From contig CANQRR010000009.1 of NCBI GenBank assembly GCA_947626285.1, positions 23,484 through 87,483 on the forward strand: a stretch of DNA of 64,000 nucleotides, written 5' to 3'. Below are positions 1 to 64,000 of the stretch, in pieces. The translations under genes and the position numbers were made by a program. The DNA is from an uncultured Lachnospiraceae bacterium. Lineage in GTDB: Bacteria > Bacillota > Clostridia > Lachnospirales > Lachnospiraceae. Below the pieces are notes generated by a model that had not been told where the DNA came from, made no database searches, and saw nothing but the letters and a program-made list of their open reading frames with translations. Numbering within the stretch: the first letter of the stretch is position 1; every line of letters begins with the position of its first letter.

Positions 1-670
1 GTCCGTGTTTGCGCATGAAGTGCTTGTTCTGGATGTTGGTAGGGGCAGAGGCTACCTTCGGATTGATCTGCTCGGTGAACATGGCCATCTTTGCGACTTC
101 TTCCAGAACAACGGAGTGGTAGACCGCCTGCGCGGCGTCCTTACCCCAGGTGAACGGGCCGTGATTGCGGCAGATGACAGCCGGTACGTAAGCTGGATTG
201 ATATCGCGGCCGCGGAAGGTCTCGACGATCACATGACCGGTATTCGTCTCGTAATCCTCCTCGATCTCCTCAGTCGTGAGGTTTCGCGCGCAAGGGATCG
301 GGCCGTAGAAATAGTCTGCGTGCGTCGTGCCGTAAGCCGGGATATCGCGTCCCGCCTGCGCCCAGGACACCGCGTAGGTGCTGTGCGTGTGCACGATGCC
401 GCCAATCTCCGGGAATTCATTGTAAAGGACGAGATGCGTCTTCGTGTCAGAAGACGGGTTCATGTCGCCCTCAACTTTATTTCCTTTCAGGTCCATGACG
501 ACCAGATCTTCCGGCTTGAGCTCCTCGTACTCGACGCCCGACGGCTTGATGACGAACAGCCCTTTCTCGCGGTCGATCCCGCTTACGTTGCCCCAAGTGT
601 AGGTGACAAGGCCTCTGCGCGGCAACTCCATGTTCGCTTCATATACTTTCTGCTTCAGTTCTTCTAACAT
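1..670 (-). CDS. araD: L-ribulose-5-phosphate 4-epimerase, 3' end cut by window
   Basis: The minus strand, antisense to the first ORF of the track, reads [20 protein letters not shown] and continues through [34 protein letters not shown] and the IPAYVP region. These are hallmarks of class II aldolase-fold epimerases of the AraD/SgbE/UlaF group, which interconvert L-ribulose-5-phosphate and D-xylulose-5-phosphate with a divalent metal bound by HTH and HADYF-type histidines. About 223 of an expected 230 or so codons are present; the stop lies outside the window. The start is the ATG ending at 670, behind the Shine-Dalgarno AAAGGTGG. It is transcribed away from the ABC exporter, from a promoter in the shared intergenic region. 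AraD versus UlaF/SgbE specificity cannot be decided from sequence alone. Confidence 0.9.
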
Positions 671-720
671 ATGATTTCCACCTTTCTATAGTTTCTTTCG
701 ATAAGATTTTTCTTTCCAAC

Positions 721-749
721 AGTATATCATACAGCCTTAAATACATCAA
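721..749 (-). promoter_or_regulatory. Sigma-A-type promoter for araD
   Basis: On the minus strand TTGATG, a 17-base spacer and TATACT lie about 50 bases upstream of the araD start. It is back-to-back with the promoter of the plus-strand exporter operon. Confidence 0.55.
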
Positions 750-776
750 TAAATGATATGAGAAATATTGAAAATA

Positions 777-805
777 TTGAAATAGGATTTGGCTTTTGCT
801 ATACT
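777..805 (+). promoter_or_regulatory. Sigma-A-type promoter for the ABC exporter operon
   Basis: TTGAAA, 17 bases and TATACT precede the permease start codon at 834 by about 28 bases. This also argues against the upstream TTG start used in the ORF track, which would lie inside the promoter. Confidence 0.65.
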
Positions 806-833
806 GAATGAAAATATTGGAGAGAAGAATGAA

Positions 834-3800
834 ATGAGAAGATCGGTTGCCCTAAAAACGCTCCTGCGTTCTCCTGTGAGAACTCTGTTGACGCTGTCTC
901 TGCTTGCGATGGCGTCATTTGTGTTGCTTTCCCGTGTCACAGATTACACGCTGATGCGCAGGGAGACGGAACAAGCTGAGAGTTTTTATCACGGAGTTGC
1001 CGCGCTGGATATCACCACGCCCACGGTATCCTATCAGGAGGACGGTACGCTGTATCAGTTTTCTCCGGACGACAAGCCGTGGCCGACAGCGGATGAGTTG
1101 AAGGCGTTTGCCTCGCTGCCTGGGGTGACAATGGCGGATACAAGGTATATGACGGCCGGACTGATCGAAGATTACAAGCGGCTGGTGAAGGATGGAGAGA
1201 CGGCTTACGGGACAGGGCAGTTTGTGCTGGAGGGCGACTATGCCGGCTATGAGGAGACTCCTGGTTCCGGGGATTTTATCCATCTGCTGCTGGAGAACGT
1301 CAGGCTGCTTGCGGGCGACGTTGTACTTGATCCCGAAAAGCCTCTTGAAATCGAGACGAGAAAACTGACGGAAGAAGAATATGAAGAATTACGGGCATCC
1401 GATTACTATTACGGCGAATTGCCCTTGTCCTTTTTTGAGGAGTCAAAGAAGGGAAGCCGCTGCCTTGTCACGGGAAATTACGACAGGACGAGCGGGCGGG
1501 AGCTGAGGCTTAACGTGATGGATGCGGACGCCAAAGCTTTCTGCGTCCTGGACAGTCTTGGAGAGGATTACCTTGAAAGCCCGGACTTTGCCTACCAGAA
1601 AGGACTGATTCGGGCGATTCGGCAGGATTCCCGTACCTTTGATATCGTCTATACTTCCGACATGCGTTCCATACCGCGTTTCAATGAGCGCAGCATGGTC
1701 ATCGCCGAGGGGAAGCCTCTGACCGCCGGGGACGAGGATGCCTGCGTGGTGAGCGAACTTTTCCTGGAGACCTATGGGCTGTCCGTCGGGGACAGGATCA
1801 CAGTGCAGCTGGGGGATAAGCTGACACCGCAAAATTCCATGGCAGGAGCGATGGCGCTCGGAGCCGGGAAACGTCTGGCGGACTTTGTATCTACGAAGGA
1901 GTTGGAGATTGCGGGCGCTTATCGGATGACGGATGATGTGCAGACGCGCATAGCGGAGTCGGAATGGGCGTACACGGAAAACACTGTTTTTGTACCGGCT
2001 TCGCTTTTGCCTGTGGCAGTGCCGGACGACTATGAGGGTAGTGCGGGCGAGTTCAGCGTGTTTGTAGAAAAGGCACAGGATATCGAAGCCTTCAAGGGAG
2101 CCGCAGAACCTCTGGCTGCCGAGATGGGGCTCGGGCTGCGCTTTTCGGATGGCGGTTGGATGCGGGTAAAAGACAGCTTCGAAAATGGTGAGCGCACCTC
2201 GCTTTTCACCGTCGTTTTCTATGTGTTTGGCGCGATGCTGGCGCAGTTCCTCGCAGTTTACCTGTATGTTGGAGGAGAGAAGAAATCATATGCCATCATG
2301 CGGACGCTCGGCGTCCCGGCGAGGAAGGCGGCGACTGCGATCGTGCTGCCGTTTGGGGTTTTGCTCGCAGTGGCGATTCCTGCAAGCAGTGCTGTCGGGA
2401 TCTTGTACACGTCCCGGACGGCGGCCGCGGCATTGAGCGGGCTGTCGGAGGGCATGCCGGAGGACTATGTTCTCAATGCGGCATTGTCGCTTAAAGTCAT
2501 CGTGGTATGTCTGTTGGCAGAGGCTGCCTACGTCATAGGTATCAGCTTTGCCGTTTTGGGGAAAATGCGGAAGATTCCTCCGCTTGAACTGCTGCAGGTG
2601 GGCTCTCAGACAGGAGCCACAAAAAGGGAGACCTCTGTTCGTCGGGAGGAGACTCCTCCTCCGGCTGATTTTGCGGTCTCAAAGCTTTTGGAAGCGGACG
2701 AAGCGCCTGTTTCCGGGGGATATTCCGCTTTTTGCCAGGTGACGACCTATGCGTTTCGCCAGATCAGGCGCAATATCGGGAAGACTTTGCTTTCGCTTCT
2801 CCTCGCGGTGGTGCTTTTCGCCGGAACGGGCGTTTTTATACTGGCGATGCATACCTATCAGGACGCCTTTTATGAAACGGATGTAACGGTGCGCGTCACG
2901 GGTTTTTCCTCCGATTCGATTAAGGTATTGTCCGAATCTGATCTGGCAAAGGGACTGTACTATTACGGGAAACTCAGTGTTCGCGCGGGCAGTGCGGGAA
3001 CCAGAAATCAGATGACGCTCACGAACGACCTGGAACGCTATCTGGAAGGCGCGCACAGGATCACTTACGCCGATGGGTATGACGCTTCCGTCTTTGAAAG
3101 CGACGAAGCCGTATGCCTGTTGGGGCAAACCGCAGCCGCGATGTTGAATGTTCAAGCCGGGGATGAGATCAGCTTTTTGACCGATGACCTGTATTCCTTT
3201 CTGCAGCAATTGTATGAGGAGGAATCTGCGTTTACGGAGGCGGTAGCCCGCGCGGGCATGCCGTATCGGGTGGCTGGCATCGTGGAATCGGCGGATGAAG
3301 ATGTAAATACCGGAATCTTTACTTCGGCGAACCGCGCGGCAGAGACTTTATACGGGCAGCCCTTTCCGATCGGATATTGCGAATGCATCCTCACGGACAA
3401 TGGAAGAATCCATGAGCTGAACGTCCTGCTGGATGAGCAAAAGAATCAGCAGCTGCAATACGCCCCGACGGCATCCTTCTATGTGGATACGGTGGCGCTT
3501 GAAAACATTCGCAGGATTCGTGACCTTCTGCAATCCTTGTTCCCTGTCGTCGTGGCTGCCACGGTTCTGCTTGCGCTGATCGGTTCCGCTCTGGTGATCA
3601 CGCAGTCGGCGACGGAAGCCGCATGTATGCGAATCCTTGGAACCGGAAGAAAGCGCGCCCGCTGTATGCTGGTATCGGGGCATCTTGCGCTGTGCCTGAT
3701 CGGGATGATTTTTGTGGCAGGACTGCTTTTGCTTGGCGCGCCCGCACTGTTTGCGGGAAGTGTTCGGACGTTTGCCGTCTGTTGGACCTTATATCTGGCA

Positions 3801-3881
3801 AGCTTTGTCTGCGGCGCATTTCTGGCAGCCGTGCAGCTTACCGGACAGCGGATACTTGAGCTTCTTCAGAGGAAGGAATAA
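834..3881 (+). CDS. FtsX-like ABC transporter permease
   Basis: A large membrane protein of 1015 residues with the usual layout of macrolide-exporter/BceB-type FtsX permeases. A first membrane helix (LLTLSLLAMASFVLLS) near residue 25 is followed by a long extracytoplasmic domain. Then come a helix cluster around residues 455-600, ending in PPLELLQVG, a second anchoring helix near 655-680, another outer domain, and three C-terminal helices. The chosen ATG has the Shine-Dalgarno GGAGAG eight to ten bases upstream; the ORF-track start (TTG at 789) overlaps the promoter. It forms an operon with the ATPase at 4014. Substrate unknown: such exporters move peptides, lipoproteins or antimicrobials, or act mechanically in wall remodelling. 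Its 3' end is the founder of a degenerate 32-bp repeat array. Confidence 0.88.
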   Translation: MRRSVALKTLLRSPVRTLLTLSLLAMASFVLLSRVTDYTLMRRETEQAESFYHGVAALDITTPTVSYQEDGTLYQFSPDDKPWPTADELKAFASLPGVTMADTRYMTAGLIEDYKRLVKDGETAYGTGQFVLEGDYAGYEETPGSGDFIHLLLENVRLLAGDVVLDPEKPLEIETRKLTEEEYEELRASDYYYGELPLSFFEESKKGSRCLVTGNYDRTSGRELRLNVMDADAKAFCVLDSLGEDYLESPDFAYQKGLIRAIRQDSRTFDIVYTSDMRSIPRFNERSMVIAEGKPLTAGDEDACVVSELFLETYGLSVGDRITVQLGDKLTPQNSMAGAMALGAGKRLADFVSTKELEIAGAYRMTDDVQTRIAESEWAYTENTVFVPASLLPVAVPDDYEGSAGEFSVFVEKAQDIEAFKGAAEPLAAEMGLGLRFSDGGWMRVKDSFENGERTSLFTVVFYVFGAMLAQFLAVYLYVGGEKKSYAIMRTLGVPARKAATAIVLPFGVLLAVAIPASSAVGILYTSRTAAAALSGLSEGMPEDYVLNAALSLKVIVVCLLAEAAYVIGISFAVLGKMRKIPPLELLQVGSQTGATKRETSVRREETPPPADFAVSKLLEADEAPVSGGYSAFCQVTTYAFRQIRRNIGKTLLSLLLAVVLFAGTGVFILAMHTYQDAFYETDVTVRVTGFSSDSIKVLSESDLAKGLYYYGKLSVRAGSAGTRNQMTLTNDLERYLEGAHRITYADGYDASVFESDEAVCLLGQTAAAMLNVQAGDEISFLTDDLYSFLQQLYEEESAFTEAVARAGMPYRVAGIVESADEDVNTGIFTSANRAAETLYGQPFPIGYCECILTDNGRIHELNVLLDEQKNQQLQYAPTASFYVDTVALENIRRIRDLLQSLFPVVVAATVLLALIGSALVITQSATEAACMRILGTGRKRARCMLVSGHLALCLIGMIFVAGLLLLGAPALFAGSVRTFAVCWTLYLASFVCGAFLAAVQLTGQRILELLQRKE

Positions 3882-4007
3882 GCGTATTGGAACTCCTGCA
3901 GATGGAAGAACATGAGTATTGAAACTCCTGCAGATAAAAGAATGAGAGTATTGGATTTCTGGCAGATTAAGGAATAGGTGTATCTAAAATCCGAAGTGAA
4001 AGGAGGA
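3851..4007 (+). repeat. Degenerate 32-bp tandem repeats copying the permease 3' end
   Basis: The last codons of the permease (ATACTTGAGCTTCTTCAG..GGAATAA) recur at 3884 (GTATTGGAACTCCTGCAG), 3916 (GTATTGAAACTCCTGCAG), 3948 (GTATTGGATTTCTGGCAG) and, very decayed, at 3980, just before the ATPase Shine-Dalgarno. Spacings are 33, 32, 32 and 32 bases. Each copy can encode a version of the tail xLxLLQxKE, usually followed by its own stop codon. The unit is not a multiple of three, so the copies lie in different frames. Confidence 0.75.
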
Positions 4008-4013
4008 AACGCC

Positions 4014-4697
4014 ATGTCGGCGCTAGCATTAAAAAACGTGACTTACCGCTATAAAAATTCGCCCAAAGCTGCTGTTTCAGGGATCTCCTGCCTGTTTGAG
4101 GAGGGAAAGGTCTACGCGATCACAGGACCTTCCGGCTCCGGCAAGTCGACCTTCCTTTCCCTGCTCGCTGGAATGGATCTTCCAACGGAGGGAGAGATCC
4201 TTCTCGACGGAGATAATATCGCGGGACTTGACCTTGACCGCTACCGCCGCGAGAGCATTTCCATGATCTTTCAGGCATTTCATCTCTTCCCGTTGCTCAC
4301 GGTCATGGAGAATGTCTGCTTTCCCATGGAGTTGTGCGGGGTGAACCCGAAAGATGCGAGAAAAAGGGCAGAAGCGCTGCTGGATGGCGTCGGTATCGCA
4401 GAGGAAAAGAGAAAGCGTTTCCCGTCAAAGCTGTCAGGAGGCGAACGGCAGCGGGTGGCGATCGCGCGAAGCCTCGCGTCAAACGCGAAGATCATTCTGG
4501 CGGATGAACCGACCGGAAATCTTGATTACGCAAACACACAGAATATTATTGAGATTCTGTGTGATCTTGCGCATAAAAAGGGATACTGCGTTATCATCGT
4601 TACCCATGACAGCGAAGTCGCCGAGGCGGCCGATGTGGCGTTTCGGATGAGGGACGGAGTATTGCAGACAGAATGGAGAGAAAAGGAAAATGGGTGA
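4014..4697 (+). CDS. ABC transporter ATP-binding protein (MacB/LolD/BceA type)
   Basis: Cytoplasmic ATPase of 227 residues that powers the FtsX-type permease encoded just upstream. Visible motifs in order are Walker [10 protein letters not shown], the Q-loop ([18 protein letters not shown]), signature LSGGERQR, Walker B IILADEPT with the following GNLD D-loop, and the H-loop VTHD. The MENV.P region is typical of the LolD/MacB/SalX family. The ATG at 4014 has an ideal AAAGGAGG Shine-Dalgarno; the track start (GTG at 3978) lies within the tandem repeats and adds residues absent from the family. The stop overlaps the next gene by eight bases, so the downstream hypothetical protein is probably made together with it. 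Confidence 0.93.
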
Positions 4698-5331
4698 GCA
4701 GTCTCCGTTTCAGTCCGCACTGGCGGATTTTACGTATGACGTGGCAAGCGGCGGTGCCATTCGGCATCTGACGGATCTGGGCTATACGGCGAAGCAGATC
4801 TCGGAAACGCTCGCCTATCCGACGCCGATGAGGCGGATACAGGAGCAGATGTGGAAGAGACTTGTGGAGACAGCTGTGATCCTGGAGCAGGAGCCGGGCA
4901 GCCGCAGGGAGACCTCTGAGTTTGTCAGGGAATACGGAAAATACGGGCGGACAAGCTTTCGCAGGGTGTCCGGAACCGCGGCGCAGGGAAGCCGGGTCTG
5001 CGCATCAGAGATCACGGCGCGTGCTTCTGACCGGGAGGGCCTGCGCGGCCTTCTTTCGCGCAAGCTTGAGGAAAACGGGGCAAAGGATTCCTATGCTGCC
5101 TGCGATTTCGGATTACTGGCGGCTGACGAGCCGGAGAAATATCGGGAGTTACTGGCGGCGTTGGATGAACGGTGCAGGGAATATATCGTGGGACTGCCCT
5201 GGGAGCGAAAAACCGTGTATCACAGGCTGAATGAGCTGATGCAGGAGATCATATTCCGGCTGCTGGAAGCCGGTCTGTGGCGGGGAGACTGCTATTTCCT
5301 TGTTACCGGGGAGCGGGTTCATCTCATTTGA
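4690..5331 (+). CDS. Uncharacterised protein cotranscribed with ABC exporter
   Basis: A 213-residue soluble protein that I do not recognise. It begins [20 protein letters not shown] and contains an HLTDLGYTAKQISETLAYP segment that could form a helix-turn-helix-like pair of helices. Its middle is basic and its C-terminal half alpha-helical (EKYRELLAALDERCREYI). No signal peptide, membrane segment or obvious catalytic motif is visible. Its start codon overlaps the end of the ATPase gene (ATGGGTGA), which implies translational coupling and a role linked to the exporter, for instance regulation or accessory function. It ends before the FAD dehydrogenase gene with a gap of about 40 bases. Confidence 0.75.
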   Translation: MGEQSPFQSALADFTYDVASGGAIRHLTDLGYTAKQISETLAYPTPMRRIQEQMWKRLVETAVILEQEPGSRRETSEFVREYGKYGRTSFRRVSGTAAQGSRVCASEITARASDREGLRGLLSRKLEENGAKDSYAACDFGLLAADEPEKYRELLAALDERCREYIVGLPWERKTVYHRLNELMQEIIFRLLEAGLWRGDCYFLVTGERVHLI

Positions 5332-5371
5332 CCTGGCAAAACAGGATACTGAGGAACGAAAGGCTGAATAT

Positions 5372-7228
5372 ATGATATTACGAATCAATGAATTGAAACT
5401 TCGCCCGGACCACACGCAGCAGGAGCTTTCGCTGGAAATACGGAAGATCCTGCGCCTTCGCGGAGAAGCGATGAGCTATGAGATCGTGCGCCGGTCGATC
5501 GACGCGCGGAAAAAGCCCGAGCTGAAATATGTCTACACGGTGGATGTGACAGTAGATGATCCGCGAGCGCTGTTGAAGCGGATTCGCAGTAACAAGGTCG
5601 TGCTCACGGATAAGAAGGAATATGCGTTTCCCTACTGTGGAAAGTTCACGGAGAAGTCGTCCGTCCAAAAAACTTTCAGCCAGAATAATGAAAAAAATCA
5701 GATTTTACAGATTGCACAGACTTCTGGAACACACAGTGTACAGAAGAGGAGTGACATACTCCCGCCGGTCGTGGTGGGGAGCGGTCCTGCCGGACTGTTC
5801 TGCGCGCTGATGCTTGCGCGGGCAGGACTGCGCCCGATCGTGTTGGAGCGCGGGGAGCCGGTCGACGACCGTGTGTACACGGTCAAGCGCTTCTGGGAGA
5901 GCGGCCGGCTGAATCCGCAGTCGAATGTGCAGTTCGGTGAGGGTGGGGCGGGCACGTTCTCAGACGGGAAGCTGAACACGCTGATCAAGGACCCGGATGG
6001 GAGGATCCGTTTTGTATTAAAGGAATTTGTCCGCGCGGGAGCGCCGGAAGAGATCCTGTATCACCACAAACCGCATATCGGGACAGATGTGCTGGTGGAT
6101 GTCGTTCGGACGATCCGGGAGGAGATCAAAGCGTTGGGCGGCGTGTTTTTCTTCAACAGCTGTCTGAGCGGGATTTTGCCTGTCACGCAGGTATCCGGGC
6201 ATGCAGACGCAAATTTGAACACTTCGGAAATGATGACAGGTGGGAAATATTCCACGGTTTCCGCTGTCCCAGCGGACGAAATTCTGCCGGTTTATACGCT
6301 TTCCATCAACCGCGGTGCGTGCACGCTGCAAACACAGCATTTGATCCTTGCAATCGGACACAGCGCCCGCGATACTTTTTTCATGCTGCATGAGCTTGGG
6401 CTTCCGATGCAGGCGAAGGCTTTTGCGGTCGGCCTGCGCATCGAGCATAAGCAGAAGACGATCAACGACGCGATGTACGGGGCAGATTACCCATATGAAC
6501 TGGGCGCGGCGCCGTACAAGCTGACGCACAAATGCGCGGACGGGAGGGGTGTATACTCTTTCTGCATGTGTCCGGGCGGTTATGTCGTGAACGCGTCCTC
6601 CGAGCCGGGGCGGACGGCGGTCAACGGCATGAGTTACAGCGGGCGCGACAGCGAGAACGCGAACAGCGCGATCGTCGTCACGGTCTCACCGGAGGATTAT
6701 CAAAAAGAGTATCAAGGAAGATCCCAGAGAGAGCGCAGGAACGGATGGCGCGATGAGCGCGGCTGTGATCCGCTCTCCGGCATTGCATTTCAGAGAAAGC
6801 TCGAGGAGGCGGCTTATGCGTGCGGCGGCGGTAAGATCCCGGTGCAGCGCTTCGAAGACTTCTGCACAGATGTCCCGACCACGGAATTCGGGGACGTCCG
6901 CCCGCAGTGCAAGGGGGCATATGTGATGTCCAATCTGCGCAGCATCCTGCCGGAGCGCCTGAATGAGAACATTATCGAGGGGATCCGAAGCTTTGGAAAG
7001 AAGATGGAGGGCTTCGATAGCCCGGACGCGCTCTTGTCCGGCGTGGAGAGCCGTACGTCTTCCCCGGTGCGGATCCTGCGCGGAGAGACCTGCCAGAGCA
7101 GCGCGTTTCCCGGCATCTATCCCTGCGGAGAGGGCGCAGGCTACGCAGGCGGCATCACCTCCGCGGCCGTAGACGGCATCCGCGTCGCAGAGCAGGTATG
7201 CAGGGCAATGGCTTTGCCGCAGAGTTGA
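5372..7228 (+). CDS. NAD(P)/FAD-dependent dehydrogenase (COG2509-like)
   Basis: Protein of 618 residues. An N-terminal region of about 100 residues (MILRINELKL, with KIL.LRGEAMSYEIVRRSIDARKK) precedes a Rossmann FAD-binding motif GSGPAGLFCALMLARAG near residue 135. Later come ERG, a glycine-rich NVQFGEGGAGTFSDGKL segment and the C-terminal PCGEGAGYAGGITSAAVDG, all typical of the FAD-dependent dehydrogenases annotated as COG2509. The physiological substrate of this family is not established. The track's upstream start adds 24 residues overlapping the previous gene; the ATG at 5372 has a modest AAAGG ahead of it and matches the family start. Two linkers (around 110-130 and 270-300) look like lineage-specific insertions. 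Confidence 0.85.
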   Translation: MILRINELKLRPDHTQQELSLEIRKILRLRGEAMSYEIVRRSIDARKKPELKYVYTVDVTVDDPRALLKRIRSNKVVLTDKKEYAFPYCGKFTEKSSVQKTFSQNNEKNQILQIAQTSGTHSVQKRSDILPPVVVGSGPAGLFCALMLARAGLRPIVLERGEPVDDRVYTVKRFWESGRLNPQSNVQFGEGGAGTFSDGKLNTLIKDPDGRIRFVLKEFVRAGAPEEILYHHKPHIGTDVLVDVVRTIREEIKALGGVFFFNSCLSGILPVTQVSGHADANLNTSEMMTGGKYSTVSAVPADEILPVYTLSINRGACTLQTQHLILAIGHSARDTFFMLHELGLPMQAKAFAVGLRIEHKQKTINDAMYGADYPYELGAAPYKLTHKCADGRGVYSFCMCPGGYVVNASSEPGRTAVNGMSYSGRDSENANSAIVVTVSPEDYQKEYQGRSQRERRNGWRDERGCDPLSGIAFQRKLEEAAYACGGGKIPVQRFEDFCTDVPTTEFGDVRPQCKGAYVMSNLRSILPERLNENIIEGIRSFGKKMEGFDSPDALLSGVESRTSSPVRILRGETCQSSAFPGIYPCGEGAGYAGGITSAAVDGIRVAEQVCRAMALPQS

Positions 7229-7429
7229 TCATCTCTGTGGGCGCAACCGATTGAAGTTCATGAAATTTTCAGAACTTTTTCTCGCTGGAAGTGTATACTT
7301 TCCTGAGAAATTGTGGTAAGATATTAAATGGTTTATTGTGCTGACCGGGTGGAGAGTATCGGTACAAGCATGAAAGAAGCAAGATCATCAATAGGCGACG
7401 AGGCATTCCTACAGGAAAGCCCGCGCACA

Positions 7430-8110
7430 ATGAGAAGTATACCAAAAGAGGAACGCCCTTACGAAAAGTGCCTTGAGCACGGAGCGGAAGCGCTGTCGGA
7501 CGCGGAACTGCTTGCCGTGGTCCTGCGTACGGGCGTCAAAGGCGAATCGGCATTGGAACTGTCAAGGAAGGTACTTGCTCAGCATGGGGAAGCGAACGGA
7601 CTCCTGGGCATTTATCACATGTCGATTTCTGATTTAACGAAAGTGAAGGGGCTTGGGCGGGTCAAGGCGATCCAGCTGAAATGCGTCGCCGAGCTGTCGC
7701 GCAGGATCGCGCGGGCTACGTTCTCCGAGGGAGTCATTTTTAAAGAGCCGGAGACGGTGGCTCGCTATTACATGGAGGAGCTGCGCCACCAGGAGCAGGA
7801 GGTGCTGATGCTTGCCATGCTCAACAGCAAGGGCAGGCTGATGAAGGATCAGGTTATCTCCAAGGGAACGGTGCGCGCTTCCCTGATCTCCCCGAGGGAG
7901 ATCTTTATTGAGGCGGTGCGGAACCAGGCAGTGAGCATTATCATGCTTCACAATCATCCGAGCGGAGACCCCATGCCCAGCCCGGAGGATCTGTTGCTGA
8001 CCAGACGTGTCAGAAAGGCGGGACATATTCTGGGGATCGAGCTTCAGGATCATATCATTATCGGGGATTGCCGGGCAGTCAGCATGAGGGAGCAGGGCTT
8101 CTGGCAGTGA
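7430..8110 (+). CDS. radC: RadC family JAB-domain protein
   Basis: From the ATG at 7430 the product is 226 residues, the usual length for RadC/YsxA proteins. It opens with the conserved SIPKEERPYEK and has a helix-hairpin-helix-like segment (LTKVKGLGRVKAIQLK). The C-terminal JAB/MPN metalloprotease-like motif HNHPSGDPMPSPED carries the zinc-ligating histidines and aspartate. RadC was once linked to DNA repair, but its role is unsettled. In Bacillus and related bacteria it also lies just upstream of mreB, as here. Starts at 7328 and 7370 are open in frame but would add non-conserved residues; AGGAAA upstream of 7430 supports the later start. Confidence 0.9.
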   Translation: MRSIPKEERPYEKCLEHGAEALSDAELLAVVLRTGVKGESALELSRKVLAQHGEANGLLGIYHMSISDLTKVKGLGRVKAIQLKCVAELSRRIARATFSEGVIFKEPETVARYYMEELRHQEQEVLMLAMLNSKGRLMKDQVISKGTVRASLISPREIFIEAVRNQAVSIIMLHNHPSGDPMPSPEDLLLTRRVRKAGHILGIELQDHIIIGDCRAVSMREQGFWQ

Positions 8111-8134
8111 GGAATTTCTGAGGGGTACGTCAAG

Positions 8135-9154
8135 ATGCTATTTCAGAAGGTTTGCGGGATCGATCTGGGCACAGATACGATCAAGATACGGGATAAAAAC
8201 GGGAAATACTTTCTATACAGCAAGAACGTGATCGCGCTTCGGCAGGACGGTTCGCCCCTGGCGATCGGGGACGCCGCGTATGAGATCTATGAGAAGAATC
8301 CGACGAACATCCGCGTCGTCTGGCCGATGGCAGGCGGGGTGATCGCGAATTCGACGGAGATGGAGATGGTGCTGTCGCATCTTTTGAAGAAGTTCTCAGG
8401 CGTTTTCCGCACCGGAGCGTCGCTGTGCATCGCCGTGCCGAGTGATATCACACAGGTGGAGAAGCGCGCGTTCTTTCTTGTCATGCGCGGAAAGATCAAC
8501 GCCGGACGGATCCGCCTGATCGAGAAGGGGATCGCGGATGCGGTGAGTGCCGGGCTCCCGGTGCTCTCGACGCGCGGGCATATGGTCGTGAACATCGGCG
8601 CGGACACGACGGAGATCTCCGTGATCACCGCCGGAAAGGTGATCCTGAGCCAGACCATGAAGGTCGGCGGCCGCAGGCTGGACGAGGACATTGCGACGAT
8701 GGTGCGACGCAAATTCAATCTCAGCATCGGGCAGCAGACGGCGGAGTCTCTGAAGAACAATCTTGCGTTCATGATCAACGGACCGAAGCTTGAGCAGAAA
8801 GTGTTTGGGATCCACACGCTGTCCGGACTCCCGAAGTCCGATCTGATCCCATCGCTTGCGGTCAGCGTCGCGATTATCGACACGATCGACATGATCGTCG
8901 AGAACATCAAATCCATTTACAACCGAGTCCCGCCGCAGATCATGAAAGACATCACGAGAGAGGGCATCTATCTGACCGGAGGCGTCTCGATGATCCTGAA
9001 TCTGCCGGAGTATATCCGCAAGGAAATCGGGATCCCGCTGCACCACATACAGGATCCGCGCAACAGCACGATCCGCGGCCTGGTGGAGATCCTGAACAAC
9101 AAGGATTTGCGGAGATCCACCTACACGCTGAACGATCTGGCGCGGATGAGATAA
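8135..9154 (+). CDS. mreB: Rod-shape-determining actin homologue MreB/Mbl
   Basis: Protein of 339 residues with actin-fold motifs: phosphate-1 loop GIDLGTDTIKI, the VVNIGADTTEISVI phosphate-2 loop, and GIYLTGGVSMI in the adenosine motif. It polymerises under the membrane and guides the elongasome (RodA, PBP2, MreC, MreD), whose genes follow directly. Its first residues (MLFQKVCGIDLG) and somewhat divergent sequence make MreB versus Mbl uncertain. GAGGGG lies upstream of the ATG, and mreC follows after 24 bases. Confidence 0.93.
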   Translation: MLFQKVCGIDLGTDTIKIRDKNGKYFLYSKNVIALRQDGSPLAIGDAAYEIYEKNPTNIRVVWPMAGGVIANSTEMEMVLSHLLKKFSGVFRTGASLCIAVPSDITQVEKRAFFLVMRGKINAGRIRLIEKGIADAVSAGLPVLSTRGHMVVNIGADTTEISVITAGKVILSQTMKVGGRRLDEDIATMVRRKFNLSIGQQTAESLKNNLAFMINGPKLEQKVFGIHTLSGLPKSDLIPSLAVSVAIIDTIDMIVENIKSIYNRVPPQIMKDITREGIYLTGGVSMILNLPEYIRKEIGIPLHHIQDPRNSTIRGLVEILNNKDLRRSTYTLNDLARMR

Positions 9155-9178
9155 AGACGAAAGACGGGAAATTTTGCC

Positions 9179-10165
9179 ATGAAAAAGACGACAAACGAAC
9201 AGTTGAAAAATAAATATCTGCTGGCGGCGCTCTCCGTGCTGTGCGTCCTGCTGATCCTGGTATCGTTCCTCGACAGCAGCGTGGTCGCCCCGGTCAAGCA
9301 GGTGAGCGGTTTTCTGATCACCCCGGTGCAGAAGGGGATCAACGGCTTCGGCTCCTGGCTGTCCGGGCTGACGGACAATTTCGAGGACGCGCAGACGCTG
9401 CGCGCGGAAAATGCGAACCTCCAGGCGCGGGTGGACACGCTGACGGAGGAGAACAGCCAGCTGGTACAGGACAGGGAAGAGCTGAGGCGCCTGCGAACGC
9501 TCTATGAGCTGGACGAGCAGTACGACGAATATGAGAAGATCGGAGCGCGTGTGATCGCGAAAGAGCCGGGGAACTGGTTCCAGCTCTTCACGATCGACAA
9601 GGGCTCCAGCGACGGGATCGAACCGGATATGAATGTCATCTCGGGCGGCGGCCTCGTCGGCATTGTGACGGAGACAGGCCCAAACTGGTCGACCGTCCGG
9701 GCGATCATAGACGACAACAGCAACGTGAGCGCGATGGTCTCCACGACCTCCGACCAGTGTATCATCGCCGGCGACCTCCGGCTAATCGACGAGGGTTCGC
9801 TGAACCTGATCCAGCTCACCGATGTGGACAATAAGGTACACGTAGGCGATAAGGTCGTCACCTCATATATCAGTGAGAAATTTCTTCCGGGTATTCTGGT
9901 CGGATACATCAGCGAGCTGAACAACGACGCGAACAATCTGACAAAATCCGGCTATATCACTCCGGTTGTGGATTTCCGTCATGTGCAGGAAGTGCTCGTG
10001 ATCCTAGAGAAGAAGGAGTATGTGCCGTCCGATTCGAAGTCTGAGCCGGCCCCTGAGGGCACGGATGCGGCGGATACGGGCGCGCAGGAAGCGCCGGATG
10101 CGCAGTCCCCGGACGGCGAAGCTGTACAGGACGAGCAAGCCCCGGCTGAGGGCGCCGGAGAGTAA
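9179..10165 (+). CDS. mreC: Cell-shape protein MreC
   Basis: Bitopic membrane protein of 328 residues: a short basic cytoplasmic start, one membrane helix (LLAALSVLCVLLILVSFL), a coiled coil (NLQARVDTLTEENSQLVQDR) and the paired beta-domain with VIAKEPGNWFQLFTIDKGSSDGI. MreC links MreB filaments to PBP2 outside the cell. The C-terminal 45 residues are Pro/Glu/Ala/Asp-rich and low complexity, a lineage-specific tail of unknown role. mreD follows closely. Confidence 0.93.
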   Translation: MKKTTNEQLKNKYLLAALSVLCVLLILVSFLDSSVVAPVKQVSGFLITPVQKGINGFGSWLSGLTDNFEDAQTLRAENANLQARVDTLTEENSQLVQDREELRRLRTLYELDEQYDEYEKIGARVIAKEPGNWFQLFTIDKGSSDGIEPDMNVISGGGLVGIVTETGPNWSTVRAIIDDNSNVSAMVSTTSDQCIIAGDLRLIDEGSLNLIQLTDVDNKVHVGDKVVTSYISEKFLPGILVGYISELNNDANNLTKSGYITPVVDFRHVQEVLVILEKKEYVPSDSKSEPAPEGTDAADTGAQEAPDAQSPDGEAVQDEQAPAEGAGE

Positions 10166-10216
10166 AGGCTTTTCCGGCAATACCTGTTGCAACGCGGCGG
10201 AATGGAGATATTGTTT

Positions 10217-10735
10217 ATGAAACGAAAAATCACAATGGCGGTGCTGATCCTGCTGTTTTTGCTCCTGCAGTCTACGCTGTGCCAGAAGATCGCGGTGGCC
10301 TCGATCAAACCGAATCTGCTGATCATTCTGATCGTATCGTTCGGGCTGATGCGCGGGCGGAGATCCGGCATGATGATCGGATTCTTCTGCGGGCTGCTTG
10401 CGGATATCTTTTTTGAGAGCATCATCGGGTTCAACGCGATCATTTACATGTGGGTCGGTTATCTGAGCGGCTATTTTTACCGGATCTTTTACGACGACGA
10501 CATCAAGACGCCGCTGTTTCTGATCTCGGTCAGCGATCTGGCTTACGGGATCATCCATTATTGCTTCCGTTTCCTTTTGCGCGGGCGCATCCGGTTTTTT
10601 ACCTACCTGGGCCGGGTGATCCTGCCGGAAGTGTTCTACACGCTGATCCTGACGATCATCTGTTACCGGATCCTGTATCAGATCAATCAGTGGCTGAATC
10701 TGAGTGACAACAGAGGAGTGGACGGTTTTGTTTGA
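10217..10735 (+). CDS. mreD: Rod-shape-determining protein MreD
   Basis: Very hydrophobic protein of 172 residues with about five membrane helices (MAVLILLFLLLQS, LLIILIVSFGLMRG, GFFCGLLADIFFE and others). The FGLMRGRRSGMMIGFFCGLLAD segment, with its aspartate, is typical of MreD. The ATG at 10217 has GGAG nine bases ahead and begins MKRKITMA; the track's TTG at 10187 is less likely. The stop overlaps the start of the PBP2 gene. MreD is an integral part of the elongasome. Confidence 0.88.
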   Translation: MKRKITMAVLILLFLLLQSTLCQKIAVASIKPNLLIILIVSFGLMRGRRSGMMIGFFCGLLADIFFESIIGFNAIIYMWVGYLSGYFYRIFYDDDIKTPLFLISVSDLAYGIIHYCFRFLLRGRIRFFTYLGRVILPEVFYTLILTIICYRILYQINQWLNLSDNRGVDGFV

Positions 10736-13640
10736 AGAAATGAAAAAAACCTTTGTCAAAGCGGTGAATTCCAGGGTGATCGTGATGATCGTCGTGCTCG
10801 TCCTGCTGGCTGCGATTTTGGTACAGAGGCTGTTTCAGCTTCAGATCGTACAGGGAGAAAGCTTCCAGGACAATTTCTCGCTTTATATCACGAGGGAGCG
10901 CTCGCTCAAGAGCTCACGCGGCAACATTTTCGACCGCAACGGCAATCCGATCGCGTACAATGAGCTTTCCTACTGCGTGACGTTCGAGGACAACGGCACC
11001 TATGCGGACACGCACACAAAGAATCTTGCGCTCAACGGCATGCTCTATCATCTGATCCAGCTGCTTGCGGAGCAGGGCGACACCGTGGTGGACGATTTCC
11101 GGGTGGAGCTGACGGAAGATGGCACCTACGAGTACAACGCGAGCGGATTTACATTAAACCGCTTTAAGGCGGACCTGTTCGGACAGGCTCTGATCGACGA
11201 CCTGAAAGAGGAGGAGCTGAACATCACCGCGCCGGATCTGATGGCGCTGCTGTGCGACGAGGAGCATTACGGAATCTTTGACAGCAAGATCACTGCCGAG
11301 GAGAGAGAGGAGTACGGACTGCCGGAGAGCTATACGGACGTGGAGATCCTGCAGCTTGTCTCTCTGCGCGCGGCGATCGCGGCCAACAATTTCCAGCGCT
11401 ACCAGGCGGTCACGATCGCGCGGGACATCAGCGAGCAGTCCGTCGCGCGGATCCTGGAGAACATCGCGGATTTCCCAGGGGTGGCTATCTCAGAAGAATA
11501 CCGCAGGATCTACACGGACGCCGAATACCTGGCGCCGCTGATCGGTTACACGGGAAAGGTCTCCGCCGAGGAGCTGGAGGAGCTCCGGAAAGAGGATGAC
11601 AGCTACACGGCCAACGACATCGTGGGAAAGACCGGCCTGGAGAGCGTTCTGGAGACGACGCTGCAGGGCGACAAGGGCCGGGAGGTCATCTACGTGGACA
11701 GCCTCGGCCGTACGCTCGACGTTGCGTCGCGCGTGGAACCGCAGGCGGGCAACGACGTCTATCTGACGATCGACATGGACCTGCAGCGCGCGGCTTACCA
11801 GCTTCTGGAGCAGTATATTGCCGGTATCGTTTACCAGATGATCATCAATGAGGCGGAGTTCCACTCTGAGTGGATCACATCCTCCGACGAGGTAAAGATC
11901 CCGATCTACGATATCTACTACGCGCTGTTTGAGAACAACGTGCTGGATGTCAGCCATCTGAAGGCGAAGGACGCGTCGGCCAACGAGCGGGCAGTCTACA
12001 AGGCGTTTCAGAGCAAGGCCGCTGAGATCTTTGAGATCATCAAGAATGAGCTGCTGACAGAAGCTCCGACGGCCTATCAGGATCTGGACGAAGCCTATGA
12101 GATCGGCGAGCAGTACCAGGTCTATATGTCCTATATCGTCAACGAAATGCTGATGAAGGGCACCGGCATCCTCAATGAGTCCGCGATCGACAAGACGGAT
12201 CCCGTCTATCTGGCGTGGACGGAGGATGAGAGCATCAGCCTCAAGGAGTATCTCTCCCATGCGATCTCCATGAACTGGCTGGACATCACCAAGATCTCCG
12301 GCGACGCGCAGTACATGGATACGCAGGAAATGTATGCGGCGCTCGCGGATTACATCGCGGATTATCTCTACGAAGACGACAATTTCTGTAAGCAGGTCTA
12401 CCGCTACATGCTGCAGGAGGACCGCATCAGCGGCGCGGACATTTGTCTGCTGCTGTTCGACCAGGGCGTGCTCGAGATGAACGCCGAGGACTATGAGAAT
12501 CTTCAGAACGGGACGCTCGGCGGCTACGATTTCATGCGCGAAAAGATCTATAACCTTGAGATCACGCCGGCGCAGCTCGCGGTGACGCCGTGCTCCGGCT
12601 CCGTCGTCCTGACCGATCCGAATTCCGGCGAAGTGCTGGCCTGCGTGACCTACCCGGGCTACGACAACAACCGTCTCGCAAACGAGATGGACAGCGATTA
12701 TTTCAACAAGCTGAACATGGACAAGTCGTCGCCGTTCTACAGCCGCGCGACGCAGGAGGCGATCGCGCCGGGTTCCACGTTCAAGCTCGTCACCGCGGTG
12801 GCAGGCGTCATGGAGGGTGTGCTGAACATCGGGGAGGCGATTTCCTGTACCGGAAAGTTTGAGCTCTGGGGATCGGCGATCAATTGCTGGAACAAGTGGG
12901 GACATGGAGCGCTCACGCTTCAGCAGGCGATCACGAAGTCCTGCAATATGTTTTTCAACACAGTCGGCTACCGTCTCGGCAGCGTGAACGGGGAGTATGA
13001 GGATGCCGTCGGCATCGAGGCGCTGACGCGCTACGCTTCGATGTTCGGGCTGAATGAGGAGTCAGGCGTGGAGGTGCCGGAGTCCTCGCCGAATATTTCC
13101 CAGATGGACGCTGTGCGTACCGCGATGGGACAGGCGGACAACCTGTTCACGACGACGCAGCTGGCGCGCTACGTCAGTACGATCGCCAACGGCGGCACCT
13201 GCTACAAGCTGACGCTGGTGGACGCGATCACGGATTCGAGCGGAAGCGTGCTTGAGAAGCATCAGGCGGAGGTGACAAACACCGTGGATCTCCCGCAGGA
13301 GCTGTGGGATACGATCCACGCGGGAATGCGTGGCGTGGTACAGGATCACAAGGCGTTTACCGGCTTCACGGGCGTATCCGTGGCGGGCAAGACCGGTACG
13401 GCACAGGTGAGCACGGACGTGCCGAACCACGGCCTCTTTATCGGTTACGCTCCCTACGAGAATCCGCAGTCCGAGGATGCGATCGCGATCGCCGTGCGTA
13501 TCGCGAACGGTTATTCGTCGGCGAACGCGGCGCTGCTGGCGCGCGACGTGATCTCTTACTATTACGAGATCCAGCCGGAGGATCAGCTTGTCACCGGTCA
13601 TGCGTCGGAGGCGTACGACGACTACGACATCAACGACTAA
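10728..13640 (+). CDS. mrdA: Penicillin-binding protein 2 (elongasome transpeptidase), enlarged
   Basis: Class B PBP that cross-links lateral wall peptidoglycan with RodA. One N-terminal helix (VIVMIVVLVLLAAILVQRLF) is followed by the dimerisation domain motif SSRGNIFDRNGNPIAYN. The transpeptidase domain has the catalytic STFK near residue 681, SCN in KSCNMFF, and KTGTAQ near 886. At 970 residues it is well above the usual 600-720. The excess lies between TIDMDLQ (about 346) and VVLTDPNSGEVLA (about 622), where the family normally has a few dozen residues. I prefer the TTG start at 10728, because AGAGGAG lies nine bases upstream and TTGTTTGA overlaps the mreD stop. Confidence 0.92.
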   Translation: MFEEMKKTFVKAVNSRVIVMIVVLVLLAAILVQRLFQLQIVQGESFQDNFSLYITRERSLKSSRGNIFDRNGNPIAYNELSYCVTFEDNGTYADTHTKNLALNGMLYHLIQLLAEQGDTVVDDFRVELTEDGTYEYNASGFTLNRFKADLFGQALIDDLKEEELNITAPDLMALLCDEEHYGIFDSKITAEEREEYGLPESYTDVEILQLVSLRAAIAANNFQRYQAVTIARDISEQSVARILENIADFPGVAISEEYRRIYTDAEYLAPLIGYTGKVSAEELEELRKEDDSYTANDIVGKTGLESVLETTLQGDKGREVIYVDSLGRTLDVASRVEPQAGNDVYLTIDMDLQRAAYQLLEQYIAGIVYQMIINEAEFHSEWITSSDEVKIPIYDIYYALFENNVLDVSHLKAKDASANERAVYKAFQSKAAEIFEIIKNELLTEAPTAYQDLDEAYEIGEQYQVYMSYIVNEMLMKGTGILNESAIDKTDPVYLAWTEDESISLKEYLSHAISMNWLDITKISGDAQYMDTQEMYAALADYIADYLYEDDNFCKQVYRYMLQEDRISGADICLLLFDQGVLEMNAEDYENLQNGTLGGYDFMREKIYNLEITPAQLAVTPCSGSVVLTDPNSGEVLACVTYPGYDNNRLANEMDSDYFNKLNMDKSSPFYSRATQEAIAPGSTFKLVTAVAGVMEGVLNIGEAISCTGKFELWGSAINCWNKWGHGALTLQQAITKSCNMFFNTVGYRLGSVNGEYEDAVGIEALTRYASMFGLNEESGVEVPESSPNISQMDAVRTAMGQADNLFTTTQLARYVSTIANGGTCYKLTLVDAITDSSGSVLEKHQAEVTNTVDLPQELWDTIHAGMRGVVQDHKAFTGFTGVSVAGKTGTAQVSTDVPNHGLFIGYAPYENPQSEDAIAIAVRIANGYSSANAALLARDVISYYYEIQPEDQLVTGHASEAYDDYDIND

Positions 13641-13641
13641 A

Positions 13642-13826
13642 GTGATAGAGCCCGGTCTCTATGCGAAACCGGGCGGCAAACTTGTTTGCCAGGCCGATTT
13701 CGCATAAGAGACGCTAACATACTTGAGCAAAGAAGCAATTGCGAGCGCAAGTGAGCAATGCGATTTGCGAAAAATATGCAGGATCGTGAGAGTGCGCAGC
13801 ACGGAACGATCCGCAGGCTCTATCAC
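13642..13826 (+). ncRNA. Highly structured intergenic element upstream of minC
   Basis: The PBP2-minC gap is almost wholly made of complementary segments. An outer 11-bp perfect stem (GTGATAGAGCC at 13642, GGCTCTATCAC at 13816) encloses three hairpins. The first is a 14-bp stem GTCTCTATGCGAAA/TTTCGCATA(A)GAGAC (13655-13712), topped by GGCAAA-CTTG-TTTGCC. The second is TTGC-GAGC-GCAA (13739-13750). The third is GGATCGT/ACGATCC (13781-13812), containing GTGC-GCA-GCAC. The outer stem closes five bases before the minC Shine-Dalgarno. It may be a cis-acting RNA, a processed small RNA or a palindromic interspersed repeat; I match it to no known family. The structure is seen in the sequence; any function is inference. 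Confidence 0.6.
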
Positions 13827-13845
13827 AGTAAAAGGAGTGAAAACA

Positions 13846-14523
13846 ATGGGACGCGATGCGGTAACCCTTAAGAGCAATCCATACGGACTTATATTGAACC
13901 TGGATCCGGCGCTTCCGTTTGAGGAGCTCTGCGCGGCGGTCGCGGAAAAATTCCGGAGGTCGTCAGGCTTTTTCAAGAATGCAAGGCTGGCGCTGACTTT
14001 CCGGGGCAGGGTGCTCACGCATGAGCAGGAGTCCCGGCTGATCGAAGCAATCGTTCAGAACTCCAAAATTGAGATCGTCTGCGTCGTCGACGAAGATAAA
14101 GGTACGGAAGAATACTATCGGAAAGCCGTCACGCACACGCTGGAGAAGCAGGAAGAGGCGGACGGACAGTTCTATCGGGGAACACTGCGCTCCGGGCAGG
14201 TGCTTGAGACGGAAACCAGCGTCGTCATCATCGGCGACGTGAATCCGGGCGCTCAGATCATCTCCAAGGGAAACATCGTGATCCTAGGCTGCTGCATGGG
14301 GAATATCTACGCGGGAGCCGCGGGGGATCGGAAGTGCTTCGCGGCGGCACTCACGATGAAGCCGATGCAGGTGCGTATCGCGGACAAGATCGCGCGCAGC
14401 GCCATTGTAAAACAGACAGACAGCGGAGAATATCCGGTGGAACCAAAAATTGTGTATATCAAGGACGATCATTTGCAGATCAAGCCCATTACCAATGATA
14501 CGCTCGGTGAATATCTCTCGTAG
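13846..14523 (+). CDS. minC: Septum site-determining protein MinC
   Basis: Protein of 225 residues. The N-terminal domain (about 1-100) is the FtsZ-inhibiting part; the C-terminal half, with RSGQVLETETSVVIIGDVNPGAQIISKGNI, is the beta-helical MinC dimerisation and MinD-binding domain. It blocks FtsZ ring assembly at the poles in complex with MinD. The start at 13846 follows a clear AAAGGAG; the longer track ORF reads back through the structured element and is not supported. minD and minE follow in order. Confidence 0.93.
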   Translation: MGRDAVTLKSNPYGLILNLDPALPFEELCAAVAEKFRRSSGFFKNARLALTFRGRVLTHEQESRLIEAIVQNSKIEIVCVVDEDKGTEEYYRKAVTHTLEKQEEADGQFYRGTLRSGQVLETETSVVIIGDVNPGAQIISKGNIVILGCCMGNIYAGAAGDRKCFAAALTMKPMQVRIADKIARSAIVKQTDSGEYPVEPKIVYIKDDHLQIKPITNDTLGEYLS

Positions 14524-14612
14524 AGGGCAGGCGGTATATTGCCTGTACAGACGGAGACAGTGCCGGGAGGCGGGACAGAAGAGAGATCAGGCAGGAAATG
14601 GGAGGTTGAATT

Positions 14613-15404
14613 ATGAGTGAAGTGATCGTAGTTACGTCGGGAAAAGGCGGCGTCGGGAAGACGACGTCGACAGCCAACATAGGCGCGGGACTCGCGCGGA
14701 TGAACAAGAAAGTCGTACTTGTAGATACGGACATCGGACTGCGCAATCTGGATGTCGTGATGGGACTTGAAAACCGCATCATCTACAATCTGGTGGATGT
14801 CGTCGAGGGAAACTGCCGCATAAAGCAGGCGCTGATCCGGGATAAACACTATCCGGGATTGTATCTTCTCCCGTCGGCGCAGACGCGGGATAAGAGCGCG
14901 GTTTCGCCGGAACAGATGATCAAGCTTGTGGATGGCCTGACGCAGATTTTTGATTATGTCATTTTGGACTGTCCGGCAGGGATCGAGCAGGGATTTCGCA
15001 ACGCGACAGCCGCCGCGCAGAGGGCCGTGGTCGTCACGACGCCGGAGGTCTCGTCGATCCGTGACGCGGACCGCATCATCGGCCTGCTGGAGGCCGGAGG
15101 AATCAAAAAGATCGACCTCATCGTCAACCGCATCCGGGTCGATATGGTGAGGCGAGGAGAGATGATGTCGGTGGAAGACGTGCTGGATATCCTTGCAGTG
15201 CATCTGCTGGGCGCGATCCCCGACGAGGAGAGCGTTGTGATCGCGGCGAACCACGGCGAATATGTCGTCGGGAGCGATACGCTCTCGGGACAGGCCTACA
15301 TGAACATCGCGCGCCGCATCTGCGGGGAGACGGTGCCGCGGCTCGACCTGGAGGCGGGGACGACGCTGTTTCGCAGGATGACGTCTCTGTTTCGCAGAAA
15401 GTAG
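14613..15404 (+). CDS. minD: Septum site-determining ATPase MinD
   Basis: Protein of 263 residues of the ParA/MinD family. It carries the deviant Walker A motif GKGGVGKTTS, switch I/II features DTDIGLRNLD and DCPAGIE, and a C-terminal amphipathic membrane-targeting helix (TLFRRMTSLFRRK). ATP-bound MinD sits on the membrane, recruits MinC and is released by MinE. GGAGG precedes the ATG. It is followed by minE after six bases. Confidence 0.96.
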   Translation: MSEVIVVTSGKGGVGKTTSTANIGAGLARMNKKVVLVDTDIGLRNLDVVMGLENRIIYNLVDVVEGNCRIKQALIRDKHYPGLYLLPSAQTRDKSAVSPEQMIKLVDGLTQIFDYVILDCPAGIEQGFRNATAAAQRAVVVTTPEVSSIRDADRIIGLLEAGGIKKIDLIVNRIRVDMVRRGEMMSVEDVLDILAVHLLGAIPDEESVVIAANHGEYVVGSDTLSGQAYMNIARRICGETVPRLDLEAGTTLFRRMTSLFRRK

Positions 15405-15410
15405 GCGTGC

Positions 15411-15656
15411 ATGAGGACTCACCAGGATCGCAGCCGGCGTACGTCAGGAGAAATCGCGAAAGCGCGAGCGGAACTTACGGTCACCTCTGACCGGCTCGAC
15501 TGCAGCCAGGACGAGACGGCACGGATGCGGGAGGAGATCATGAATGTTCTCTCAAAGTACATGAGCCTGGAAAAAGAGACGGTTGAGATACGGCTGCAGA
15601 TTGCCAGCAGGACAAAACGAGGGTTAAAGGATGTTAAGACAATACAGATTAAGTGA
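15411..15656 (+). CDS. minE: Cell division topological specificity factor MinE
   Basis: Short protein of 81 residues whose order and sequence fit MinE: an N-terminal helix SGEIAKARAELTVTSDRLD (family pattern S..IA..RL...L..DR), then REEIMNVLSKYMSLEKETVEIRL, corresponding to the dimerising beta-strand domain. MinE stimulates MinD ATPase and gives Min proteins their pole-to-pole or site-restricting behaviour. It is slightly shorter than the usual 88 residues. Its 3' end overlaps rodA by 26 bases. Confidence 0.88.
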   Translation: MRTHQDRSRRTSGEIAKARAELTVTSDRLDCSQDETARMREEIMNVLSKYMSLEKETVEIRLQIASRTKRGLKDVKTIQIK

Positions 15657-16734
15657 TTACAGATTTCGGCTGATCCTCTGGGTCGTCGCGCTCGCGACGC
15701 TTGGGATCCTGATCATCGGAAGCGCGAACAGTGAGTATCAGATGAAGCAGACGTTCGGACTGATCGGCGGCGTGGTCATCATGATCCTGATCTCGCTGTT
15801 TGACTATACATGGATCTTGAACTTTTACTGGCTGATCTACCTGCTCGGCACGGTGTTGCTTGCCCTGGTGCTCTCCCCGCTGGGTGTGACGCGAAACAGC
15901 GCGACGCGCTGGATCAACCTTGGTTTCCAGTTCCAGCCGTCTGACATCGTGAAGATCATGTTGATCCTGTTTTTTGCGAAGTTTTTTGAGGAGAGGGAAG
16001 ACCGGGTCAGCAAGCTGAAGACGATCCTGTACGCGGTCCTGCTGATCGGCGTCCAGCTTTTCCTGATCTATAAGGAGCCGGATCTCTCGACGACGATCGT
16101 CGTCGCGCTGATGTTCTGTGTGCTGTATTTTATGGCGGGACTCAGTTACAAGATCATCTGCGGGATCCTGGTGGTGTTCATTCCGGTCATGGTCATTCTG
16201 ATGAGTATCTTAATGCAGCCGGACCAGAAGCTGATCAGTGAATACCAGATGACCCGCGTCTACGCGTGGCTGCGCCCGGATGAGTATCCGCAGGACGCCT
16301 ACCAGCAGCAGAATTCGATCAAGGCGGTCGGCTCCGGGCAGCTCTACGGCAAGGGACTGAACAACGACGACATTGATTCTGTCAAGAACGGCAACTTCAT
16401 TCCGGAGACGCAGACGGACTTCATCTTTGCGGTGGCAGGAGAGGAGCTGGGCTTCCTCGGCTGCTGCGGGATCGTGCTTCTGGAATTTCTGATCGCGCTG
16501 GAGTGCCTGCTGATCGGACGGAGGGCGAAGGTGCTCTCCGGGACGCTGATTTGCGCTGGCATGGCCTCGCTGATCTTTTTCCAGAGCTTCATCAACATCT
16601 CAGTGGCGACGGGGCTTTTCCCGAACACAGGCATCACGCTGCCGTTCGTGAGCTACGGGCTCACGTCGCTGATCAGCTTTTGTATCGGGATCGGATTTGT
16701 CCTCAACGTGGGACTTCAAACAAGAAAATATTAA
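15631..16734 (+). CDS. rodA: Peptidoglycan glycosyltransferase RodA (SEDS family)
   Basis: Polytopic membrane protein of 367 residues with about ten helices and SEDS motifs: the conserved region LGVTRNSATRWINLG.QFQPSDIVK, the catalytic loop region with YKEPDLSTTIV, and PETQTDFIFAVAGEELGF plus the C-terminal GITLPFVSYGLTSLI. RodA polymerises glycan strands and pairs with the PBP2 encoded upstream. The gene starts inside minE, a tight operonic overlap. Position beside mre/mrdA genes favours RodA over FtsW or SpoVE. Confidence 0.93.
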   Translation: MLRQYRLSDYRFRLILWVVALATLGILIIGSANSEYQMKQTFGLIGGVVIMILISLFDYTWILNFYWLIYLLGTVLLALVLSPLGVTRNSATRWINLGFQFQPSDIVKIMLILFFAKFFEEREDRVSKLKTILYAVLLIGVQLFLIYKEPDLSTTIVVALMFCVLYFMAGLSYKIICGILVVFIPVMVILMSILMQPDQKLISEYQMTRVYAWLRPDEYPQDAYQQQNSIKAVGSGQLYGKGLNNDDIDSVKNGNFIPETQTDFIFAVAGEELGFLGCCGIVLLEFLIALECLLIGRRAKVLSGTLICAGMASLIFFQSFINISVATGLFPNTGITLPFVSYGLTSLISFCIGIGFVLNVGLQTRKY

Positions 16735-16749
16735 AGGAGGTAGAGAGCA

Positions 16750-17145
16750 ATGAATGTAGCGCTTATCGCACATGACACAAAGAAGCAACTGATGCAGAAT
16801 CTCTGTATCGCGTACAGAAGCATTCTTGCCAAGCATACCTTATATGCGACCGGAACGACCGGACGGCTGATCGAGGAGGCTGCCGCCTTGAATGTGCACA
16901 AGACGCTGGCCGGACCGATCGGCGGGGAGGAGCAGATCGGCGCGATGGTAGAGCAGAATCAGATCGATCTGCTGATCTTTCTGAGGGATCCGCAGGGCTC
17001 CCGACCGAATGAGGCGGACATCAACAAGGCGATCCGGCTCTGCGATATCCACAACATCCCGCTGGCGACCAACATCGGTTCCGCGGAGGTGCTTCTGAAA
17101 TCACTGGACAGAGGAGATCTTGAGTGGCGTGAAATGTACAGATAA
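16750..17145 (+). CDS. mgsA: Methylglyoxal synthase
   Basis: Protein of 131 residues that converts dihydroxyacetone phosphate to methylglyoxal and phosphate, a bypass of lower glycolysis under sugar-phosphate stress. Motifs seen are ALIAHDTKK at the start, YATGTTG (phosphate binding), AGPIGGEEQIG, LLIFLRDPQG and NIPLATNIGSAE. The last two carry the catalytic aspartates and substrate loop. AAAGGAGG precedes the ATG. In many Clostridia mgsA follows minE-rodA as here. The stop overlaps the next gene. Confidence 0.95.
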   Translation: MNVALIAHDTKKQLMQNLCIAYRSILAKHTLYATGTTGRLIEEAAALNVHKTLAGPIGGEEQIGAMVEQNQIDLLIFLRDPQGSRPNEADINKAIRLCDIHNIPLATNIGSAEVLLKSLDRGDLEWREMYR

Positions 17146-18223
17146 TGCTCCGCAACCGTCCATGTACACGGAACGGGAGTGGATACGGATACAGGAAAAG
17201 GAAAAGAAGGACATCAAAAAACAGCGAAAGCTGATCGCGGCAACGATTCCGTTGCTCGCCGTGACGGCGCTGCTGTCTTTCCTTGTCTATTATTTTGTGC
17301 TGCGCTCCCACGACTATACGCTGTTTCGCGCCTATCGGCGGACGGACAGCAGCCTGGGCGCGGGCGGGAGCCTGCTCTCCGGCAACGTCATGGATCCGTT
17401 CGCAAGCGATCTCTGCGTGGTGAACGGCGATGTCCGGCCGACGGCGGTCGACCTGAGCGCGTATTCGGCCGGGCTCTTTGACCTGAATCACAGGGAGACG
17501 CTGTATGCGAAGGATGTGTTCGCAAGGCGTTCCCCGGCAAGCATCACGAAGATCATGACGGCGCTTGTCACGCTGAAATACGGAAATCTCGACGACATTG
17601 TGACGGTCACGCCGATCGTGAAGGACATTGAGTTCGGCTCCTCCGTCTGCGACGTCAAGGAGGGTGACGTGCTCTCCCTGGAACAGCTTCTCTACGGCAT
17701 GCTGATCGCATCCGGCAACGACGCGGCCATGATGATCGCGGAGCACATCGGGGGTTCCGTGGACAACTTTGTCGCGATGATGAACGAGGAAGCCGCGGCG
17801 CTGGGCGCGACCGGCACGCACTTTACGAATCCGCACGGGCTGACAGATCCAAACCACTATACGACGGTGTATGATATCTATCTGATGCTCAACGCGGCGC
17901 TGAAGTACGATCTGTTTCAGGATATCATCAGCCGAAAGAACTATTATGCGGAGTACAGCCGGGCGGACGGCAGCCCGGTGGCGGTGACCTGGGAGTCCAC
18001 GAACTCCTACTATACGAATGCGGCGGAAATGCCGGAGGGCGTGACGATCTCCGGCGGCAAGACCGGTACGACGGACGACGCGGGAGCCTGTCTCGCGATC
18101 GTGGCGAAAGACCTGTATGGGAACCCCTATATCTCCGTGATCCTGCATTCGGAGAGCAAGGAGACGCTCTATCCGGAGATGAATGAGCTGCTGTCTCTGA
18201 TCGACCGGCAGGCGGGAAATTGA
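17129..18223 (+). CDS. D-alanyl-D-alanine carboxypeptidase (PBP5/DacA family)
   Basis: Serine peptidase S11 that trims the fifth D-alanine from peptidoglycan stems. A cytoplasmic basic N-terminus and one helix (LIAATIPLLAVTALLSFLVYYFVL) act as an uncleaved anchor. The catalytic motifs are SITK (in RRSPASITKIMTAL), SGN (ASGNDAAMM) and KTG (SGGKTGTTDDAG). About 364 residues. The start is uncertain: GTG 17129 has GAGGAG 12 bases upstream, TTG 17120 only three, and ATG 17162 has no Shine-Dalgarno. It overlaps mgsA and closes the elongasome/Min cluster. Confidence 0.88.
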   Translation: MKCTDNAPQPSMYTEREWIRIQEKEKKDIKKQRKLIAATIPLLAVTALLSFLVYYFVLRSHDYTLFRAYRRTDSSLGAGGSLLSGNVMDPFASDLCVVNGDVRPTAVDLSAYSAGLFDLNHRETLYAKDVFARRSPASITKIMTALVTLKYGNLDDIVTVTPIVKDIEFGSSVCDVKEGDVLSLEQLLYGMLIASGNDAAMMIAEHIGGSVDNFVAMMNEEAAALGATGTHFTNPHGLTDPNHYTTVYDIYLMLNAALKYDLFQDIISRKNYYAEYSRADGSPVAVTWESTNSYYTNAAEMPEGVTISGGKTGTTDDAGACLAIVAKDLYGNPYISVILHSESKETLYPEMNELLSLIDRQAGN

Positions 18224-18243
18224 CCGGAAATCAGATTTTACTG

Positions 18244-18272
18244 TTGTAATTTCGGGACGGATAGACTATAAT
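18244..18272 (+). promoter_or_regulatory. Sigma-A-type promoter
   Basis: TTGTAA, 17 bases and a consensus TATAAT precede the small P-loop gene at 18313, giving it its own transcription unit after the carboxypeptidase gene. Confidence 0.7.
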
Positions 18273-18312
18273 CAAAGTATAAAAATATTTGCCACTGAAG
18301 GAGGAGATGCCC

Positions 18313-18732
18313 ATGATACAGTTGATTTTAGGCGAAAAAGGAAAAGGCAAGACCAAGATTTTACTTGACAAAGTAAATTCAGAGATCAAAACGGCTCATG
18401 GCAATATCGTTTATCTTGATAAAAGTACGAAGCATATGTACGAACTGAACAATCGGATCCGTCTGATCGACGTTTCCTCTTTTTCACTCGCGTCGAGCGG
18501 AGAGTTTATCGGTTTCATTTACGGCATTCTCTCCCAAGACCACGATCTGGAGCAGATCTACCTCGACAGCTTTTTAAAGATCTCCATGACGGACGAGAGC
18601 ACGCTGAACGGCGTACTGGACAAGCTCTCTGAGATCGGTGAGAAATACAATGTCACGTTCGTGATCAGCATTTCCGTGAACGCAGCGGATGTCGACGCGA
18701 AATTCAAAGAGAATATTATTGCAGCGTTATAA
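18313..18732 (+). CDS. Small P-loop protein, function unknown
   Basis: A 139-residue protein beginning MIQLILGEKGKGKTKILLDK, in which GEKGKGKT is a Walker A (GxxxxGKT) nucleotide-binding loop at residues 7-14. A second hydrophobic strand ending in acidic residues (LEQIYLDSFLKI) and NVTFVISIS could supply Walker B and sensor strands, but neither is canonical. No membrane segment. At this size it can only form a minimal P-loop fold, so it may act as a nucleotide sensor or subunit. AAGGAGG, eight bases upstream, fixes the start at 18313; the track's TTG and the ATG at 18307 are poorly spaced. It has its own promoter and terminator. Confidence 0.75.
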   Translation: MIQLILGEKGKGKTKILLDKVNSEIKTAHGNIVYLDKSTKHMYELNNRIRLIDVSSFSLASSGEFIGFIYGILSQDHDLEQIYLDSFLKISMTDESTLNGVLDKLSEIGEKYNVTFVISISVNAADVDAKFKENIIAAL

Positions 18733-18759
18733 ACTTGCATGACAGGAGATACATAACGA

Positions 18760-18812
18760 CTGCCGCAGCCTATACGGATCAGATCCATATACCTGCGGCA
18801 GTTGTTTTGTTT
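18760..18812 (+). terminator. Rho-independent terminator
   Basis: CTGCCGCAG pairs perfectly with CTGCGGCAG 24 bases later, and the stem is followed by TTGTTTTGTTTCT. It ends the P-loop gene unit. Confidence 0.75.
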
Positions 18813-18838
18813 CTCATTTTATTCTGAAATAGATTCGG

Positions 18839-19048
18839 TTATTCTCTTCCCATCTCTCGTACGCGGCCGTACAGACTCAGCACATAAAGGCCCGCCAGTC
18901 CAACCAGAATATATATAATTCTCGAAAGCCACGACATATTGCCGAAGAGCAGATTTACGAGATCCAGCTTGAAAATTCCAATCAGGCCCCAGTTTACGGC
19001 ACCGATGATGACAAGAGTGAGTGCTGTGTAATCAAAACCTTTTCCCAT
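18839..19048 (-). CDS. DUF378 family membrane protein
   Basis: Small protein of 69 residues with two membrane helices. The first contains the family signature LTLVIIGAVNWGLIGIF and the second is IIYILVGLAGLYVLSLY. DUF378 proteins are widespread and uncharacterised. The ATG follows an AAAGGAGG Shine-Dalgarno. It is transcribed opposite to both neighbours and divergent from the HlyD-like gene. Confidence 0.88.
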   Translation of the reverse strand: MGKGFDYTALTLVIIGAVNWGLIGIFKLDLVNLLFGNMSWLSRIIYILVGLAGLYVLSLYGRVREMGRE

Positions 19049-19187
19049 GCGCTTTTCCCTCCTTTTTCAGAATAATGATAGTTTCTCCGCAAAAAAGGTT
19101 TTTATTCAAAAACAGTGGTTGTATCATTGGGACAAAAATGGTAAGATAACTAGGGTAAATGTGGGGAAACATATGGAGGAGCTGCAC

Positions 19188-20552
19188 TTGAAAAAGGACG
19201 GATCGGAAAAGAAGATCAGAAAATATCGCAGATATCCTTTCTTTAATATCGGAACTTTGCTGTTTGGAACAGTGTTTATCTATATGGTGATCACCGCTTT
19301 TACGTACTTGACGCAGAAGCATATCACGTCGTATGAGGTCATGAAGGGCACGATCACCGGGAATTATCGCTTTCAGGCGCTCTCTCTGCGCACGGAAGAG
19401 GTCGTGAACGCCACGCAGTCCGGCAGTGTGCGTTACTTTGAGCGAGAGGGCAGCAAGACGTCGGCGGGAAGCGTCGTCTGCGCGATCAACGAGACCGGCG
19501 CGCAGGATCCGGCGCTTTTACAGGATTTTTCCCTCTCCCAGCAGGACGCCGACCGCCTGCGCGACACGATCGCCAGCTTTACGATCAATTATGACAGGAA
19601 TACGTTCCAGAAGGTATACGACCTGAAGGCGGGCGTCGACGGGGCGATCTCTGAGATCATCGAGAACAGTTCAGCCGATTACACCGATGTACGGAACCAG
19701 TGCACGGCCCCGGACTCCGGTTTTGTCGTCTATAAGATCGACGGTTACGAGAACCTCACGGAGGATCAGCTCAGCGCCGATCTGTTCGATCAGACGAAAT
19801 ACGACGCGGACAACCTCCGCAGCCAGAAGAACGTGGCCGCTGGCAGACCGCTCTTTAAACTGATCACGGAGGAGTCGTGGGCGCTGTATTTCCCTCTGGA
19901 CGAAAAGCTGATGACAGAGCTTGCGGATACGGAGAAGATCCGCTTCCGCTTCATGAAGGACAATGAGACCTTCGCGGCTCCGTTTGCGATCATTCAGAAC
20001 GGCGAGGAATATTTCGGAAAGATCTCCATGGACAATTCGCTGGTGCGCTACGCGGCGGACCGTTTTCTGGAGATCGAGCTGGTCATGAATAAAAAGACCG
20101 GACTCAAGATACCGTCTTCCTCCATTGTAGAGCGGTCGTTTTACCGCATCCCGGAGGAGTATGCGATCAAGAACCGGGACACCGACCAGGAGATCGTGCT
20201 GAAGGTGGAATCCTTCGCCGGGGACGGATCGTCCACGGTTGCGTACGTGACGGCGAACGTCTACGCGCACGAGGACAAGGAGTACCTGATCGACGCCAAG
20301 CTGTTAAACGACGGAGATTATATCCAGATGGAGGATTCTGTCAAGCGGATCCAGATTCAGGACAAGGACATGCAGACTCTGCACGGCGTCTACAATATCA
20401 ATAAGGGATACGCGGTGTTCCGCGAGATCACCGTGATCGATGAAAATGAGGAATACTGCATCGTGGAGAGCAACAACATCTACGGCCTTGCCGCGTACGA
20501 TTACATCGTGCTGAACGCGTCTGAGGTGACGGACGAACAGATCGTGTACTAG
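19188..20552 (+). CDS. HlyD-like membrane-anchored protein near sepF cluster
   Basis: About 454 residues. A basic start (KKDGSEKKIRKYRRYP) and one helix (IGTLLFGTVFIYMVITAFTYL) are followed by an outside part. That part has the split biotinyl-lipoyl-like pattern of HlyD/periplasmic adaptor proteins (YEVMKGTITGNYRFQALSLR near the start, SGFVVYKIDGYE in the middle, then beta-rich repeats). No partner exporter is adjacent. The gene sits directly upstream of yggS-sepF-ylmH, which suggests a role tied to division or the envelope; that is inference. TTG 19188 has GGAGGAG seven bases upstream; ATG 19173, five codons earlier, is the alternative. The track start at 19047 lacks support. Confidence 0.75.
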   Translation: MKKDGSEKKIRKYRRYPFFNIGTLLFGTVFIYMVITAFTYLTQKHITSYEVMKGTITGNYRFQALSLRTEEVVNATQSGSVRYFEREGSKTSAGSVVCAINETGAQDPALLQDFSLSQQDADRLRDTIASFTINYDRNTFQKVYDLKAGVDGAISEIIENSSADYTDVRNQCTAPDSGFVVYKIDGYENLTEDQLSADLFDQTKYDADNLRSQKNVAAGRPLFKLITEESWALYFPLDEKLMTELADTEKIRFRFMKDNETFAAPFAIIQNGEEYFGKISMDNSLVRYAADRFLEIELVMNKKTGLKIPSSSIVERSFYRIPEEYAIKNRDTDQEIVLKVESFAGDGSSTVAYVTANVYAHEDKEYLIDAKLLNDGDYIQMEDSVKRIQIQDKDMQTLHGVYNINKGYAVFREITVIDENEEYCIVESNNIYGLAAYDYIVLNASEVTDEQIVY

Positions 20553-20577
20553 AAGACTACAGAAGGAGAGGACAGAA

Positions 20578-21297
20578 ATGCTGAGAGAAAATCTGGCGTC
20601 AGTGGAGCGGAAGATCGCGGATGCCTGCAAAAGATCCGGACGGAGCCGGGACGAGGTGACGCTGATCGCTGTGAGCAAGACGAAGCCGGTTGAGATGATC
20701 TCCGAAGTATACGGCGCAGGGGTGCGCGATTTCGGAGAGAACAAGCCGCAGGAGATCCGGGACAAGCAGCCGCAGCTTGCGGAGGACATCCGCTGGCATA
20801 TGATCGGTCATCTGCAGCGCAACAAGATCAAATATATCATCGACAAGGTCTGCATGATCCATTCCGTGGATTCGGTGCGGCTGGCGCAGGCGATCGACGA
20901 AGCGGCCGGAAAGCTGGGAATCGTCATGCCGGTCCTCATAGAGGTAAATGTTGCCGGAGAGGAGAGCAAGGACGGCATCCGCCCGGAGGAGGCGGAGCAG
21001 TTCGTGCGGGAGATCAGTGTTTTTCCGAACATTCATGTCGAAGGCTTGATGACGATCGCGCCTTTTACGGAGAATCCGGAAGAGAATCGGCAATACTTTC
21101 GAAAATTGAGCAAATTATGTGTTGACATACGGCAAAAAAACATTGATAATGTGAGTATGTGTAGTCTCAGTATGGGAATGACAGGAGATTATGAGGTTGC
21201 GATCGAGGAAGGGGCCACAATGGTGCGCGTTGGCACAGGCATTTTCGGGGAGCGATACTATCCTCGCGCTGAGGCAGATGGGAGAGTAGAAGTATGA
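20578..21297 (+). CDS. YggS/PLPBP family pyridoxal-phosphate homeostasis protein
   Basis: Protein of 239 residues with the alanine-racemase N-terminal barrel fold. The PLP lysine lies in LIAVSKTKPVEMI. Other family landmarks are VRDFGENKPQEIRDK, RWHMIGHLQRNK, and SMGMTGDYEVAIEEGATMVRVGTGIFG near the end. It binds PLP and is thought to buffer vitamin B6 and affect amino-acid pools; no racemase activity is known. The last four bases overlap sepF, the classical arrangement in Gram-positives. Confidence 0.95.
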   Translation: MLRENLASVERKIADACKRSGRSRDEVTLIAVSKTKPVEMISEVYGAGVRDFGENKPQEIRDKQPQLAEDIRWHMIGHLQRNKIKYIIDKVCMIHSVDSVRLAQAIDEAAGKLGIVMPVLIEVNVAGEESKDGIRPEEAEQFVREISVFPNIHVEGLMTIAPFTENPEENRQYFRKLSKLCVDIRQKNIDNVSMCSLSMGMTGDYEVAIEEGATMVRVGTGIFGERYYPRAEADGRVEV

Positions 21298-21866
21298 GTG
21301 TTTTGGACAAGTTTTTGAACGCGATGAAGATGAACGACGACGATGGATTTGACGAAGGCTACCTTGACGAGGACGAAGACTATGACGAGTATGAGGAGCG
21401 TCCGCGGAAGCGTATTCTGTCAAAGACGAATAGAGACGATTATGACGATCTGACGGGTGATGCGCCGGCACCAGCCGCTGCGCAGGCGGAGAGGACCCCA
21501 AGTGCGGCGCGCCCGAAGGCGAAGCCGGTGCGCCAGGCCAAGATCTCACCCATGCGCAGCGCTAAGCGCGGGGGCGGCATGGAGGTCTGCGTCATCCGCC
21601 CGAAGAGCATGGAGGATGCCAGGGAGATCACGGAGACGCTGCTTGATGAGTGCACGGTCGTTCTGAACATGGAGGGACTGGATCTGGATACCGCGCAGCG
21701 GATCATCGACTTTGCCTCCGGTTCTTGCTATGCGATTCACGGCAATCTCCAGAAGATCAGCAATTATATCTTCATCATCACGCCGGAAAGCGTGGACATC
21801 TCCGGTGATTTTCAGGAGATCTTAAGCGGCGCGTTTGATGTTCCGGCTTTCGGGACCAAGTTCTGA
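21294..21866 (+). CDS. sepF: Cell division protein SepF
   Basis: Protein of 190 residues. An N-terminal amphipathic, membrane-binding helix (MSVLDKFLNAMKMND), then a long acidic and Ala/Pro-rich linker (about 15-85), then the SepF/DUF552 domain with VIRPKSMEDAREITETLLDECTVVLNMEGLD and RIIDFASGSCYAI. SepF tethers FtsZ filaments to the membrane and shapes the septum. Start overlaps yggS (ATGA-type); the YlmH-like gene begins two bases after its stop. Confidence 0.95.
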   Translation: MSVLDKFLNAMKMNDDDGFDEGYLDEDEDYDEYEERPRKRILSKTNRDDYDDLTGDAPAPAAAQAERTPSAARPKAKPVRQAKISPMRSAKRGGGMEVCVIRPKSMEDAREITETLLDECTVVLNMEGLDLDTAQRIIDFASGSCYAIHGNLQKISNYIFIITPESVDISGDFQEILSGAFDVPAFGTKF

Positions 21867-21867
21867 T

Positions 21868-22644
21868 ATGGAGAAAGAGGAACTGCTGGTAAAGCGTATC
21901 CGGGAGCTTGCGAACCTGGCGGATCGCAGGAGCTGTGTTACGTTTACCGATTTTTTGAATCTGAACGAACAGAATATACTGCATCACACCATACAAAAGT
22001 TTTCCTTTGTAAAAGGGGAAACTTTTGGCGGTTATGAGGGAGCGGAGCGTCAGATAGCGGCATTTGTACCTGATGCTCCTGTTTATGCGCAGACCGGCGC
22101 GGGGGAGGCTGGCTGGGAGTATCCGATCGTCTGCGTGCGGATCGTGCCGTTGAACGCAAGGTTTGCGGAGGAGTTGTCGCACCGGGATATTCTGGGCGCG
22201 CTGATGAATCTGGGAATCGACCGCGCGAAGACCGGCGATATCGCGCTCTGCGGGGAGGTGTGCTATCTGTTTTGCCATGAGACTCTTGCGCCGATGATCT
22301 GTGAAGAGCTGACGCGCATCCGTCACACCTCAGTGAAATGCACGGTGTGCAGCCTTTCTGAGTTTCATTACACGCCGAAGACGGAGTGCGTGAAGGGCAG
22401 TGTGGCTTCGGTGCGGCTGGACAGCGCGATGGCGCTGGCTTTTCATGCTTCGAGGAGCAGCCTGCTTTCCCTGATCGAGGAGGGAAAGGTGTTCGTGAAC
22501 GGGAAGCTGATCACGACGAACGCGTATGCGCTCAAAGAGGAGGATATCGTATCCGTGCGCGGACTTGGCAGGTTTCGTTACAAGGGCGCCGTCGGGCAGA
22601 CGAAAAAAGGGCGGTGCATGGTCGAGATCGAGCGTTACGTCTGA
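21868..22644 (+). CDS. YlmH-like S4-domain RNA-binding protein
   Basis: Protein of 258 residues. The N-terminal two thirds match the YlmH family (FTDFLNLNEQNIL, TFGGYEGAERQIAAFVP, ILGALMNLGIDRAKTGDI). The C-terminal 65 residues are an S4 RNA-binding domain (VRLDSAMALAFHASRSSLLS, EEGKVFVNGKL). YlmH homologues bind ribosomes and have been linked to rescue of stalled nascent-chain complexes in Bacillus. The real start is the ATG at 21868 rather than the track start inside sepF. Placement after sepF is conserved in Firmicutes. Confidence 0.9.
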   Translation: MEKEELLVKRIRELANLADRRSCVTFTDFLNLNEQNILHHTIQKFSFVKGETFGGYEGAERQIAAFVPDAPVYAQTGAGEAGWEYPIVCVRIVPLNARFAEELSHRDILGALMNLGIDRAKTGDIALCGEVCYLFCHETLAPMICEELTRIRHTSVKCTVCSLSEFHYTPKTECVKGSVASVRLDSAMALAFHASRSSLLSLIEEGKVFVNGKLITTNAYALKEEDIVSVRGLGRFRYKGAVGQTKKGRCMVEIERYV

Positions 22645-22654
22645 TTTCTATTTG

Positions 22655-22686
22655 CTGAATATCGGACGGAACCGCATGGTACCCTT
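22655..22686. repeat. Short conserved motif, copy 1 (CGGACGGAACCGCATGGTACCC)
   Basis: The 98-base gap upstream of aroB carries ATATCGGACGGAACCGCATGGTACCCTTTG. A closely similar string occurs at 39345-39372 near an unrelated gene. No promoter is clear here; the gap otherwise holds AT-rich sequence and the aroB Shine-Dalgarno TTGGAGG. Confidence 0.5.
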
Positions 22687-22742
22687 TGATCAACTTCTAT
22701 TATAAAATTATGAATTTAACATAGCAAATTGGAGGTTACTGC

Positions 22743-23858
22743 ATGAAAACAGAGAAATTTGAATCTCTCCTTACTGTGAAGACCGCGGGGAATGAGCTGT
22801 ATGATATCGTGCTGAGGGAGTCGTTCGCCGATCTGCCGGAATGTTTGCGGAAGCTTGGCTGTGAGGGACGGAGAATCTGTATCGTGACAGATTCGAACGT
22901 GGCGCCGCGCTATCTGGATGAGGTGAGCGCTCTGGCGGGAGAATGCTGCGCGCAGGTGGAAAGCTATGTGCTGGAAGCCGGAGAGGAGCACAAGACGCTT
23001 GACGCGATCCGCGGAATCTATGTGAAGCTGATCGAGGCGGGCTTTGACCGCAAGGATTATCTGATCGCGCTTGGCGGTGGCGTCGTCGGAGACATGACGG
23101 GTTTTGCCGCGGCGACGTTCCTGCGCGGGATACGCTTCATACAGCTGCCGACGACGTTGCTTGCGCAGATCGACAGCAGCATCGGCGGGAAGACCGGGGT
23201 GGATTTCGACCAGTACAAGAATATGGTCGGCGCGTTTCATCAGCCTTCCCTGGTATACAGCAATGTCGCCACGCTTAGAACGCTTTCGGAGGAGCAGTTT
23301 GCGAGCGGGATGGGAGAGAGCCTGAAGCATGGTCTGATCCTGGACGCGGGCTTCTATGAGTGGCAGATCGACCACATGGGAGAGATTGGGGAGCGCGAGA
23401 CGCAGACGCTTCTGGAGCTGGTGAGCCGCAACTGCCAGATCAAGCGCTATATTGTGGAAAAGGATCCGAAGGAGAAGGGCGACCGCGCTCTGTTAAATTT
23501 CGGGCACACGCTTGGGCACGCGTTGGAAAAGTGCAAAGAGTTTCAGATGCTGCACGGAGAGTGCGTGGCGATCGGCTTCGTGGCCGCGGCTTATATTTCC
23601 TGGCAGCGCGGAATGATCGATGAGGACGAATTCTATGAGATCCGCGACATGAACGTCGGCTTCGGCCTGCCGATCTCCTTTGACGGAGTCGCTTCGGAGG
23701 CGATCGTGGAGGCCGTGAAGAAGGACAAGAAGATGGACGCGGGAAAAGTCCGGTTCATCCTGTTGAAGAAGCTTGGGCGCGCCTGCATTGACACGACGGT
23801 GACGGAACAGGAGATGCTGGATGCGCTTCGGACGCTGAATGCGGACGAGCGGGAGTAA
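22743..23858 (+). CDS. aroB: 3-dehydroquinate synthase
   Basis: Protein of 371 residues catalysing the second shikimate-pathway step (DAHP to 3-dehydroquinate; NAD and metal dependent). The family motifs are GLEAGEEHKTL-like (VLEAGEEHKTLD), the NAD-binding ALGGGVVGDMTGFAAATFLRG, PTTLLAQIDSSIGGKTGVDF, and the metal-binding segment LNFGHTLGHALE with HGECVAIGF. GGAGG precedes the ATG. No other aro gene is nearby; lspA follows after a few bases. Confidence 0.96.
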   Translation: MKTEKFESLLTVKTAGNELYDIVLRESFADLPECLRKLGCEGRRICIVTDSNVAPRYLDEVSALAGECCAQVESYVLEAGEEHKTLDAIRGIYVKLIEAGFDRKDYLIALGGGVVGDMTGFAAATFLRGIRFIQLPTTLLAQIDSSIGGKTGVDFDQYKNMVGAFHQPSLVYSNVATLRTLSEEQFASGMGESLKHGLILDAGFYEWQIDHMGEIGERETQTLLELVSRNCQIKRYIVEKDPKEKGDRALLNFGHTLGHALEKCKEFQMLHGECVAIGFVAAAYISWQRGMIDEDEFYEIRDMNVGFGLPISFDGVASEAIVEAVKKDKKMDAGKVRFILLKKLGRACIDTTVTEQEMLDALRTLNADERE

Positions 23859-23870
23859 GCGCCGAAGGGA

Positions 23871-24413
23871 ATGAACTCAATGAAGAAGAAAAAATCCGCT
23901 TTATTTTTCTATGGATTTCTTTTCTGTGCCGCGCTGGTCGGGATCGATCAGCTCACAAAATATCTGGCGGTCACCCGGCTTGCCGGGAAAGCGGGAGTCC
24001 CGGTAATCCCGGGCGTCTTTGAACTGTTTTATCTGGAGAACCGCGGCGCTGCGTTCGGGATGCTGACGAACCGCCAGTGGTTCTTTGCCGGGATTGCGGT
24101 TCTGATGATCTTCGCGGCCGGCTATGTATATGTTCTGCTGCCGGGAGAACGTCATTATCACTTTTTACGCATAATCTGTGTTTTGATCGCAGCCGGCGCG
24201 GCCGGGAATCTTCTTGACCGTCTGATCCGGCATTATGTAGTTGATTTTCTGTATGTCTCAGCGATCGATTTCCCGGTGTTCAATGTCGCGGACTGTTATG
24301 TGTGCGTCGGGACGGGGCTGGCTCTGCTGGCACTGTTTACGGTATACCGGGAGGATGATTTTTCATTCTTGTCTTTGAGTGAAAAAGAGGAAGACAAAAA
24401 AGCGGGAAAATAG
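23871..24413 (+). CDS. lspA: Lipoprotein signal peptidase (signal peptidase II)
   Basis: Membrane aspartyl peptidase of 180 residues that cleaves prolipoprotein signal peptides. Four helices are visible, with the conserved DQLTKYLA, FYLENRGAAFGM, the catalytic-Asp regions GNLLDRLIRHYVVDFL and FPVFNVADCYVCVG. A second in-frame ATG at 23880 is equally possible as start. The C-terminus has a short charged extension (EKEEDKKAGK). Confidence 0.95.
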   Translation: MNSMKKKKSALFFYGFLFCAALVGIDQLTKYLAVTRLAGKAGVPVIPGVFELFYLENRGAAFGMLTNRQWFFAGIAVLMIFAAGYVYVLLPGERHYHFLRIICVLIAAGAAGNLLDRLIRHYVVDFLYVSAIDFPVFNVADCYVCVGTGLALLALFTVYREDDFSFLSLSEKEEDKKAGK

Positions 24414-24439
24414 CGCTGGTTCAGCAAAAGTATGATTCA

Positions 24440-25471
24440 GTGAGAATTGGCCAGATAGAGATGAAAGAGGCAGAAGTGATAGGAAAAACAGAGGAAATAG
24501 AAGAAGCAGAAGAAATAGCAGAAATGGAAGATATAGGCGGGATGTGCGGGCAGGCAGACATACAGCAGATCACGATCGCAGAGAAAGAGGCGGGAGAACG
24601 GCTGGACCGCATTCTTGACGGGAGATTTTCGGAGTTTACGCGTTCCTATCTTCAGAAACTGATCCGGGATGGGGCCGTGTCCGTGAATGAGAGACCTGCG
24701 AAGGCAAGCGCCAGACCGGCGTGCGGCGATGCGGTGGCCGTCTGTCTGCCTAAACCGGAGGAAGCGGAAATCCTCCCGGAACCAATCCCATTGGACATAC
24801 TCTATGAGGATGACGATCTGCTCATTGTGAATAAACCGAAGGGCATGGTCGTGCACCCTGCGCCCGGTCATTACAACGGGACGCTCGTCAATGCGCTGAT
24901 GTACCATTGCAGGGACAGCCTTTCCGGGATCAACGGCGTGCTGCGCCCGGGCATTGTGCACCGGATTGACCGGGACACGACGGGCTCCCTGGTCGTCTGC
25001 AAGAATGACGCCGCGCACCGGGCGATCGCCGCGCAGCTGCAGGAGCATTCCATCACGCGCACCTACCGCGCGATCGTGCACGGCAGACTCACAGAGGACG
25101 GAACTGTTCACACGACAATCGGACGGCACCCGCTACGCCGCAAGGAGATGGCGGTCAACGTGCCGAACGGACGGGACGCGGTGACGCATTATCATATCCT
25201 GGAGCAATTTGACAAATTCACTTATCTGGAGTGTCAACTGGAGACCGGGCGGACGCATCAGATCCGTGTGCACATGAAGAGTATCGGGCATCCGGTGCTT
25301 GGAGACGATGTGTACGGACCTGCCAAATGCCCGTTTCCGGGACTTGCGGGGCAGACGCTGCACGCGATGACGATCGGATTTATCCATCCGTCTACCGGAG
25401 CATATCTGGAAGTGTCGGCGCCGCTGCCGGAATATTTTGAAGAATTGTTGAAAAAACTGCGCAGAGCGTGA
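24440..25471 (+). CDS. RluA-family rRNA pseudouridine synthase
   Basis: After an unusual Glu/Ile-rich N-terminal extension of about 45 residues, the protein has an S4 domain (AGERLDRILDGRFSEFTRSY). The pseudouridine synthase domain follows, with the catalytic aspartate in GIVHRIDRDTTGSLVV, plus LLIVNKPKGMVVHPAPGHYNGTLVNAL and ETGRTHQIRVHMKSIGHPVLGD. RluD/YlyB-type enzymes modify 23S rRNA; exact site unknown. The start is uncertain: GTG 24440 and ATGs at 24461, 24524 and 24542 are all in frame, none with a strong Shine-Dalgarno. lspA-rluD pairing is common in Firmicutes. Confidence 0.9.
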   Translation: MRIGQIEMKEAEVIGKTEEIEEAEEIAEMEDIGGMCGQADIQQITIAEKEAGERLDRILDGRFSEFTRSYLQKLIRDGAVSVNERPAKASARPACGDAVAVCLPKPEEAEILPEPIPLDILYEDDDLLIVNKPKGMVVHPAPGHYNGTLVNALMYHCRDSLSGINGVLRPGIVHRIDRDTTGSLVVCKNDAAHRAIAAQLQEHSITRTYRAIVHGRLTEDGTVHTTIGRHPLRRKEMAVNVPNGRDAVTHYHILEQFDKFTYLECQLETGRTHQIRVHMKSIGHPVLGDDVYGPAKCPFPGLAGQTLHAMTIGFIHPSTGAYLEVSAPLPEYFEELLKKLRRA

Positions 25472-25516
25472 CATGATGTGGATTTCGAACGTCACGGATC
25501 TGCGCAGTTTTGTTCT
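25457..25516 (+). terminator. Rho-independent terminator after the plus-strand block
   Basis: CTGCGCAG..CGTGAC pairs with GTCACG..CTGCGCAG, followed by TTTTGTTCT. The stem begins inside the last codons of the pseudouridine synthase gene. It marks the end of the long plus-strand gene series. Confidence 0.75.
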
Positions 25517-25584
25517 ATAGGTTGGCTTTGACGGCTTCCATTTGCGAAAGAGGGAACGCCGCATGTATGTGTCAGTAAGGACGA

Positions 25585-26337
25585 TCAGGAAGCATCTTTG
25601 GTGCGGCACTTCTTTGGCACGCGGTCCTTCCACGACGGCAGATCACCGTTTAAGATCGCGGTGAAGATGCGCTCCTTTGCGCCGGGGTGTTCATGACTGA
25701 GCTTTGCGACCAGCTCTTTGGCGTACTCCCGCTGGGTATAACCGTCCGCCGGGCAGGGATTTTTCACGACCGGGAGCCGGTATTTGTTCTGAAAACCTTT
25801 GACGTCCGCCTCATCCACATAGATCAGCGGTCGGATCAGCGTCAGATCCATGCGGTCCAGATAGGTCACGGGAGAGAATGTGTGAATGCGCCCCTCCAGG
25901 ATCAGAGACATCAGAAGCGTCTCTACGACGTCATCCTTGTGATGTGCGTAGGCAAGCTTGTTACAGCCGAGTTCTTTCGCTTTTTCATTGAACGCACCCT
26001 TGCGCATCTTCGCGCAGAGCGAACAGGGATTGGCCTCCTTGCGCTCCTCAAAGATGATCTGCGCAATATCGGTGTTTACGACGCTGTAGGGCACCTCAAG
26101 TTCGCTGCAGAGCTCCTTGACCGGCGTGAGGTCAAAACCCTCATAGCCGAGACTTACGGTAATTGCCTCAAGAGAAAAAGGCGCAGGGTAGAAGCGCCGA
26201 AGACCGGCGAGCGCATAGAGCATCGTCAGGCTGTCCTTTCCTCCTGAGATGCCGACGGCAATCTTATCCCCCGGCTGTATCATCTGAAATTCATCGACCG
26301 CCTTTCTGGTCAGACTCATCAGTTTCTGCAATTTCAT
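25585..26337 (-). CDS. TtcA-like tRNA thiolation ATPase
   Basis: PP-loop ATP pyrophosphatase of 250 residues. The nucleotide motif is VGISGGKDSLTMLYAL. A cysteine pair lies in PCSLCAKMRKG, followed by a conserved AYAHHKDDVVETLLM, and a further cysteine in KNPCPADG. This arrangement fits the TtcA/TtuA group, which thiolates tRNA (cytidine 32 for TtcA) using an iron-sulphur cluster held by cysteines. Distinction from other TtcA-like enzymes cannot be made by eye. It is the first minus-strand gene after the plus-strand block and converges on it. Confidence 0.85.
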   Translation of the reverse strand: MKLQKLMSLTRKAVDEFQMIQPGDKIAVGISGGKDSLTMLYALAGLRRFYPAPFSLEAITVSLGYEGFDLTPVKELCSELEVPYSVVNTDIAQIIFEERKEANPCSLCAKMRKGAFNEKAKELGCNKLAYAHHKDDVVETLLMSLILEGRIHTFSPVTYLDRMDLTLIRPLIYVDEADVKGFQNKYRLPVVKNPCPADGYTQREYAKELVAKLSHEHPGAKERIFTAILNGDLPSWKDRVPKKCRTKDAS

Positions 26338-26476
26338 ACGCGTTCATCCCTGTCTTTGAATGATGTCAAGTGACATGTCAAGTTTATCGTACTTATCATA
26401 CCCGAATTTCAAAAAAGTGGCAACTTAAAATGATAAAATTATTTTCTCTTATTTAAAGTTGGCAAAAAAATTCATA

Positions 26477-26605
26477 TAATTAACATAATATAATTATGTA
26501 AAATGAAAGCAATATATTTGCACAGATAATTAACATAATTATATTATGTAAATTTAAAGCAACATATTTACGAAATTAATTGACATAATAATATTATGTA
26601 TACCG
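26477..26605. repeat. Three 17-bp dif-like palindromes at 50-bp period
   Basis: ACATAATATAATTATGT (26483), ACATAATTATATTATGT (26533) and ACATAATAATATTATGT (26583) are near-perfect inverted repeats of form ACATAAT-N3-ATTATGT, spaced exactly 50 bases apart within a 50-bp tandem repeat that also shares TTAAAGCAA-type flanks. They lie in the AT-rich gap between ttcA and the GNAT gene. They may be operators or recombinase half-sites. The remainder of 26338-26725 shows no gene. Confidence 0.7.
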
Positions 26606-26725
26606 AATAAACTTGTATATCCGTGCTTGAAAGAAGAGAGTGCTTTTGTTATACTCAAAGAAATGGACAAATGGTCATGGGAGTTAAGGTTAAATACGCG
26701 AAATACGCGCATGGGTGGTTATAAA

Positions 26726-27262
26726 ATGATCAGAAAAGCAGTCAAGAGTGATATCGGGCATGTCTCCGAAATATATGAGAGAATTCACGCGGAAGAAGAG
26801 GCGGGACGGACGACTACCGGCTGGAAACGCGGGATCTATCCGACCGAACAGACCGCGCTGGATGCTTTTGCCTGCGGGAAATTGTATGTGCTGGAAGAGG
26901 ACGGACAGATTCTGGCGGCGGCAAGGATCGACCAGAATCAGCTGCCGGCGTACGCGGAGGTAAAGTGGCAGTTTCCTGCTGCGGACAAGGAAGTTCTGGT
27001 GCTGCACACGCTTGTCGTGGATCCCAGAGCTAAAGGATGCGGGCAAGGACGCGCGTTTATGCGTTTTTATGAGGATGCCGCAAAAGCGGCGGGCTGCAAG
27101 TGCCTTCGCATCGATACAAACGAAAGAAATCTGCGTGCAAGGAAGCTCTATCATTCGCTGGGATACCGGGAAGCTGGAATCATTCCGTGTGAATTCAACG
27201 GTCTGGAAGATATACAGCTGGTTTGCCTTGAGAAAATGGTTGACGGCACGAAAAACATATAA
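26726..27262 (+). CDS. GNAT family N-acetyltransferase
   Basis: Protein of 178 residues with the GNAT fold: an N-terminal strand IRKAVKSDIGHVSEIYERI, central strands, and LHTLVVDPRAKGCGQGRAFMRFYEDAA, whose R/QxxGxG/A loop binds acetyl-CoA, then LRIDTNERNLRARKLYHSLGY. Substrate unknown. The start at 26726 has GGTGG upstream; the track's start adds 33 residues of unrelated sequence. Downstream lies dtd. The repeated palindromes occupy its upstream region. Confidence 0.88.
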   Translation: MIRKAVKSDIGHVSEIYERIHAEEEAGRTTTGWKRGIYPTEQTALDAFACGKLYVLEEDGQILAAARIDQNQLPAYAEVKWQFPAADKEVLVLHTLVVDPRAKGCGQGRAFMRFYEDAAKAAGCKCLRIDTNERNLRARKLYHSLGYREAGIIPCEFNGLEDIQLVCLEKMVDGTKNI

Positions 27263-27309
27263 AAATGCTTGACAGCACAGAAAATTAAAAACTATGGGAG
27301 GACGATTTG

Positions 27310-27765
27310 ATGAAACTGGTCATTCAGCGCGTGACAGAAGCGTCTGTCGAGGTAGAGGGAAAGGTGATCGGATCCATCGGAAAAGGATTTCTGGTGCTGA
27401 TCGGCGTCGGCGCGGACGACACCGAAGAAATTGCGGATTTTTATCTGCGCAAAATGCTGGGACTGCGGATCTTTGAGGACGAGAACGGAAAGACGAACCT
27501 GTCCTTGAAGGATGTGGACGGGCAGCTTCTTCTGGTGTCGCAGTTCACACTGTACGCCAACTGCAGGAAGGGAAATCGTCCCAGCTTTACGGACGCCGGG
27601 AATCCGATCCAGGCGGAGAAGTTCTATGAATATATGATCGAAGAGTGCAAAAAACAGGTTCCGGTGGTGCAAACCGGCGAATTCGGGGCTGAGATGAAGG
27701 TGAAGCTCTGCAACGACGGACCGTTCACGATCATCCTGGACGAGAATCTATATCATTCCGCTTGA
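27310..27765 (+). CDS. dtd: D-aminoacyl-tRNA deacylase
   Basis: Protein of 151 residues that hydrolyses D-amino acids mischarged on tRNA, and glycine on tRNA-Ala. The family start [18 protein letters not shown], the active-site strand [20 protein letters not shown], and the [10 protein letters not shown] motif, equivalent to the usual Gly-cisPro GPVT loop, are all present. GGGAGG, eight bases upstream, fixes the ATG at 27310. It may share a transcript with the GNAT gene. Confidence 0.94.
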
Positions 27766-27833
27766 TTTGATTTAATTGTCTGACAGTAAAATGAACTGAT
27801 ACTATGATATTGTCATATATAAAGTTTTAGTTT

Positions 27834-27850
27834 ACATTATTATATTATGT
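27834..27850. repeat. Fourth dif-like palindrome
   Basis: ACATTATTATATTATGT matches the 26.5-kb palindromes with one arm mismatch. It sits between the dtd end and the recombinase stop codon, eight bases from the latter. Confidence 0.55.
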
Positions 27851-27857
27851 TTATTTT

Positions 27858-28913
27858 TTATCCTTCCCGTAGCCGTACTGCGGAAGCAGCCCGTCTGCGG
27901 CGATCCTCATCCATAGCCGCGTAATGCTTCCTCGTCGTGTTGACGTCCTTGTGCCCGAGCACGTCCGCGACCAGATAGATATCGCCGGTTTCCTTGTAGA
28001 GCGTGGTTCCGTAGGTACTTCGCAGCTTGTGTGGAGTAATCTTCTTGGTGGTCGTGATCTCACGGGCATATTTTTTAACCATATTTTCGACCGCCTGCAC
28101 GCCGATGCGTTTTCGCTGGGTAGAGTAGAAGAGGGCGTTCTCATGGCCGGCGATCGGCGTGATGGATTCCCGGATCTCCAGATAATCCAGAAGCGCTTTT
28201 TCGACTTCCTCACCGAAATAGACGATCATTTCCGAGCCGCCTTTGCGCACGACGCGGATGCCGCCGTTCTTGAAATCAATGTCAGACACATCGAGGCCGA
28301 CACATTCCGATACACGGATTCCAGTGCCCAAAAGCAAGGTGATGATCGCCAGGTCGCGATATTTTGTTTTCTCATAATAGACTTTTTTCTGACCGGTCAG
28401 ATGATCCCCGCAGTGTTCCACATAATCCAGCAATTCCGCGGTTTCGTCCGGGTCGAGCCGTATGATCTCCTTATCGTGGAGCTTCGGCATATCGACCAGA
28501 AGCGTCGGATTTGTCTTAATCAGTTCACGCTTGTAATAATAGGCGTAAAAACTGCGCAGAGCGGACATTTTGCGCTTCAAGCCGCGTTCTCCGTTTGTTA
28601 AAAGTTTGTCATCATTGGAATAGACCTTCAGATATTCCTGATATTCCTCAATATCGACCGCCTGAAGCTTGTCCAGCACATCCACAGTGATATCAGCCGC
28701 AGATTTCCCTTTGAAAGCGGGATTTTCCGTCAGAAGAAACTGGAAAAAGACGCGAATGTCGTATGCATAGGAAATCCGCGTGCGCGTGCTTGTCGTAGGC
28801 TCAATGGCGCGAAAATAATCCTTGGCAAACGGCGGCAAGGACTTAAGCACCTCGCGAAGCTTCAAAACATTGTCGATGTTGACCTGTTCGTGGTAAGTGA
28901 TCGTTTTCTCCAT
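27858..28913 (-). CDS. XerS-like tyrosine recombinase
   Basis: Protein of 351 residues. The N-terminal SAM-like DNA-binding region (LPPFAKDYFRAI, YAYDIRVFFQFLL, VLDKLQAVDIEEYQEYL) and the catalytic domain follow the layout I recall for streptococcal XerS, a recombinase that works alone. Catalytic residues are the Arg in GTGIRVSECVGLD, Lys in VVRKGG, H-x-x-R in TPHKLRSTYGTTLY, His in VLGHKDVNTTRKHY and the Tyr of KHYA. Likely role: chromosome dimer resolution at a dif-like site, although a phage- or element-type integrase cannot be excluded. No phage genes adjoin. Direct and inverted repeats fill its 5' region. Confidence 0.88.
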   Translation of the reverse strand: MEKTITYHEQVNIDNVLKLREVLKSLPPFAKDYFRAIEPTTSTRTRISYAYDIRVFFQFLLTENPAFKGKSAADITVDVLDKLQAVDIEEYQEYLKVYSNDDKLLTNGERGLKRKMSALRSFYAYYYKRELIKTNPTLLVDMPKLHDKEIIRLDPDETAELLDYVEHCGDHLTGQKKVYYEKTKYRDLAIITLLLGTGIRVSECVGLDVSDIDFKNGGIRVVRKGGSEMIVYFGEEVEKALLDYLEIRESITPIAGHENALFYSTQRKRIGVQAVENMVKKYAREITTTKKITPHKLRSTYGTTLYKETGDIYLVADVLGHKDVNTTRKHYAAMDEDRRRRAASAVRLREG

Positions 28914-28948
28914 ATATAAAATCCCCTTTGTAAATTATTTTAAATCCA

Positions 28949-29240
28949 AATCGTTTAAAGTCTGATCAAGCGTATGTATTATAGATAAATCCATGCTTTT
29001 CAAGTTCGATGGGCGATTGCATAATAATAGTTGTATTATTTTTTAAAGTCCATGTTTTTCAAATCAGATCAAGCGTACGTATTATAGAATAAATCCATGT
29101 TTTTCAAATTAGATGGGGCGTTTGTATAATGACAGTTGTATTATTTTTTATTAACTTCATGTTTTTCAAATTAGATCAAGCGTCCGCGATAGATGAATGG
29201 GAATTTACTTGAATTCAGCTTGATCTATTTGAAAAACATG
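28949..29240. repeat. Array of recombinase-site-like repeats upstream of xerS-like gene
   Basis: The core CATGTTTTTCAAATTAGAT occurs in direct orientation at about 28991, 29051, 29096 and 29159, with a partial copy at 28949, and inverted at 29219-29240 (CTTGATCTATTTGAAAAACATG). Two forms alternate, one continuing CAAGCGTNNGTATTATAG and one GGGCG..TGTATAAT followed by AGTTGTATTATTTTTTA. The last direct and the inverted copy form arms of about 22 bases around a 38-base centre. No ORF is supported here. Confidence 0.75.
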
Positions 29241-29331
29241 TGTTTGTCGTATAGATGTATTATGGAAATACCATATCATCTTCTTCCAAAAATGTCAAGT
29301 TATATTGTAAGCACCAATGAAAACATCATTT

Positions 29332-29362
29332 AAAAAGAAACCGCCGGATAATTCCGACGGCT
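29332..29362 (-). terminator. Terminator of DUF1002 gene
   Basis: On the minus strand GCCGTCGGA-ATTA-TCCGGCGGT is followed by TTCTTTTTA, about 55 bases after the DUF1002 stop codon. Confidence 0.75.
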
Positions 29363-29416
29363 CCTTTTGATTTAAATTTGCGATAATCTGTTGTTGAATT
29401 GTTGAAAAGTTTTTCC

Positions 29417-31399
29417 CTATTTAATTTCGACCGTATAAGGAATCGTATTGAGCAATGTGCCCGCTGCATCGTAGAACGACACCTGGAAGCTGGTCTTTCC
29501 TGGCGCATTGAGCGTAGCTGTGAAGCTGCCCGATGCAGTAAATTCACCTATATCGAAACTGATCATCGCCGGGTCGGCATTTTCGATGTACGCTGCAGTC
29601 ACCGGCGTGCCATCCATCATGACCTGCCCCTGTGCGGTATTCCCAACGGTCAGATTCTTCTTGTCAATACAGAATCCGAATCCGGAAGTCTGGATCGGCC
29701 ATGTACCGCTGTCTTCGATTGCCGCTGTCATCATAGTCCCGTCCGCAGAGGTGAACGCATTCTCCGTCATCGTCACATAGCTAAATGAAAACGGCGCAAG
29801 CGGATTCTCCAACAGGATGCTTGCCTTGCAGCCAGCGGTCCACCCCAGCGCTGTGAGCTCTTCCGCATCGAGCGGGCAGATGGTGACCTTCTCTGTGTCG
29901 TTCGCCTGGATCGTCTCAATCGCGGAGCCGTCAGACGCATTGACAATGGTGATCGCGCCCGTGCCCGCAAGGATATCTTCTCTCTGGAAGCTGATCGTAA
30001 GCTCATTGATACCCGCCGGAAGCAGTTCAGCCGTGGTAATGTCATACAGCGGCGCAAATTTCATCTCTTCCGCCGCGATCGACATAAGGATCGGAGCTGC
30101 CGGCGCATCAGTGGTCGGCTCTTCTGGAACCTCAAACATCGGATCCCCAAGCTCCGGCATCATCGTGTCGATGCCGGAGTCGTCTGCCTGTGGCTCCGAC
30201 TGCTCTTCCGGGCTTGTCTCCGGAATCATGTTGTCCCCTTCTGCCGGCACGCTTTCTGTCTCGCCGCTTTCTGCCGGAAGTTCAGTCTGCTCCGCATTGA
30301 GATTCTCGGTAACAGGCTCCTCGGTGGTCTGGCTCGCTGCCGGATCTGTGTACTCATCAGTATTGAAGATCTCAATATCGCCGGCTGCTGTCTCGCTTTG
30401 CATCTCAGACTGCGGCGTCTCTGACTCAACCGCCTCTGGTGTCGTAGCGTCCATGACTACATCTGAACCGAGCGCCGAATCGTCGGTACCACTCAATATG
30501 CTGTCCTCAGGGAGCTCCGTCTGCTGCTGCTCTCCTGCACTTGCCGCCGGAACTTCCGGTGCCGGCGCGGAGGTTTCAGTCCCTGCCGCAGTCGACGCGG
30601 TCGTCTGCGGCTGATTCATGAGCGCGTCCATATTCTGCTCCACGCGCTCCAGTGTCTCTTTCATATCGTCATAATTGTACTTCTGCTCCGAGATCTGCTT
30701 CATGAGCTCTACGAGCATGGCGCGGTCTTCGGCGGAAAGCTCGATGTTTTCCTCTTCCGCCACGTCGTTGACGATGACGTTGATATCGTTTTCATTGACC
30801 ACATCGCCCTGGACGACCTGCATCTTGGCCTCATTGACGATATCGGTGGCCTCTGCCTGTCCGATGTTGTTGGCGATCGTAGTCGTCGTGATGAGCTCCT
30901 GTGTGGCAACCTCTTTCTTGGTCGCGTCAAGTTGCGTGCCGACTGCCGACTCATAAGCCATCAAAATACCGGTCAGCGCACCCGTGCCGGAGACTTCGAA
31001 CGGAGCTGCCGCGAGCACTTCGCAGTTCACTACGCCGGATGTCGAGAGCGTCGTCGCGATCATATTGCTTGTGACCCAGGTCAGATTCGCCGTCTTGACC
31101 TGAATGCCACCCATATTGGTGGGATTCACCAGCGCGCAGCTGTAGGTACGCGTGCCAATCTGCTCCAGCGGCACATAAGAACCGAGATGATTTCTCTCAT
31201 CCTGATTCGTGATGGTGAGCGTCTGGATGTTCTGCCCGGCGATGCCGAAATAACGGAGGATCGCCTGCTTCTGCTCTTCTGACAGATCCGCGCCGAGCGT
31301 GACGACCTTCTGCCCGTCGGCGAAGGCAGGCGTGGAAGGAATCGCCGCCGCAACGCACAGAGCGCTCAGAATGACAGCAAGTAATTTTCTCTTTCTCAT
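29417..31399 (-). CDS. Secreted DUF1002 domain protein with acidic linker
   Basis: Protein of 660 residues. Signal peptide MRKRKLLAVILSALCVAAAI..AFA, then the DUF1002 domain (about 28-245: VVTLGADLSEEQKQAILRYF, QDERNHLGSYVPLEQIGTRTYSCALV, VTSNMIATTLSTSGVVNCEV), related to Bacillus YpuA. A long Glu/Pro/Thr/Ser-rich linker (about 265-430) leads to a C-terminal beta-rich part of about 230 residues, ending in an Ig-like strand pattern (GKTSFQVSFYDAAGTLL). No sortase motif or lipobox is visible, so it is either released or held by the linker. Function of DUF1002 is unknown. Divergent from lexA. Confidence 0.85.
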   Translation of the reverse strand: MRKRKLLAVILSALCVAAAIPSTPAFADGQKVVTLGADLSEEQKQAILRYFGIAGQNIQTLTITNQDERNHLGSYVPLEQIGTRTYSCALVNPTNMGGIQVKTANLTWVTSNMIATTLSTSGVVNCEVLAAAPFEVSGTGALTGILMAYESAVGTQLDATKKEVATQELITTTTIANNIGQAEATDIVNEAKMQVVQGDVVNENDINVIVNDVAEEENIELSAEDRAMLVELMKQISEQKYNYDDMKETLERVEQNMDALMNQPQTTASTAAGTETSAPAPEVPAASAGEQQQTELPEDSILSGTDDSALGSDVVMDATTPEAVESETPQSEMQSETAAGDIEIFNTDEYTDPAASQTTEEPVTENLNAEQTELPAESGETESVPAEGDNMIPETSPEEQSEPQADDSGIDTMMPELGDPMFEVPEEPTTDAPAAPILMSIAAEEMKFAPLYDITTAELLPAGINELTISFQREDILAGTGAITIVNASDGSAIETIQANDTEKVTICPLDAEELTALGWTAGCKASILLENPLAPFSFSYVTMTENAFTSADGTMMTAAIEDSGTWPIQTSGFGFCIDKKNLTVGNTAQGQVMMDGTPVTAAYIENADPAMISFDIGEFTASGSFTATLNAPGKTSFQVSFYDAAGTLLNTIPYTVEIK

Positions 31400-31527
31400 A
31401 GAATACTCTCCTCACTTTCTTGGTTTTACTTTTTGGCTGTTTTTCTGCCTTTGCGTCGATTATAGCACCAGACGGCGGTTAAGACAAGAAAACAAAAAGA
31501 ATGGATTTATTAACGTTTTCTTAAAGA

Positions 31528-31583
31528 AAACATTTGTTTGCTTTTTCAGAACATATGTGCTATACTGAAAAAAACATATGTAC
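31528..31583 (+). promoter_or_regulatory. lexA promoter with three LexA-box-like palindromes
   Basis: TTGCTT (31538), 17 bases and TATACT (31561) form the promoter. AAACATTTGTTT (31528-31539), GAACATATGTGC (31549-31560) and AAACATATGTAC (31572-31583) resemble the Gram-positive LexA box (GAAC-N4-GTTC). The best box fills the spacer, so LexA would block its own promoter, as expected of autoregulation. Confidence 0.7.
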
Positions 31584-31597
31584 GGGAGGGATGTATT

Positions 31598-32209
31598 ATG
31601 CCGGGAAGAATCACACATAAACAGGAGGAGATCCTCAGCTATATTAAGAATGAGATTTTAGAGCGCGGATTTCCGCCGACCGTACGTGAGATCTGCCAGA
31701 CGGTGGGGCTAAAGTCTACCTCATCTGTCCACTCTCACCTGGAATCGCTGGAAAAGAACGGCTATATCCGCCGGGATCCGACGAAGCCGCGCGCGATCGA
31801 GATCCTGGACGATTCGTTTCAGATGCTACGCAGAGAGATGGTGAACGTTCCGGTCGTCGGTACGGTGGCCGCAGGCCAGCCGATCCTTGCCGAGCAGAAC
31901 ATCGACAGTTATTTCCCGATCCCTGCGGAGTACATGCCGAATGATCAGTCCTTCATCCTGCGCGTCAAGGGCGAGAGCATGGTGAACGCCGGGATCATGG
32001 ATGGCGACCAGGTGATCGTGCGTCAGCAGTCCACCGCCCGAAATGGCGATATTGTCGTCGCGCTGGTGGAGGATTCCGCCACGGTGAAGACTTTCTACAA
32101 GGAGGACGGGCACTATCGCCTGCAGCCGGAGAATGATTCCATGGACCCGATCCTTGTGGACGACTGTCAGATCCTTGGCAAGGTATTCGGGGTGTTCCGC
32201 TTCTTTTGA
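31598..32209 (+). CDS. lexA: SOS repressor LexA
   Basis: Protein of 203 residues. The winged helix N-terminus has the recognition region [23 protein letters not shown] linker leads to the S24 peptidase domain: self-cleavage site Ala92-Gly93 in VGTVAAGQP, catalytic Ser127 in KGESMVN and Lys164 in ATVKTF. DNA damage triggers RecA-stimulated self-cleavage and induction of SOS genes. The true start is the ATG at 31598 behind GGGAGGG; the track start lies within the operators. Confidence 0.96.
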
Positions 32210-32220
32210 TCGTATATGAC

Positions 32221-32252
32221 AAGAGCCTGTCAGGATTGACGGGCTCTTTTTT
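32221..32252 (+). terminator. Terminator of lexA
   Basis: AGAGCCTGTCA-GGAT-TGACGGGCTCT followed by six T residues, 12 bases after the stop codon. The stem with flanking A and T tracts may also serve the convergent SseB gene. Confidence 0.85.
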
Positions 32253-32271
32253 CGCTGCTTTGCTTTTGATT

Positions 32272-33102
32272 TTACTCTTTTGGGTTCTGCGCCGGATCGC
32301 TCTGGACTCTGAAACGCTTCGAGAGCCCTTCTAACAGCTCTTTCGGCATCGCGATGTGAAATCCTGCCGGATTGAGCACAAAACCCTTGGAATCCTTCAC
32401 GAGAAGCCTGGACAGGTGCCCGAACGGAACCACGAGCGCCTTGAACTGATTTCCCTTGTTGAACTTGGCGAGCTCAGGCATATCGGTGAAGAGCGGCTGC
32501 AGGATATTGCCGTTCTTATTTTTCAGGATCGGAATGCGGTACTTGTGATTCCGAAGCTTATCCGCGTCGCTCTCCGGACCCGGAAGAAGCTCTACCGGAA
32601 GGATGTATCTGCTCTTTACGAGATTGGCAGCAAGCTCCTCTTCCATCTCTTGCAGGCCGGACTTTTCCTCCGTCGGAATCGGTCGGGACATCTCCTGCAT
32701 AAAATACAGTCCAGTCAGCTGAAGCTGCGGGTTGAGGATCGGCTGTTTCTCCGGCGGAAGCTTTGAATAATCCGGCTTTTTCACAAGCTCCTCCAGCTCC
32801 AGCAGTTCCCTGCCCGTCTGGCTCACGAATACGATCTCATTTACCCCGATCGTGTGGAGCATAGTGAAAAAGGCAGGAAAATCTTTGTTCAGATATTTGA
32901 TCCCGCGAAGCAGGATCTTTTTTTCGGTAAACGGCTTCGCAAACTCCTGAAGCAGCTCCTCCGTATCGAAGAGCCACACCTGATCGTTGAAGCTGTCCGG
33001 ATCGCACTGAACAAACGGCATATTTGTATATCCGCAGTAAGCCACGATCAGTTCCTTTTTGCGCTGTATACTTTTGATAAAGAAAGATTTGTCTATCGCC
33101 AT
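32272..33102 (-). CDS. SseB-like protein
   Basis: Protein of 276 residues. The N-terminal half (MAIDKSFFIKSIQRKKELIVAY) has no motif I can name. The C-terminal half (YILPVELLPG, RIPILKNKNGNILQPLFTDMPELAKF, LVVPFGHLSRLLVKDSKGFVLNPAGF) matches the SseB domain, whose family includes enhanced-serine-sensitivity and secreted effectors of unknown biochemistry. Cytoplasmic, no signal peptide. It is the last gene of the yhbY-nadD-yqeK-rsfS series, 18 bases after rsfS. Confidence 0.75.
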   Translation of the reverse strand: MAIDKSFFIKSIQRKKELIVAYCGYTNMPFVQCDPDSFNDQVWLFDTEELLQEFAKPFTEKKILLRGIKYLNKDFPAFFTMLHTIGVNEIVFVSQTGRELLELEELVKKPDYSKLPPEKQPILNPQLQLTGLYFMQEMSRPIPTEEKSGLQEMEEELAANLVKSRYILPVELLPGPESDADKLRNHKYRIPILKNKNGNILQPLFTDMPELAKFNKGNQFKALVVPFGHLSRLLVKDSKGFVLNPAGFHIAMPKELLEGLSKRFRVQSDPAQNPKE

Positions 33103-33120
33103 TGTACCACACCTTTGCTC

Positions 33121-33480
33121 TTATTCCAGCTCTTCCTTCGTAATGGTCCTGCCGTCGCGCCAGATTCGCTCCAGATCATAAAACAGACGATTCTCAGAGT
33201 CGAATATGTGGACGATGATGTCGCCGTAATCCATGAGGATCCAGTTAGCTGTGCGGTATCCTTCCGACTGTCTCATCGCATATCCGGCCTTGCCGAGCTT
33301 CTCTTCCACATTGTCGGCAAGCGCCTGCACCTGGTTGTGGTTCGTGCCGGATGCAATGAGAAAATAGTCGGCGAGCACCGTGACTTCGCTGATATCGATG
33401 ATCGTGATATCGACCGCCTTTTTGTCTTCCAACACCTCATATGCGATCTTTGCCATATTTTTTGCCGTGTTGTCCGCCAT
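33121..33480 (-). CDS. rsfS: Ribosome silencing factor RsfS
   Basis: Protein of 119 residues with the RsfS/Iojap fold: VLEDKKAVDITIIDISEVTVLADYFLIASGTN, AGYAMRQSEGYRTANWILMDYGDIIVHIFD. It binds ribosomal protein L14 and stops subunit joining in starvation. The gene begins directly after the yqeK stop, and this yqeK-rsfS coupling is widespread. Confidence 0.96.
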   Translation of the reverse strand: MADNTAKNMAKIAYEVLEDKKAVDITIIDISEVTVLADYFLIASGTNHNQVQALADNVEEKLGKAGYAMRQSEGYRTANWILMDYGDIIVHIFDSENRLFYDLERIWRDGRTITKEELE

Positions 33481-34074
33481 TTATGATTCCTCCCTCTTTT
33501 GGATGATTTCCTTGTAATAATTATACGCGACGACCGTCTGATTATCAAGGCTTGCATTTCCCTGCTCCAGGTAGCGCAGGGTGTCGCGCATCGTGGTATA
33601 CACCGCCTTGTCCAGATCCCAGAAGGCAAGCCGTCTTATTTCCGCGAGATTGGCTGCCTTTGTACGCAGCGGCTCTATGTAGTCTGAGATAAAAATGATC
33701 TTTTCAAGCAGCGTCATCGCCGGCTTGCCGGTCGTATGACATTCGATCGCGCTCAGGATCTCCGGATCCCGCACGTGATATTTTTCCCGCGCGAGATAAG
33801 CGCCAAGCTTCGCGTGCAGCAGATAAGGGGCCTTCTGCTCTGCTTCCGTGACCGGAATATCGTTCTGCCGGCACAGCTTCAGCTTCTTCGGATTCGGGAT
33901 GCACTTTGCGCTGTCATGCAGAAGTCCAGCCACCTGGGCACGCTCAATATCCGCTCCATGACACATGGCGAGGGACGCCGCCGTGTACATGACGCCGAGC
34001 GTGTGCGTATAGCGCGCTTCATCGATATATTTTTTCAGCTTTTTCTGCATTTTATAGATGTTATAATCGCCCAT
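33481..34074 (-). CDS. yqeK: YqeK-type HD-domain Ap4A hydrolase
   Basis: From the ATG at 34074 the product has 197 residues. HD-superfamily metal ligands are visible: RYTHTLGVMYTAASLA (His), VAGLLHDSAKCIP (His-Asp) and IECHTTGKPAM (His). YqeK enzymes symmetrically hydrolyse diadenosine tetraphosphate to ADP. The upstream TTG start of the track adds ten residues. nadD lies 40 bases upstream and rsfS abuts downstream, the standard Firmicutes order. Confidence 0.92.
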   Translation of the reverse strand: MGDYNIYKMQKKLKKYIDEARYTHTLGVMYTAASLAMCHGADIERAQVAGLLHDSAKCIPNPKKLKLCRQNDIPVTEAEQKAPYLLHAKLGAYLAREKYHVRDPEILSAIECHTTGKPAMTLLEKIIFISDYIEPLRTKAANLAEIRRLAFWDLDKAVYTTMRDTLRYLEQGNASLDNQTVVAYNYYKEIIQKREES

Positions 34075-34114
34075 ATTTACCCGGTCCCCAAACAGAGTTT
34101 TCAAAATCAGTGAA

Positions 34115-34759
34115 TCAAAGAATCCTGTCTTGATAGACGCCCTTCTGCTTCATATAACTCAATACAGCGTCCGGAACATAATAGCGCAGCGAACGCCCCT
34201 CCTGCCGCCAACAGCGAAGATTCGTCGAAGAGATATCAATGTTCGGTGTGCGCAGGAGATGAATCTCAGCTCCATAGCGCCTGCGGAGTTCCGTCATCTT
34301 CTCTTCCATCGCCGAGACAGAGATCTGATCGCGCGCCGCCGCCAGCAGAACACAATTTCGGCTGATGACTTCCGGCTCCCGCCAGCTTTCAAATGAAAGC
34401 AGGGAATCCGCCCCGATGATGAAATAGTAATCCGTGTCCGGATGACTCTTCCGCAAAGCGACAAGCGTATCGCTTGTATAGGAAAAACCATTTCTGCGCA
34501 TCTCCTCCGCGTCGAGGGAAAAATGCGGATTGTCGCGGATTGCGAGCGAAACCATCTCCAGGCGTTCCTCATCGGTCGCCCCGCCCTCACGATCCGTCTT
34601 GTGCGGCGGATTACCGGACGGCATGAACTGGACTGTCTCCAGTTGAAATTGTTCATACGCGCATTCGGCCAGGATCAGGTGTCCGATGTGGATCGGATCA
34701 AACGTCCCGCCCATGATGCCGACGCGGCGTTTCTTGTTGCCACTGTCACTCATTGTCAT
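34115..34759 (-). CDS. nadD: Nicotinate-nucleotide adenylyltransferase
   Basis: Protein of about 214 residues making deamido-NAD from nicotinate mononucleotide and ATP. The nucleotidyltransferase motif GIMGGTFDPIHIGHL, FMPSGNPPHK and the late ISSTNLR motif are present. ATGs at 34759 and 34753 are both possible; the first overlaps the yhbY stop (ATGA), the second has AAAGGA at good distance. It joins yhbY, yqeK and rsfS in one operon. Confidence 0.95.
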   Translation of the reverse strand: MTMSDSGNKKRRVGIMGGTFDPIHIGHLILAECAYEQFQLETVQFMPSGNPPHKTDREGGATDEERLEMVSLAIRDNPHFSLDAEEMRRNGFSYTSDTLVALRKSHPDTDYYFIIGADSLLSFESWREPEVISRNCVLLAAARDQISVSAMEEKMTELRRRYGAEIHLLRTPNIDISSTNLRCWRQEGRSLRYYVPDAVLSYMKQKGVYQDRIL

Positions 34760-35076
34760 TCCTTTCGCGCTGACCTGTTTGATGCCTTCGGAAGTTCAAT
34801 CTTCTTTTTGTCGTCCTTCCCCTCTTTGTAAAGGACGATCTTTTTTCCGATCACCTGCACCACCTGCGCGTGCGTGCGCTCCGCGACGATCTGCGCCAGC
34901 TCATGCGGATCGTCCATGCAGTTCTGCAGCACGCTGATCTTGATCAGCTCCCGTTTTTCCAGAGCCTCCGCGACTGCCGCCGTGAGCTCCGGCGTCAGAC
35001 TGCTCTTTCCGATCTGGAAGATCGGATCCATGGTCATGGCAAGTCCCTTTAAATAAGCACGCTGTTTGCTTGTCAT
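34756..35076 (-). CDS. yhbY: YhbY-type CRM RNA-binding protein
   Basis: Protein of 106 residues: a single CRM domain (MTSKQRAYLKGLAMTMDPIFQIGKSSLTPEL, KRELIKISVLQN, VVQVIGKKIVLYKEG) including the GxxG-type loop. YhbY associates with pre-50S particles and is thought to help ribosome assembly. A charged tail (KDDKKKIELPKAS) follows. The stop overlaps nadD. Confidence 0.93.
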   Translation of the reverse strand: MTSKQRAYLKGLAMTMDPIFQIGKSSLTPELTAAVAEALEKRELIKISVLQNCMDDPHELAQIVAERTHAQVVQVIGKKIVLYKEGKDDKKKIELPKASNRSARKE

Positions 35077-35155
35077 ATGCTCTCCTTGCTATATTCAATC
35101 GTCTGCGGTTACCTTAATAATATAAAGTCGGATTCCATCTCCTGCCGTATCAAAC

Positions 35156-36451
35156 TTACTTGTAGTAATCGAACTGCAGCCCGTAGATCCGAACCGTATC
35201 CCCGTCCCGGATGCCGAGTGCCTCAAGCTCATCCAGAATCCCGTTGTCCTTGAGGAAATTCTGGAAGAACTGGAACCCCTTCTCAGATTCGAGGTTCGTA
35301 TAGCCCAGCATCTTTTCAATGCGCGGCCCTTCGACGAGATAGGTATTCTCCTCTTCCTCCGATTTCGTGACGGTGAACGGAAGCGGTTTCCCTGCCAGAT
35401 GCAGCTGCGGGTCGTACTCCTGCTCAAAAATGGTCGTCTCCTGTGGGAGTTCGCGCAGCATCCCCTGTACGTGATACAAAAGCTCCTTCACGCCCTGTCC
35501 ACTGACGGCGGAGATCGCGAAGACCTTGATGCCCTGCGGTTCGAAAGCGTCTCTCAGGCGCTGCACGGGATCCACATCGTCCGCCTCCGTGCTGATCGCG
35601 TCGATCTTGTTTGCCGCGATCACCTGCGGGCGCTTTGCAAGCTCCTCATCGTAGGTCGCAAGCTCCGCGTTGATCTTCTGGATATCGTCCACCGGGTCGC
35701 GCCCTTCTACGGAGGCGGCGTCCACCACGTGGATCATCAGTTTCGTCCGTTCAATGTGACGGAGAAATTCAAAACCGAGGCCGACGCCCTCCGAAGCACC
35801 TTCGATCAGGCCCGGAATATCCGCCATGACAAACCCGCCGCCCTCCAAGTCGACGACGCCGAGATTCGGTGATAAGGTCGTAAAATGGTAATTCGCGATC
35901 TTCGGAGTCGCGTTCGTGACGCGGGAAAGCAACGTGGATTTTCCGACGTTCGGGAAACCGATCAGTCCGACGTCCGCGATGACCTTGAGCTCCAGAAACA
36001 CCTCCAGCTCAATCGCTTCCTGTCCGGGCTGCGCGTACTTCGGGGCCTGCATCGTCGAAGTCGCGTAGTGCATGTTTCCGTTGCCGCCTCTGCCGCCAGG
36101 CAGGATCACCTGCCTGCGGTTCTCACCGGACATATCAGCGATCACCTTGCCGCTTTCGGCCTCCTTGACGACCGTGCCTTCGGGCACACGCAGCACCAGA
36201 TCCTCTCCGTTCGCGCCATGGCAGCGGCGTTTCCCGCCCGGTTCACCGTCCTTTGCGGAAAACTTTCTGCGGTGCCGGAAATCGACCAGGGTGTTCAATC
36301 CGTCGTCGACCTCAAAGATCACGTCTCCGCCCTTGCCTCCGTCCCCGCCGTCCGGACCGCCGTCCGGCACGAAAAGCTCCCTGCGAAAGCTGACGTGACC
36401 GTCCCCGCCCTTGCCGGAGCGTAGAATGATTCGCGCTCTGTCTGCAAACAT
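35156..36451 (-). CDS. obgE: Obg family GTPase with OCT domain
   Basis: Protein of 431 residues. The glycine-rich Obg fold (1-158; SGKGGDGHVSFRRELFVPDGG, GGKGGDVIF), then a G domain with GFPNVGKST (G1), DIPGLIEGA (G3) and NKID (G4), then the C-terminal OCT domain (about 350-431; EGPRIEKMLGYTNLESEKGFQFFQ) found in Gram-positive Obg. It couples ribosome assembly, the stringent response and, in Bacillus, the general stress and sporulation pathways. It follows rpmA in the usual rplU-prp-rpmA-obg order. Confidence 0.96.
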   Translation of the reverse strand: MFADRARIILRSGKGGDGHVSFRRELFVPDGGPDGGDGGKGGDVIFEVDDGLNTLVDFRHRRKFSAKDGEPGGKRRCHGANGEDLVLRVPEGTVVKEAESGKVIADMSGENRRQVILPGGRGGNGNMHYATSTMQAPKYAQPGQEAIELEVFLELKVIADVGLIGFPNVGKSTLLSRVTNATPKIANYHFTTLSPNLGVVDLEGGGFVMADIPGLIEGASEGVGLGFEFLRHIERTKLMIHVVDAASVEGRDPVDDIQKINAELATYDEELAKRPQVIAANKIDAISTEADDVDPVQRLRDAFEPQGIKVFAISAVSGQGVKELLYHVQGMLRELPQETTIFEQEYDPQLHLAGKPLPFTVTKSEEEENTYLVEGPRIEKMLGYTNLESEKGFQFFQNFLKDNGILDELEALGIRDGDTVRIYGLQFDYYK

Positions 36452-36473
36452 AATGTCTCCTGTCTAAAAGTAA

Positions 36474-36504
36474 GGGCTTCAAACCACTTTATGATCTGAA
36501 GCCC
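36474..36504 (-). terminator. Hairpin between rpmA and obgE
   Basis: On the minus strand GGGCTTCA, a 15-base loop and TGAAGCCC are followed by TTACTTTTAG. The T-run is weak, so it may only partly terminate, lowering obgE relative to the ribosomal protein genes. Confidence 0.5.
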
Positions 36505-36511
36505 GCATCGC

Positions 36512-36799
36512 TTATTCTGCTGCAACCGGAATGATAGAAACCTGTTTCTTATCTCTTCCCTTTCTCTCAAAACGAACAATACCGTCTGCCTTCGCATACA
36601 GCGTATCGTCGCCGCCGCGTCCCACGTTCACACCCGGGTGAATCTTGGTACCGCGCTGCCTGTAAAGAATGTTGCCGGCTTTTACAAACTGTCCGTCCGC
36701 TCTCTTCGCGCCGAGTCTCTTTGACTCAGAATCTCTGCCGTTCTTGGTAGAACCGACACCCTTCTTGTGAGCGAAGAACTGAAGATTCATTTTCAACAT
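36512..36799 (-). CDS. rpmA: 50S ribosomal protein L27 with cleavable N-terminus
   Basis: Protein of 95 residues: canonical L27 ([40 protein letters not shown]). The leader [10 protein letters not shown] precedes the conserved His. In Firmicutes this N-terminal extension is cut off by the cysteine protease Prp, and cleavage after the FFA segment is expected here. The gene encoding Prp lies directly upstream. Confidence 0.98.
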
Positions 36800-36802
36800 A
36801 AC

Positions 36803-37129
36803 TTACACCTCCTGAACTTCTAAAGTAATGTATTCGTTTCCGTAATCCGCCTCAATGCTTCGGATCCCGAGCACAAGGCTGTCCATCAGCAAAGCTGCTC
36901 TCTCCCCGGGCACATCGGAAAACCGCATTCGCAGGTACCCTCCGTCCTCCGCCTGTTCCAGCTTGAACGCGTCGTCCGTGAACTCCTCAATAGAATTCAC
37001 CGCGTTGATCGCGAGCGCCGACACCGCCGAACAGATGATATCCTTGCCGGACTGCGCGTAACCCGCGTGCCCCTGGCTCTCAAAGCCCCTGTACTGATCT
37101 CCTGACTTCCACACAATGAATCGGATCAT
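36803..37129 (-). CDS. Ribosomal-processing cysteine protease Prp
   Basis: Protein of 108 residues with the family signature GHAGYAQSGKDIICSAVSAL, in which His and Cys form the catalytic dyad. It removes the N-terminal extension of L27, encoded next. The start is ATG 37129 (MIRFIVWK); the track's extra three codons begin at a TTG overlapping the rplU stop. Confidence 0.93.
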   Translation of the reverse strand: MIRFIVWKSGDQYRGFESQGHAGYAQSGKDIICSAVSALAINAVNSIEEFTDDAFKLEQAEDGGYLRMRFSDVPGERAALLMDSLVLGIRSIEADYGNEYITLEVQEV

Positions 37130-37134
37130 ATCGA

Positions 37135-37440
37135 TCAACCGTTGATCTTTTCAATCTTGACCTGTGTGTACTGCTGTCTGTGGCCGTTCTTCTTGTGATA
37201 TCCGCTCTTTCTCTTGTACTTGTAAACGATGACTTTCTTGGCCTTGCCGTTCTTCACGACAGAAGCGGTAACCGTCGCACCCGCAACGTCCGCGCCGACC
37301 TTCAGACCGTCATTGCTCACTGCAAGCACCTGATCAAACGTAACCGTCTCGCCAGCTTCTACACCCAGCTTTTCTACGTTAATGATATCGCCTTCGGCTA
37401 CTTTGTACTGCTTACCACCAGTTGCAATAATCGCGTACAT
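37135..37440 (-). CDS. rplU: 50S ribosomal protein L21
   Basis: Protein of 101 residues starting [18 protein letters not shown], with [25 protein letters not shown] at the end, both diagnostic of L21. The ATG at 37440 follows an ideal AGGAGGTG Shine-Dalgarno; the track start adds ten leader residues. Confidence 0.98.
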
Positions 37441-37548
37441 AAGACACCTCCTGTTATCATTACTCGCCAAATTCGGTGGCCCGTGGGCACTTTTACCTCT
37501 TTGTGCGGCATACTATAATAAAATAGCACATTCCCGGAGCGGAGTCAA
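37441..37548 (-). promoter_or_regulatory. rplU promoter and probable L21 leader
   Basis: TTGACT (37543-37548), 17 bases and TATTTT (37520-37525) form the promoter on the minus strand. The resulting leader of about 70 bases includes the imperfect stem GTGCCC-AC-GGGCCAC. An L21 leader motif is known upstream of rplU in Firmicutes; I infer that this is one but cannot confirm the consensus. Confidence 0.5.
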
Positions 37549-37666
37549 CTGTTTTTTCCGACCTTTCCACTATTTTTATCGCTCTTTCTGTCGGTATTTT
37601 TCGAAGTTCAGAATCAGCAAAAAGGCCGGGACAAACAGGGACAATATATTCGTAACGCTATTGTCT

Positions 37667-38383
37667 CTACCAGATCAGTGCGTATACGACCGGGCCCAGC
37701 AGCGCGGGAAGCATGTTGCCGACCCGGAATTTCTTCTCGAAGGCGACGTTCACGCCGACGCAGAAGATCAGCGCGGAGCCGATGAACGAAAGGTTTGCAA
37801 TCAACGCGTCGCTGATGAAATTGCCGACAAAATGGGCGACCAGCGTCAGCGCGCCCTCATAGACCAGAATTGCGAGCGCCGAGCACATCACGCCGATGCC
37901 GTAGGTGGACGCCAGCACGATCACGATGGCGAAGTCGAGCACCGCCTTCGCGGTGAGCATGGTCGCGTCTCCGCTCAGACCGTCCTGGATCGAGCCGACG
38001 ATCGCCATCGCTCCGACGCAGATGATCAGGGAGGTGTTGACGAAGCCCTCCACAAAGCGCGCATCCTTCTCCGCGTGGAAGGTACGCTTCAGCTTCTCTC
38101 CGACCGCGTCCATGCGCTTCTCAATATCCACGAATTCTCCGAACAATCCGCCGAGCACCAGCGAAAAGATCAGAAGCATGCTGCCCTTCGTCTGAATATT
38201 CCCGTCCACGACCGTGACCATGCCCTGCAGCACGCCAGCAGTGCCGATGAAGATCGTCGCGACACCGCAGCCGGCCATCAACGCTTCCTGCATCCGCTGC
38301 TTCATGCCCTTACGCAGCAGGAGGCCGATGGCGCTGCCCGCCACGACTCCCGCGGTATTGATCAAAGTTCCTAAGCCAAACAT
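37667..38383 (-). CDS. DUF554 family membrane protein
   Basis: Polytopic protein of 238 residues with about seven helices. It begins MFGLGTLINTAGVVAGSAIGLLLRKGMKQR and ends with an LLGPVVYALIW helix, with GVATIFIGTAGVLQGM and LDFAIVIVLASTYGIGVM between, matching DUF554 (YdfK/YqgA-like) proteins. Possible transporter of unknown substrate. About 285 bases separate it from rplU and no partner gene is evident. Confidence 0.88.
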   Translation of the reverse strand: MFGLGTLINTAGVVAGSAIGLLLRKGMKQRMQEALMAGCGVATIFIGTAGVLQGMVTVVDGNIQTKGSMLLIFSLVLGGLFGEFVDIEKRMDAVGEKLKRTFHAEKDARFVEGFVNTSLIICVGAMAIVGSIQDGLSGDATMLTAKAVLDFAIVIVLASTYGIGVMCSALAILVYEGALTLVAHFVGNFISDALIANLSFIGSALIFCVGVNVAFEKKFRVGNMLPALLGPVVYALIW

Positions 38384-38456
38384 ATCTTTTGCCTCTTTTC
38401 TCTATGGTATCGTTCCAGTCTTTTGCCCTATATCGATTCTTATCCGGAAAAGCATT

Positions 38457-39299
38457 TTATGGAGTATCTGGGGTATCCTCCGCGTCAAGAAGGCGGAAAA
38501 TCTCCCGCGCGACGCCGTCCCCATCGTTGGACAGTGTGATCCGGTCTGCGGCCGCCTTGCAGGCGTCAGAAGCGTTCGCTACCGCCACCCCGATTCCTGC
38601 ATATTCAAGCATATGCGCGTCATTGTCGCCGTCCCCGAACGCGGCGAGCGATTCGCGCGGCAGGCCGAGCCGCTCCAACACAAAGCGCACGCCGGAATGC
38701 TTGCCGCAGTCTTTGTAAGAAATCTCCAGAAGCTGGCCGACCGAGGAGGTAATATAGACATCCGGCAGCTCTTCCTCAAACAGTTTCCACAATCTGGATT
38801 TCAGCGCCGGATCGTCGATCACGAGATCCATGCAGTCCAGTTTCGAGGCATTCTGCAACACAAATTCCTGGAAATCTTCCACCGGCGTCCGCGTATTCTG
38901 CACATACGAAATGGACTTTGTACCGTAGCGCAGAGGATCCGCGACATAGTCCGCCTGCGCATAAGGCTTCCCGTCGATAAACGCTTCGTATGCAACCTGC
39001 AACCCTTTCGTGAGCTGTAGAATCCTTTGCACAGACTGCTCAGTCAGTTTGTACTGCTTCAGACATACATCCGCGCGGAGGTCATACACGGCCGCCCCGT
39101 TCGATGTCACAGCGTAGCGAATGCCCTCAAAATTTCGAATTTCCTCCGGAAGCGAATTCAAGGCCCTTCCGCTTGCGACGACAATGTGAATGCCCTTCTC
39201 GATCGCGTACGCAAGCGCCTGACGCGTATATATACTTAAATGTCCCTGGCTGTTCAGCGTTGTATAGTCCAGGTCCAGGGCGATGCAACGTATGTTCAT
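38457..39299 (-). CDS. Cof-type HAD-IIB hydrolase
   Basis: Protein of 280 residues: motif I in ALDLDYTTLNSQGHLS (a D-x-D-x-T variant), motif II VVASGRALNSL, and motif IV FGDGDNDAHMLEYAG with the following GVAVANASDACKAAADRIT, as in Cof-type phosphatases acting on sugar phosphates or phosphorylated cofactors. Substrate unknown. GGAGG precedes the ATG. Its upstream leader carries a long hairpin and the repeated CGGACGG motif. Confidence 0.9.
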   Translation of the reverse strand: MNIRCIALDLDYTTLNSQGHLSIYTRQALAYAIEKGIHIVVASGRALNSLPEEIRNFEGIRYAVTSNGAAVYDLRADVCLKQYKLTEQSVQRILQLTKGLQVAYEAFIDGKPYAQADYVADPLRYGTKSISYVQNTRTPVEDFQEFVLQNASKLDCMDLVIDDPALKSRLWKLFEEELPDVYITSSVGQLLEISYKDCGKHSGVRFVLERLGLPRESLAAFGDGDNDAHMLEYAGIGVAVANASDACKAAADRITLSNDGDGVAREIFRLLDAEDTPDTP

Positions 39300-39344
39300 G
39301 GAGGCCTCCGTTCTGTCCGTGTTTAATGAACTATATGTAATTTA

Positions 39345-39453
39345 TCCGGACGGAGCCGCACGGTACCCTTCCTTGGAACTTTCCCGGCAAAACTGTAGAT
39401 ACATGTTGGGAAACGGAAGATTTTCTTTTTTCAGTTTGTGCCGGAAAAGTTCC
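39345..39453. repeat. Conserved motif copy 2 and a 21-bp inverted repeat
   Basis: TATCCGGACGGAGCCGCACGGTACCCTTCC (39345-39372) matches the motif upstream of aroB. Directly after it, GGAACTTTCCCGGCAAAACTG (39375-39395) pairs with CAGTTTGTGCCGGAAAAGTTCC (39432-39453), a stem of about 21 bp around a 36-base loop, without a T-run on either strand. It lies between the divergent HAD and DUF2383-like genes and holds no convincing ORF. Confidence 0.5.
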
Positions 39454-39611
39454 GGAAATCCCTGCGGTTCCTGTTTACCTAAACACGGAAAGTATATCAC
39501 ATTTCCTGAAAATACTCTACCGGACAATGATTATTTTATAGAATCCAGTATAGCAATTATAAAATTGATGCAGACTAGTATCATATCATCCGAACGAAAG
39601 GAGTTTCTTTT

Positions 39612-40046
39612 ATGGGAAATCAGGATACGATACATCTGCTGAAAGAGTGCGATGCCGGTGCGAAAATGGCCGTAGTGTCCTTTGACGAGGTACTGGACCG
39701 CGTCAGTGACTCTGACATGAAACAGCTGCTCATCGATAGCAAGGATCACCACGAAAAGCTTGGAAACGAAATCCATGGGCTGCTGAATCAGTACCAAAGC
39801 GAGGAGAAGGACCCGAATCCGATGGCAAAGGGAATGTCCTGGCTCAAGACAAATGTAAAGATGGGCATGGACAAGAGCGACGCCACGGTCGCGGACCTGA
39901 TCACGGACGGCTGCAACATGGGCGTGAAATCCCTGCACAAATATCTCAACCAGTACCAGACTGCCGACGACACATCCAAGGACATCTGTCGCAAGCTTGC
40001 GTCCATCGAGGATCAGCTCTGCAAAGACTTGCGCAGTTATCTGTAA
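39612..40046 (+). CDS. DUF2383-like four-helix protein
   Basis: Protein of 144 residues, entirely alpha-helical by pattern (DTIHLLKECDAGAKMAVVSFDEVL, LLIDSKDHHEKLGNEIHGLL, TDGCNMGVKSLHKYLNQY). The size and His/Glu spacing (DSKDHHEKLGNE) suggest a ferritin-like/DUF2383 bundle, but a full metal-ligand set is not certain. A strong AAAGGAG Shine-Dalgarno supports the start. It stands alone between two minus-strand genes. Confidence 0.78.
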   Translation: MGNQDTIHLLKECDAGAKMAVVSFDEVLDRVSDSDMKQLLIDSKDHHEKLGNEIHGLLNQYQSEEKDPNPMAKGMSWLKTNVKMGMDKSDATVADLITDGCNMGVKSLHKYLNQYQTADDTSKDICRKLASIEDQLCKDLRSYL

Positions 40047-40133
40047 GAAAAGGTAAAAAATGCGCTCTGCAGACATTCAATCTGACCTGGAAAACGCACA
40101 GGTTGATACGACAGATATATTTCAAGGCACTGA

Positions 40134-40159
40134 AAAAGTCCCGCATCTACGGGACTTTT
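40134..40159. terminator. Bidirectional terminator
   Basis: AAAAGTCCCG-CATCTA-CGGGACTTTT has A and T tracts on both sides. It can end the DUF2383-like transcript on the plus strand and the tRNA-Thr transcript on the minus strand. Confidence 0.8.
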
Positions 40160-40165
40160 CTGATA

Positions 40166-40238
<73 letters not shown>

Positions 40239-40268
40239 ATTGCGACTGGTTTCCCAGCCGACTTATGT

Positions 40269-40297
40269 ATTATATATAATTTCCTTATGTTTGGCAA
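40269..40297 (-). promoter_or_regulatory. Promoter of tRNA-Thr
   Basis: On the minus strand TTGCCA, 17 bases and TATAAT, about 30 bases before the tRNA 5' end. Confidence 0.75.
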
Positions 40298-40331
40298 GCC
40301 CTTTTTTTATTTTTTCACTTTCAGGATTGCG

Positions 40332-41093
40332 TCATCCGTTTTGCCCGCTTTCAAGCAGTTTCAGTTCTTCGATAATGGCAGGCAATGCGACTTTCGCCTG
40401 CTCGCTGATGAAGTAGTCCGCGTCCTGATCGCCGCGAGCGGATCCTGAATGGATCAGGATCACATTGTGTCCTCTGTAATACTTGAGGAATTGCTGCGCC
40501 ATCTCAGATTTCATGTATGCGCCCGCCAGAAGCAGCGTGTCAGCCTTGGACACTTCCTCCGCGGCCTTCGTCATGCGGCCGATGTTGATCATCTCTCCCA
40601 CCAGGGTTACGCCCGGATGAATCGGAATCCGGCACTTTTCGCAGAGCGGAACCTTTTTCGCGTCGCGCAGGTACTCCATCGGATACTCCCTGCCACAGCG
40701 CGGACAATGATTCTTCTCATAGATGTTCCCGTGAAGGTCGTAGACGTTCTGACAACCGGCTCGCTTCGGAAAATCAAAGAGCTGGCGGCTGATCGTCGCC
40801 TTCAGTACGCCCATATGCTCAAGCTCGGCGAGCGCCTGAAACGAGATGCCGGGATCCTCCTTCGCCTGGTTCAGCACTTCGTTCTGGTAGAATTCATAGA
40901 ATTTTTCGATGCGCGTGCTGAAAAACTGCGCGCTGAACAGCTCCTCCGGAGAATAGTCGTATTTCATCTCGATCGCGTAGGCGGTTTCCATGTTTCTCAT
41001 GGAGGAGATTCCGTCCTCCACGATCATTTCTCGTCCGGACAGGCATACGACATAGCTGCTCTCGTGCAGGATCTTTGCAATCTGTTTGTACAT
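40332..41093 (-). CDS. Degenerate Sir2-like protein
   Basis: Protein of 253 residues with the outline of a sirtuin: a start strand VVCLSGREMIVEDGISSMR where NAD-dependent deacylases have TGAGIS..SGIPDFR, the conserved DLHGN, a zinc module CPRCGREYP..CEKC, and late LLLAGAYMKSEMAQQF and LIHSGSARGDQDADYF. The NAD-loop GAGxS and the catalytic-core QNID/NVD segment are replaced (KATISRQLFDF), so deacetylase activity is doubtful. It could bind another nucleotide or act structurally. No signal peptide. Located between tRNA-Thr and the CsoR-like gene. Confidence 0.75.
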   Translation of the reverse strand: MYKQIAKILHESSYVVCLSGREMIVEDGISSMRNMETAYAIEMKYDYSPEELFSAQFFSTRIEKFYEFYQNEVLNQAKEDPGISFQALAELEHMGVLKATISRQLFDFPKRAGCQNVYDLHGNIYEKNHCPRCGREYPMEYLRDAKKVPLCEKCRIPIHPGVTLVGEMINIGRMTKAAEEVSKADTLLLAGAYMKSEMAQQFLKYYRGHNVILIHSGSARGDQDADYFISEQAKVALPAIIEELKLLESGQNG

Positions 41094-41147
41094 AACTTCA
41101 CCTCCGATTCCTCTGACCGGCGGAACATTCCCTTTCGTCGGTTTTCT

Positions 41148-41564
41148 TTACTTAATAAAGCGGTCAATTGCTTTGTTCAGTTCCTCGATCTCCTGCGTGT
41201 CCCCCGATTCGATCGCGTCGACAAGGCAGTGCTTGATATGGTCCTGAAGGATCACTTTGCCGGTGTTGTTGATCGCGGCTTTCACTGCGGAAAGCTGGAT
41301 CAGCACTTCGCTGCAGTCCCGCCCGTCTTCCACCATGCGCTTGATGGACTGCATGTGTCCGATCACCTTGGCAAGGCGGTTCAACACCGCTTTTGTGTTC
41401 TCATGCGTATGCGTGTGCTCATGTTCATGCCCGGCCGCGCCGGCGTGCGTGTGCGTGTGTTCATACACAACGCCGTCCTTCCCAACATGGGTGTGCGTAT
41501 GCTCATATGCAGGAACATCCCCATCTGCATGTGTATGGCTGTGTACGTGCTTGCCTTGCTCCAT
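41148..41564 (-). CDS. CsoR-family metal-responsive repressor with His-rich arm
   Basis: Protein of 138 residues. Residues 1-50 are a histidine-rich arm with EHTHTH repeated three times plus related motifs. The rest is the all-helical CsoR/RcnR (DUF156) fold (VLNRLAKVIGHMQSIKRMVED). The cysteine of DCSEVL and the His/Cys of DHIKHC are spaced like the Cys-His-Cys Cu(I) ligands of CsoR. It probably represses a metal-homeostasis gene, not identified here. The ATG overlaps the glgB stop (TAATG), so the two are translationally coupled, an odd pairing. Confidence 0.88.
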   Translation of the reverse strand: MEQGKHVHSHTHADGDVPAYEHTHTHVGKDGVVYEHTHTHAGAAGHEHEHTHTHENTKAVLNRLAKVIGHMQSIKRMVEDGRDCSEVLIQLSAVKAAINNTGKVILQDHIKHCLVDAIESGDTQEIEELNKAIDRFIK

Positions 41565-43981
41565 TATTTTACACCGCCTGTCTTTTTCGCCGGTCTGCGC
41601 GTTCCGCCGGTTTTCCTCCCGACCGTGGTCTTCTTCGCAGTTGCCGCCTTCTTTATGGTCGTGCGTGCGGGTTTTTCCGCCTTTTCGGCATCGGCGGCCT
41701 CCTCTGCCTTGGAAGCTGTGGCGGCCCTGCCTCTCTTCTGCTTTGTGGGGGCAGCCGGTTTCTTCGCCGCCGGTTCCTCCACTCTTGTGCATTTGAATAC
41801 GGAAATTCCCATTGGCGGCACAAGCACTTCGATCGAATTCTCGCGGTCGTCGCAGGGACTCTTCTTCGAAGACTTCACGCGCGGATTGACATTTCCATCT
41901 CCGCCGAACGCGACGCTGTCGCTGTTGAAGATCTCCTTGAACTTTCCGCTGTACGGAACGCCGATCTTGTGCTTCGCATAGGCGAGCGGTGAGAAGTTGC
42001 AGACGATGAGAAGATCATCCTGCTCCGTATCGCCCCTGCGCAGGAACACAAGCATGTTCTCATTGGCGGAGATGTTGTTAATCCACTCAAAACCGAACGG
42101 CTCGTAATCCTTCCGGTAGAGAGCCGGCTGCTCTTTGTAGAGCCGGATCAGCGCCTTGACGTAATTCTGGAAATTCCTGTGGTCGTCGTACTCCAGCAGA
42201 TTCCACTCAACGGACTTCTCCTCGCTCCACTCTGAAAACTGCGCGATGTCCTGCCCCATGAACAAAAGCTTCTTGCCCGGATGCGTCAGCAGGTAACCGT
42301 AAGCGGCCCGAAGGTTCGCGAACTTGGATTTGCGCTTGCCGGGCATCTTGCCAATCATTGAACCCTTTCCGTGCACGACCTCATCATGGGAGAGCGTCAG
42401 GATAAAGTCTTCACTGTACGCGTAAATCATGCTGAACGTAAGCTCTCCGTGGTGATGCGAGCGGAAAAACGGATCAAGCTGCATGTAGCTGAGAAAATCG
42501 TTCATCCAGCCCATGTTCCACTTATAGTCAAAGCCAAGGCCATCCTCTTCCACCGGAGCCGTGATCTTCGGCCAGGCCGAGGATTCCTCCGCGATGAGCA
42601 GGGCACCGTCCCCGTCCTTCTTGAAGATGGAATTCAGATGTTTGAAAAATTCGACGGCCTCAAGATTTTCATTCCCGCCGTACATGTTCGCGACCCATTC
42701 GCCGCGATTCCGCCCATAATCCAGATAAAGCATGGAAGCGACCGCATCCATGCGGATCCCGTCCGCGTGATAGACGTTTTTCCAGAACAGCGCGTTCGCG
42801 AGCAGGAAATTGGAGACCTCCGGGCGGCCATAGTTGTAGATCAGCGTTCCCCAATGCGGATGCGTCCCCTGACGCGGGTCCAGATGCTCATACAGGCAAG
42901 TCCCGTCGAAGCCGCACAGGCCGTGCGTGTCGCGCGGGAAATGCGCCGGCACCCAGTCAAGGATCACGCCGATCCCCTGCGCGTGCATGTAGTCGATGAA
43001 ATACATGAAATCCTGCGGCGTCCCGTAGCGGGCGGTCGGCGCGTAATATCCCGTCACCTGATAACCCCAGGACTCATCCAGCGGATGCTCCATGACCGGC
43101 AGGAGCTCGATATGGGTGTAACCCATCTCCTTCACGTAATCGGCGATCATCGGGGCCAGCTCACGGTAATTATAGAAATCCCTGCCGTCCTCCGGCTTCG
43201 CGAAGGAGCCGAGATGCAGCTCAAACACGAACATCGGCTGCGTCTTTGTATTCAGCTCTCTGCGCTGCTCCATCCACGCCTGGTCGGTCCAGGTGAACTG
43301 GCTTAAGTCCGTCACGACAGACGCCGTGTTCGGGCGCAGCTCAGAAGCGTTGGCATATGGATCGGCCTTGAGATAGGTCAGTCCGCCTTTTGCCTTGATC
43401 TCATATTTGTAGAGTGTACCCGACTCAAGCCCAGGCACAAACAGATCGAAGATGCCGGAATTCCAGAGCCTGCGCATCGGAAGACGCCTGCCGTCCCAGA
43501 GATTGAAATCTCCGACTACGCTGACGCGTATCGCGTTCGGCGCCCAAACGGCGAAATATACACCGGGCGTCCCGTCGATCGTCATCGGGTGCGCCCCAAG
43601 CTTCTCATAGATATCATAACAGATCCCGGCGTTGAACTTCTTCGTGTCCCGCTCCGTGATCTGCGGGGCGTATACGTAAGGATCCAGGCGCTCCATCGTC
43701 TCCCCGTCCTCATAGGTCACCAGATAGCTGTACTCCGGGACTTTCTTTCCGGGGAGAAGCACGGCGAAATAACCGGCTTCGTCCTCCTGGTCCATGGGAT
43801 ACGGGGTCTTGCGGCCGGACACTTTGAGCGCCACGGACACCGCGTCCGGGAAAAACGCCTGGATCGTGATGCCATCCTCCGTCTGATGCGGTCCGAGGTA
43901 TTTTTCCGGGTGATCTTCTTCGGAATAGACGATTGCTTCTACGCCGGCCCAATCCATCAAATTATACAATTTTTCATCCAT
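41564..43981 (-). CDS. glgB: 1,4-alpha-glucan branching enzyme with Lys/Ala-rich tail
   Basis: Protein of 805 residues. An extra N-terminal carbohydrate-binding domain and a CBM48 domain (WAPNAIRVSVVGDFNLWDGRR) precede the GH13 barrel: YAPTARYGTPQDF, the nucleophile region GIRMDAVASMLYLDY, acid/base ALLIAEESSAWP, and LSHDEVVHGKGS. It makes alpha-1,6 branches in glycogen. After the C-terminal beta domain (about 734-805) there is a basic tail rich in Lys, Ala, Pro and Thr (e.g. KRGRAATASKAEEAADAEK), similar in composition to histone H1 or HU tails and not normal for GlgB. No other glg gene is adjacent. Confidence 0.93.
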   Translation of the reverse strand: MDEKLYNLMDWAGVEAIVYSEEDHPEKYLGPHQTEDGITIQAFFPDAVSVALKVSGRKTPYPMDQEDEAGYFAVLLPGKKVPEYSYLVTYEDGETMERLDPYVYAPQITERDTKKFNAGICYDIYEKLGAHPMTIDGTPGVYFAVWAPNAIRVSVVGDFNLWDGRRLPMRRLWNSGIFDLFVPGLESGTLYKYEIKAKGGLTYLKADPYANASELRPNTASVVTDLSQFTWTDQAWMEQRRELNTKTQPMFVFELHLGSFAKPEDGRDFYNYRELAPMIADYVKEMGYTHIELLPVMEHPLDESWGYQVTGYYAPTARYGTPQDFMYFIDYMHAQGIGVILDWVPAHFPRDTHGLCGFDGTCLYEHLDPRQGTHPHWGTLIYNYGRPEVSNFLLANALFWKNVYHADGIRMDAVASMLYLDYGRNRGEWVANMYGGNENLEAVEFFKHLNSIFKKDGDGALLIAEESSAWPKITAPVEEDGLGFDYKWNMGWMNDFLSYMQLDPFFRSHHHGELTFSMIYAYSEDFILTLSHDEVVHGKGSMIGKMPGKRKSKFANLRAAYGYLLTHPGKKLLFMGQDIAQFSEWSEEKSVEWNLLEYDDHRNFQNYVKALIRLYKEQPALYRKDYEPFGFEWINNISANENMLVFLRRGDTEQDDLLIVCNFSPLAYAKHKIGVPYSGKFKEIFNSDSVAFGGDGNVNPRVKSSKKSPCDDRENSIEVLVPPMGISVFKCTRVEEPAAKKPAAPTKQKRGRAATASKAEEAADAEKAEKPARTTIKKAATAKKTTVGRKTGGTRRPAKKTGGVK

Positions 43982-44063
43982 AGCAATACCTCCCGACCTG
44001 AATTGTTTCTATATATTGATTATTTTAACACTTAATCAGAATAAACTCAAGGATTGTTTCGCC

Positions 44064-45302
44064 TTACCGTTCGATCGCATGGATGAACAGTCCGCTTCGC
44101 AGCTTCGGCTCAAACCAGGTGGATTTCGGAGGCATCAGAAGCCCGGCGTCCGCCACCGCGAAAAGCTCTGCGATGGAAGTCGGATACAGGGCGAATGCCA
44201 CCGCGCAGTCCGTATGCACTCTCCTCTCAAGCTCCGCAAGCCCGCGTATGCCTCCGATGAAATCGATCCGCGGATCTTTCTTCGGATCGCCGATACCCAG
44301 GACGGGAGCGAGCAGTTCGTTTTGCAGAACGGATACGTCGAGACCTTCCACCGGATCGTCCCGTCGGAACGCTTTCCGTATCTCAAGGCGATACCAGCGA
44401 CGACCGAGAAACATGGAGAACGTTCCTTTTTTCTGAGGTTTCTGCGCTCCTTCACACGGAGACAGGAGAAATTTCTCCTGTACCTTTTTCAGAAATACTT
44501 CTTCCGTCAGCCCGTTCAGGTCTTTAACGACGCGATTGTAATCCATGATCATCAATTCCTCATCCGGAAACAAAATGGAAAGAAAATAGTTAAATTCTTC
44601 CTCACCGGTATAGTCCGGATGCGCCTCCCTGCGTTTCAGCCCTACGCGTACCGCAGATGCAGCCCGATGGTGGCCATCCGCGATGTAGATCCGGCTGATC
44701 CCGGCAAACGCCTCACGAATCGCGCGGATGTCAGATGCCTCCGCGATGCGCCAGCCGCGGTGGCGGATCCCGTCCTCCGAGGTAAAGTCAAACAGCGGAT
44801 CCGTCTGTTTTGCCCGCTGTGTCGCTTCCTGTATACGCTTGTCTTTCCGATAGGCAAGAAAGATGGGGCCGGTCTGGGCGCTGCACGCGTCCACATGGCG
44901 GATGCGGTCCGCCTCCTTCTCAGCGCGTGTGTTCTCATGCCTTCGAATCACGCCGTTCACGTAATCATCGATCGCTGCGCACGCGACCAGTCCGGTCTGC
45001 ACTCTTCCCTCCATCGTCAGCTCATACAGATAGTAACTGTCCGTCTCATCCTGCCGGAAGATTCCCTGAGAGATGCGATCCTGCAAGAGCTCGTCCGCTT
45101 TTTGATAAACCTCCGGCGCATAGAGGTCGATATCCTCTGCAAACTGCGTCTCCGGACGGTCAATATTCAAAAAGGACAGGCGGTCTTTTGCCGCTTCGAC
45201 GTACGCCTCCTTTCGGCTGTATACGTCGTACGGCAGCGCAGCCACGCGCGCCGCGTATTCCGCTGCCGGGCGAATTCCCCGGAATGGTCTGATTTCTGCC
45301 AT
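44064..45302 (-). CDS. DUF1015 family protein
   Basis: Protein of 412 residues starting MAEIRPFRGIRPAAEYAARV, with the family hallmark YIADGHHRAASAVRVGLKRR and VRRHENTRAEKEADRIRHVDACSAQTGPIFLAY. DUF1015 proteins often accompany serA and serC, as here, and may act in serine metabolism, though no activity is proved. The track start at 45422 reads through the structured leader; ATG 45302 has GGGAG upstream. Confidence 0.9.
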   Translation of the reverse strand: MAEIRPFRGIRPAAEYAARVAALPYDVYSRKEAYVEAAKDRLSFLNIDRPETQFAEDIDLYAPEVYQKADELLQDRISQGIFRQDETDSYYLYELTMEGRVQTGLVACAAIDDYVNGVIRRHENTRAEKEADRIRHVDACSAQTGPIFLAYRKDKRIQEATQRAKQTDPLFDFTSEDGIRHRGWRIAEASDIRAIREAFAGISRIYIADGHHRAASAVRVGLKRREAHPDYTGEEEFNYFLSILFPDEELMIMDYNRVVKDLNGLTEEVFLKKVQEKFLLSPCEGAQKPQKKGTFSMFLGRRWYRLEIRKAFRRDDPVEGLDVSVLQNELLAPVLGIGDPKKDPRIDFIGGIRGLAELERRVHTDCAVAFALYPTSIAELFAVADAGLLMPPKSTWFEPKLRSGLFIHAIER

Positions 45303-45330
45303 ATGTTGTTCTCCCTCATTCTGTGTATTA

Positions 45331-45469
45331 TGATGCGGGCCCCTCGCCGGGGCGGCATCGCTCTCTTTCAGAAAGCGATTGCGTCGCCCTATAAAGCTGC
45401 CGCCTGACAAAGTCGCCTGCAAGCAGTCACTTTGTCATCCGTCATCTTTGCATGGCTCGTTGCAGAGCC
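45331..45469 (-). ncRNA. Structured leader upstream of DUF1015 gene
   Basis: On the minus strand the order is GGCTC-TGCAAC-GAGCC (45454-45469), TGACAAAGT/ACTTTGTCA (45405-45437) with an inner CTGC-TT-GCAG, GGCGGCA/TGCCGCC (45351-45404) enclosing ATCGCT/AGCGAT, and GCCCC/GGGGC (45339-45353) near the start codon. The last two stems share bases 45351-45353 and cannot form together, as in a switch. Function unknown. Confidence 0.45.
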
Positions 45470-45473
45470 GAAA

Positions 45474-45500
45474 AAAAGGCGGCGCAGGCCTTTCCTGTGA
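45474..45500 (-). terminator. Terminator after serA
   Basis: On the minus strand AAAGGC-CTGCGCC-GCCTTT runs into a T7 tract, 30 to 50 bases after the serA stop. It separates the serC-serA unit from the DUF1015 leader, so that gene may need read-through or its own promoter. Confidence 0.7.
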
Positions 45501-45529
45501 CCTGTACCGCCCGTCACGCAGTATCTGTT

Positions 45530-46696
45530 TTATTTGACAACGCGAACCCGGATCACTCCGTCGATCGCGCGCAACTCTTTTACAATGTCACCAGAGACTG
45601 CCGTATCGAGATCCAGAAGCGTGTACGCGTAATCGCCTTTACTCGTGTTGCTCATGTTCTTGATGTTTGTATCCGAAAGCACATCCGTGAAGCGGCTGAT
45701 CATCTTCTTGACGTTCTTGTGGTAGATCGCGATACGCGCTTCCGCTTCGCACTGCCCAAGATCGCAGTTCGGATAGTTCACAGAGTTGCGGATGTTGCCG
45801 TTCTCCAGAAAATTGATCAGCTCCTTGACCGCCATCACAGCGCAGTTGTCCTCAGACTCCGAAGTGGACGCGCCGAGATGCGGCGTGAGGATGATGCCCT
45901 GCCTTCCGACCGTCAGCGGGTTCGGGAAATCTGAGATGTAGCGGCGCATGCGCCCCTCGTCGAGGGCCTCAATGACCGCCTCCTCGTCCACGAGCAGGTC
46001 GCGCGCAAAGTTCAGGAGCACCACGTTCGGCTTCATCAGGGCGATCGCATCGCGGTTGATCATTTTCCGGGTGGAATCCAGGAGCGGAACGTGGATCGTG
46101 ATGTAATCGCACTCCCGATAAATATCTTCCACATCGTAGGTGTGGCGGATGCTTCTGGACAGGTTCCATGCGGCGTCCACGGAAATGTAGGGATCGTAGC
46201 CGTAGACCTCCATTCCAAGGTGCGTGGCCGCGTTCGCCACCTGCACGCCGATCGCGCCGAGCCCGATGATGCCGAGCTTCTTGTCCTGCAGCTCGCTGCC
46301 CGCAAATTTTTTCTTTTCCTTTTCCGTCACCGCCGCGATGTCCGGGTTCCAGGTCTGGCTCTGCACCCAGTTGGCCCCGCCGATGATGTCGCGCGCCGCG
46401 AGCAGCATGCCCGCGAAGACAAGCTCTTTGACGCCGTTCGCGTTCGCGCCCGGCGTATTAAATACGACGATTCCCTGCTCTGCGCAGCGGTCCAGCGGGA
46501 TATTGTTCACGCCCGCCCCGGCGCGCGCAACGGCCAGCAGCGACTCCGGCAGCTCCATGTCGTGCATCTTTGCGCTGCGGACGAGGACCGCGTCCGCGTC
46601 TCTGATCTCATCTACCTGCTCATATTCTTCCGAAAACCGCTTCAGTCCGACCTCGGCGATCGGATTCAGACATTTATATCGATACATTTCAGCCAT
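45530..46696 (-). CDS. serA: D-3-phosphoglycerate dehydrogenase
   Basis: Protein of 388 residues, first enzyme of serine synthesis. The NAD-binding motif GLGAIGVQVANAATHLG, substrate/catalytic residues around NFARDLLVDEEAV, and the His of TPHLGASTSESEDN are visible. A C-terminal ACT-like regulatory domain (about 315-388; SNTSKGDYAYTLLDLD) may mediate serine feedback. The start overlaps the serC stop by eight bases; MYRYK, three codons later, is an alternative. Confidence 0.95.
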   Translation of the reverse strand: MAEMYRYKCLNPIAEVGLKRFSEEYEQVDEIRDADAVLVRSAKMHDMELPESLLAVARAGAGVNNIPLDRCAEQGIVVFNTPGANANGVKELVFAGMLLAARDIIGGANWVQSQTWNPDIAAVTEKEKKKFAGSELQDKKLGIIGLGAIGVQVANAATHLGMEVYGYDPYISVDAAWNLSRSIRHTYDVEDIYRECDYITIHVPLLDSTRKMINRDAIALMKPNVVLLNFARDLLVDEEAVIEALDEGRMRRYISDFPNPLTVGRQGIILTPHLGASTSESEDNCAVMAVKELINFLENGNIRNSVNYPNCDLGQCEAEARIAIYHKNVKKMISRFTDVLSDTNIKNMSNTSKGDYAYTLLDLDTAVSGDIVKELRAIDGVIRVRVVK

Positions 46697-47771
46697 TCTC
46701 CTTTTCGAAGTTCTTCATGAAAGCGACGAGCGCGTCGACACCCTCCGCGGGCATTGCGTTATAGATGCTCGCGCGCATGCCGCCGACACTGCGGTGTCCT
46801 TTCAGATTGACGAAGCCGGCGGCTTCGGCTTCCTTCACGAATCTGGCATCCAGTTCCTTGTCGCCGGTCACGAACGGAACGTTCATCAGGGACCGGTCTT
46901 CCTTCACGACCGTGCCCTTGAACATCTCGCTCTGGTCGAGGAAATCGTAGAGAACCTTCGCCTTCGCCTCGTTGCGCTCCTTCATCACAGAGAGGCCGCC
47001 CATATTCAGCAGCCATTTGAACACCAGGCCGCACATATAGATGCAGTAGCAGTTCGGCGTGTTGTACATGGAACCCGCGTCCGCGTGCATCTTGAATTTC
47101 ATCATCGTCGGAGTGAAGTCCATCACATCGTCGGTAATCAGATCCTCGCGGATGATGGAGATCACCATGCCGGCCGGACCGATGTTCTTCTGCACGCCGC
47201 CGTAGATGATTCCGTAATCCGAAACGTTCACCGGCTCCGACAGGAAACAGGAAGAGACGTCGGACACCAGAAGCTTGCCCTTCGTGTTCGGAAGCTTCTT
47301 ATACTTCGTGCCATAGATCGTGTTGTTCTCGCAGATATAGACGTAGTCCGCGTCCGGGCTGATCGGCAGATCGGAGCAGTCCGGAATGTAGGAGAATGTC
47401 TTATCCTCGCTGGACGCGACCGCGTTCGCCTGCCCGTACTTTTTCGCTTCCTGCCACGCTTTCTTCGCCCACTGTCCCGTGATGATGTAATCCGCCACGC
47501 GGTTCTTCATCAGGTTCATCGGGATCATCGAAAACTGCAGGCTCGCGCCGCCCTGCAGGAACAGGACTTTGTAGTTGTCCGGAATCTGCATCAGCTTACG
47601 CAGGTCCGCCTCCGTCTCATGGATCAGGTCGTCGAAGACCTTCGAACGGTGGCTCATCTCCATCACCGACTGTCCGCAGCCGTGATAGTCCAGCATCTCC
47701 GCCTGCGCCGTCTTCAGGACTTCTTCGGGCAGCACCGCCGGTCCCGCCGAAAAATTGTAAACTCTTCCCAT
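46689..47771 (-). CDS. serC: Phosphoserine aminotransferase
   Basis: Protein of 360 residues, PLP-dependent class V aminotransferase making 3-phosphoserine. It begins MGRVYNFSAGPAVLPEEV and has FLQGGASLQFSMIPMNL, SDVSSCFLSEPV and the PLP lysine in YGGVQKNIGPAGMVI. The ATG at 47771 has AGGAGG upstream; the track's 17 extra residues lie in the leader. serA follows in the same unit. Confidence 0.96.
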   Translation of the reverse strand: MGRVYNFSAGPAVLPEEVLKTAQAEMLDYHGCGQSVMEMSHRSKVFDDLIHETEADLRKLMQIPDNYKVLFLQGGASLQFSMIPMNLMKNRVADYIITGQWAKKAWQEAKKYGQANAVASSEDKTFSYIPDCSDLPISPDADYVYICENNTIYGTKYKKLPNTKGKLLVSDVSSCFLSEPVNVSDYGIIYGGVQKNIGPAGMVISIIREDLITDDVMDFTPTMMKFKMHADAGSMYNTPNCYCIYMCGLVFKWLLNMGGLSVMKERNEAKAKVLYDFLDQSEMFKGTVVKEDRSLMNVPFVTGDKELDARFVKEAEAAGFVNLKGHRSVGGMRASIYNAMPAEGVDALVAFMKNFEKENG

Positions 47772-47871
47772 TTTTTCACAACCTCCTCTGATTCCCGCTT
47801 CCCGGAAATCAATTCTGTCCATAAATTTTATTTATAATATGCTGTTTCGCTCGCAGCGTATAGGCTGTTGC

Positions 47872-49551
47872 CTACTCTTCCTTCAGATCGTCCTGGTCGA
47901 ACGCCGTCTCAATCGGTTTTCCGGCTGGAACCATCGGGAACACCTTGTCGTCGCAGTCGATGATGCAGTCGAGCACGATCGGTTTCCCAAGCGACAGAGC
48001 CTTCTCAAACGCCGGAGCGAACTCCTCTTTCTTCGTCACGCGGATGCCCTCGGCGCCCATCGCCTCAGCCAGCTTCACGAAGTCGACCGCGTCGTTCAAC
48101 ACCGTCTGTGAGTAACGCTTTCCGTAAAACAGGGTCTGCCACTGACGAACCATTCCCAGAACATGGTTGTTGACGACCACCTGGATGACAGGGATATTGT
48201 AGCGTGCCGCGGTCGCGATCTCGTTCATGTTCATGCGGAAACAGCCGTCACCCGCGATGTTGACGACCGTCTTGTCCGGGTTCGCCACCTTCGCTCCGAT
48301 CGATGCGCCAAGGCCGTAGCCCATCGTGCCGAGACCGCCGGAGCTGATGAGCGTGCGCGGCTTTGAATATTTGTAGTACTGCGCCGCCCACATCTGGTGC
48401 TGTCCGACCTCCGTGACGATGATCGCGTCGCCTTTTGTCAGGCGATAGATCTCTTCCACAATATACGGGCCGGTCAGGCCTTCCGTGTTGTATTTAAGCG
48501 GATATTTTGTCTTCAATTCTGTGACGGACGCGTCCCACTCGTCGTGGCGGTGCTCCTCGATGCGCGCGTTCAGCCGCTTCAGGACTTCCTTTACGTCCCC
48601 GATGATCGAGGCGTCCACGGCGATATTCTTGTTGATCTCCGCAGGATCCACGTCGATGTGGATGATCTTTGCGTGTTTTGCGAAACTCTTCGGATTGCCG
48701 ACCACACGGTCGCTGAAGCGCGCGCCGATCGCGATCAGCAGGTCGCAGCCGGTCACGCCCAGATTCGACGCTTTGGTCCCGTGCATGCCGAGCATACCGC
48801 AGTACAGCTCGTTGTGCCCGTTGTACGCGCCCTTGCCCATCAGGGAATCCGCGACCGGGGCATGCACCTTGTTCACAAACTCCTCCAGCTCTTCCTGCGC
48901 GCCGGAGATGACGGCTCCGCCGCCGACAAAGATGAACGGTTTCTTCGCCCTGTTGATGAGCTTGACCGCCCGCTCAAGGTCCTCCTCGCGAATGTACTCG
49001 CTGCTTCGGACGATCGGCTCCGGCTTCATCGGCTCGTAGTCCGTCGTCGCCGCGGTTACATCCTTCGTGATGTCGACGAGCACCGGACCGGGCCGCCCTT
49101 CCTGCGCGATCTGGAACGCCCAGCGGATGGTGTCTGCAAGCTTTTTGATATCCTTTACGATGAAGCTGTGCTTTGTGATCGGCATTGTGACGCCCGCGAT
49201 GTCGATCTCCTGGAAGCTGTCACGTCCGAGCATCGTCACAGCCACGTTCGCCGTGATCGCAACGACCGGAACGGAATCCATGTACGCCGTCGCGATGCCC
49301 GTGACAAGGTTCGTCGCGCCCGGACCGGAGGTCGCCATGCAGACGCCGACCTTTCCGGTGGAACGCGCGTAGCCGTCCGCCGCGTGCGCCGCGCCCTGCT
49401 CGTGCGAAGTCAGGATATGGCGGATCTCGCCGCTGTGCTTGTATAACTCGTCATAGATATTGAGAATCGTGCCTCCCGGATAGCCGAACACGGTGTCCAC
49501 GCCCTGCTCTTTCAGGCACTCGATCACGATCTCCGAACCGTTCAATTTCAT
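47872..49551 (-). CDS. ilvB: Acetolactate synthase, large (catalytic) subunit
   Basis: Protein of 559 residues. The thiamine-diphosphate glutamate in LTSHEQGAAHAADGYARS, the FAD-like domain, and the metal/TPP motif GDGCFRMNMNEIATAARYNIPVIQVVVNN are present. It makes acetolactate for valine and leucine, or acetohydroxybutyrate for isoleucine. No ilvN regulatory subunit adjoins it, so feedback control may be encoded elsewhere. The start at 49551 (MKLNGSEIVIE) fits the family better than the track start seven codons earlier. It follows ilvD after 24 bases. Confidence 0.95.
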   Translation of the reverse strand: MKLNGSEIVIECLKEQGVDTVFGYPGGTILNIYDELYKHSGEIRHILTSHEQGAAHAADGYARSTGKVGVCMATSGPGATNLVTGIATAYMDSVPVVAITANVAVTMLGRDSFQEIDIAGVTMPITKHSFIVKDIKKLADTIRWAFQIAQEGRPGPVLVDITKDVTAATTDYEPMKPEPIVRSSEYIREEDLERAVKLINRAKKPFIFVGGGAVISGAQEELEEFVNKVHAPVADSLMGKGAYNGHNELYCGMLGMHGTKASNLGVTGCDLLIAIGARFSDRVVGNPKSFAKHAKIIHIDVDPAEINKNIAVDASIIGDVKEVLKRLNARIEEHRHDEWDASVTELKTKYPLKYNTEGLTGPYIVEEIYRLTKGDAIIVTEVGQHQMWAAQYYKYSKPRTLISSGGLGTMGYGLGASIGAKVANPDKTVVNIAGDGCFRMNMNEIATAARYNIPVIQVVVNNHVLGMVRQWQTLFYGKRYSQTVLNDAVDFVKLAEAMGAEGIRVTKKEEFAPAFEKALSLGKPIVLDCIIDCDDKVFPMVPAGKPIETAFDQDDLKEE

Positions 49552-49575
49552 TCTCGCTCTATCCTTTCTCATTCA

Positions 49576-51249
49576 TTATTCATCCATGGGGTTGATCAGC
49601 ACCGCGCCCTTATTCCCGGAGGTCACGAGCGAAGCGTAGCGGGCCAGATAGCCAGTCTTGATCTTTGGCTCGTGCGGCTGCCATTTCGCGCGGCGCGCTG
49701 CCATCTCCTCGTCGCTGATCGCAAGCTCAAGCTTGCATTCCGGAATGTTGATGCGGATCGTGTCGCCTTCCTCGACAAGCGCGATCGGCCCGCCGACCGC
49801 AGCCTCCGGGGAGACATGTCCGATGGAAGCGCCTCTGGAAGCCCCGCTGAATCGCCCGTCCGTGATCAATGCGACGGAGGAACCAAGTCCCATGCCGGCG
49901 ATCGCCGAAGTCGGGTTCAGCATCTCGCGCATGCCCGGACCGCCCTTCGGGCCCTCATAGCGGATCACGACGACGTCGCCCGCGACGATCTTTCCGCCGA
50001 GGATCGCGGCGATCGCGTCCTCCTCGCAGTCAAACACGCGCGCAGGGCCTTCGTGCACCATCATCTCCGGCACGACTGCGGAGCGCTTCACGACGCCGGA
50101 ATCCGGGGCGAGATTGCCCTTGAGGATTGCCAGTCCGCCGGTCTCGCTGTATGGGTTGTCGATCGGACGGATGACTTCCGGATCTTTGTTCTCACAGCCT
50201 TCTATGTTCTCTCCTACTGTCTTGCCCGTGACTGTCATGCAGTCAAGGTTCAGCAGGTTTTTCTTCGTCAGTTCGTTCATGACCGCGTACACGCCGCCGG
50301 CCTCGTTCAGGTCTTCGATATAGGTCGGGCCTGCCGGGGCAAGATGACAGAGATTCGGCGTCCGCGCACTGATCTCGTTCGCGATGTCGACGTCGAGCTC
50401 TACGCCCGCCTCGTGCGCGATCGCCGGGAGATGCAGCATACTGTTCGTCGAACAGCCAAGCGCCATATCAACCGTCAGTGCGTTCATGAACGCTTTCTCA
50501 GTCATGATGTCGCGCGGGCGGATATCCTTCTTCAGAAGCTCCATGATCTGCATGCCCGCCATCTTGGCAAGGCGGATGCGCTCGGAGTAGACGGCCGGGA
50601 TCGTGCCGTTGCCCTTCAGACCCATGCCGAGCACCTCGGTCAGGCAGTTCATGCTGTTGGCTGTGTACATGCCGGAGCAGGAACCGCAGGTCGGGCATAC
50701 CTTCTCCTCGTATTCCGCAACTTCCTCCGCAGTTATCTTGCCGGCGGTATGCTCCCCGACCGCCTCAAACATGCTGGAAAGGCTTCTCTTGCGTCCTTTC
50801 AGGTGTCCGGCAAGCATCGGGCCGCCGCTCACGAAGATCGTCGGAATGTTCAGTCTGGCCGCCGCCATCAGCAGTCCCGGAACGTTCTTATCGCAGTTCG
50901 GGATCATGACGAGCGCGTCAAACTGATGCGCGATCGCCATGCACTCAGTGGAATCCGCGATCAGATCGCGCGTCACGAGCGAATATTTCATGCCGACGTG
51001 TCCCATCGCGATGCCGTCGCAGACCGCAATCGCCGGGAACTCCCTCGGCACGCCGCCTGCCATCGCGACGCCGAGTTTGACGGCCTCTGTGATCTTGTCC
51101 AGGTTCATATGACCCGGCACCACCTCATTGTAGGAATTGACAATACCGATCAGCGGGCGCTTCATCTCCTCTTCCGTCAGTCCCAGCGCGTGGAACAGGG
51201 AACGATGCGGCGCCTGCTGAATGCCCTTCTTCACTGCATCACTCTTCAT
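49576..51249 (-). CDS. ilvD: Dihydroxy-acid dehydratase
   Basis: Protein of 557 residues with iron-sulphur cysteines in [15 protein letters not shown] and [17 protein letters not shown], and the family segments [16 protein letters not shown] and [17 protein letters not shown]. It makes the keto-acid precursors of branched-chain amino acids. GAGGAGG precedes the ATG. leuB is upstream and ilvB downstream on the same strand. Confidence 0.97.
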
Positions 51250-51273
51250 GATCGATCCTCCTCACGTACTCGC

Positions 51274-51349
51274 CTGCATTCTTCAATTTACTCTGAAGCA
51301 TTGCAGGCGTTCTGATAACCATAAAATCCGCACAGACCGCTTGTCTGCA
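51274..51349 (-). other. Two hairpins in the leuB-ilvD spacer
   Basis: GCCTGCA-TTCTTCA-(8)-TGAAGCA-TTGCAGGC (51274-51311) forms a long stem next to the ilvD Shine-Dalgarno. CAGAC-CGCTT-GTCTG (51335-51349) is a second one. Neither is followed by a T-run, so processing or translational control is more likely than termination. Confidence 0.45.
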
Positions 51350-51400
51350 CGATCTTTAAACTTTCTGCTTCAATATTTGCGGAATATCCGTTGTTTTCCG

Positions 51401-52483
51401 TCAAACCCGCGCCGCGATCAGATCGCCCATTTCCACAGTGCCGACCTGCGTGCAGCCGTCCGACATGATATCGCCGGTGCGATAGCCTTCCTTCAGCACC
51501 TGCTTCACCGCGGCTTCCACCGCGTCCGCCGCCTCGTCCAGATCAAGAGAATAGCGCAGCATCATCGCCGCGGACAGGATCGTCGCGATCGGGTTTGCGA
51601 TGCCCTTTCCCGCGATGTCCGGCGCGGAACCGTGGCTCGGCTCATAGAGTCCGAACTTTGTCTCGTTGAGCGACGCGGACGAGAGCATCCCGATCGAACC
51701 CGTCACCATACTCGCCTCGTCGGAAAGAATGTCTCCGAACATATTCTCCGTCAGAATCACGTCGAACTGCTTCGGATCCTTCACGAGCTGCATCGCGCAG
51801 TTGTCCACGAGCATATGGGAAAGCTCGACGTCCGGATAGTCCTTCGCGACCTCCTCGACGACCGCCCTCCACAGGCGGGAGGAATCCAGCACATTCGCCT
51901 TGTCGACGCTGCAGACCTTTCTGCGGCGCTTGCGCGCGATGTCAAAACCCTTGATCGCGATCCGGCGGATCTCATTCTCATTGTAAACCAGCGTGTCCTT
52001 TGCCCTGCGCACGCCGTTCTCCACCACGGTCCCGCGCTCGCCGAAGTAAAGTCCCCCGGTAAGCTCGCGCATGATCATCATGTCGAAACCGTCCCCGATG
52101 ATCTCGTCGCGCAGCGGACAGGCCGCCCTAAGTTCATCATACAAATACGCCGGGCGCAGATTTGCGAACAGATTCAGCGACTTGCGGATCTTCAGAAGTC
52201 CGGCCTCCGGGCGAAGCTGCGGGTCCAGCTGATACCAAGGGGAAGTCTTCGCGTCCCCGCCGATGGAGCCCATCAGCACCGCTTCGCTCGCCTTCGCCTC
52301 CGCGATCGTCTCATCCGTGAGCGGCACCCCGTGCACGTCGATCGACGCGCCGCCTATCAGGAGCTTTTTATATTCCAGTTCAAATCCAAATTTTGCCGCG
52401 GCCGCGTCCAGTACCTTGCATGCCTCCGCGACGATCTCCGGACCGATCCCGTCCCCCGGGATCAGCGCAATCCTGTGTTTCAT
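51401..52483 (-). CDS. leuB: 3-isopropylmalate dehydrogenase
   Basis: Protein of 360 residues, third step of leucine synthesis. [18 protein letters not shown] at the start, [39 protein letters not shown] and [20 protein letters not shown] are all typical. ATG 52483 lies 11 bases after AAAGGA, the same spacing as ilvB; ATG 52495, four codons earlier, would leave no room for the ribosome site. It leads the leuB-ilvD-ilvB unit; leuA and leuCD are not in the window. Confidence 0.95.
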
Positions 52484-52505
52484 TGTCGTGTTCATCCTTT
52501 CTCCG

Positions 52506-52627
52506 TTTCCGTATCTGCTTCTTCAGGTACCACTTTTCAGCCTGAATCGCATACGGAAATCCGTCTTTACAGAATGCTCCAAAAGAGCCTTAACCAATAT
52601 AATAATGTATTTCCTTTTTTATTTCAA
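52506..52627 (-). promoter_or_regulatory. leuB-ilvD-ilvB promoter and folded leader
   Basis: TTGAAA (52622-52627), 17 bases and TATTAT (52599-52604) on the minus strand form the promoter. The leader folds as TTTCCGTAT/ATACGGAAA (52506-52559) with an inner TTCAGG/CCTGAA, just before the leuB ribosome site. I see no T-box specifier/antiterminator pair that I would trust, although GTGGTACC in the loop is reminiscent. Confidence 0.6.
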
Positions 52628-52818
52628 CTGTTTAATGATACAAATTCATGCAAAAAATGCCCCGGAATCGTTCAAATCGACTAACCCGCAGGTGAAATTG
52701 CGCGACCGGACAGAAAGAAAGACTGCCGCAAATGTCTGTCGGGGATGTAAACCCTTTCAGATACTGTAACGACAATCTTCTAAGTTTTTATCAAATCACT
52801 CTGTTTCTGCTATGTCTC

Positions 52819-54405
52819 TCACGCATCCACCCGCTCGATCACACAGCTGTGCTTCCTGGTCTTCTTGTCATAATTTATGCCCACAAGAAGCAGATTTCCA
52901 CGATAATCCTTCAACGCGTCCACATACCGTTTGTTTTTGATCTGCGCGATAGCGCCCTCGGCTGTCTGAGCCCATTTCAGTTCCAGAATCGCCGCCGGCT
53001 TGTCTGCATGAAGCTTCCGCGGGATCAGGCAGATATCCGCAAATCCCTTTCCTGTCGGCAGCTCGCGGACAATCGTATAGTATTCCCTCGCAAAATAGAA
53101 CGCGAGATTGATCGTACAGCTTAACGCATTCTCATTATTATACTGAAGCACTGATATCTCATCGTGCGCACAATCAATCCCCTCTGCCACGGCGGCCGCG
53201 TCCTCATTCCAGAGCGTCTCCAACAGCCTGCGCGAATCGTTCACCGAGCGGATCACTTCTTTCCAGTCCATCGTACTGATTGCGTTAACATACTCCTGGG
53301 AGACCTCTTTATTTGGGATAGATACCGTCTTCGCATCACTGTCATAAGTCAGGTAGCCAAGATGAACAAGCAATGTCAGTACATCGTCTTTAGTGGCGAA
53401 TGTCGTCATGTCATTTGTGAACGTACCAGTGTTTATGTGAACGCTGTCACCTGCAAGCATTGTCACCACTGCGTCTTTCAAGCCGTCCATATTCATCTGA
53501 ATGTAGACCCTCAATGCCTCATAGGTCTCTGTCTGGTTCCAGTATGGTCCGAATTTGTGGCGAAGCATGGCCTCCACCACAGACTTTGGACTGTACATAG
53601 AGTAAACATGATCCCCGAAACGGCTGTGCGACACGAGTCGGTAACCGTCATACCAGGCCTTAGTTTCCTCAAAGTTCATTTGCCACGTCTCGCACAGATT
53701 CTTCACCTCGTCCTCCGTAAATCCGAAAAACTCGGCAAAATCCCACGGATCTGTCATGGAGTATTCGACAAACATATTCAACGCGGAGTGCGTTCCGTAC
53801 TTCTTCACGGGCAGGATTCCCGTCATATAGGCAAGTCCCACATAATCCTTGTCCTTGAGCCAGGTGCGCAGAAAATCAAGGTACTTTTTCTGAGAATCAT
53901 GATCGTCTTTATATTCGCGGAACAGGCAGTCCCACTCGTCGATCAATATGATGAAGGGATGGCTGGTTTTGGCATAGATATCCTGCATGGCAAATATGAT
54001 CTGCGGTTCTTCCACATATTCGGAATACTTGTCTTTCAAATCAGATAATATCCGTCTCTGCAGCATTGCAAGCATTTCATCTATACTTTGCGTCATACTG
54101 AGAAAATCCTGCATGTTAACTTTGATGACATCATACTGATTCAAATGTTCACGATATGAGGCTGTCTGACTGATCTTCAGCCCATCGAACAGGGCGGACG
54201 TATCCTCCGCATGGTCATAATACGCCGCCAGCATATCCATCGCCATAGACTTGCCGAATCTCCTCGGACGACTGAGGCAGATGTATTTCTGTGCCGTCCT
54301 GATCTTTTCATTTGTACGCTCGATCAATCCGGTCTTATCCACATAAATCTGGGATCTCAGGCTTTCGTAAAATTTTCCGCTCCCGGGATTCAGATAACTG
54401 CCCAT
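52819..54405 (-). CDS. AAA-ATPase-like protein with C-terminal PD-(D/E)XK nuclease domain
   Basis: Protein of 528 residues of the common AAA_ATPase-like (PF09820) plus DUF1703-type nuclease class. The P-loop is the variant LSRPRRFGKSM near residue 45, with Walker B-like FIILIDEWDCLF near 155. The C-terminal region has the nuclease pattern KGFADICLIPR..AAILELKWAQT (D, E-x-K). Such genes are numerous in anaerobe genomes; their role, possibly defence or mobile-element related, is unknown. It is transcribed alone from a promoter holding a LexA-like box. Confidence 0.88.
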   Translation of the reverse strand: MGSYLNPGSGKFYESLRSQIYVDKTGLIERTNEKIRTAQKYICLSRPRRFGKSMAMDMLAAYYDHAEDTSALFDGLKISQTASYREHLNQYDVIKVNMQDFLSMTQSIDEMLAMLQRRILSDLKDKYSEYVEEPQIIFAMQDIYAKTSHPFIILIDEWDCLFREYKDDHDSQKKYLDFLRTWLKDKDYVGLAYMTGILPVKKYGTHSALNMFVEYSMTDPWDFAEFFGFTEDEVKNLCETWQMNFEETKAWYDGYRLVSHSRFGDHVYSMYSPKSVVEAMLRHKFGPYWNQTETYEALRVYIQMNMDGLKDAVVTMLAGDSVHINTGTFTNDMTTFATKDDVLTLLVHLGYLTYDSDAKTVSIPNKEVSQEYVNAISTMDWKEVIRSVNDSRRLLETLWNEDAAAVAEGIDCAHDEISVLQYNNENALSCTINLAFYFAREYYTIVRELPTGKGFADICLIPRKLHADKPAAILELKWAQTAEGAIAQIKNKRYVDALKDYRGNLLLVGINYDKKTRKHSCVIERVDA

Positions 54406-54448
54406 CTCTATCCTCCGTTTGTAGCTTGAACCCTCTTGTTACATGCCC

Positions 54449-54477
54449 ATCATAGCACATGGGTTCTGAAAAGTTAA
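54449..54477 (-). promoter_or_regulatory. Promoter of AAA/nuclease gene with LexA-like box
   Basis: On the minus strand TTAACT, 17 bases and TATGAT. The spacer ends in GAACCCATGTGC directly before the -10 element, the same layout as GAACATATGTGC before TATACT at lexA. The rest of the gap up to 54650 shows no gene. Confidence 0.5.
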
Positions 54478-54650
54478 GATATTTTTTGCCGAAAAGCCTA
54501 TTACGCAGCCTTTATTTCGACTTGTCAATCGAAATCAAAATAAGCATTTCTCTTATTAGCATTTCCGCTCTGAGAATAATGCACACCCCTCCACAAAGCA
54601 GAATTGTCTCAGCAACAGCTGGATTTGACCGAGCGAACCGGGGGGATTCT

Positions 54651-55034
54651 TCAGCGAATCAGCATGGATAATTTTTTCCCGCAAAAAACACCTGCCAGGC
54701 AACATATAACACTTAAAAATATGTAAATTCCTCCAGACAGATAAGCCTTGTTTTCGAACAGCGTAAATGCTTCAAGTGAAAAAGTAGAAAAGGTTGTAAA
54801 TCCTCCGCATACACCTGTTTTCCAAAACAGGGCAATATTCGGAGATACTTCATTATTATCACTCACAATGCCTGCAATAAATCCTATCATCGCCGCGCCT
54901 ATGATATTTGTGAGCAAGGTTAATATTGGAAAACCTGTTTTAACCGGCAAAAGGCTTATCGCATATCTTCCTGCTGCACCTAATGCGCCGCCAAGTGAGA
55001 CAAATAAAAATCCCATGATACCTCCAGATTTCAT
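54651..55034 (-). CDS. crcB: CrcB/Fluc-type fluoride channel
   Basis: Protein of 121-127 residues with four helices: GFLFVSLGGALGAAGRYAI, TLLTNIIGAAMIGFIAGI, FWKTGVCGGFTTFSTFSLEAF (the conserved GFTTFSTF lining) and YIFLSVICCLAGVFCG. Fluc channels act as dimers to expel fluoride. ATG 55016 has GGAGG four bases away; ATG 55034 overlaps the stop of a small upstream ORF (ATGA). No fluoride riboswitch is visible upstream and no second crcB copy is near. Confidence 0.93.
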   Translation of the reverse strand: MKSGGIMGFLFVSLGGALGAAGRYAISLLPVKTGFPILTLLTNIIGAAMIGFIAGIVSDNNEVSPNIALFWKTGVCGGFTTFSTFSLEAFTLFENKAYLSGGIYIFLSVICCLAGVFCGKKLSMLIR

Positions 55035-55096
55035 ATATGTTTCCTGATGTACTCCAGCGTTTTGTGAAGCGTATCCATCTGATAGATCTGCTCCAT
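55031..55096 (-). other. 21-codon ORF with strong ribosome site, coupled to crcB
   Basis: GCAGGAGGGG precedes ATG at 55096; the product MEQIYQMDTLHKTLEYIRKHI ends at a TGA overlapping the crcB ATG. It resembles the first helix of AraC-type regulators (..TLEYIRKHI), so it may be a regulator's surviving head or a coupling leader peptide. Confidence 0.4.
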
Positions 55097-55122
55097 GCTT
55101 CCCCTCCTGCGGGAATCAAACA

Positions 55123-55302
55123 CTAAAGACCCTGCCGCCCCTGATTATGCGTTTTCAAAATGCAAAGACATTTATCAAATTCATCGTTTGAAATGGCACT
55201 CCGATCATGTAACATTTCAAGCATATTTATTTGCTTTCTGTAAAGCTGCGCATTCTTTTCATCATAAGAAAGTAATTCCCATGATTTATTATCGTCCCGC
55301 AC
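55123..55302 (-). CDS. Small hypothetical protein
   Basis: About 59 residues (RDDNKSWELLSYDEKNAQLYRK..NMLEMLHDRSAISNDEFDKCLCILKTH), helical, with a SHOCT-like last part. GTG 55302 is 12 bases after AGGAGG and overlaps the end of tag. Not recognised; small size lowers confidence. Confidence 0.4.
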   Translation of the reverse strand: MRDDNKSWELLSYDEKNAQLYRKQINMLEMLHDRSAISNDEFDKCLCILKTHNQGRQGL

Positions 55303-55912
55303 TGGCCTGTCCAACCTCCTGATCCGGTTTCATCCTTACTGTCGGATATATCTCATTGATCCTATGATAGCAGGGACAGTCCCCCGCATGGTCATTAATA
55401 ATGCCACATGCCTGTAAATGTGAATAGATTGTAACCGCTCCGATAAATTTGAAACCGCGTTTTTTCAGATCTTTGCTGATTCGATCGGAAAGACCGTTGC
55501 TTACCGGTATTGCACCATCGGCGTGCCCGTCATACAGGACAGTTTTTCCATCTGTATACGCCCAAAGGTAATCGCAGAAGCTGCCAAACTCCGCTCTGAT
55601 TTTCTGATAACACCTGGCATTGTTAATGACCGCCCGAATCTTCCGTTCGGATTTTAGCATCCCTTCCGTGTTCAGTATCCGCTGTATATCATCTTCGCCG
55701 TAAGCGGCAATTTTACCGTACTCGAAGTTTTCAAAGCACTGACGGAAAATCTCCCGCTTTTTCATCATCAGCCCCCAGCTAAGACCACATTGAAGGCACT
55801 CCAGCGTCAGATGCTCGAACATCTGGCGGTCGTCATGTATGGGGATGCCCCACTCGTGGTCGTGATAATACCGGTCTTTTTCACTTGCAAATACCCAATC
55901 GCAGTGTCCCAT
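55289..55912 (-). CDS. tag: DNA-3-methyladenine glycosylase I
   Basis: Protein of 207 residues removing 3-methyladenine from DNA. MGHCDWVFASEKDRYYHDHEWGIP carries the first zinc ligands (Cys, His). LECLQCGLSWGLMMKKREIFRQCF with its catalytic-pocket residues and the C-terminal HLQACGIINDHAGDCPCY with the remaining ligands complete the Tag fold. ATG 55912 is the family start; the track's extra 14 residues overlap the neighbour. Confidence 0.95.
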   Translation of the reverse strand: MGHCDWVFASEKDRYYHDHEWGIPIHDDRQMFEHLTLECLQCGLSWGLMMKKREIFRQCFENFEYGKIAAYGEDDIQRILNTEGMLKSERKIRAVINNARCYQKIRAEFGSFCDYLWAYTDGKTVLYDGHADGAIPVSNGLSDRISKDLKKRGFKFIGAVTIYSHLQACGIINDHAGDCPCYHRINEIYPTVRMKPDQEVGQASAGR

Positions 55913-55925
55913 ATTTTCTTTCCCC

Positions 55926-56588
55926 CTAAACGCTTTTGTAGCTGTCATCAACAAGTGTACAGATTACTTTATCAGTAAGGGTATCGTCCAGAATAATGGA
56001 CACCCAACACTTTTTGTTCATGTGGAACGCCGGATAATATCCTTTCTGCACCAGAAGTTCTTTGATCTTACCGCTGTCTGCCTTCACGTTAATGACTTCG
56101 ACTTCTTTCCGGGAATCCGTAGTGTGATCCAGCTTGTACAGCGGCACGCTCCCAATGATAGCATACCATTTCTTGCTGTTTCCCCGACGGTATGCTCCAT
56201 ATGACGGAATGTTCGGCCATAGGAAGTCCGGGGAACCGTCATAAGTATTGAATATATACTCGTTGATCCTTCGAGCCTGCCCGGACTTGAAATACAGGTT
56301 CCGGTAGCATTTCTCCCGTATATCAAACAGAAGATCCTCAAATTGCTTTCGTATCCCCGCGCTGTACCCTGACGCATCCGTTCTGCGAAAATTTGTATAG
56401 TCCCCACCCACATCAAGATCAATGATCCTGCCGTGAATTGCGCCATCATATTCCACAATGATCTTCAAACTGTCCTGTTGCATCCTTTTCGTATAAACCA
56501 ACTTGCCATCCTTCACAACGAACCCATAACTGCAGAGCTTTTCTTCGTTGATTGAATAATTCAGGTAAATTTCATCCTCGATACTCAT
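55926..56588 (-). CDS. MmcQ/YjbR-like protein, two-part
   Basis: Protein of 220 residues. An N-terminal half (MSIEDEIYLNYSINEEKLCSYGF) joins a C-terminal half with the YjbR fold (NSKKWYAIIGSVPLYKLD, VEVINVKADSGKIKELLVQKGYYPAFHMNKKCWVSIILDDTL). YjbR proteins resemble CyaY in fold and are of unsettled function, sometimes called DNA-binding. It sits between the ArsR-type regulator and tag, all on the minus strand with short gaps. Confidence 0.85.
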   Translation of the reverse strand: MSIEDEIYLNYSINEEKLCSYGFVVKDGKLVYTKRMQQDSLKIIVEYDGAIHGRIIDLDVGGDYTNFRRTDASGYSAGIRKQFEDLLFDIREKCYRNLYFKSGQARRINEYIFNTYDGSPDFLWPNIPSYGAYRRGNSKKWYAIIGSVPLYKLDHTTDSRKEVEVINVKADSGKIKELLVQKGYYPAFHMNKKCWVSIILDDTLTDKVICTLVDDSYKSV

Positions 56589-56605
56589 CTTCCAATCCCC
56601 ACCCC

Positions 56606-56959
56606 TCATGCCGCGCCGCTGCGATTTGGCAACACCGCACAAATATCAATCGCCTGACGCAAAGTGCGGATCAAATGATTGAAAGATTCCATATCCGGGT
56701 CAAGGTAATAGTATGTCTTAGTCCCTTCCTTACGCATTTTCACAATACCTGCATCCTTCAGTATCTGTAAATGATGAGAAACTGCTGGTCTTGAAAGATT
56801 GGTTTTCGCCGCAATATCGATCACACGCGACCCGTTATAGTCCATTCTCATCATCTCAAAAATGATATGCTGACGGGTTTCATCTCCCATTGCCAAAAGC
56901 GCTTTGTGACAAGCTTCAAAATTCATGGCAAGTGAATTGATCTCATCCCAAATGTCCAT
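56606..56959 (-). CDS. ArsR-family winged-helix regulator
   Basis: Protein of 117 residues: KALLAMGDETRQHIIFEMMR, the recognition helix region VIDIAAKTNLSRPAVSHHLQILKDAGIVKMRKEGTKTYYYL, then a C-terminal helix. The two-cysteine metal motif of ArsR/SmtB (ELCVCDL) is absent, so it probably senses something else. A TATAAT-like -10 and TGTTTAAG/TGTTTGAA repeats lie upstream (56975-57010), possibly its own operator. Confidence 0.9.
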   Translation of the reverse strand: MDIWDEINSLAMNFEACHKALLAMGDETRQHIIFEMMRMDYNGSRVIDIAAKTNLSRPAVSHHLQILKDAGIVKMRKEGTKTYYYLDPDMESFNHLIRTLRQAIDICAVLPNRSGAA

Positions 56960-57025
56960 AACTATCCTCCGAAATGATTTGTTTAAGTGTTTGAACAGAT
57001 TATATCATAAAAAAGGGATTTTTGT

Positions 57026-57364
57026 TTATTTGTAAAGAAAATCGAGACGATTAAATTTCAAGCAACAACTATCAAAAGCATCCCAGTTTTCAGCCAAACA
57101 AATGCAATCCCCAACAACGCTATCTTTCCCAATCATCCGGCAGATACAGCAGATCCCCGCGCCCATCTGATAGGGAACAGGATTCTTCTTGGAAATCCGC
57201 TTGTTTCTTTCAGCGTGTCCAATGCCGTAAGCATCAAGTATCTCTATCAGTTGACCGATACTTGTAGCTCCATCTGTTTTCATATCCTTTATTACTTCCT
57301 CAACGCTTTTCCCTGCAATCATGGCAATACACGCCTGTCCACACGTTAAAAAAGTGGGCTGCAT
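57026..57364 (-). CDS. C39-like cysteine peptidase-fold protein with Cys-rich tail
   Basis: Protein of 112 residues. MQPTFLTCGQACIAMIAGKSVEEVI matches the N-terminal Cys/Gln motif of C39-like (papain-fold) proteins, and ATSIGQLIEILDAYGI continues the match. The last 45 residues are cysteine-rich (GICCICRMIGKDSVVGDCICLAENWDAFDSCC), and no HW-type catalytic histidine appears. It may be inactive or rearranged. ATG 57364 has GAGGAG seven bases upstream; ATG 57388 is an alternative. Confidence 0.65.
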   Translation of the reverse strand: MQPTFLTCGQACIAMIAGKSVEEVIKDMKTDGATSIGQLIEILDAYGIGHAERNKRISKKNPVPYQMGAGICCICRMIGKDSVVGDCICLAENWDAFDSCCLKFNRLDFLYK

Positions 57365-57366
57365 AA

Positions 57367-57444
57367 TTAACTCCTCATACAACTCCATTTATTTCCATAA
57401 AAACCATTTTGAATTACAATTCCATTTTTATCATAATAGACCAT
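57367..57444 (-). other. 25-codon ORF upstream of the C39-like gene
   Basis: AAGGAGGAT precedes ATG 57444. The product MVYYDKNGIVIQNGFYGNKW resembles the first strands of some GNAT proteins. It ends two bases before the C39-like start, so it is a remnant or a coupling leader. Confidence 0.35.
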
Positions 57445-57492
57445 GCCCATATCCTCCTTAAACACTGATCAAATGACAAGCAGAATTTGATC

Positions 57493-57945
57493 TTACAACA
57501 GTGTTGGCATAACAAAAAGCTGGTCGATGGTGCCGTATATCGTTTCAAAATCTCCCAGTTTCGCAAAGCCATATTTTTCGTATAAACCAATTTCTCCGCT
57601 CATTATATATATTTTTTCATATCCCAATGTACGCGCATAGGAAATTGCGTTTTTGATCATCCGTTCCGGCAGTCTTTTGCCACGATATTGCTCGTCAACA
57701 AAAACAAACCCTATGAACGGCGTATATTTATACTTTGAAGACAACTCGTCCTTTTCGGTCAATGTACAAAATCCAGCCACTTTTCCATCGACACAAGCAG
57801 CAAACACTCTTTCCCATTCAGCAAATTCATTTTTCTTCATTTTTTCAGCCAGATAAGGGCCCGCTTTCCATGAGCAGTTTGCAGCTAGTGAAAGAGTTTC
57901 ATTCCAATAGCAATGCCCCTGCGTCATTGAGTAAATCTCTACCAT
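57493..57945 (-). CDS. GNAT family N-acetyltransferase
   Basis: Protein of 150 residues: central strand VFAACVDGKVAGFCTLTEKDEL, IGFVFVDEQYRGKRLPERMIKNAISYA (acetyl-CoA loop, here RGKRLPE), and IYIMSGEIGLYEKYGFAKL. It lacks the perfect GxG but keeps the GNAT fold order. AGGAGG precedes the ATG. Substrate unknown. Confidence 0.85.
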   Translation of the reverse strand: MVEIYSMTQGHCYWNETLSLAANCSWKAGPYLAEKMKKNEFAEWERVFAACVDGKVAGFCTLTEKDELSSKYKYTPFIGFVFVDEQYRGKRLPERMIKNAISYARTLGYEKIYIMSGEIGLYEKYGFAKLGDFETIYGTIDQLFVMPTLL

Positions 57946-57991
57946 ATATGCCTCCTCTGATCCAGTCTTTTACCCAATTCGTCGGGAATCT

Positions 57992-58540
57992 TTAACTGCA
58001 GAAAAACCGCACAATGCTGTTTATTCCACAAAGGACTTTTTCGTCTTGAATGGCAGGTCTTTTATTCGTATTGTGACTGTACACAACATCATGAATATTG
58101 TGACAGTTCATATGATGCAGCAAAGTACAGGCTGTTTCATATGGCTTTTCTATATGTCCGTCTCCGCCGCCTACAAGTATAACGGCTCCCTTTTTCGCTT
58201 TTGGAACAGAGGTCTCATTTCTGAAGAAACGGGCGCAAAAATATCTCTGTAATCTGCTTCCTACATCCAACAATCTGCCTGTCAATTCTGAAAAATAGAT
58301 AGGGGAGGCAATTACGATATTGTCGCATGTCTGGATATACGAATATACCTCCTGCATATCGTCGCAAATCCTGCAGCCGTCATTTTCCCAACAATATCTG
58401 CAATCAATACAAGGAGATATATTACATCTGTATGCATTTACAATACGACTGTCACCCTCCAGGGCATATACCAGCTTTTCAACAAGTGATGCGGTATCCC
58501 CATTTTCTCTTGGCGACCCATTCAGTATTAGTGTTTTCAT
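57992..58540 (-). CDS. NADPH-dependent FMN reductase/flavodoxin-fold protein
   Basis: Protein of 182 residues. LILNGSPRENGDTASLVEKL is the FMN phosphate loop, SPCIDCRYCWENDGCRICDDM a cysteine cluster common in iron-sulphur flavoproteins of anaerobes, and DNIVIASPIYFSELTGRLLD the second FMN loop. Likely an electron-transfer flavoprotein. ATG 58540 is preferred; an upstream ATG at 58624 would read through a C8A10 tract. Confidence 0.9.
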   Translation of the reverse strand: MKTLILNGSPRENGDTASLVEKLVYALEGDSRIVNAYRCNISPCIDCRYCWENDGCRICDDMQEVYSYIQTCDNIVIASPIYFSELTGRLLDVGSRLQRYFCARFFRNETSVPKAKKGAVILVGGGDGHIEKPYETACTLLHHMNCHNIHDVVYSHNTNKRPAIQDEKVLCGINSIVRFFCS

Positions 58541-58590
58541 TTCTCTCTCCGTGAATGCCGCCTGCGCTTTAGAAATAACCTCTACCGGTA

Positions 58591-58609
58591 ATTTTTTTTT
58601 TGGGGGGGG
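58591..58609. repeat. Homopolymer tract T10G8
   Basis: Ten T followed by eight G on the plus strand (C8A10 for the minus-strand genes). It lies inside the possible N-terminal extension of the flavodoxin-like gene, where slippage would switch its frame. Confidence 0.8.
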
Positions 58610-58666
58610 ACAACATTCAAACATCTTCTTCCGCCATATAAATCTTCTTTTTGAATCTCCACTTTC

Positions 58667-59527
58667 TCACAGCTTCCCACAGAACTCTCCGATTGCTTTC
58701 TCATTCTCCGGCTTCTGTTTCCGTTTCGGCTCCACAAGCCACAGCGTCGGCACATCACCGGTCACTCCCAGAAGCGATCTGAGCGCTTCGAAAGTTTTTT
58801 CTGGGCTTCCTCCCAGACTGCATGCCGCAAAGGCAAAATGTTTTCCCTCCAGATTCTCCGCCTGAATAAAAGTCCTCAGAGGTGGCGTGACCGTCCCTGC
58901 CCAGACCGGCGTCACAAATACGATCTGTCTGTACTGTTCAAGATTCACCTTATACGGTTCCAGTTCCGGCGCCTCCTTTATGACGGCGCTGCCGCCTCCG
59001 AAAAAATATTTCCGAATCCCTTTCTCCGGGTATGCTTTCTTTGGTGTCAGCCGCAGCAGGTCCGCATATTTGGAATGAAACCTCTCGCCCAGAAAATGCT
59101 CCATAAGCATACCAATCGCAAATCTGACGGTATAAACCTTATCCGATCCGATCCATGTAATGATATACGGAAGCAGTTTCTCAGGCTCTTTTTTGAAAAC
59201 CTTTGGCGAAAGCTGATCACATGTAGCCCAGTTATCAATAAACGGGAGAAACGCTTCAACTTCTGCAGTGCATTTATAAAAATCTTTCTCTAATGATATC
59301 ACAAATGCATGCAATTGATTTTCATCGAAGTATTGGTGCGGAAGGCACTCCAAAAAAGAAACTATGTCCTCGTCTTTGAATAGCCTCTTCGCAAAAGAAC
59401 GAAGTTCCGGTGTCCTGACACCGATAATTCTTTCCGCTTCTACCGTCGGGATTAACTTAGCTTGAAAGGCCGCATATTTCTTATCCCGCAGGCGGAATAA
59501 TTCTGCCACTATCTCATCTCTATTCAT
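58667..59527 (-). CDS. AlkD-flavodoxin chimera, probable deletion product
   Basis: In-frame product of 286 residues. Residues 1 to about 170 are an AlkD-like DNA alkylation repair protein (MNRDEIVAELFRLRDKKYAAF, IIGVRTPELRSFAKRLF, FIDNWATCDQLSPKVFKK with the Trp/Asp of the active site, TVRFAIGMLMEHFLGE). From about ADLLRLTPKKAYPEKG onwards it is the rear part of a flavodoxin (KYFFGGGSAVIKEAPELEPY, FVTPVWAGTVTPPLRTFI, FAACSLGGSPEKTFEAL). The AlkD C-terminus and the flavodoxin N-terminal FMN phosphate loop are missing, so neither activity is likely to be complete. GGAGGG precedes ATG 59527. Confidence 0.8.
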   Translation of the reverse strand: MNRDEIVAELFRLRDKKYAAFQAKLIPTVEAERIIGVRTPELRSFAKRLFKDEDIVSFLECLPHQYFDENQLHAFVISLEKDFYKCTAEVEAFLPFIDNWATCDQLSPKVFKKEPEKLLPYIITWIGSDKVYTVRFAIGMLMEHFLGERFHSKYADLLRLTPKKAYPEKGIRKYFFGGGSAVIKEAPELEPYKVNLEQYRQIVFVTPVWAGTVTPPLRTFIQAENLEGKHFAFAACSLGGSPEKTFEALRSLLGVTGDVPTLWLVEPKRKQKPENEKAIGEFCGKL

Positions 59528-59642
59528 CTGAGATTCCCTCCATAAGATTCCGATTGTACACATTATGAACAGGGTGAAAAAAACTGATTGAAATGCTTTT
59601 AAAATCAAAAAAACTAACAAGGGAAAAGGATATGTATCTTAT

Positions 59643-59943
59643 CTAATTCCTTATCTGTGTTATCATGTATGCAGCATATTCATGGGCATTCTTTTCATCC
59701 CATTCTGTTGATTTGTTTGACATATATTCATCTAACGTCTGTACTATTACAGTTCGATACTTTTCAGGGACATTGCATATTCCCCATTTACCGCCTTCCT
59801 ACAACTAACAGATCAATATCACTTTTTTGCTTATTGTAGCATCCCATAACAGCAGAGCCATGAAGATAGATCCCGATCAGATTATCTCCTAATATTTTTT
59901 GACTTTTTGTGACAAAATTTTTGAGCAAATCACTTAAAGACAT
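59643..59943 (-). pseudogene. Remnant of an aminoglycoside-adenylyltransferase-like gene
   Basis: AGGAG precedes ATG 59943. The first 51 codons contain a nucleotidyltransferase signature (IYLHGSAVMGCYN..SDIDLLVV) and stop at 59788. In another frame the sequence then reads WGICNVPEKYRTVIVQTLDE..EYAAYM, like the C-terminal helical domain (DUF4111) of ANT(3'')/ANT(9)-type enzymes. The middle of the gene is gone, so it is taken as inactive. The remaining 59944-60201 holds no supportable gene. Confidence 0.65.
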
Positions 59944-60201
59944 ATCTGACGTCTCCTATTTAAAACATCTGCCGCAGCAGTTAATCCCGATTCTGTTGCT
60001 CTAGCACTTATGCGCATTAAGTATACCACAGACTCTCTATATTTTCTACAATGGGTAGGCTTTTGAGCGTTAATATTCGGTAGCGCAGTGCTCATCATGC
60101 AGGACCAGAACACTGTAAAACCAATCTGTGTTTCCCAGCGCTCCGGTCCAAAACAATTATGTAATATGGCATCTGTTTATCAGGAGATACGGCTTACGGT
60201 A

Positions 60202-62268
60202 TCAGTATCTGTTTTTCGCGTAACTCAGGACAGCGTCCTCCAGAGTCACTGTCTTCGCCCCTTTCACATTCCCGTCTTCATCGCGCTCCACGATCACATA
60301 CAGTCGGTCTTCCTTCGGCGTATCCTCCATATTATTCATGTAGATACCGCCGTCCTCATCCACAAGCATACTGATCACCCGTCCGTCGTAAAGCCATTCA
60401 CTTGTGTGCGGATTCTCCGTGATCCCGGCCTCCCTGTACTCCTGCTCCCTTTTCAGATCCTCCTCAGACGGCTCATAGGTGCCGTCTGCCACAGCGTCCT
60501 CCGCTTGCGGCATTTCACTTACCGCGGTTTCATCCTTTGAAACATCTTTCCTGGTATTCTCTGCAGCTCCCGCCGGCATCTCTTTCACCGCGTCCTCCAT
60601 GGCTATCGCCGACATCTCTTTCCCGACATCCGTTTCACTCTCCCTGGCATCCTCCACAGCCTTCACCGTAAAACTGCTTTCCGCATCGCCCTCTGTCATC
60701 ACGACAAAATACGCGATCTCCCCATCCTCCCGTTCCACCGTCACGCTCAGCTCGCAGCCATTCGCTGCCCAGAGCGCTCCACCGTTGTCCTCATCGAAGA
60801 AATGGCCGACCGTCCTTCCGTCCATCCGCAGGGTTCCATCACCCGCCGGATCGTAATGAATCCCATAACTGCCATACTCCTGTTCAAAGAACTCCAGCCG
60901 TTCCATTTTTTCCTGTTCAAGCTGCAGGTGGGTTAACGTCTCATACAGAGATTCCGAATTGACGCCGGCCTCCTCCGCCGCACGGATCGCCTCCTCCTGT
61001 CTGGCAACTGCATGATTCAATTCCCCGAGCGCTATGTCTGCCGCGCGGATCATATCCTCCACGTGAGCCGCCTCTTCCTCATCTTCAACCGCCGTCTTCG
61101 ACTGTGCATCCACGGCCGCCTGCGCCGGCTGCTTCATCGCTGACGTCGCGAACAGACCGCAGATCACCATGATCGTCAGGCAGACAGTCACAAGCCTTCC
61201 CGGCGTGCGCTTCTTCAGTTTCATAATCGCACCAATCCTTTCTTCCACCGCATTTCTGCTAAAATTGTTGAAAAGAGGGGTAAAACTGTCTTTCCTCTCC
61301 TCCATCCGGATCAGAGTCATGGCATAGGCAGACTTTGTATTCTCGCCGAACCTGCAAAGAACCGCCTCATCGCAGGAGAGCTCCATATCGCGGTTGAACA
61401 AAATGTACATCATCCAGACAAGGGGGTTGAACCAGTGCAGACACAGCGCCGCCGCCATGAGAATCTTCGTGAGCGCATCCAGCCGCTGAATGTGAACATA
61501 TTCGTGTTCCAGAATGTACAGCAAAGAATCCGCATAACCGCCTGTCCCGGCGGTTTCTCTGTCATCCACCCTTCCCGGCAGTAAAATCACCGGGCGAAGC
61601 ACTCTGTAGGAGAGCGGCGCACAGATCCGGTCTGAATAACACACTTCCAGCTTCCGCCTCAGAGAATGCATAGCAAGCCATTCGCGAACCGTCCTATTCT
61701 CCACGGGGAGCGACATCCCGAATTCTCTGTAGGCCCGGACATAGGCAAGCAAGAAGCAAAACGCCAGCGCCATGGCTCCGACAAACCACACGGCCAGACA
61801 GACCGGCGGCAGCAGCAAAACGCCGCCAAACGCTCTGCCGCCTGACGACGTCGGTTTCACTCCGCCGTTCGCCGACATATGATCTTCTGCTCCCGCAAAT
61901 ACTGTTGTATCCGCTCCCTGCACGCTTGATATTTCGTCCGCTCCGATCCCCGTAATCTGCCGCGCGGCAGAACCGTCCATTCCTGTCCCCGTAGTCTGCC
62001 GGGCAGCCGCATCGTCCGTTCCCGTTCCAGCCGACAGAAGTTCCGGCAGACTGGCTGTCAGCGTTTCCTCAAGCGCTCCCAGTCCCGGGATCCATGTATA
62101 TATGCTCATGGCTGAGCTTAGGGAAAACGGCACAAGCAGGCGGATCAGTGCCACCAGCCACAGGATATGGAAGGTTATCTTTGGAAGATGATTGAGAAAC
62201 AGGGTACGCACCACAGTTACCGCCAGTATCAGAGCCGCGCCCGAAAGACTCATCTGAAAAAATACCAT
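60202..62268 (-). CDS. BlaR1/MecR1-like M56 metallopeptidase without PBP domain
   Basis: Membrane protein of 688 residues. N-terminal helices (SGAALILAVTVVRTLFL, ITFHILWLVALIRLLVPF) and the M56 zinc motif EHEYVHIQR near residue 250, with HWFNPLVWMMYILFNRDMELSCDEAVL. A helix follows (RLVTVCLTIMVICGLFA), then an outer part of about 320 residues with a helical segment and beta-rich stretches. No SxxK, SxN or KTG motif exists, so it is not a beta-lactam sensor of the classical kind. Start at 62268 (MVFFQMSLSG). It is paired with the BlaI-type repressor gene, 11 bases upstream, whose product it may cleave. Confidence 0.88.
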   Translation of the reverse strand: MVFFQMSLSGAALILAVTVVRTLFLNHLPKITFHILWLVALIRLLVPFSLSSAMSIYTWIPGLGALEETLTASLPELLSAGTGTDDAAARQTTGTGMDGSAARQITGIGADEISSVQGADTTVFAGAEDHMSANGGVKPTSSGGRAFGGVLLLPPVCLAVWFVGAMALAFCFLLAYVRAYREFGMSLPVENRTVREWLAMHSLRRKLEVCYSDRICAPLSYRVLRPVILLPGRVDDRETAGTGGYADSLLYILEHEYVHIQRLDALTKILMAAALCLHWFNPLVWMMYILFNRDMELSCDEAVLCRFGENTKSAYAMTLIRMEERKDSFTPLFNNFSRNAVEERIGAIMKLKKRTPGRLVTVCLTIMVICGLFATSAMKQPAQAAVDAQSKTAVEDEEEAAHVEDMIRAADIALGELNHAVARQEEAIRAAEEAGVNSESLYETLTHLQLEQEKMERLEFFEQEYGSYGIHYDPAGDGTLRMDGRTVGHFFDEDNGGALWAANGCELSVTVEREDGEIAYFVVMTEGDAESSFTVKAVEDARESETDVGKEMSAIAMEDAVKEMPAGAAENTRKDVSKDETAVSEMPQAEDAVADGTYEPSEEDLKREQEYREAGITENPHTSEWLYDGRVISMLVDEDGGIYMNNMEDTPKEDRLYVIVERDEDGNVKGAKTVTLEDAVLSYAKNRY

Positions 62269-62279
62269 ATCTGCGCACC

Positions 62280-62693
62280 TCACTTCCTCTCTTCTGCTGC
62301 GGCAGTCCTCCCCTGCATCAGATCAGTCGGGTCTGAACCATTCTCTTCCACCATCTTCTTCAGCCGCCCGATCTGCTCTGCCGACAGCCGCCTGCTGCCG
62401 ATCAGGGCCGCAAACAGCTTATCAACCGAACCGCCATAGAGCTTGTTGATCAGCTCGTCCGTCTCCGTCGCCTGCACTTCCTCCTGCGTGATCCGCGCGT
62501 GACACATAAAATTCGGCTCCGACCGCTCAATCGCCCCCTTACTGATGCACCGCTTGAGCAGCGTGTATGTCGTGTTCATATTCCAGCCCACTTTCTCCTT
62601 CAGCACATCCGAGACGTGTTTTGCGGTACAGTCTCCCTCTTTCCAGAGCACATGCATGACTTTGAGTTCCGAATCGAACAGTTTTACATCCAT
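62280..62693 (-). CDS. BlaI/MecI-family repressor
   Basis: Protein of 137 residues, winged helix: LFDSELKVMHVLWKEGDCTAKHVSDVLKEKVGWNMNTTYTLLKRCISKGAIERSEPNF, with a C-terminal dimerisation helix (GGSVDKLFAALIGSRRLSAEQI). Family members are dimers inactivated by cleavage by a BlaR1-type protease, here encoded next. GGAGG eight bases upstream fixes the start at 62693. Three palindromes at its promoter are probable binding sites. Confidence 0.93.
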   Translation of the reverse strand: MDVKLFDSELKVMHVLWKEGDCTAKHVSDVLKEKVGWNMNTTYTLLKRCISKGAIERSEPNFMCHARITQEEVQATETDELINKLYGGSVDKLFAALIGSRRLSAEQIGRLKKMVEENGSDPTDLMQGRTAAAEERK

Positions 62694-62714
62694 CTCTTTA
62701 TCCTCCAATATAAA

Positions 62715-62786
62715 ACTACTGCAGTAGTACGTCTATATACTACCACAGTAGTCCGGTTTTGTCAACACACTACTCTCGTAGTGTGT
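62715..62786 (-). promoter_or_regulatory. Promoter with three BlaI-type operators
   Basis: TTGACA (62760-62765) with TAGTAT 17 bases on, minus strand. ACTACTGCAGTAGT (62715-62728), ACTACCACAGTAGT (62739-62752) and ACACACTAC-TCTC-GTAGTGTGT (62765-62786) share the ACTAC/GTAGT core. They cover the start, the -10 and the region next to the -35, consistent with autorepression. Confidence 0.75.
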
Positions 62787-62888
62787 CTGTTTGTCACTGT
62801 CAAGTAAAAAAACTCAAAGGAATGCTGCCTGCACTTTAGATTATCCGCAGTTTGCTTTATCCATAGCAATCCCTAAAATAATTGTGAT

Positions 62889-63203
62889 TTAGCGTAGCGC
62901 CATTACATAAATCTGGCAGGGATTGCACTCGTCCCATAAAGTTGGGAAAAGCTCAAATTCTTTGAATCCCATATTTATGTAGAACTGATTTGTTCTGTCG
63001 TATTCCTCATATCTGCCCATTTGGACAGTTTTTACCTGCATAAAAGAATATCCGCTTGCCAATGCGCTGGTCTTTGCCGCTTCAAACAACTTCCGCCCGA
63101 CGCCATGACGATGATATTCCTTTAATACACCCATGACATATAGCTCTACTATAATCAGAATCAATTCAATATCTTTCCAGAATATCATGGTGTCCCACAT
63201 CAA
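62889..63203 (-). pseudogene. GNAT acetyltransferase lacking its N-terminal part
   Basis: From about VELYVMGVLKEYHRHGVGRKLFEAAKTSA onward (RHGVGRK is the acetyl-CoA loop; then NQFYINMGFKEFELFPTLWDE) this is the rear half of a GNAT. The upstream strands are missing. The ORF's start codon lies within the RelE gene in another frame, indicating a deletion joined it there. Not expected to be active. Confidence 0.65.
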
Positions 63204-63432
63204 GTAATATGATCAGCTTTTCGCCCTCATAGTACCAGATAATGCGGATGTCCATATTAACACTGCACTCAAACAAGTCCGTAGTTCCCTGTATGCGCTT
63301 GGTACGCAAAGACGGATGCGTCGGGTTTTGGGCAAGAAGCCGGAGTTTATTTTGAAGCTGCTTCTTTTCCTGCGCGGTCAGATCTTTAAAATGTTTTTCA
63401 AAGCGATTTGTAAAAGTAATCTGATATGCCAT
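63166..63432 (-). CDS. RelE/ParE-type toxin
   Basis: Protein of 88 residues: YQITFTNRFEKHFKDLTAQEKKQLQNKLRLLAQNP, HPSLRTKRIQGTTDLFECSVNMDIRIIWYYEGEKLIILLDVGHHD. This is the usual mRNA-interferase or gyrase-poison fold of the RelE superfamily, probably a YafQ/RelE type by its C-terminal HH region. The start overlaps the antitoxin stop by one base. The partner is AbrB-like, a mixed but known combination. Confidence 0.9.
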   Translation of the reverse strand: MAYQITFTNRFEKHFKDLTAQEKKQLQNKLRLLAQNPTHPSLRTKRIQGTTDLFECSVNMDIRIIWYYEGEKLIILLDVGHHDILERY

Positions 63433-63692
63433 CAATCACTCTCCAGTTTCTCGAATAACGCATCTACATTGTCAAAAACAGGCTGCTCTCCTGAAGCGAT
63501 TTTTTCTTTTACCATGTTTAGCTCCCCACGAAGTTCATCAAGATATTTTTTGGGATAAACAACAACTGGCAACATATAAATAGCCCCGCCACGTTCAAAG
63601 ACATCTAGTTTGTCACCCTCCGAGAGCCCCAATTTAGCGACGATTTCCTTTGGAATCGTAATCTGTGACTTTTGACGTAATTCAGCCAGCAT
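63432..63692 (-). CDS. AbrB/MazE-type antitoxin
   Basis: Protein of 86 residues with a swapped-hairpin DNA-binding domain at the start (LAELRQKSQITIPKEIVAKLGLSEGDKLDVFERGG) and a C-terminal toxin-binding part (YLDELRGELNMVKEKI). GGGAG precedes ATG 63692. It likely represses its own operon and neutralises the RelE-type protein. Confidence 0.9.
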   Translation of the reverse strand: MLAELRQKSQITIPKEIVAKLGLSEGDKLDVFERGGAIYMLPVVVYPKKYLDELRGELNMVKEKIASGEQPVFDNVDALFEKLESD

Positions 63693-63883
63693 ACAAACAT
63701 CTCCCTTCATAAAATTGAAAGTAGGAATTTCTCATTTTCTCACCAATAGTATATCCATTTTTCGAAAAAAAGCAACCAATTTTCTGTTCATTTTTTTGTA
63801 TTTTTTCTAGCAATTCCAAAATGCAGCTTTTCTAATTCACAGCAAGGCTTTCTCCAAGTCCTTAACATAGTGACAATAAAATA

Positions 63884-64000
63884 TCAGTTATTCTTCCCAC
63901 ACCTAAAGAAAATAAAGTCTGGATGATGAATAACCCCTCCAAACATATCTGCGTGCTTTTCTCTAATTGATTCAGGTACTTTTGATTCCTGACATTCCTC
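63884..64000 (-). CDS. 3' end of a gene running off the window
   Basis: In the frame starting at the last base, 38 codons (..ESIREKHADMFGGVIHHPDFIFFRCGKNN) end at TGA 63884. No family recognised. The 63711-63883 stretch, upstream of the antitoxin start, shows only AT-rich sequence. Confidence 0.4.
   Translation of the reverse strand, partial: EECQESKVPESIREKHADMFGGVIHHPDFIFFRCGKNN

Follow-up and report, generated by a model that had tools for sequence, protein, structure and literature searches.

The structured element between PBP2 and minC is a copy of Rfam family RF01699, very probably a short transposable element of Lachnospiraceae with a conserved RNA fold

The 185-nt structured element between PBP2 and minC in the window (the whole 64,000-nt stretch of DNA that was analysed, from an uncultured Lachnospiraceae bacterium) is a copy of Rfam family RF01699. 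This family is very probably a MITE (short non-autonomous transposable element) with a conserved RNA fold, found in Lachnospiraceae and neighbouring families. Since RF01699 behaves as a transposable repeat scattered over genomes, the copy at PBP2-minC is a chance insertion and not a dedicated switch for the cell-division genes.

When the window was scanned with Rfam 15, RF01699 (Clostridiales-1) matched positions 13646-13822 (+) with 94.1 bits (gathering cut-off 48; E-value 7.9e-20), and the preliminary description, which knew of no RNA family of this form, is corrected on this point. The alignment was full-length (model positions 1-166), and the outer stem of the window copy exceeds the model by 4 bp on each side. 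No second RF01699 copy was found within the 64-kb window. Weinberg et al. 2010 (PMC2864571) classed Clostridiales-1 as probably an RNA, without a cis-regulatory role, and the Rfam type of RF01699 is 'Gene; sRNA'. The window copy has the identical three-hairpin closed architecture of the published RNA (PMC2864571) and the taxa agree (Clostridiales, gut); the difference is that the family emerges here as a transposable repeat, interspersed in genomes, and that its 3' end lies past the model. Within the literature searched, Weinberg et al. 2010 alone describes the family, and no publication tying RF01699 to a transposon was found, which is weak evidence as the subscription literature lay mostly outside the search. 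As far as the literature was searched, the mobile nature and the partner insertion sequence (IS) of RF01699 are new, while the family itself is already in Rfam.

The element lies on the same strand as PBP2 and minC (Table 1). Its outer stem is a perfect 11-bp helix, and the stem of hairpin 1 has 14 bp with one bulge and encloses a tetraloop hairpin. Hairpin 2 is irregular, with 13727-13768 paired in the minimum free energy (MFE) fold, and hairpin 3 is built of GGATCGT...ACGATCC (7 bp) and GTGC...GCAC (4 bp). The MFE was -87.1 kcal/mol, compared with -52.3 +/- 3.9 in dinucleotide shuffles (n=200), none of which was as low (z -8.87). The fold claimed in the preliminary description is thus real and its stems are as described. 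Its remark that nearly every base is structured was slightly overstated: in the MFE fold, runs of 14 and 8 nt remain single-stranded. The outer stem had also rightly been said to end at the minC ribosome site, as AAGGAG starts 5 nt past the stem. No promoter or terminator signal was found when the window copy was searched.

Table 1 Features of the PBP2-minC region of the window
Feature	Position	Strand	Basis or remark
PBP2 gene	10704..13640	+	upstream of the element; homologue adjoins minC in relatives
RF01699 mobile-element copy, second subfamily (AAAGCCCGGTCTC-type)	13642..13826	+	fold; multi-copy family; empty gap in relatives
Outer stem, left arm GTGATAGAGCC	13642..13652	+	MFE fold; counterpart stem in G022 altered in both arms
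Hairpin 1, long stem and inner tetraloop hairpin GGCAAAC UUGU UUGCC	13655..13712	+	fold; homologous hairpin in Rfam model
Hairpin 2 of Rfam model, internal motif TTGAGCA ... TGCGAA	13718..13775	+	fold; Rfam alignment
Hairpin 3, bipartite, 7+4 bp	13777..13815	+	fold; covariation; longest-surviving remnant in sister species
Outer stem, right arm GGCTCTATCAC	13816..13826	+	MFE fold
minC gene	13846..14523	+	downstream of the element; ATG at 13846; ribosome site AAGGAG at 13832-13837

A count of copies in the genome of the window, as the preliminary description had advised, gave 10 RF01699 matches at an E-value of 0.001 or lower, of which seven are above the cut-off, and blastn added a few fragments. 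They are old: identity to the closest counterpart never exceeds 0.71. Higher numbers were observed in the genus-mates G003 (36 copies), G031 (61) and G007 (59), whereas Parablautia sp. Marseille-Q6255 and strain 1XD42-54 of the same genus carry few. In these three genomes the median core identity to the nearest copy was 95-97 %, and the flanks were 56-57 % identical, which is background. Some copies are 97-100 % alike despite unrelated flanks, and the seven copies of G266, from another genus, are at most 1 nt apart. In an even draw of 294 genomes of the order, RF01699 was present in 91, which belong to 48 of the 144 genera, with a patchy distribution and often many copies per genome; none of 14 control genomes contained it. 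No copies of the window element were found by blastn in plasmid and phage collections. A tally of gene orientation, roughly scored from the longest open frames, placed 8 of 96 copies in convergent gaps and 36 in divergent gaps. By this rough method, the shunning of convergent gaps is consistent with a preference for AT-rich upstream DNA.

Two subfamilies were distinguished. Among the copies of the main subfamily, sequence conservation extends beyond the Rfam 3' end to TTTGACCCCARCATCA, which repeats the 5' end TGATGCCAGGGTCAAA imperfectly and in inverted orientation, so that the 3' end of the element is about 16-35 nt outside the model. The terminal inverted repeats that bound the element are 16 nt long and imperfect (TGATGCCAGGGTCAAA at the 5' end, TTTGACCCCAACATCA at the 3' end), and the end motif was counted 106 times in G007, 31 times in G003 and never with the reversed-pattern control. 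Among 32 copies from G003, G007 and G031, 21 are flanked by exact 5-bp target duplications (0.7 expected by cross-pairing) and two more by 6-bp duplications. In G266 and G147, which belong to other genera, 13 copies include eight with 5-bp and three with 6-bp duplications, bringing the total to 34 of the 45 main-subfamily insertions tested. The duplication consensus is T...A and AT-rich. The main subfamily therefore shows the traits by which MITEs are recognised: inverted repeats, duplications of fixed length, an autonomous partner whose ends it shares, absence of coding capacity, many copies (up to 61 per genome) and recent mobility (the G266 set). An interspersed palindromic repeat, the other possibility raised in the preliminary description, is supported by the ten copies in the own genome, the dozens in relatives, and the duplications and matching IS of the main subfamily.

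The matching IS was found in G007, where an inverted pair of ends encloses 1867 bp with the gene for a transposase of 536 aa. The right end of this IS agrees in 17/17 nt with the 3' end of the short copies in that genome. DUF772 and DDE domains are present in the transposase. Among the NCBIfam models IS1182 (NF033551) fits it best, with a score of 124.9 bits that falls below the equivalog cut-off of 270; it is therefore a distant relative or sister group rather than a proven member of IS1182. Relatives of this IS are present in G067 (95 % identical) and G063 (60 %), and the G063 element has ends of the same kind and a 6-bp duplication, TCTGTA. From the shared ends, we infer that the short main-subfamily copies would be mobilised in trans by this IS1182-related DDE transposase. 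No protein of the partner IS family was found in the genome of the window itself. We also considered locus L209 (G007:C15) as an autonomous element, as end-like sequences 1.3 kb apart flank an ordinary 398-aa ORF there. The ORF does not resemble a transposase by eye, and the locus was set aside as a pair of separate short copies or of remnants.

Folded transcripts are known from other bacterial MITEs, namely RUP and BOX of pneumococcus, ERIC of enterobacteria and Correia/NEMIS of Neisseria, and RUP is moved by an IS630 relative. RF01699 resembles them in its size class (about 100-200 bp), mostly intergenic location, imperfect palindromes and high copy number, as well as in the borrowed transposase and the occasional placement within operons. 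It differs in that its fold is more strongly conserved and of RNA type, with covarying inner hairpins, and in that the partner of the main subfamily is IS1182-related.

Many copies are followed head-to-tail by a second copy, which is often 3'-truncated at variable points (L122, L137, L141, L144, L146, L147 and L179). The same arrangement was seen in G056 (L181 and L182), as if copying had overrun one round. At another locus of G056, which belongs to a distant family, hairpin 3 is present in about four tandem repeats with GATTGCGGGAGCGCGACAGCGCGGAGCAATC units (L183, G056:C1:766371-767343).

The window copy and most other copies in its genome belong to the second subfamily, AAAGCCCGGTCTC...GGGCTTT. 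On the left its copies share the fixed context TTTACT(A/G)T(A/G)AAAGCC; on the right there is often a small 3' hairpin, after which TTTACT or a truncated second copy comes. In G031 and G007 highly identical copies occupy unrelated sites, and a second, truncated copy often comes next. As it is repeated with high identity at unrelated sites, the second subfamily is mobile too. No sharp target duplication was found over a grid of end offsets with lengths 4-9, where only trivial TTTA matches appeared, so its mobility is argued from how many copies there are, how alike they are and how their placement varies in G007 and G031. The inverted-repeat test on this subfamily returned only the 11-bp outer stem. 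The window copy is flanked by ACTAAA/AGTAAA, a possible 6-bp duplication in which one position differs. Among the places listed for G007 and G031, no clear inverted pair of TTTACTRTRAAAGYCC left ends at IS spacing, as expected of an autonomous partner, was found. One weak match in the own genome (L010, G000:C43) has another stretch, structured-RNA-like by eye, fused to a hairpin 3 like that of RF01699; it is probably a partial copy and no full element.

When the PBP2-minC gap was read in about 30 genus-mates, with MinC as the anchor, it was mostly 14-44 nt long and element-free; a few genus-mates have a longer gap of 97-123 nt without a recognisable element. By name, the closest relatives of the window genome are rabbit-gut 'Lapin' MAGs, and the other named relatives, all Lachnospiraceae, are Candidatus Choladousia and Parablautia sp. 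Marseille-Q6255. MinC of the closest species is about 88-91 % identical to that of the window. The close sister species G022 has the same insertion with its middle deleted and an outer stem, CTTGATAAAGCC/GGCTTTATCAAG, that is altered in both arms relative to the window copy. Just a fragment of hairpin 3 is left in the gap in G005, G068 and G069 (hairpin 3 remnants at sister-species loci L042, L045 and L046), and no remnant is left in G009, G028 and G034, which are among the closest species. An Rfam scan of the loci of 11 relatives detected RF01699 in the G022 remnant and in none of the other ten. The simplest history read from these gaps would be a single insertion that predates the split of the subclade, followed by decay. 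A lineage-specific insertion into the mre-PBP2-minCDE region would thus have occurred in the ancestor of a small clade and would now be eroding in most sister species.

The preliminary description had suggested a regulatory RNA that would uncouple the levels of PBP2 and the Min proteins. As a cis-regulatory RNA dedicated to the operon, it would set MinC relative to PBP2. The position on the coding strand exactly between the two genes, ending just ahead of the ribosome site, is in line with this, as is the outer stem in G022, which is preserved through changes on both sides despite the deleted middle. However, such a role is very improbable. The locus-specific reading fails because the gap is empty in most relatives and the remnants are decayed in most sisters; moreover, the same element is found elsewhere beside unrelated genes, and the signals of transcription start or end sought at the element were not found. 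Under the chance insertion that we favour, read-through of the operon mRNA would let the element fold as drawn and serve at most as a passive spacer or an RNase-resistant block, and dedicated control of PBP2 or MinC would not be expected.

The preliminary description had also proposed a search for compensatory changes. When this was done family-wide with 32 diverged RF01699 copies, such changes were present, but they belong to the mobile family and not to the PBP2-minC locus. In this set 96.1 % of the cells pair, and 24 of the 27 pairs have changes on both sides. The covariation score was 0.571; shuffles gave 0.190 and slid versions no more than 0.105. Covariation was seen in helices 2-4 except for helix 4, whose pairing is weak. 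In all 121 copies examined the fold of the Rfam strand is better than that of the complement, by a mean of 5.6 kcal/mol per 100 nt, although these copies are related by descent and hence non-independent. G-U cells outnumber A-C cells by 9 to 3, and internal motifs such as ATGAG/CGAAT are near-invariant. With strong covariation and a strand bias, the RNA fold was therefore kept during the moves of the element. These patterns indicate that the transcript, or one strand of the DNA, was under selection as RF01699 moved. The fold is conserved more carefully than a plain MITE would require, so the RNA may have a function. We suggest tentatively, as a reading that is possible but doubtful, that RF01699 is a transposon-borne RNA whose fold was selected in one orientation and kept while the ends, and perhaps the transposase, changed between subfamilies, the RNA being the working part. 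Such an RNA would, for example, make insertion into operons harmless, shield mRNA ends or bind a host or element protein.

The changes on both sides of the pairs, the covariation above that of shuffles, the uniform strand preference and the near-invariant motifs would suit a genuine family of trans-acting sRNA genes that is carried by, or copied with, mobile DNA and whose RNA serves the element or the host. This may be so, but we consider it somewhat unlikely, as no promoter-like site was found at the window copy and copies erode freely at PBP2-minC. Covariation at transposon ends may also arise because one transposase reads both ends, but the inner hairpins are left unexplained thereby. By analogy with IS200/IS605 relatives, the hairpins might instead be a device at the DNA level, extruded as single-stranded DNA for recognition by a transposase. 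The second subfamily could fit, with its fixed left context, its lack of a target duplication at the offsets tested and its frequent 3' hairpin before TTTACT or a truncated second copy. The clear 5-bp duplications and the DDE-type partner of the first subfamily speak against it, and this explanation is improbable.

With RF01699 read as a MITE, a family that Rfam has labelled a small-RNA gene for 16 years acts like mobile repeat DNA for which a transposase partner can be found, and the 3' end of the element is not covered by its model. Annotated genomes in which every copy is an "sRNA gene" would have to be read again, and gene-neighbour arguments from single copies, as at PBP2-minC, are unsafe. 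If a strand-specific fold is selected, RF01699 would be a tractable case of a transposon using RNA structure for life inside operons.

A nested repeat of about 50 nt was also observed, which consists of the hairpin GGTGCTGAGCGCCAGTGGCGCTCGTTTAGCACC followed by GACCGAAGCGGAGCGNAGA and occurs at varied places in RF01699 copies and elsewhere. It was seen at L117, L118, L120, L124 and L126 (G003), at L194-L200 (G031) and at L005 and L007 (own genome), and gave no Rfam match where tested. The pattern matched 7 times in the own genome, 25 times in G003, 16 times in G031 and 81 times in G007, compared with 0 for the reversed-pattern control. It has the look of a minute mobile hairpin in its own right.
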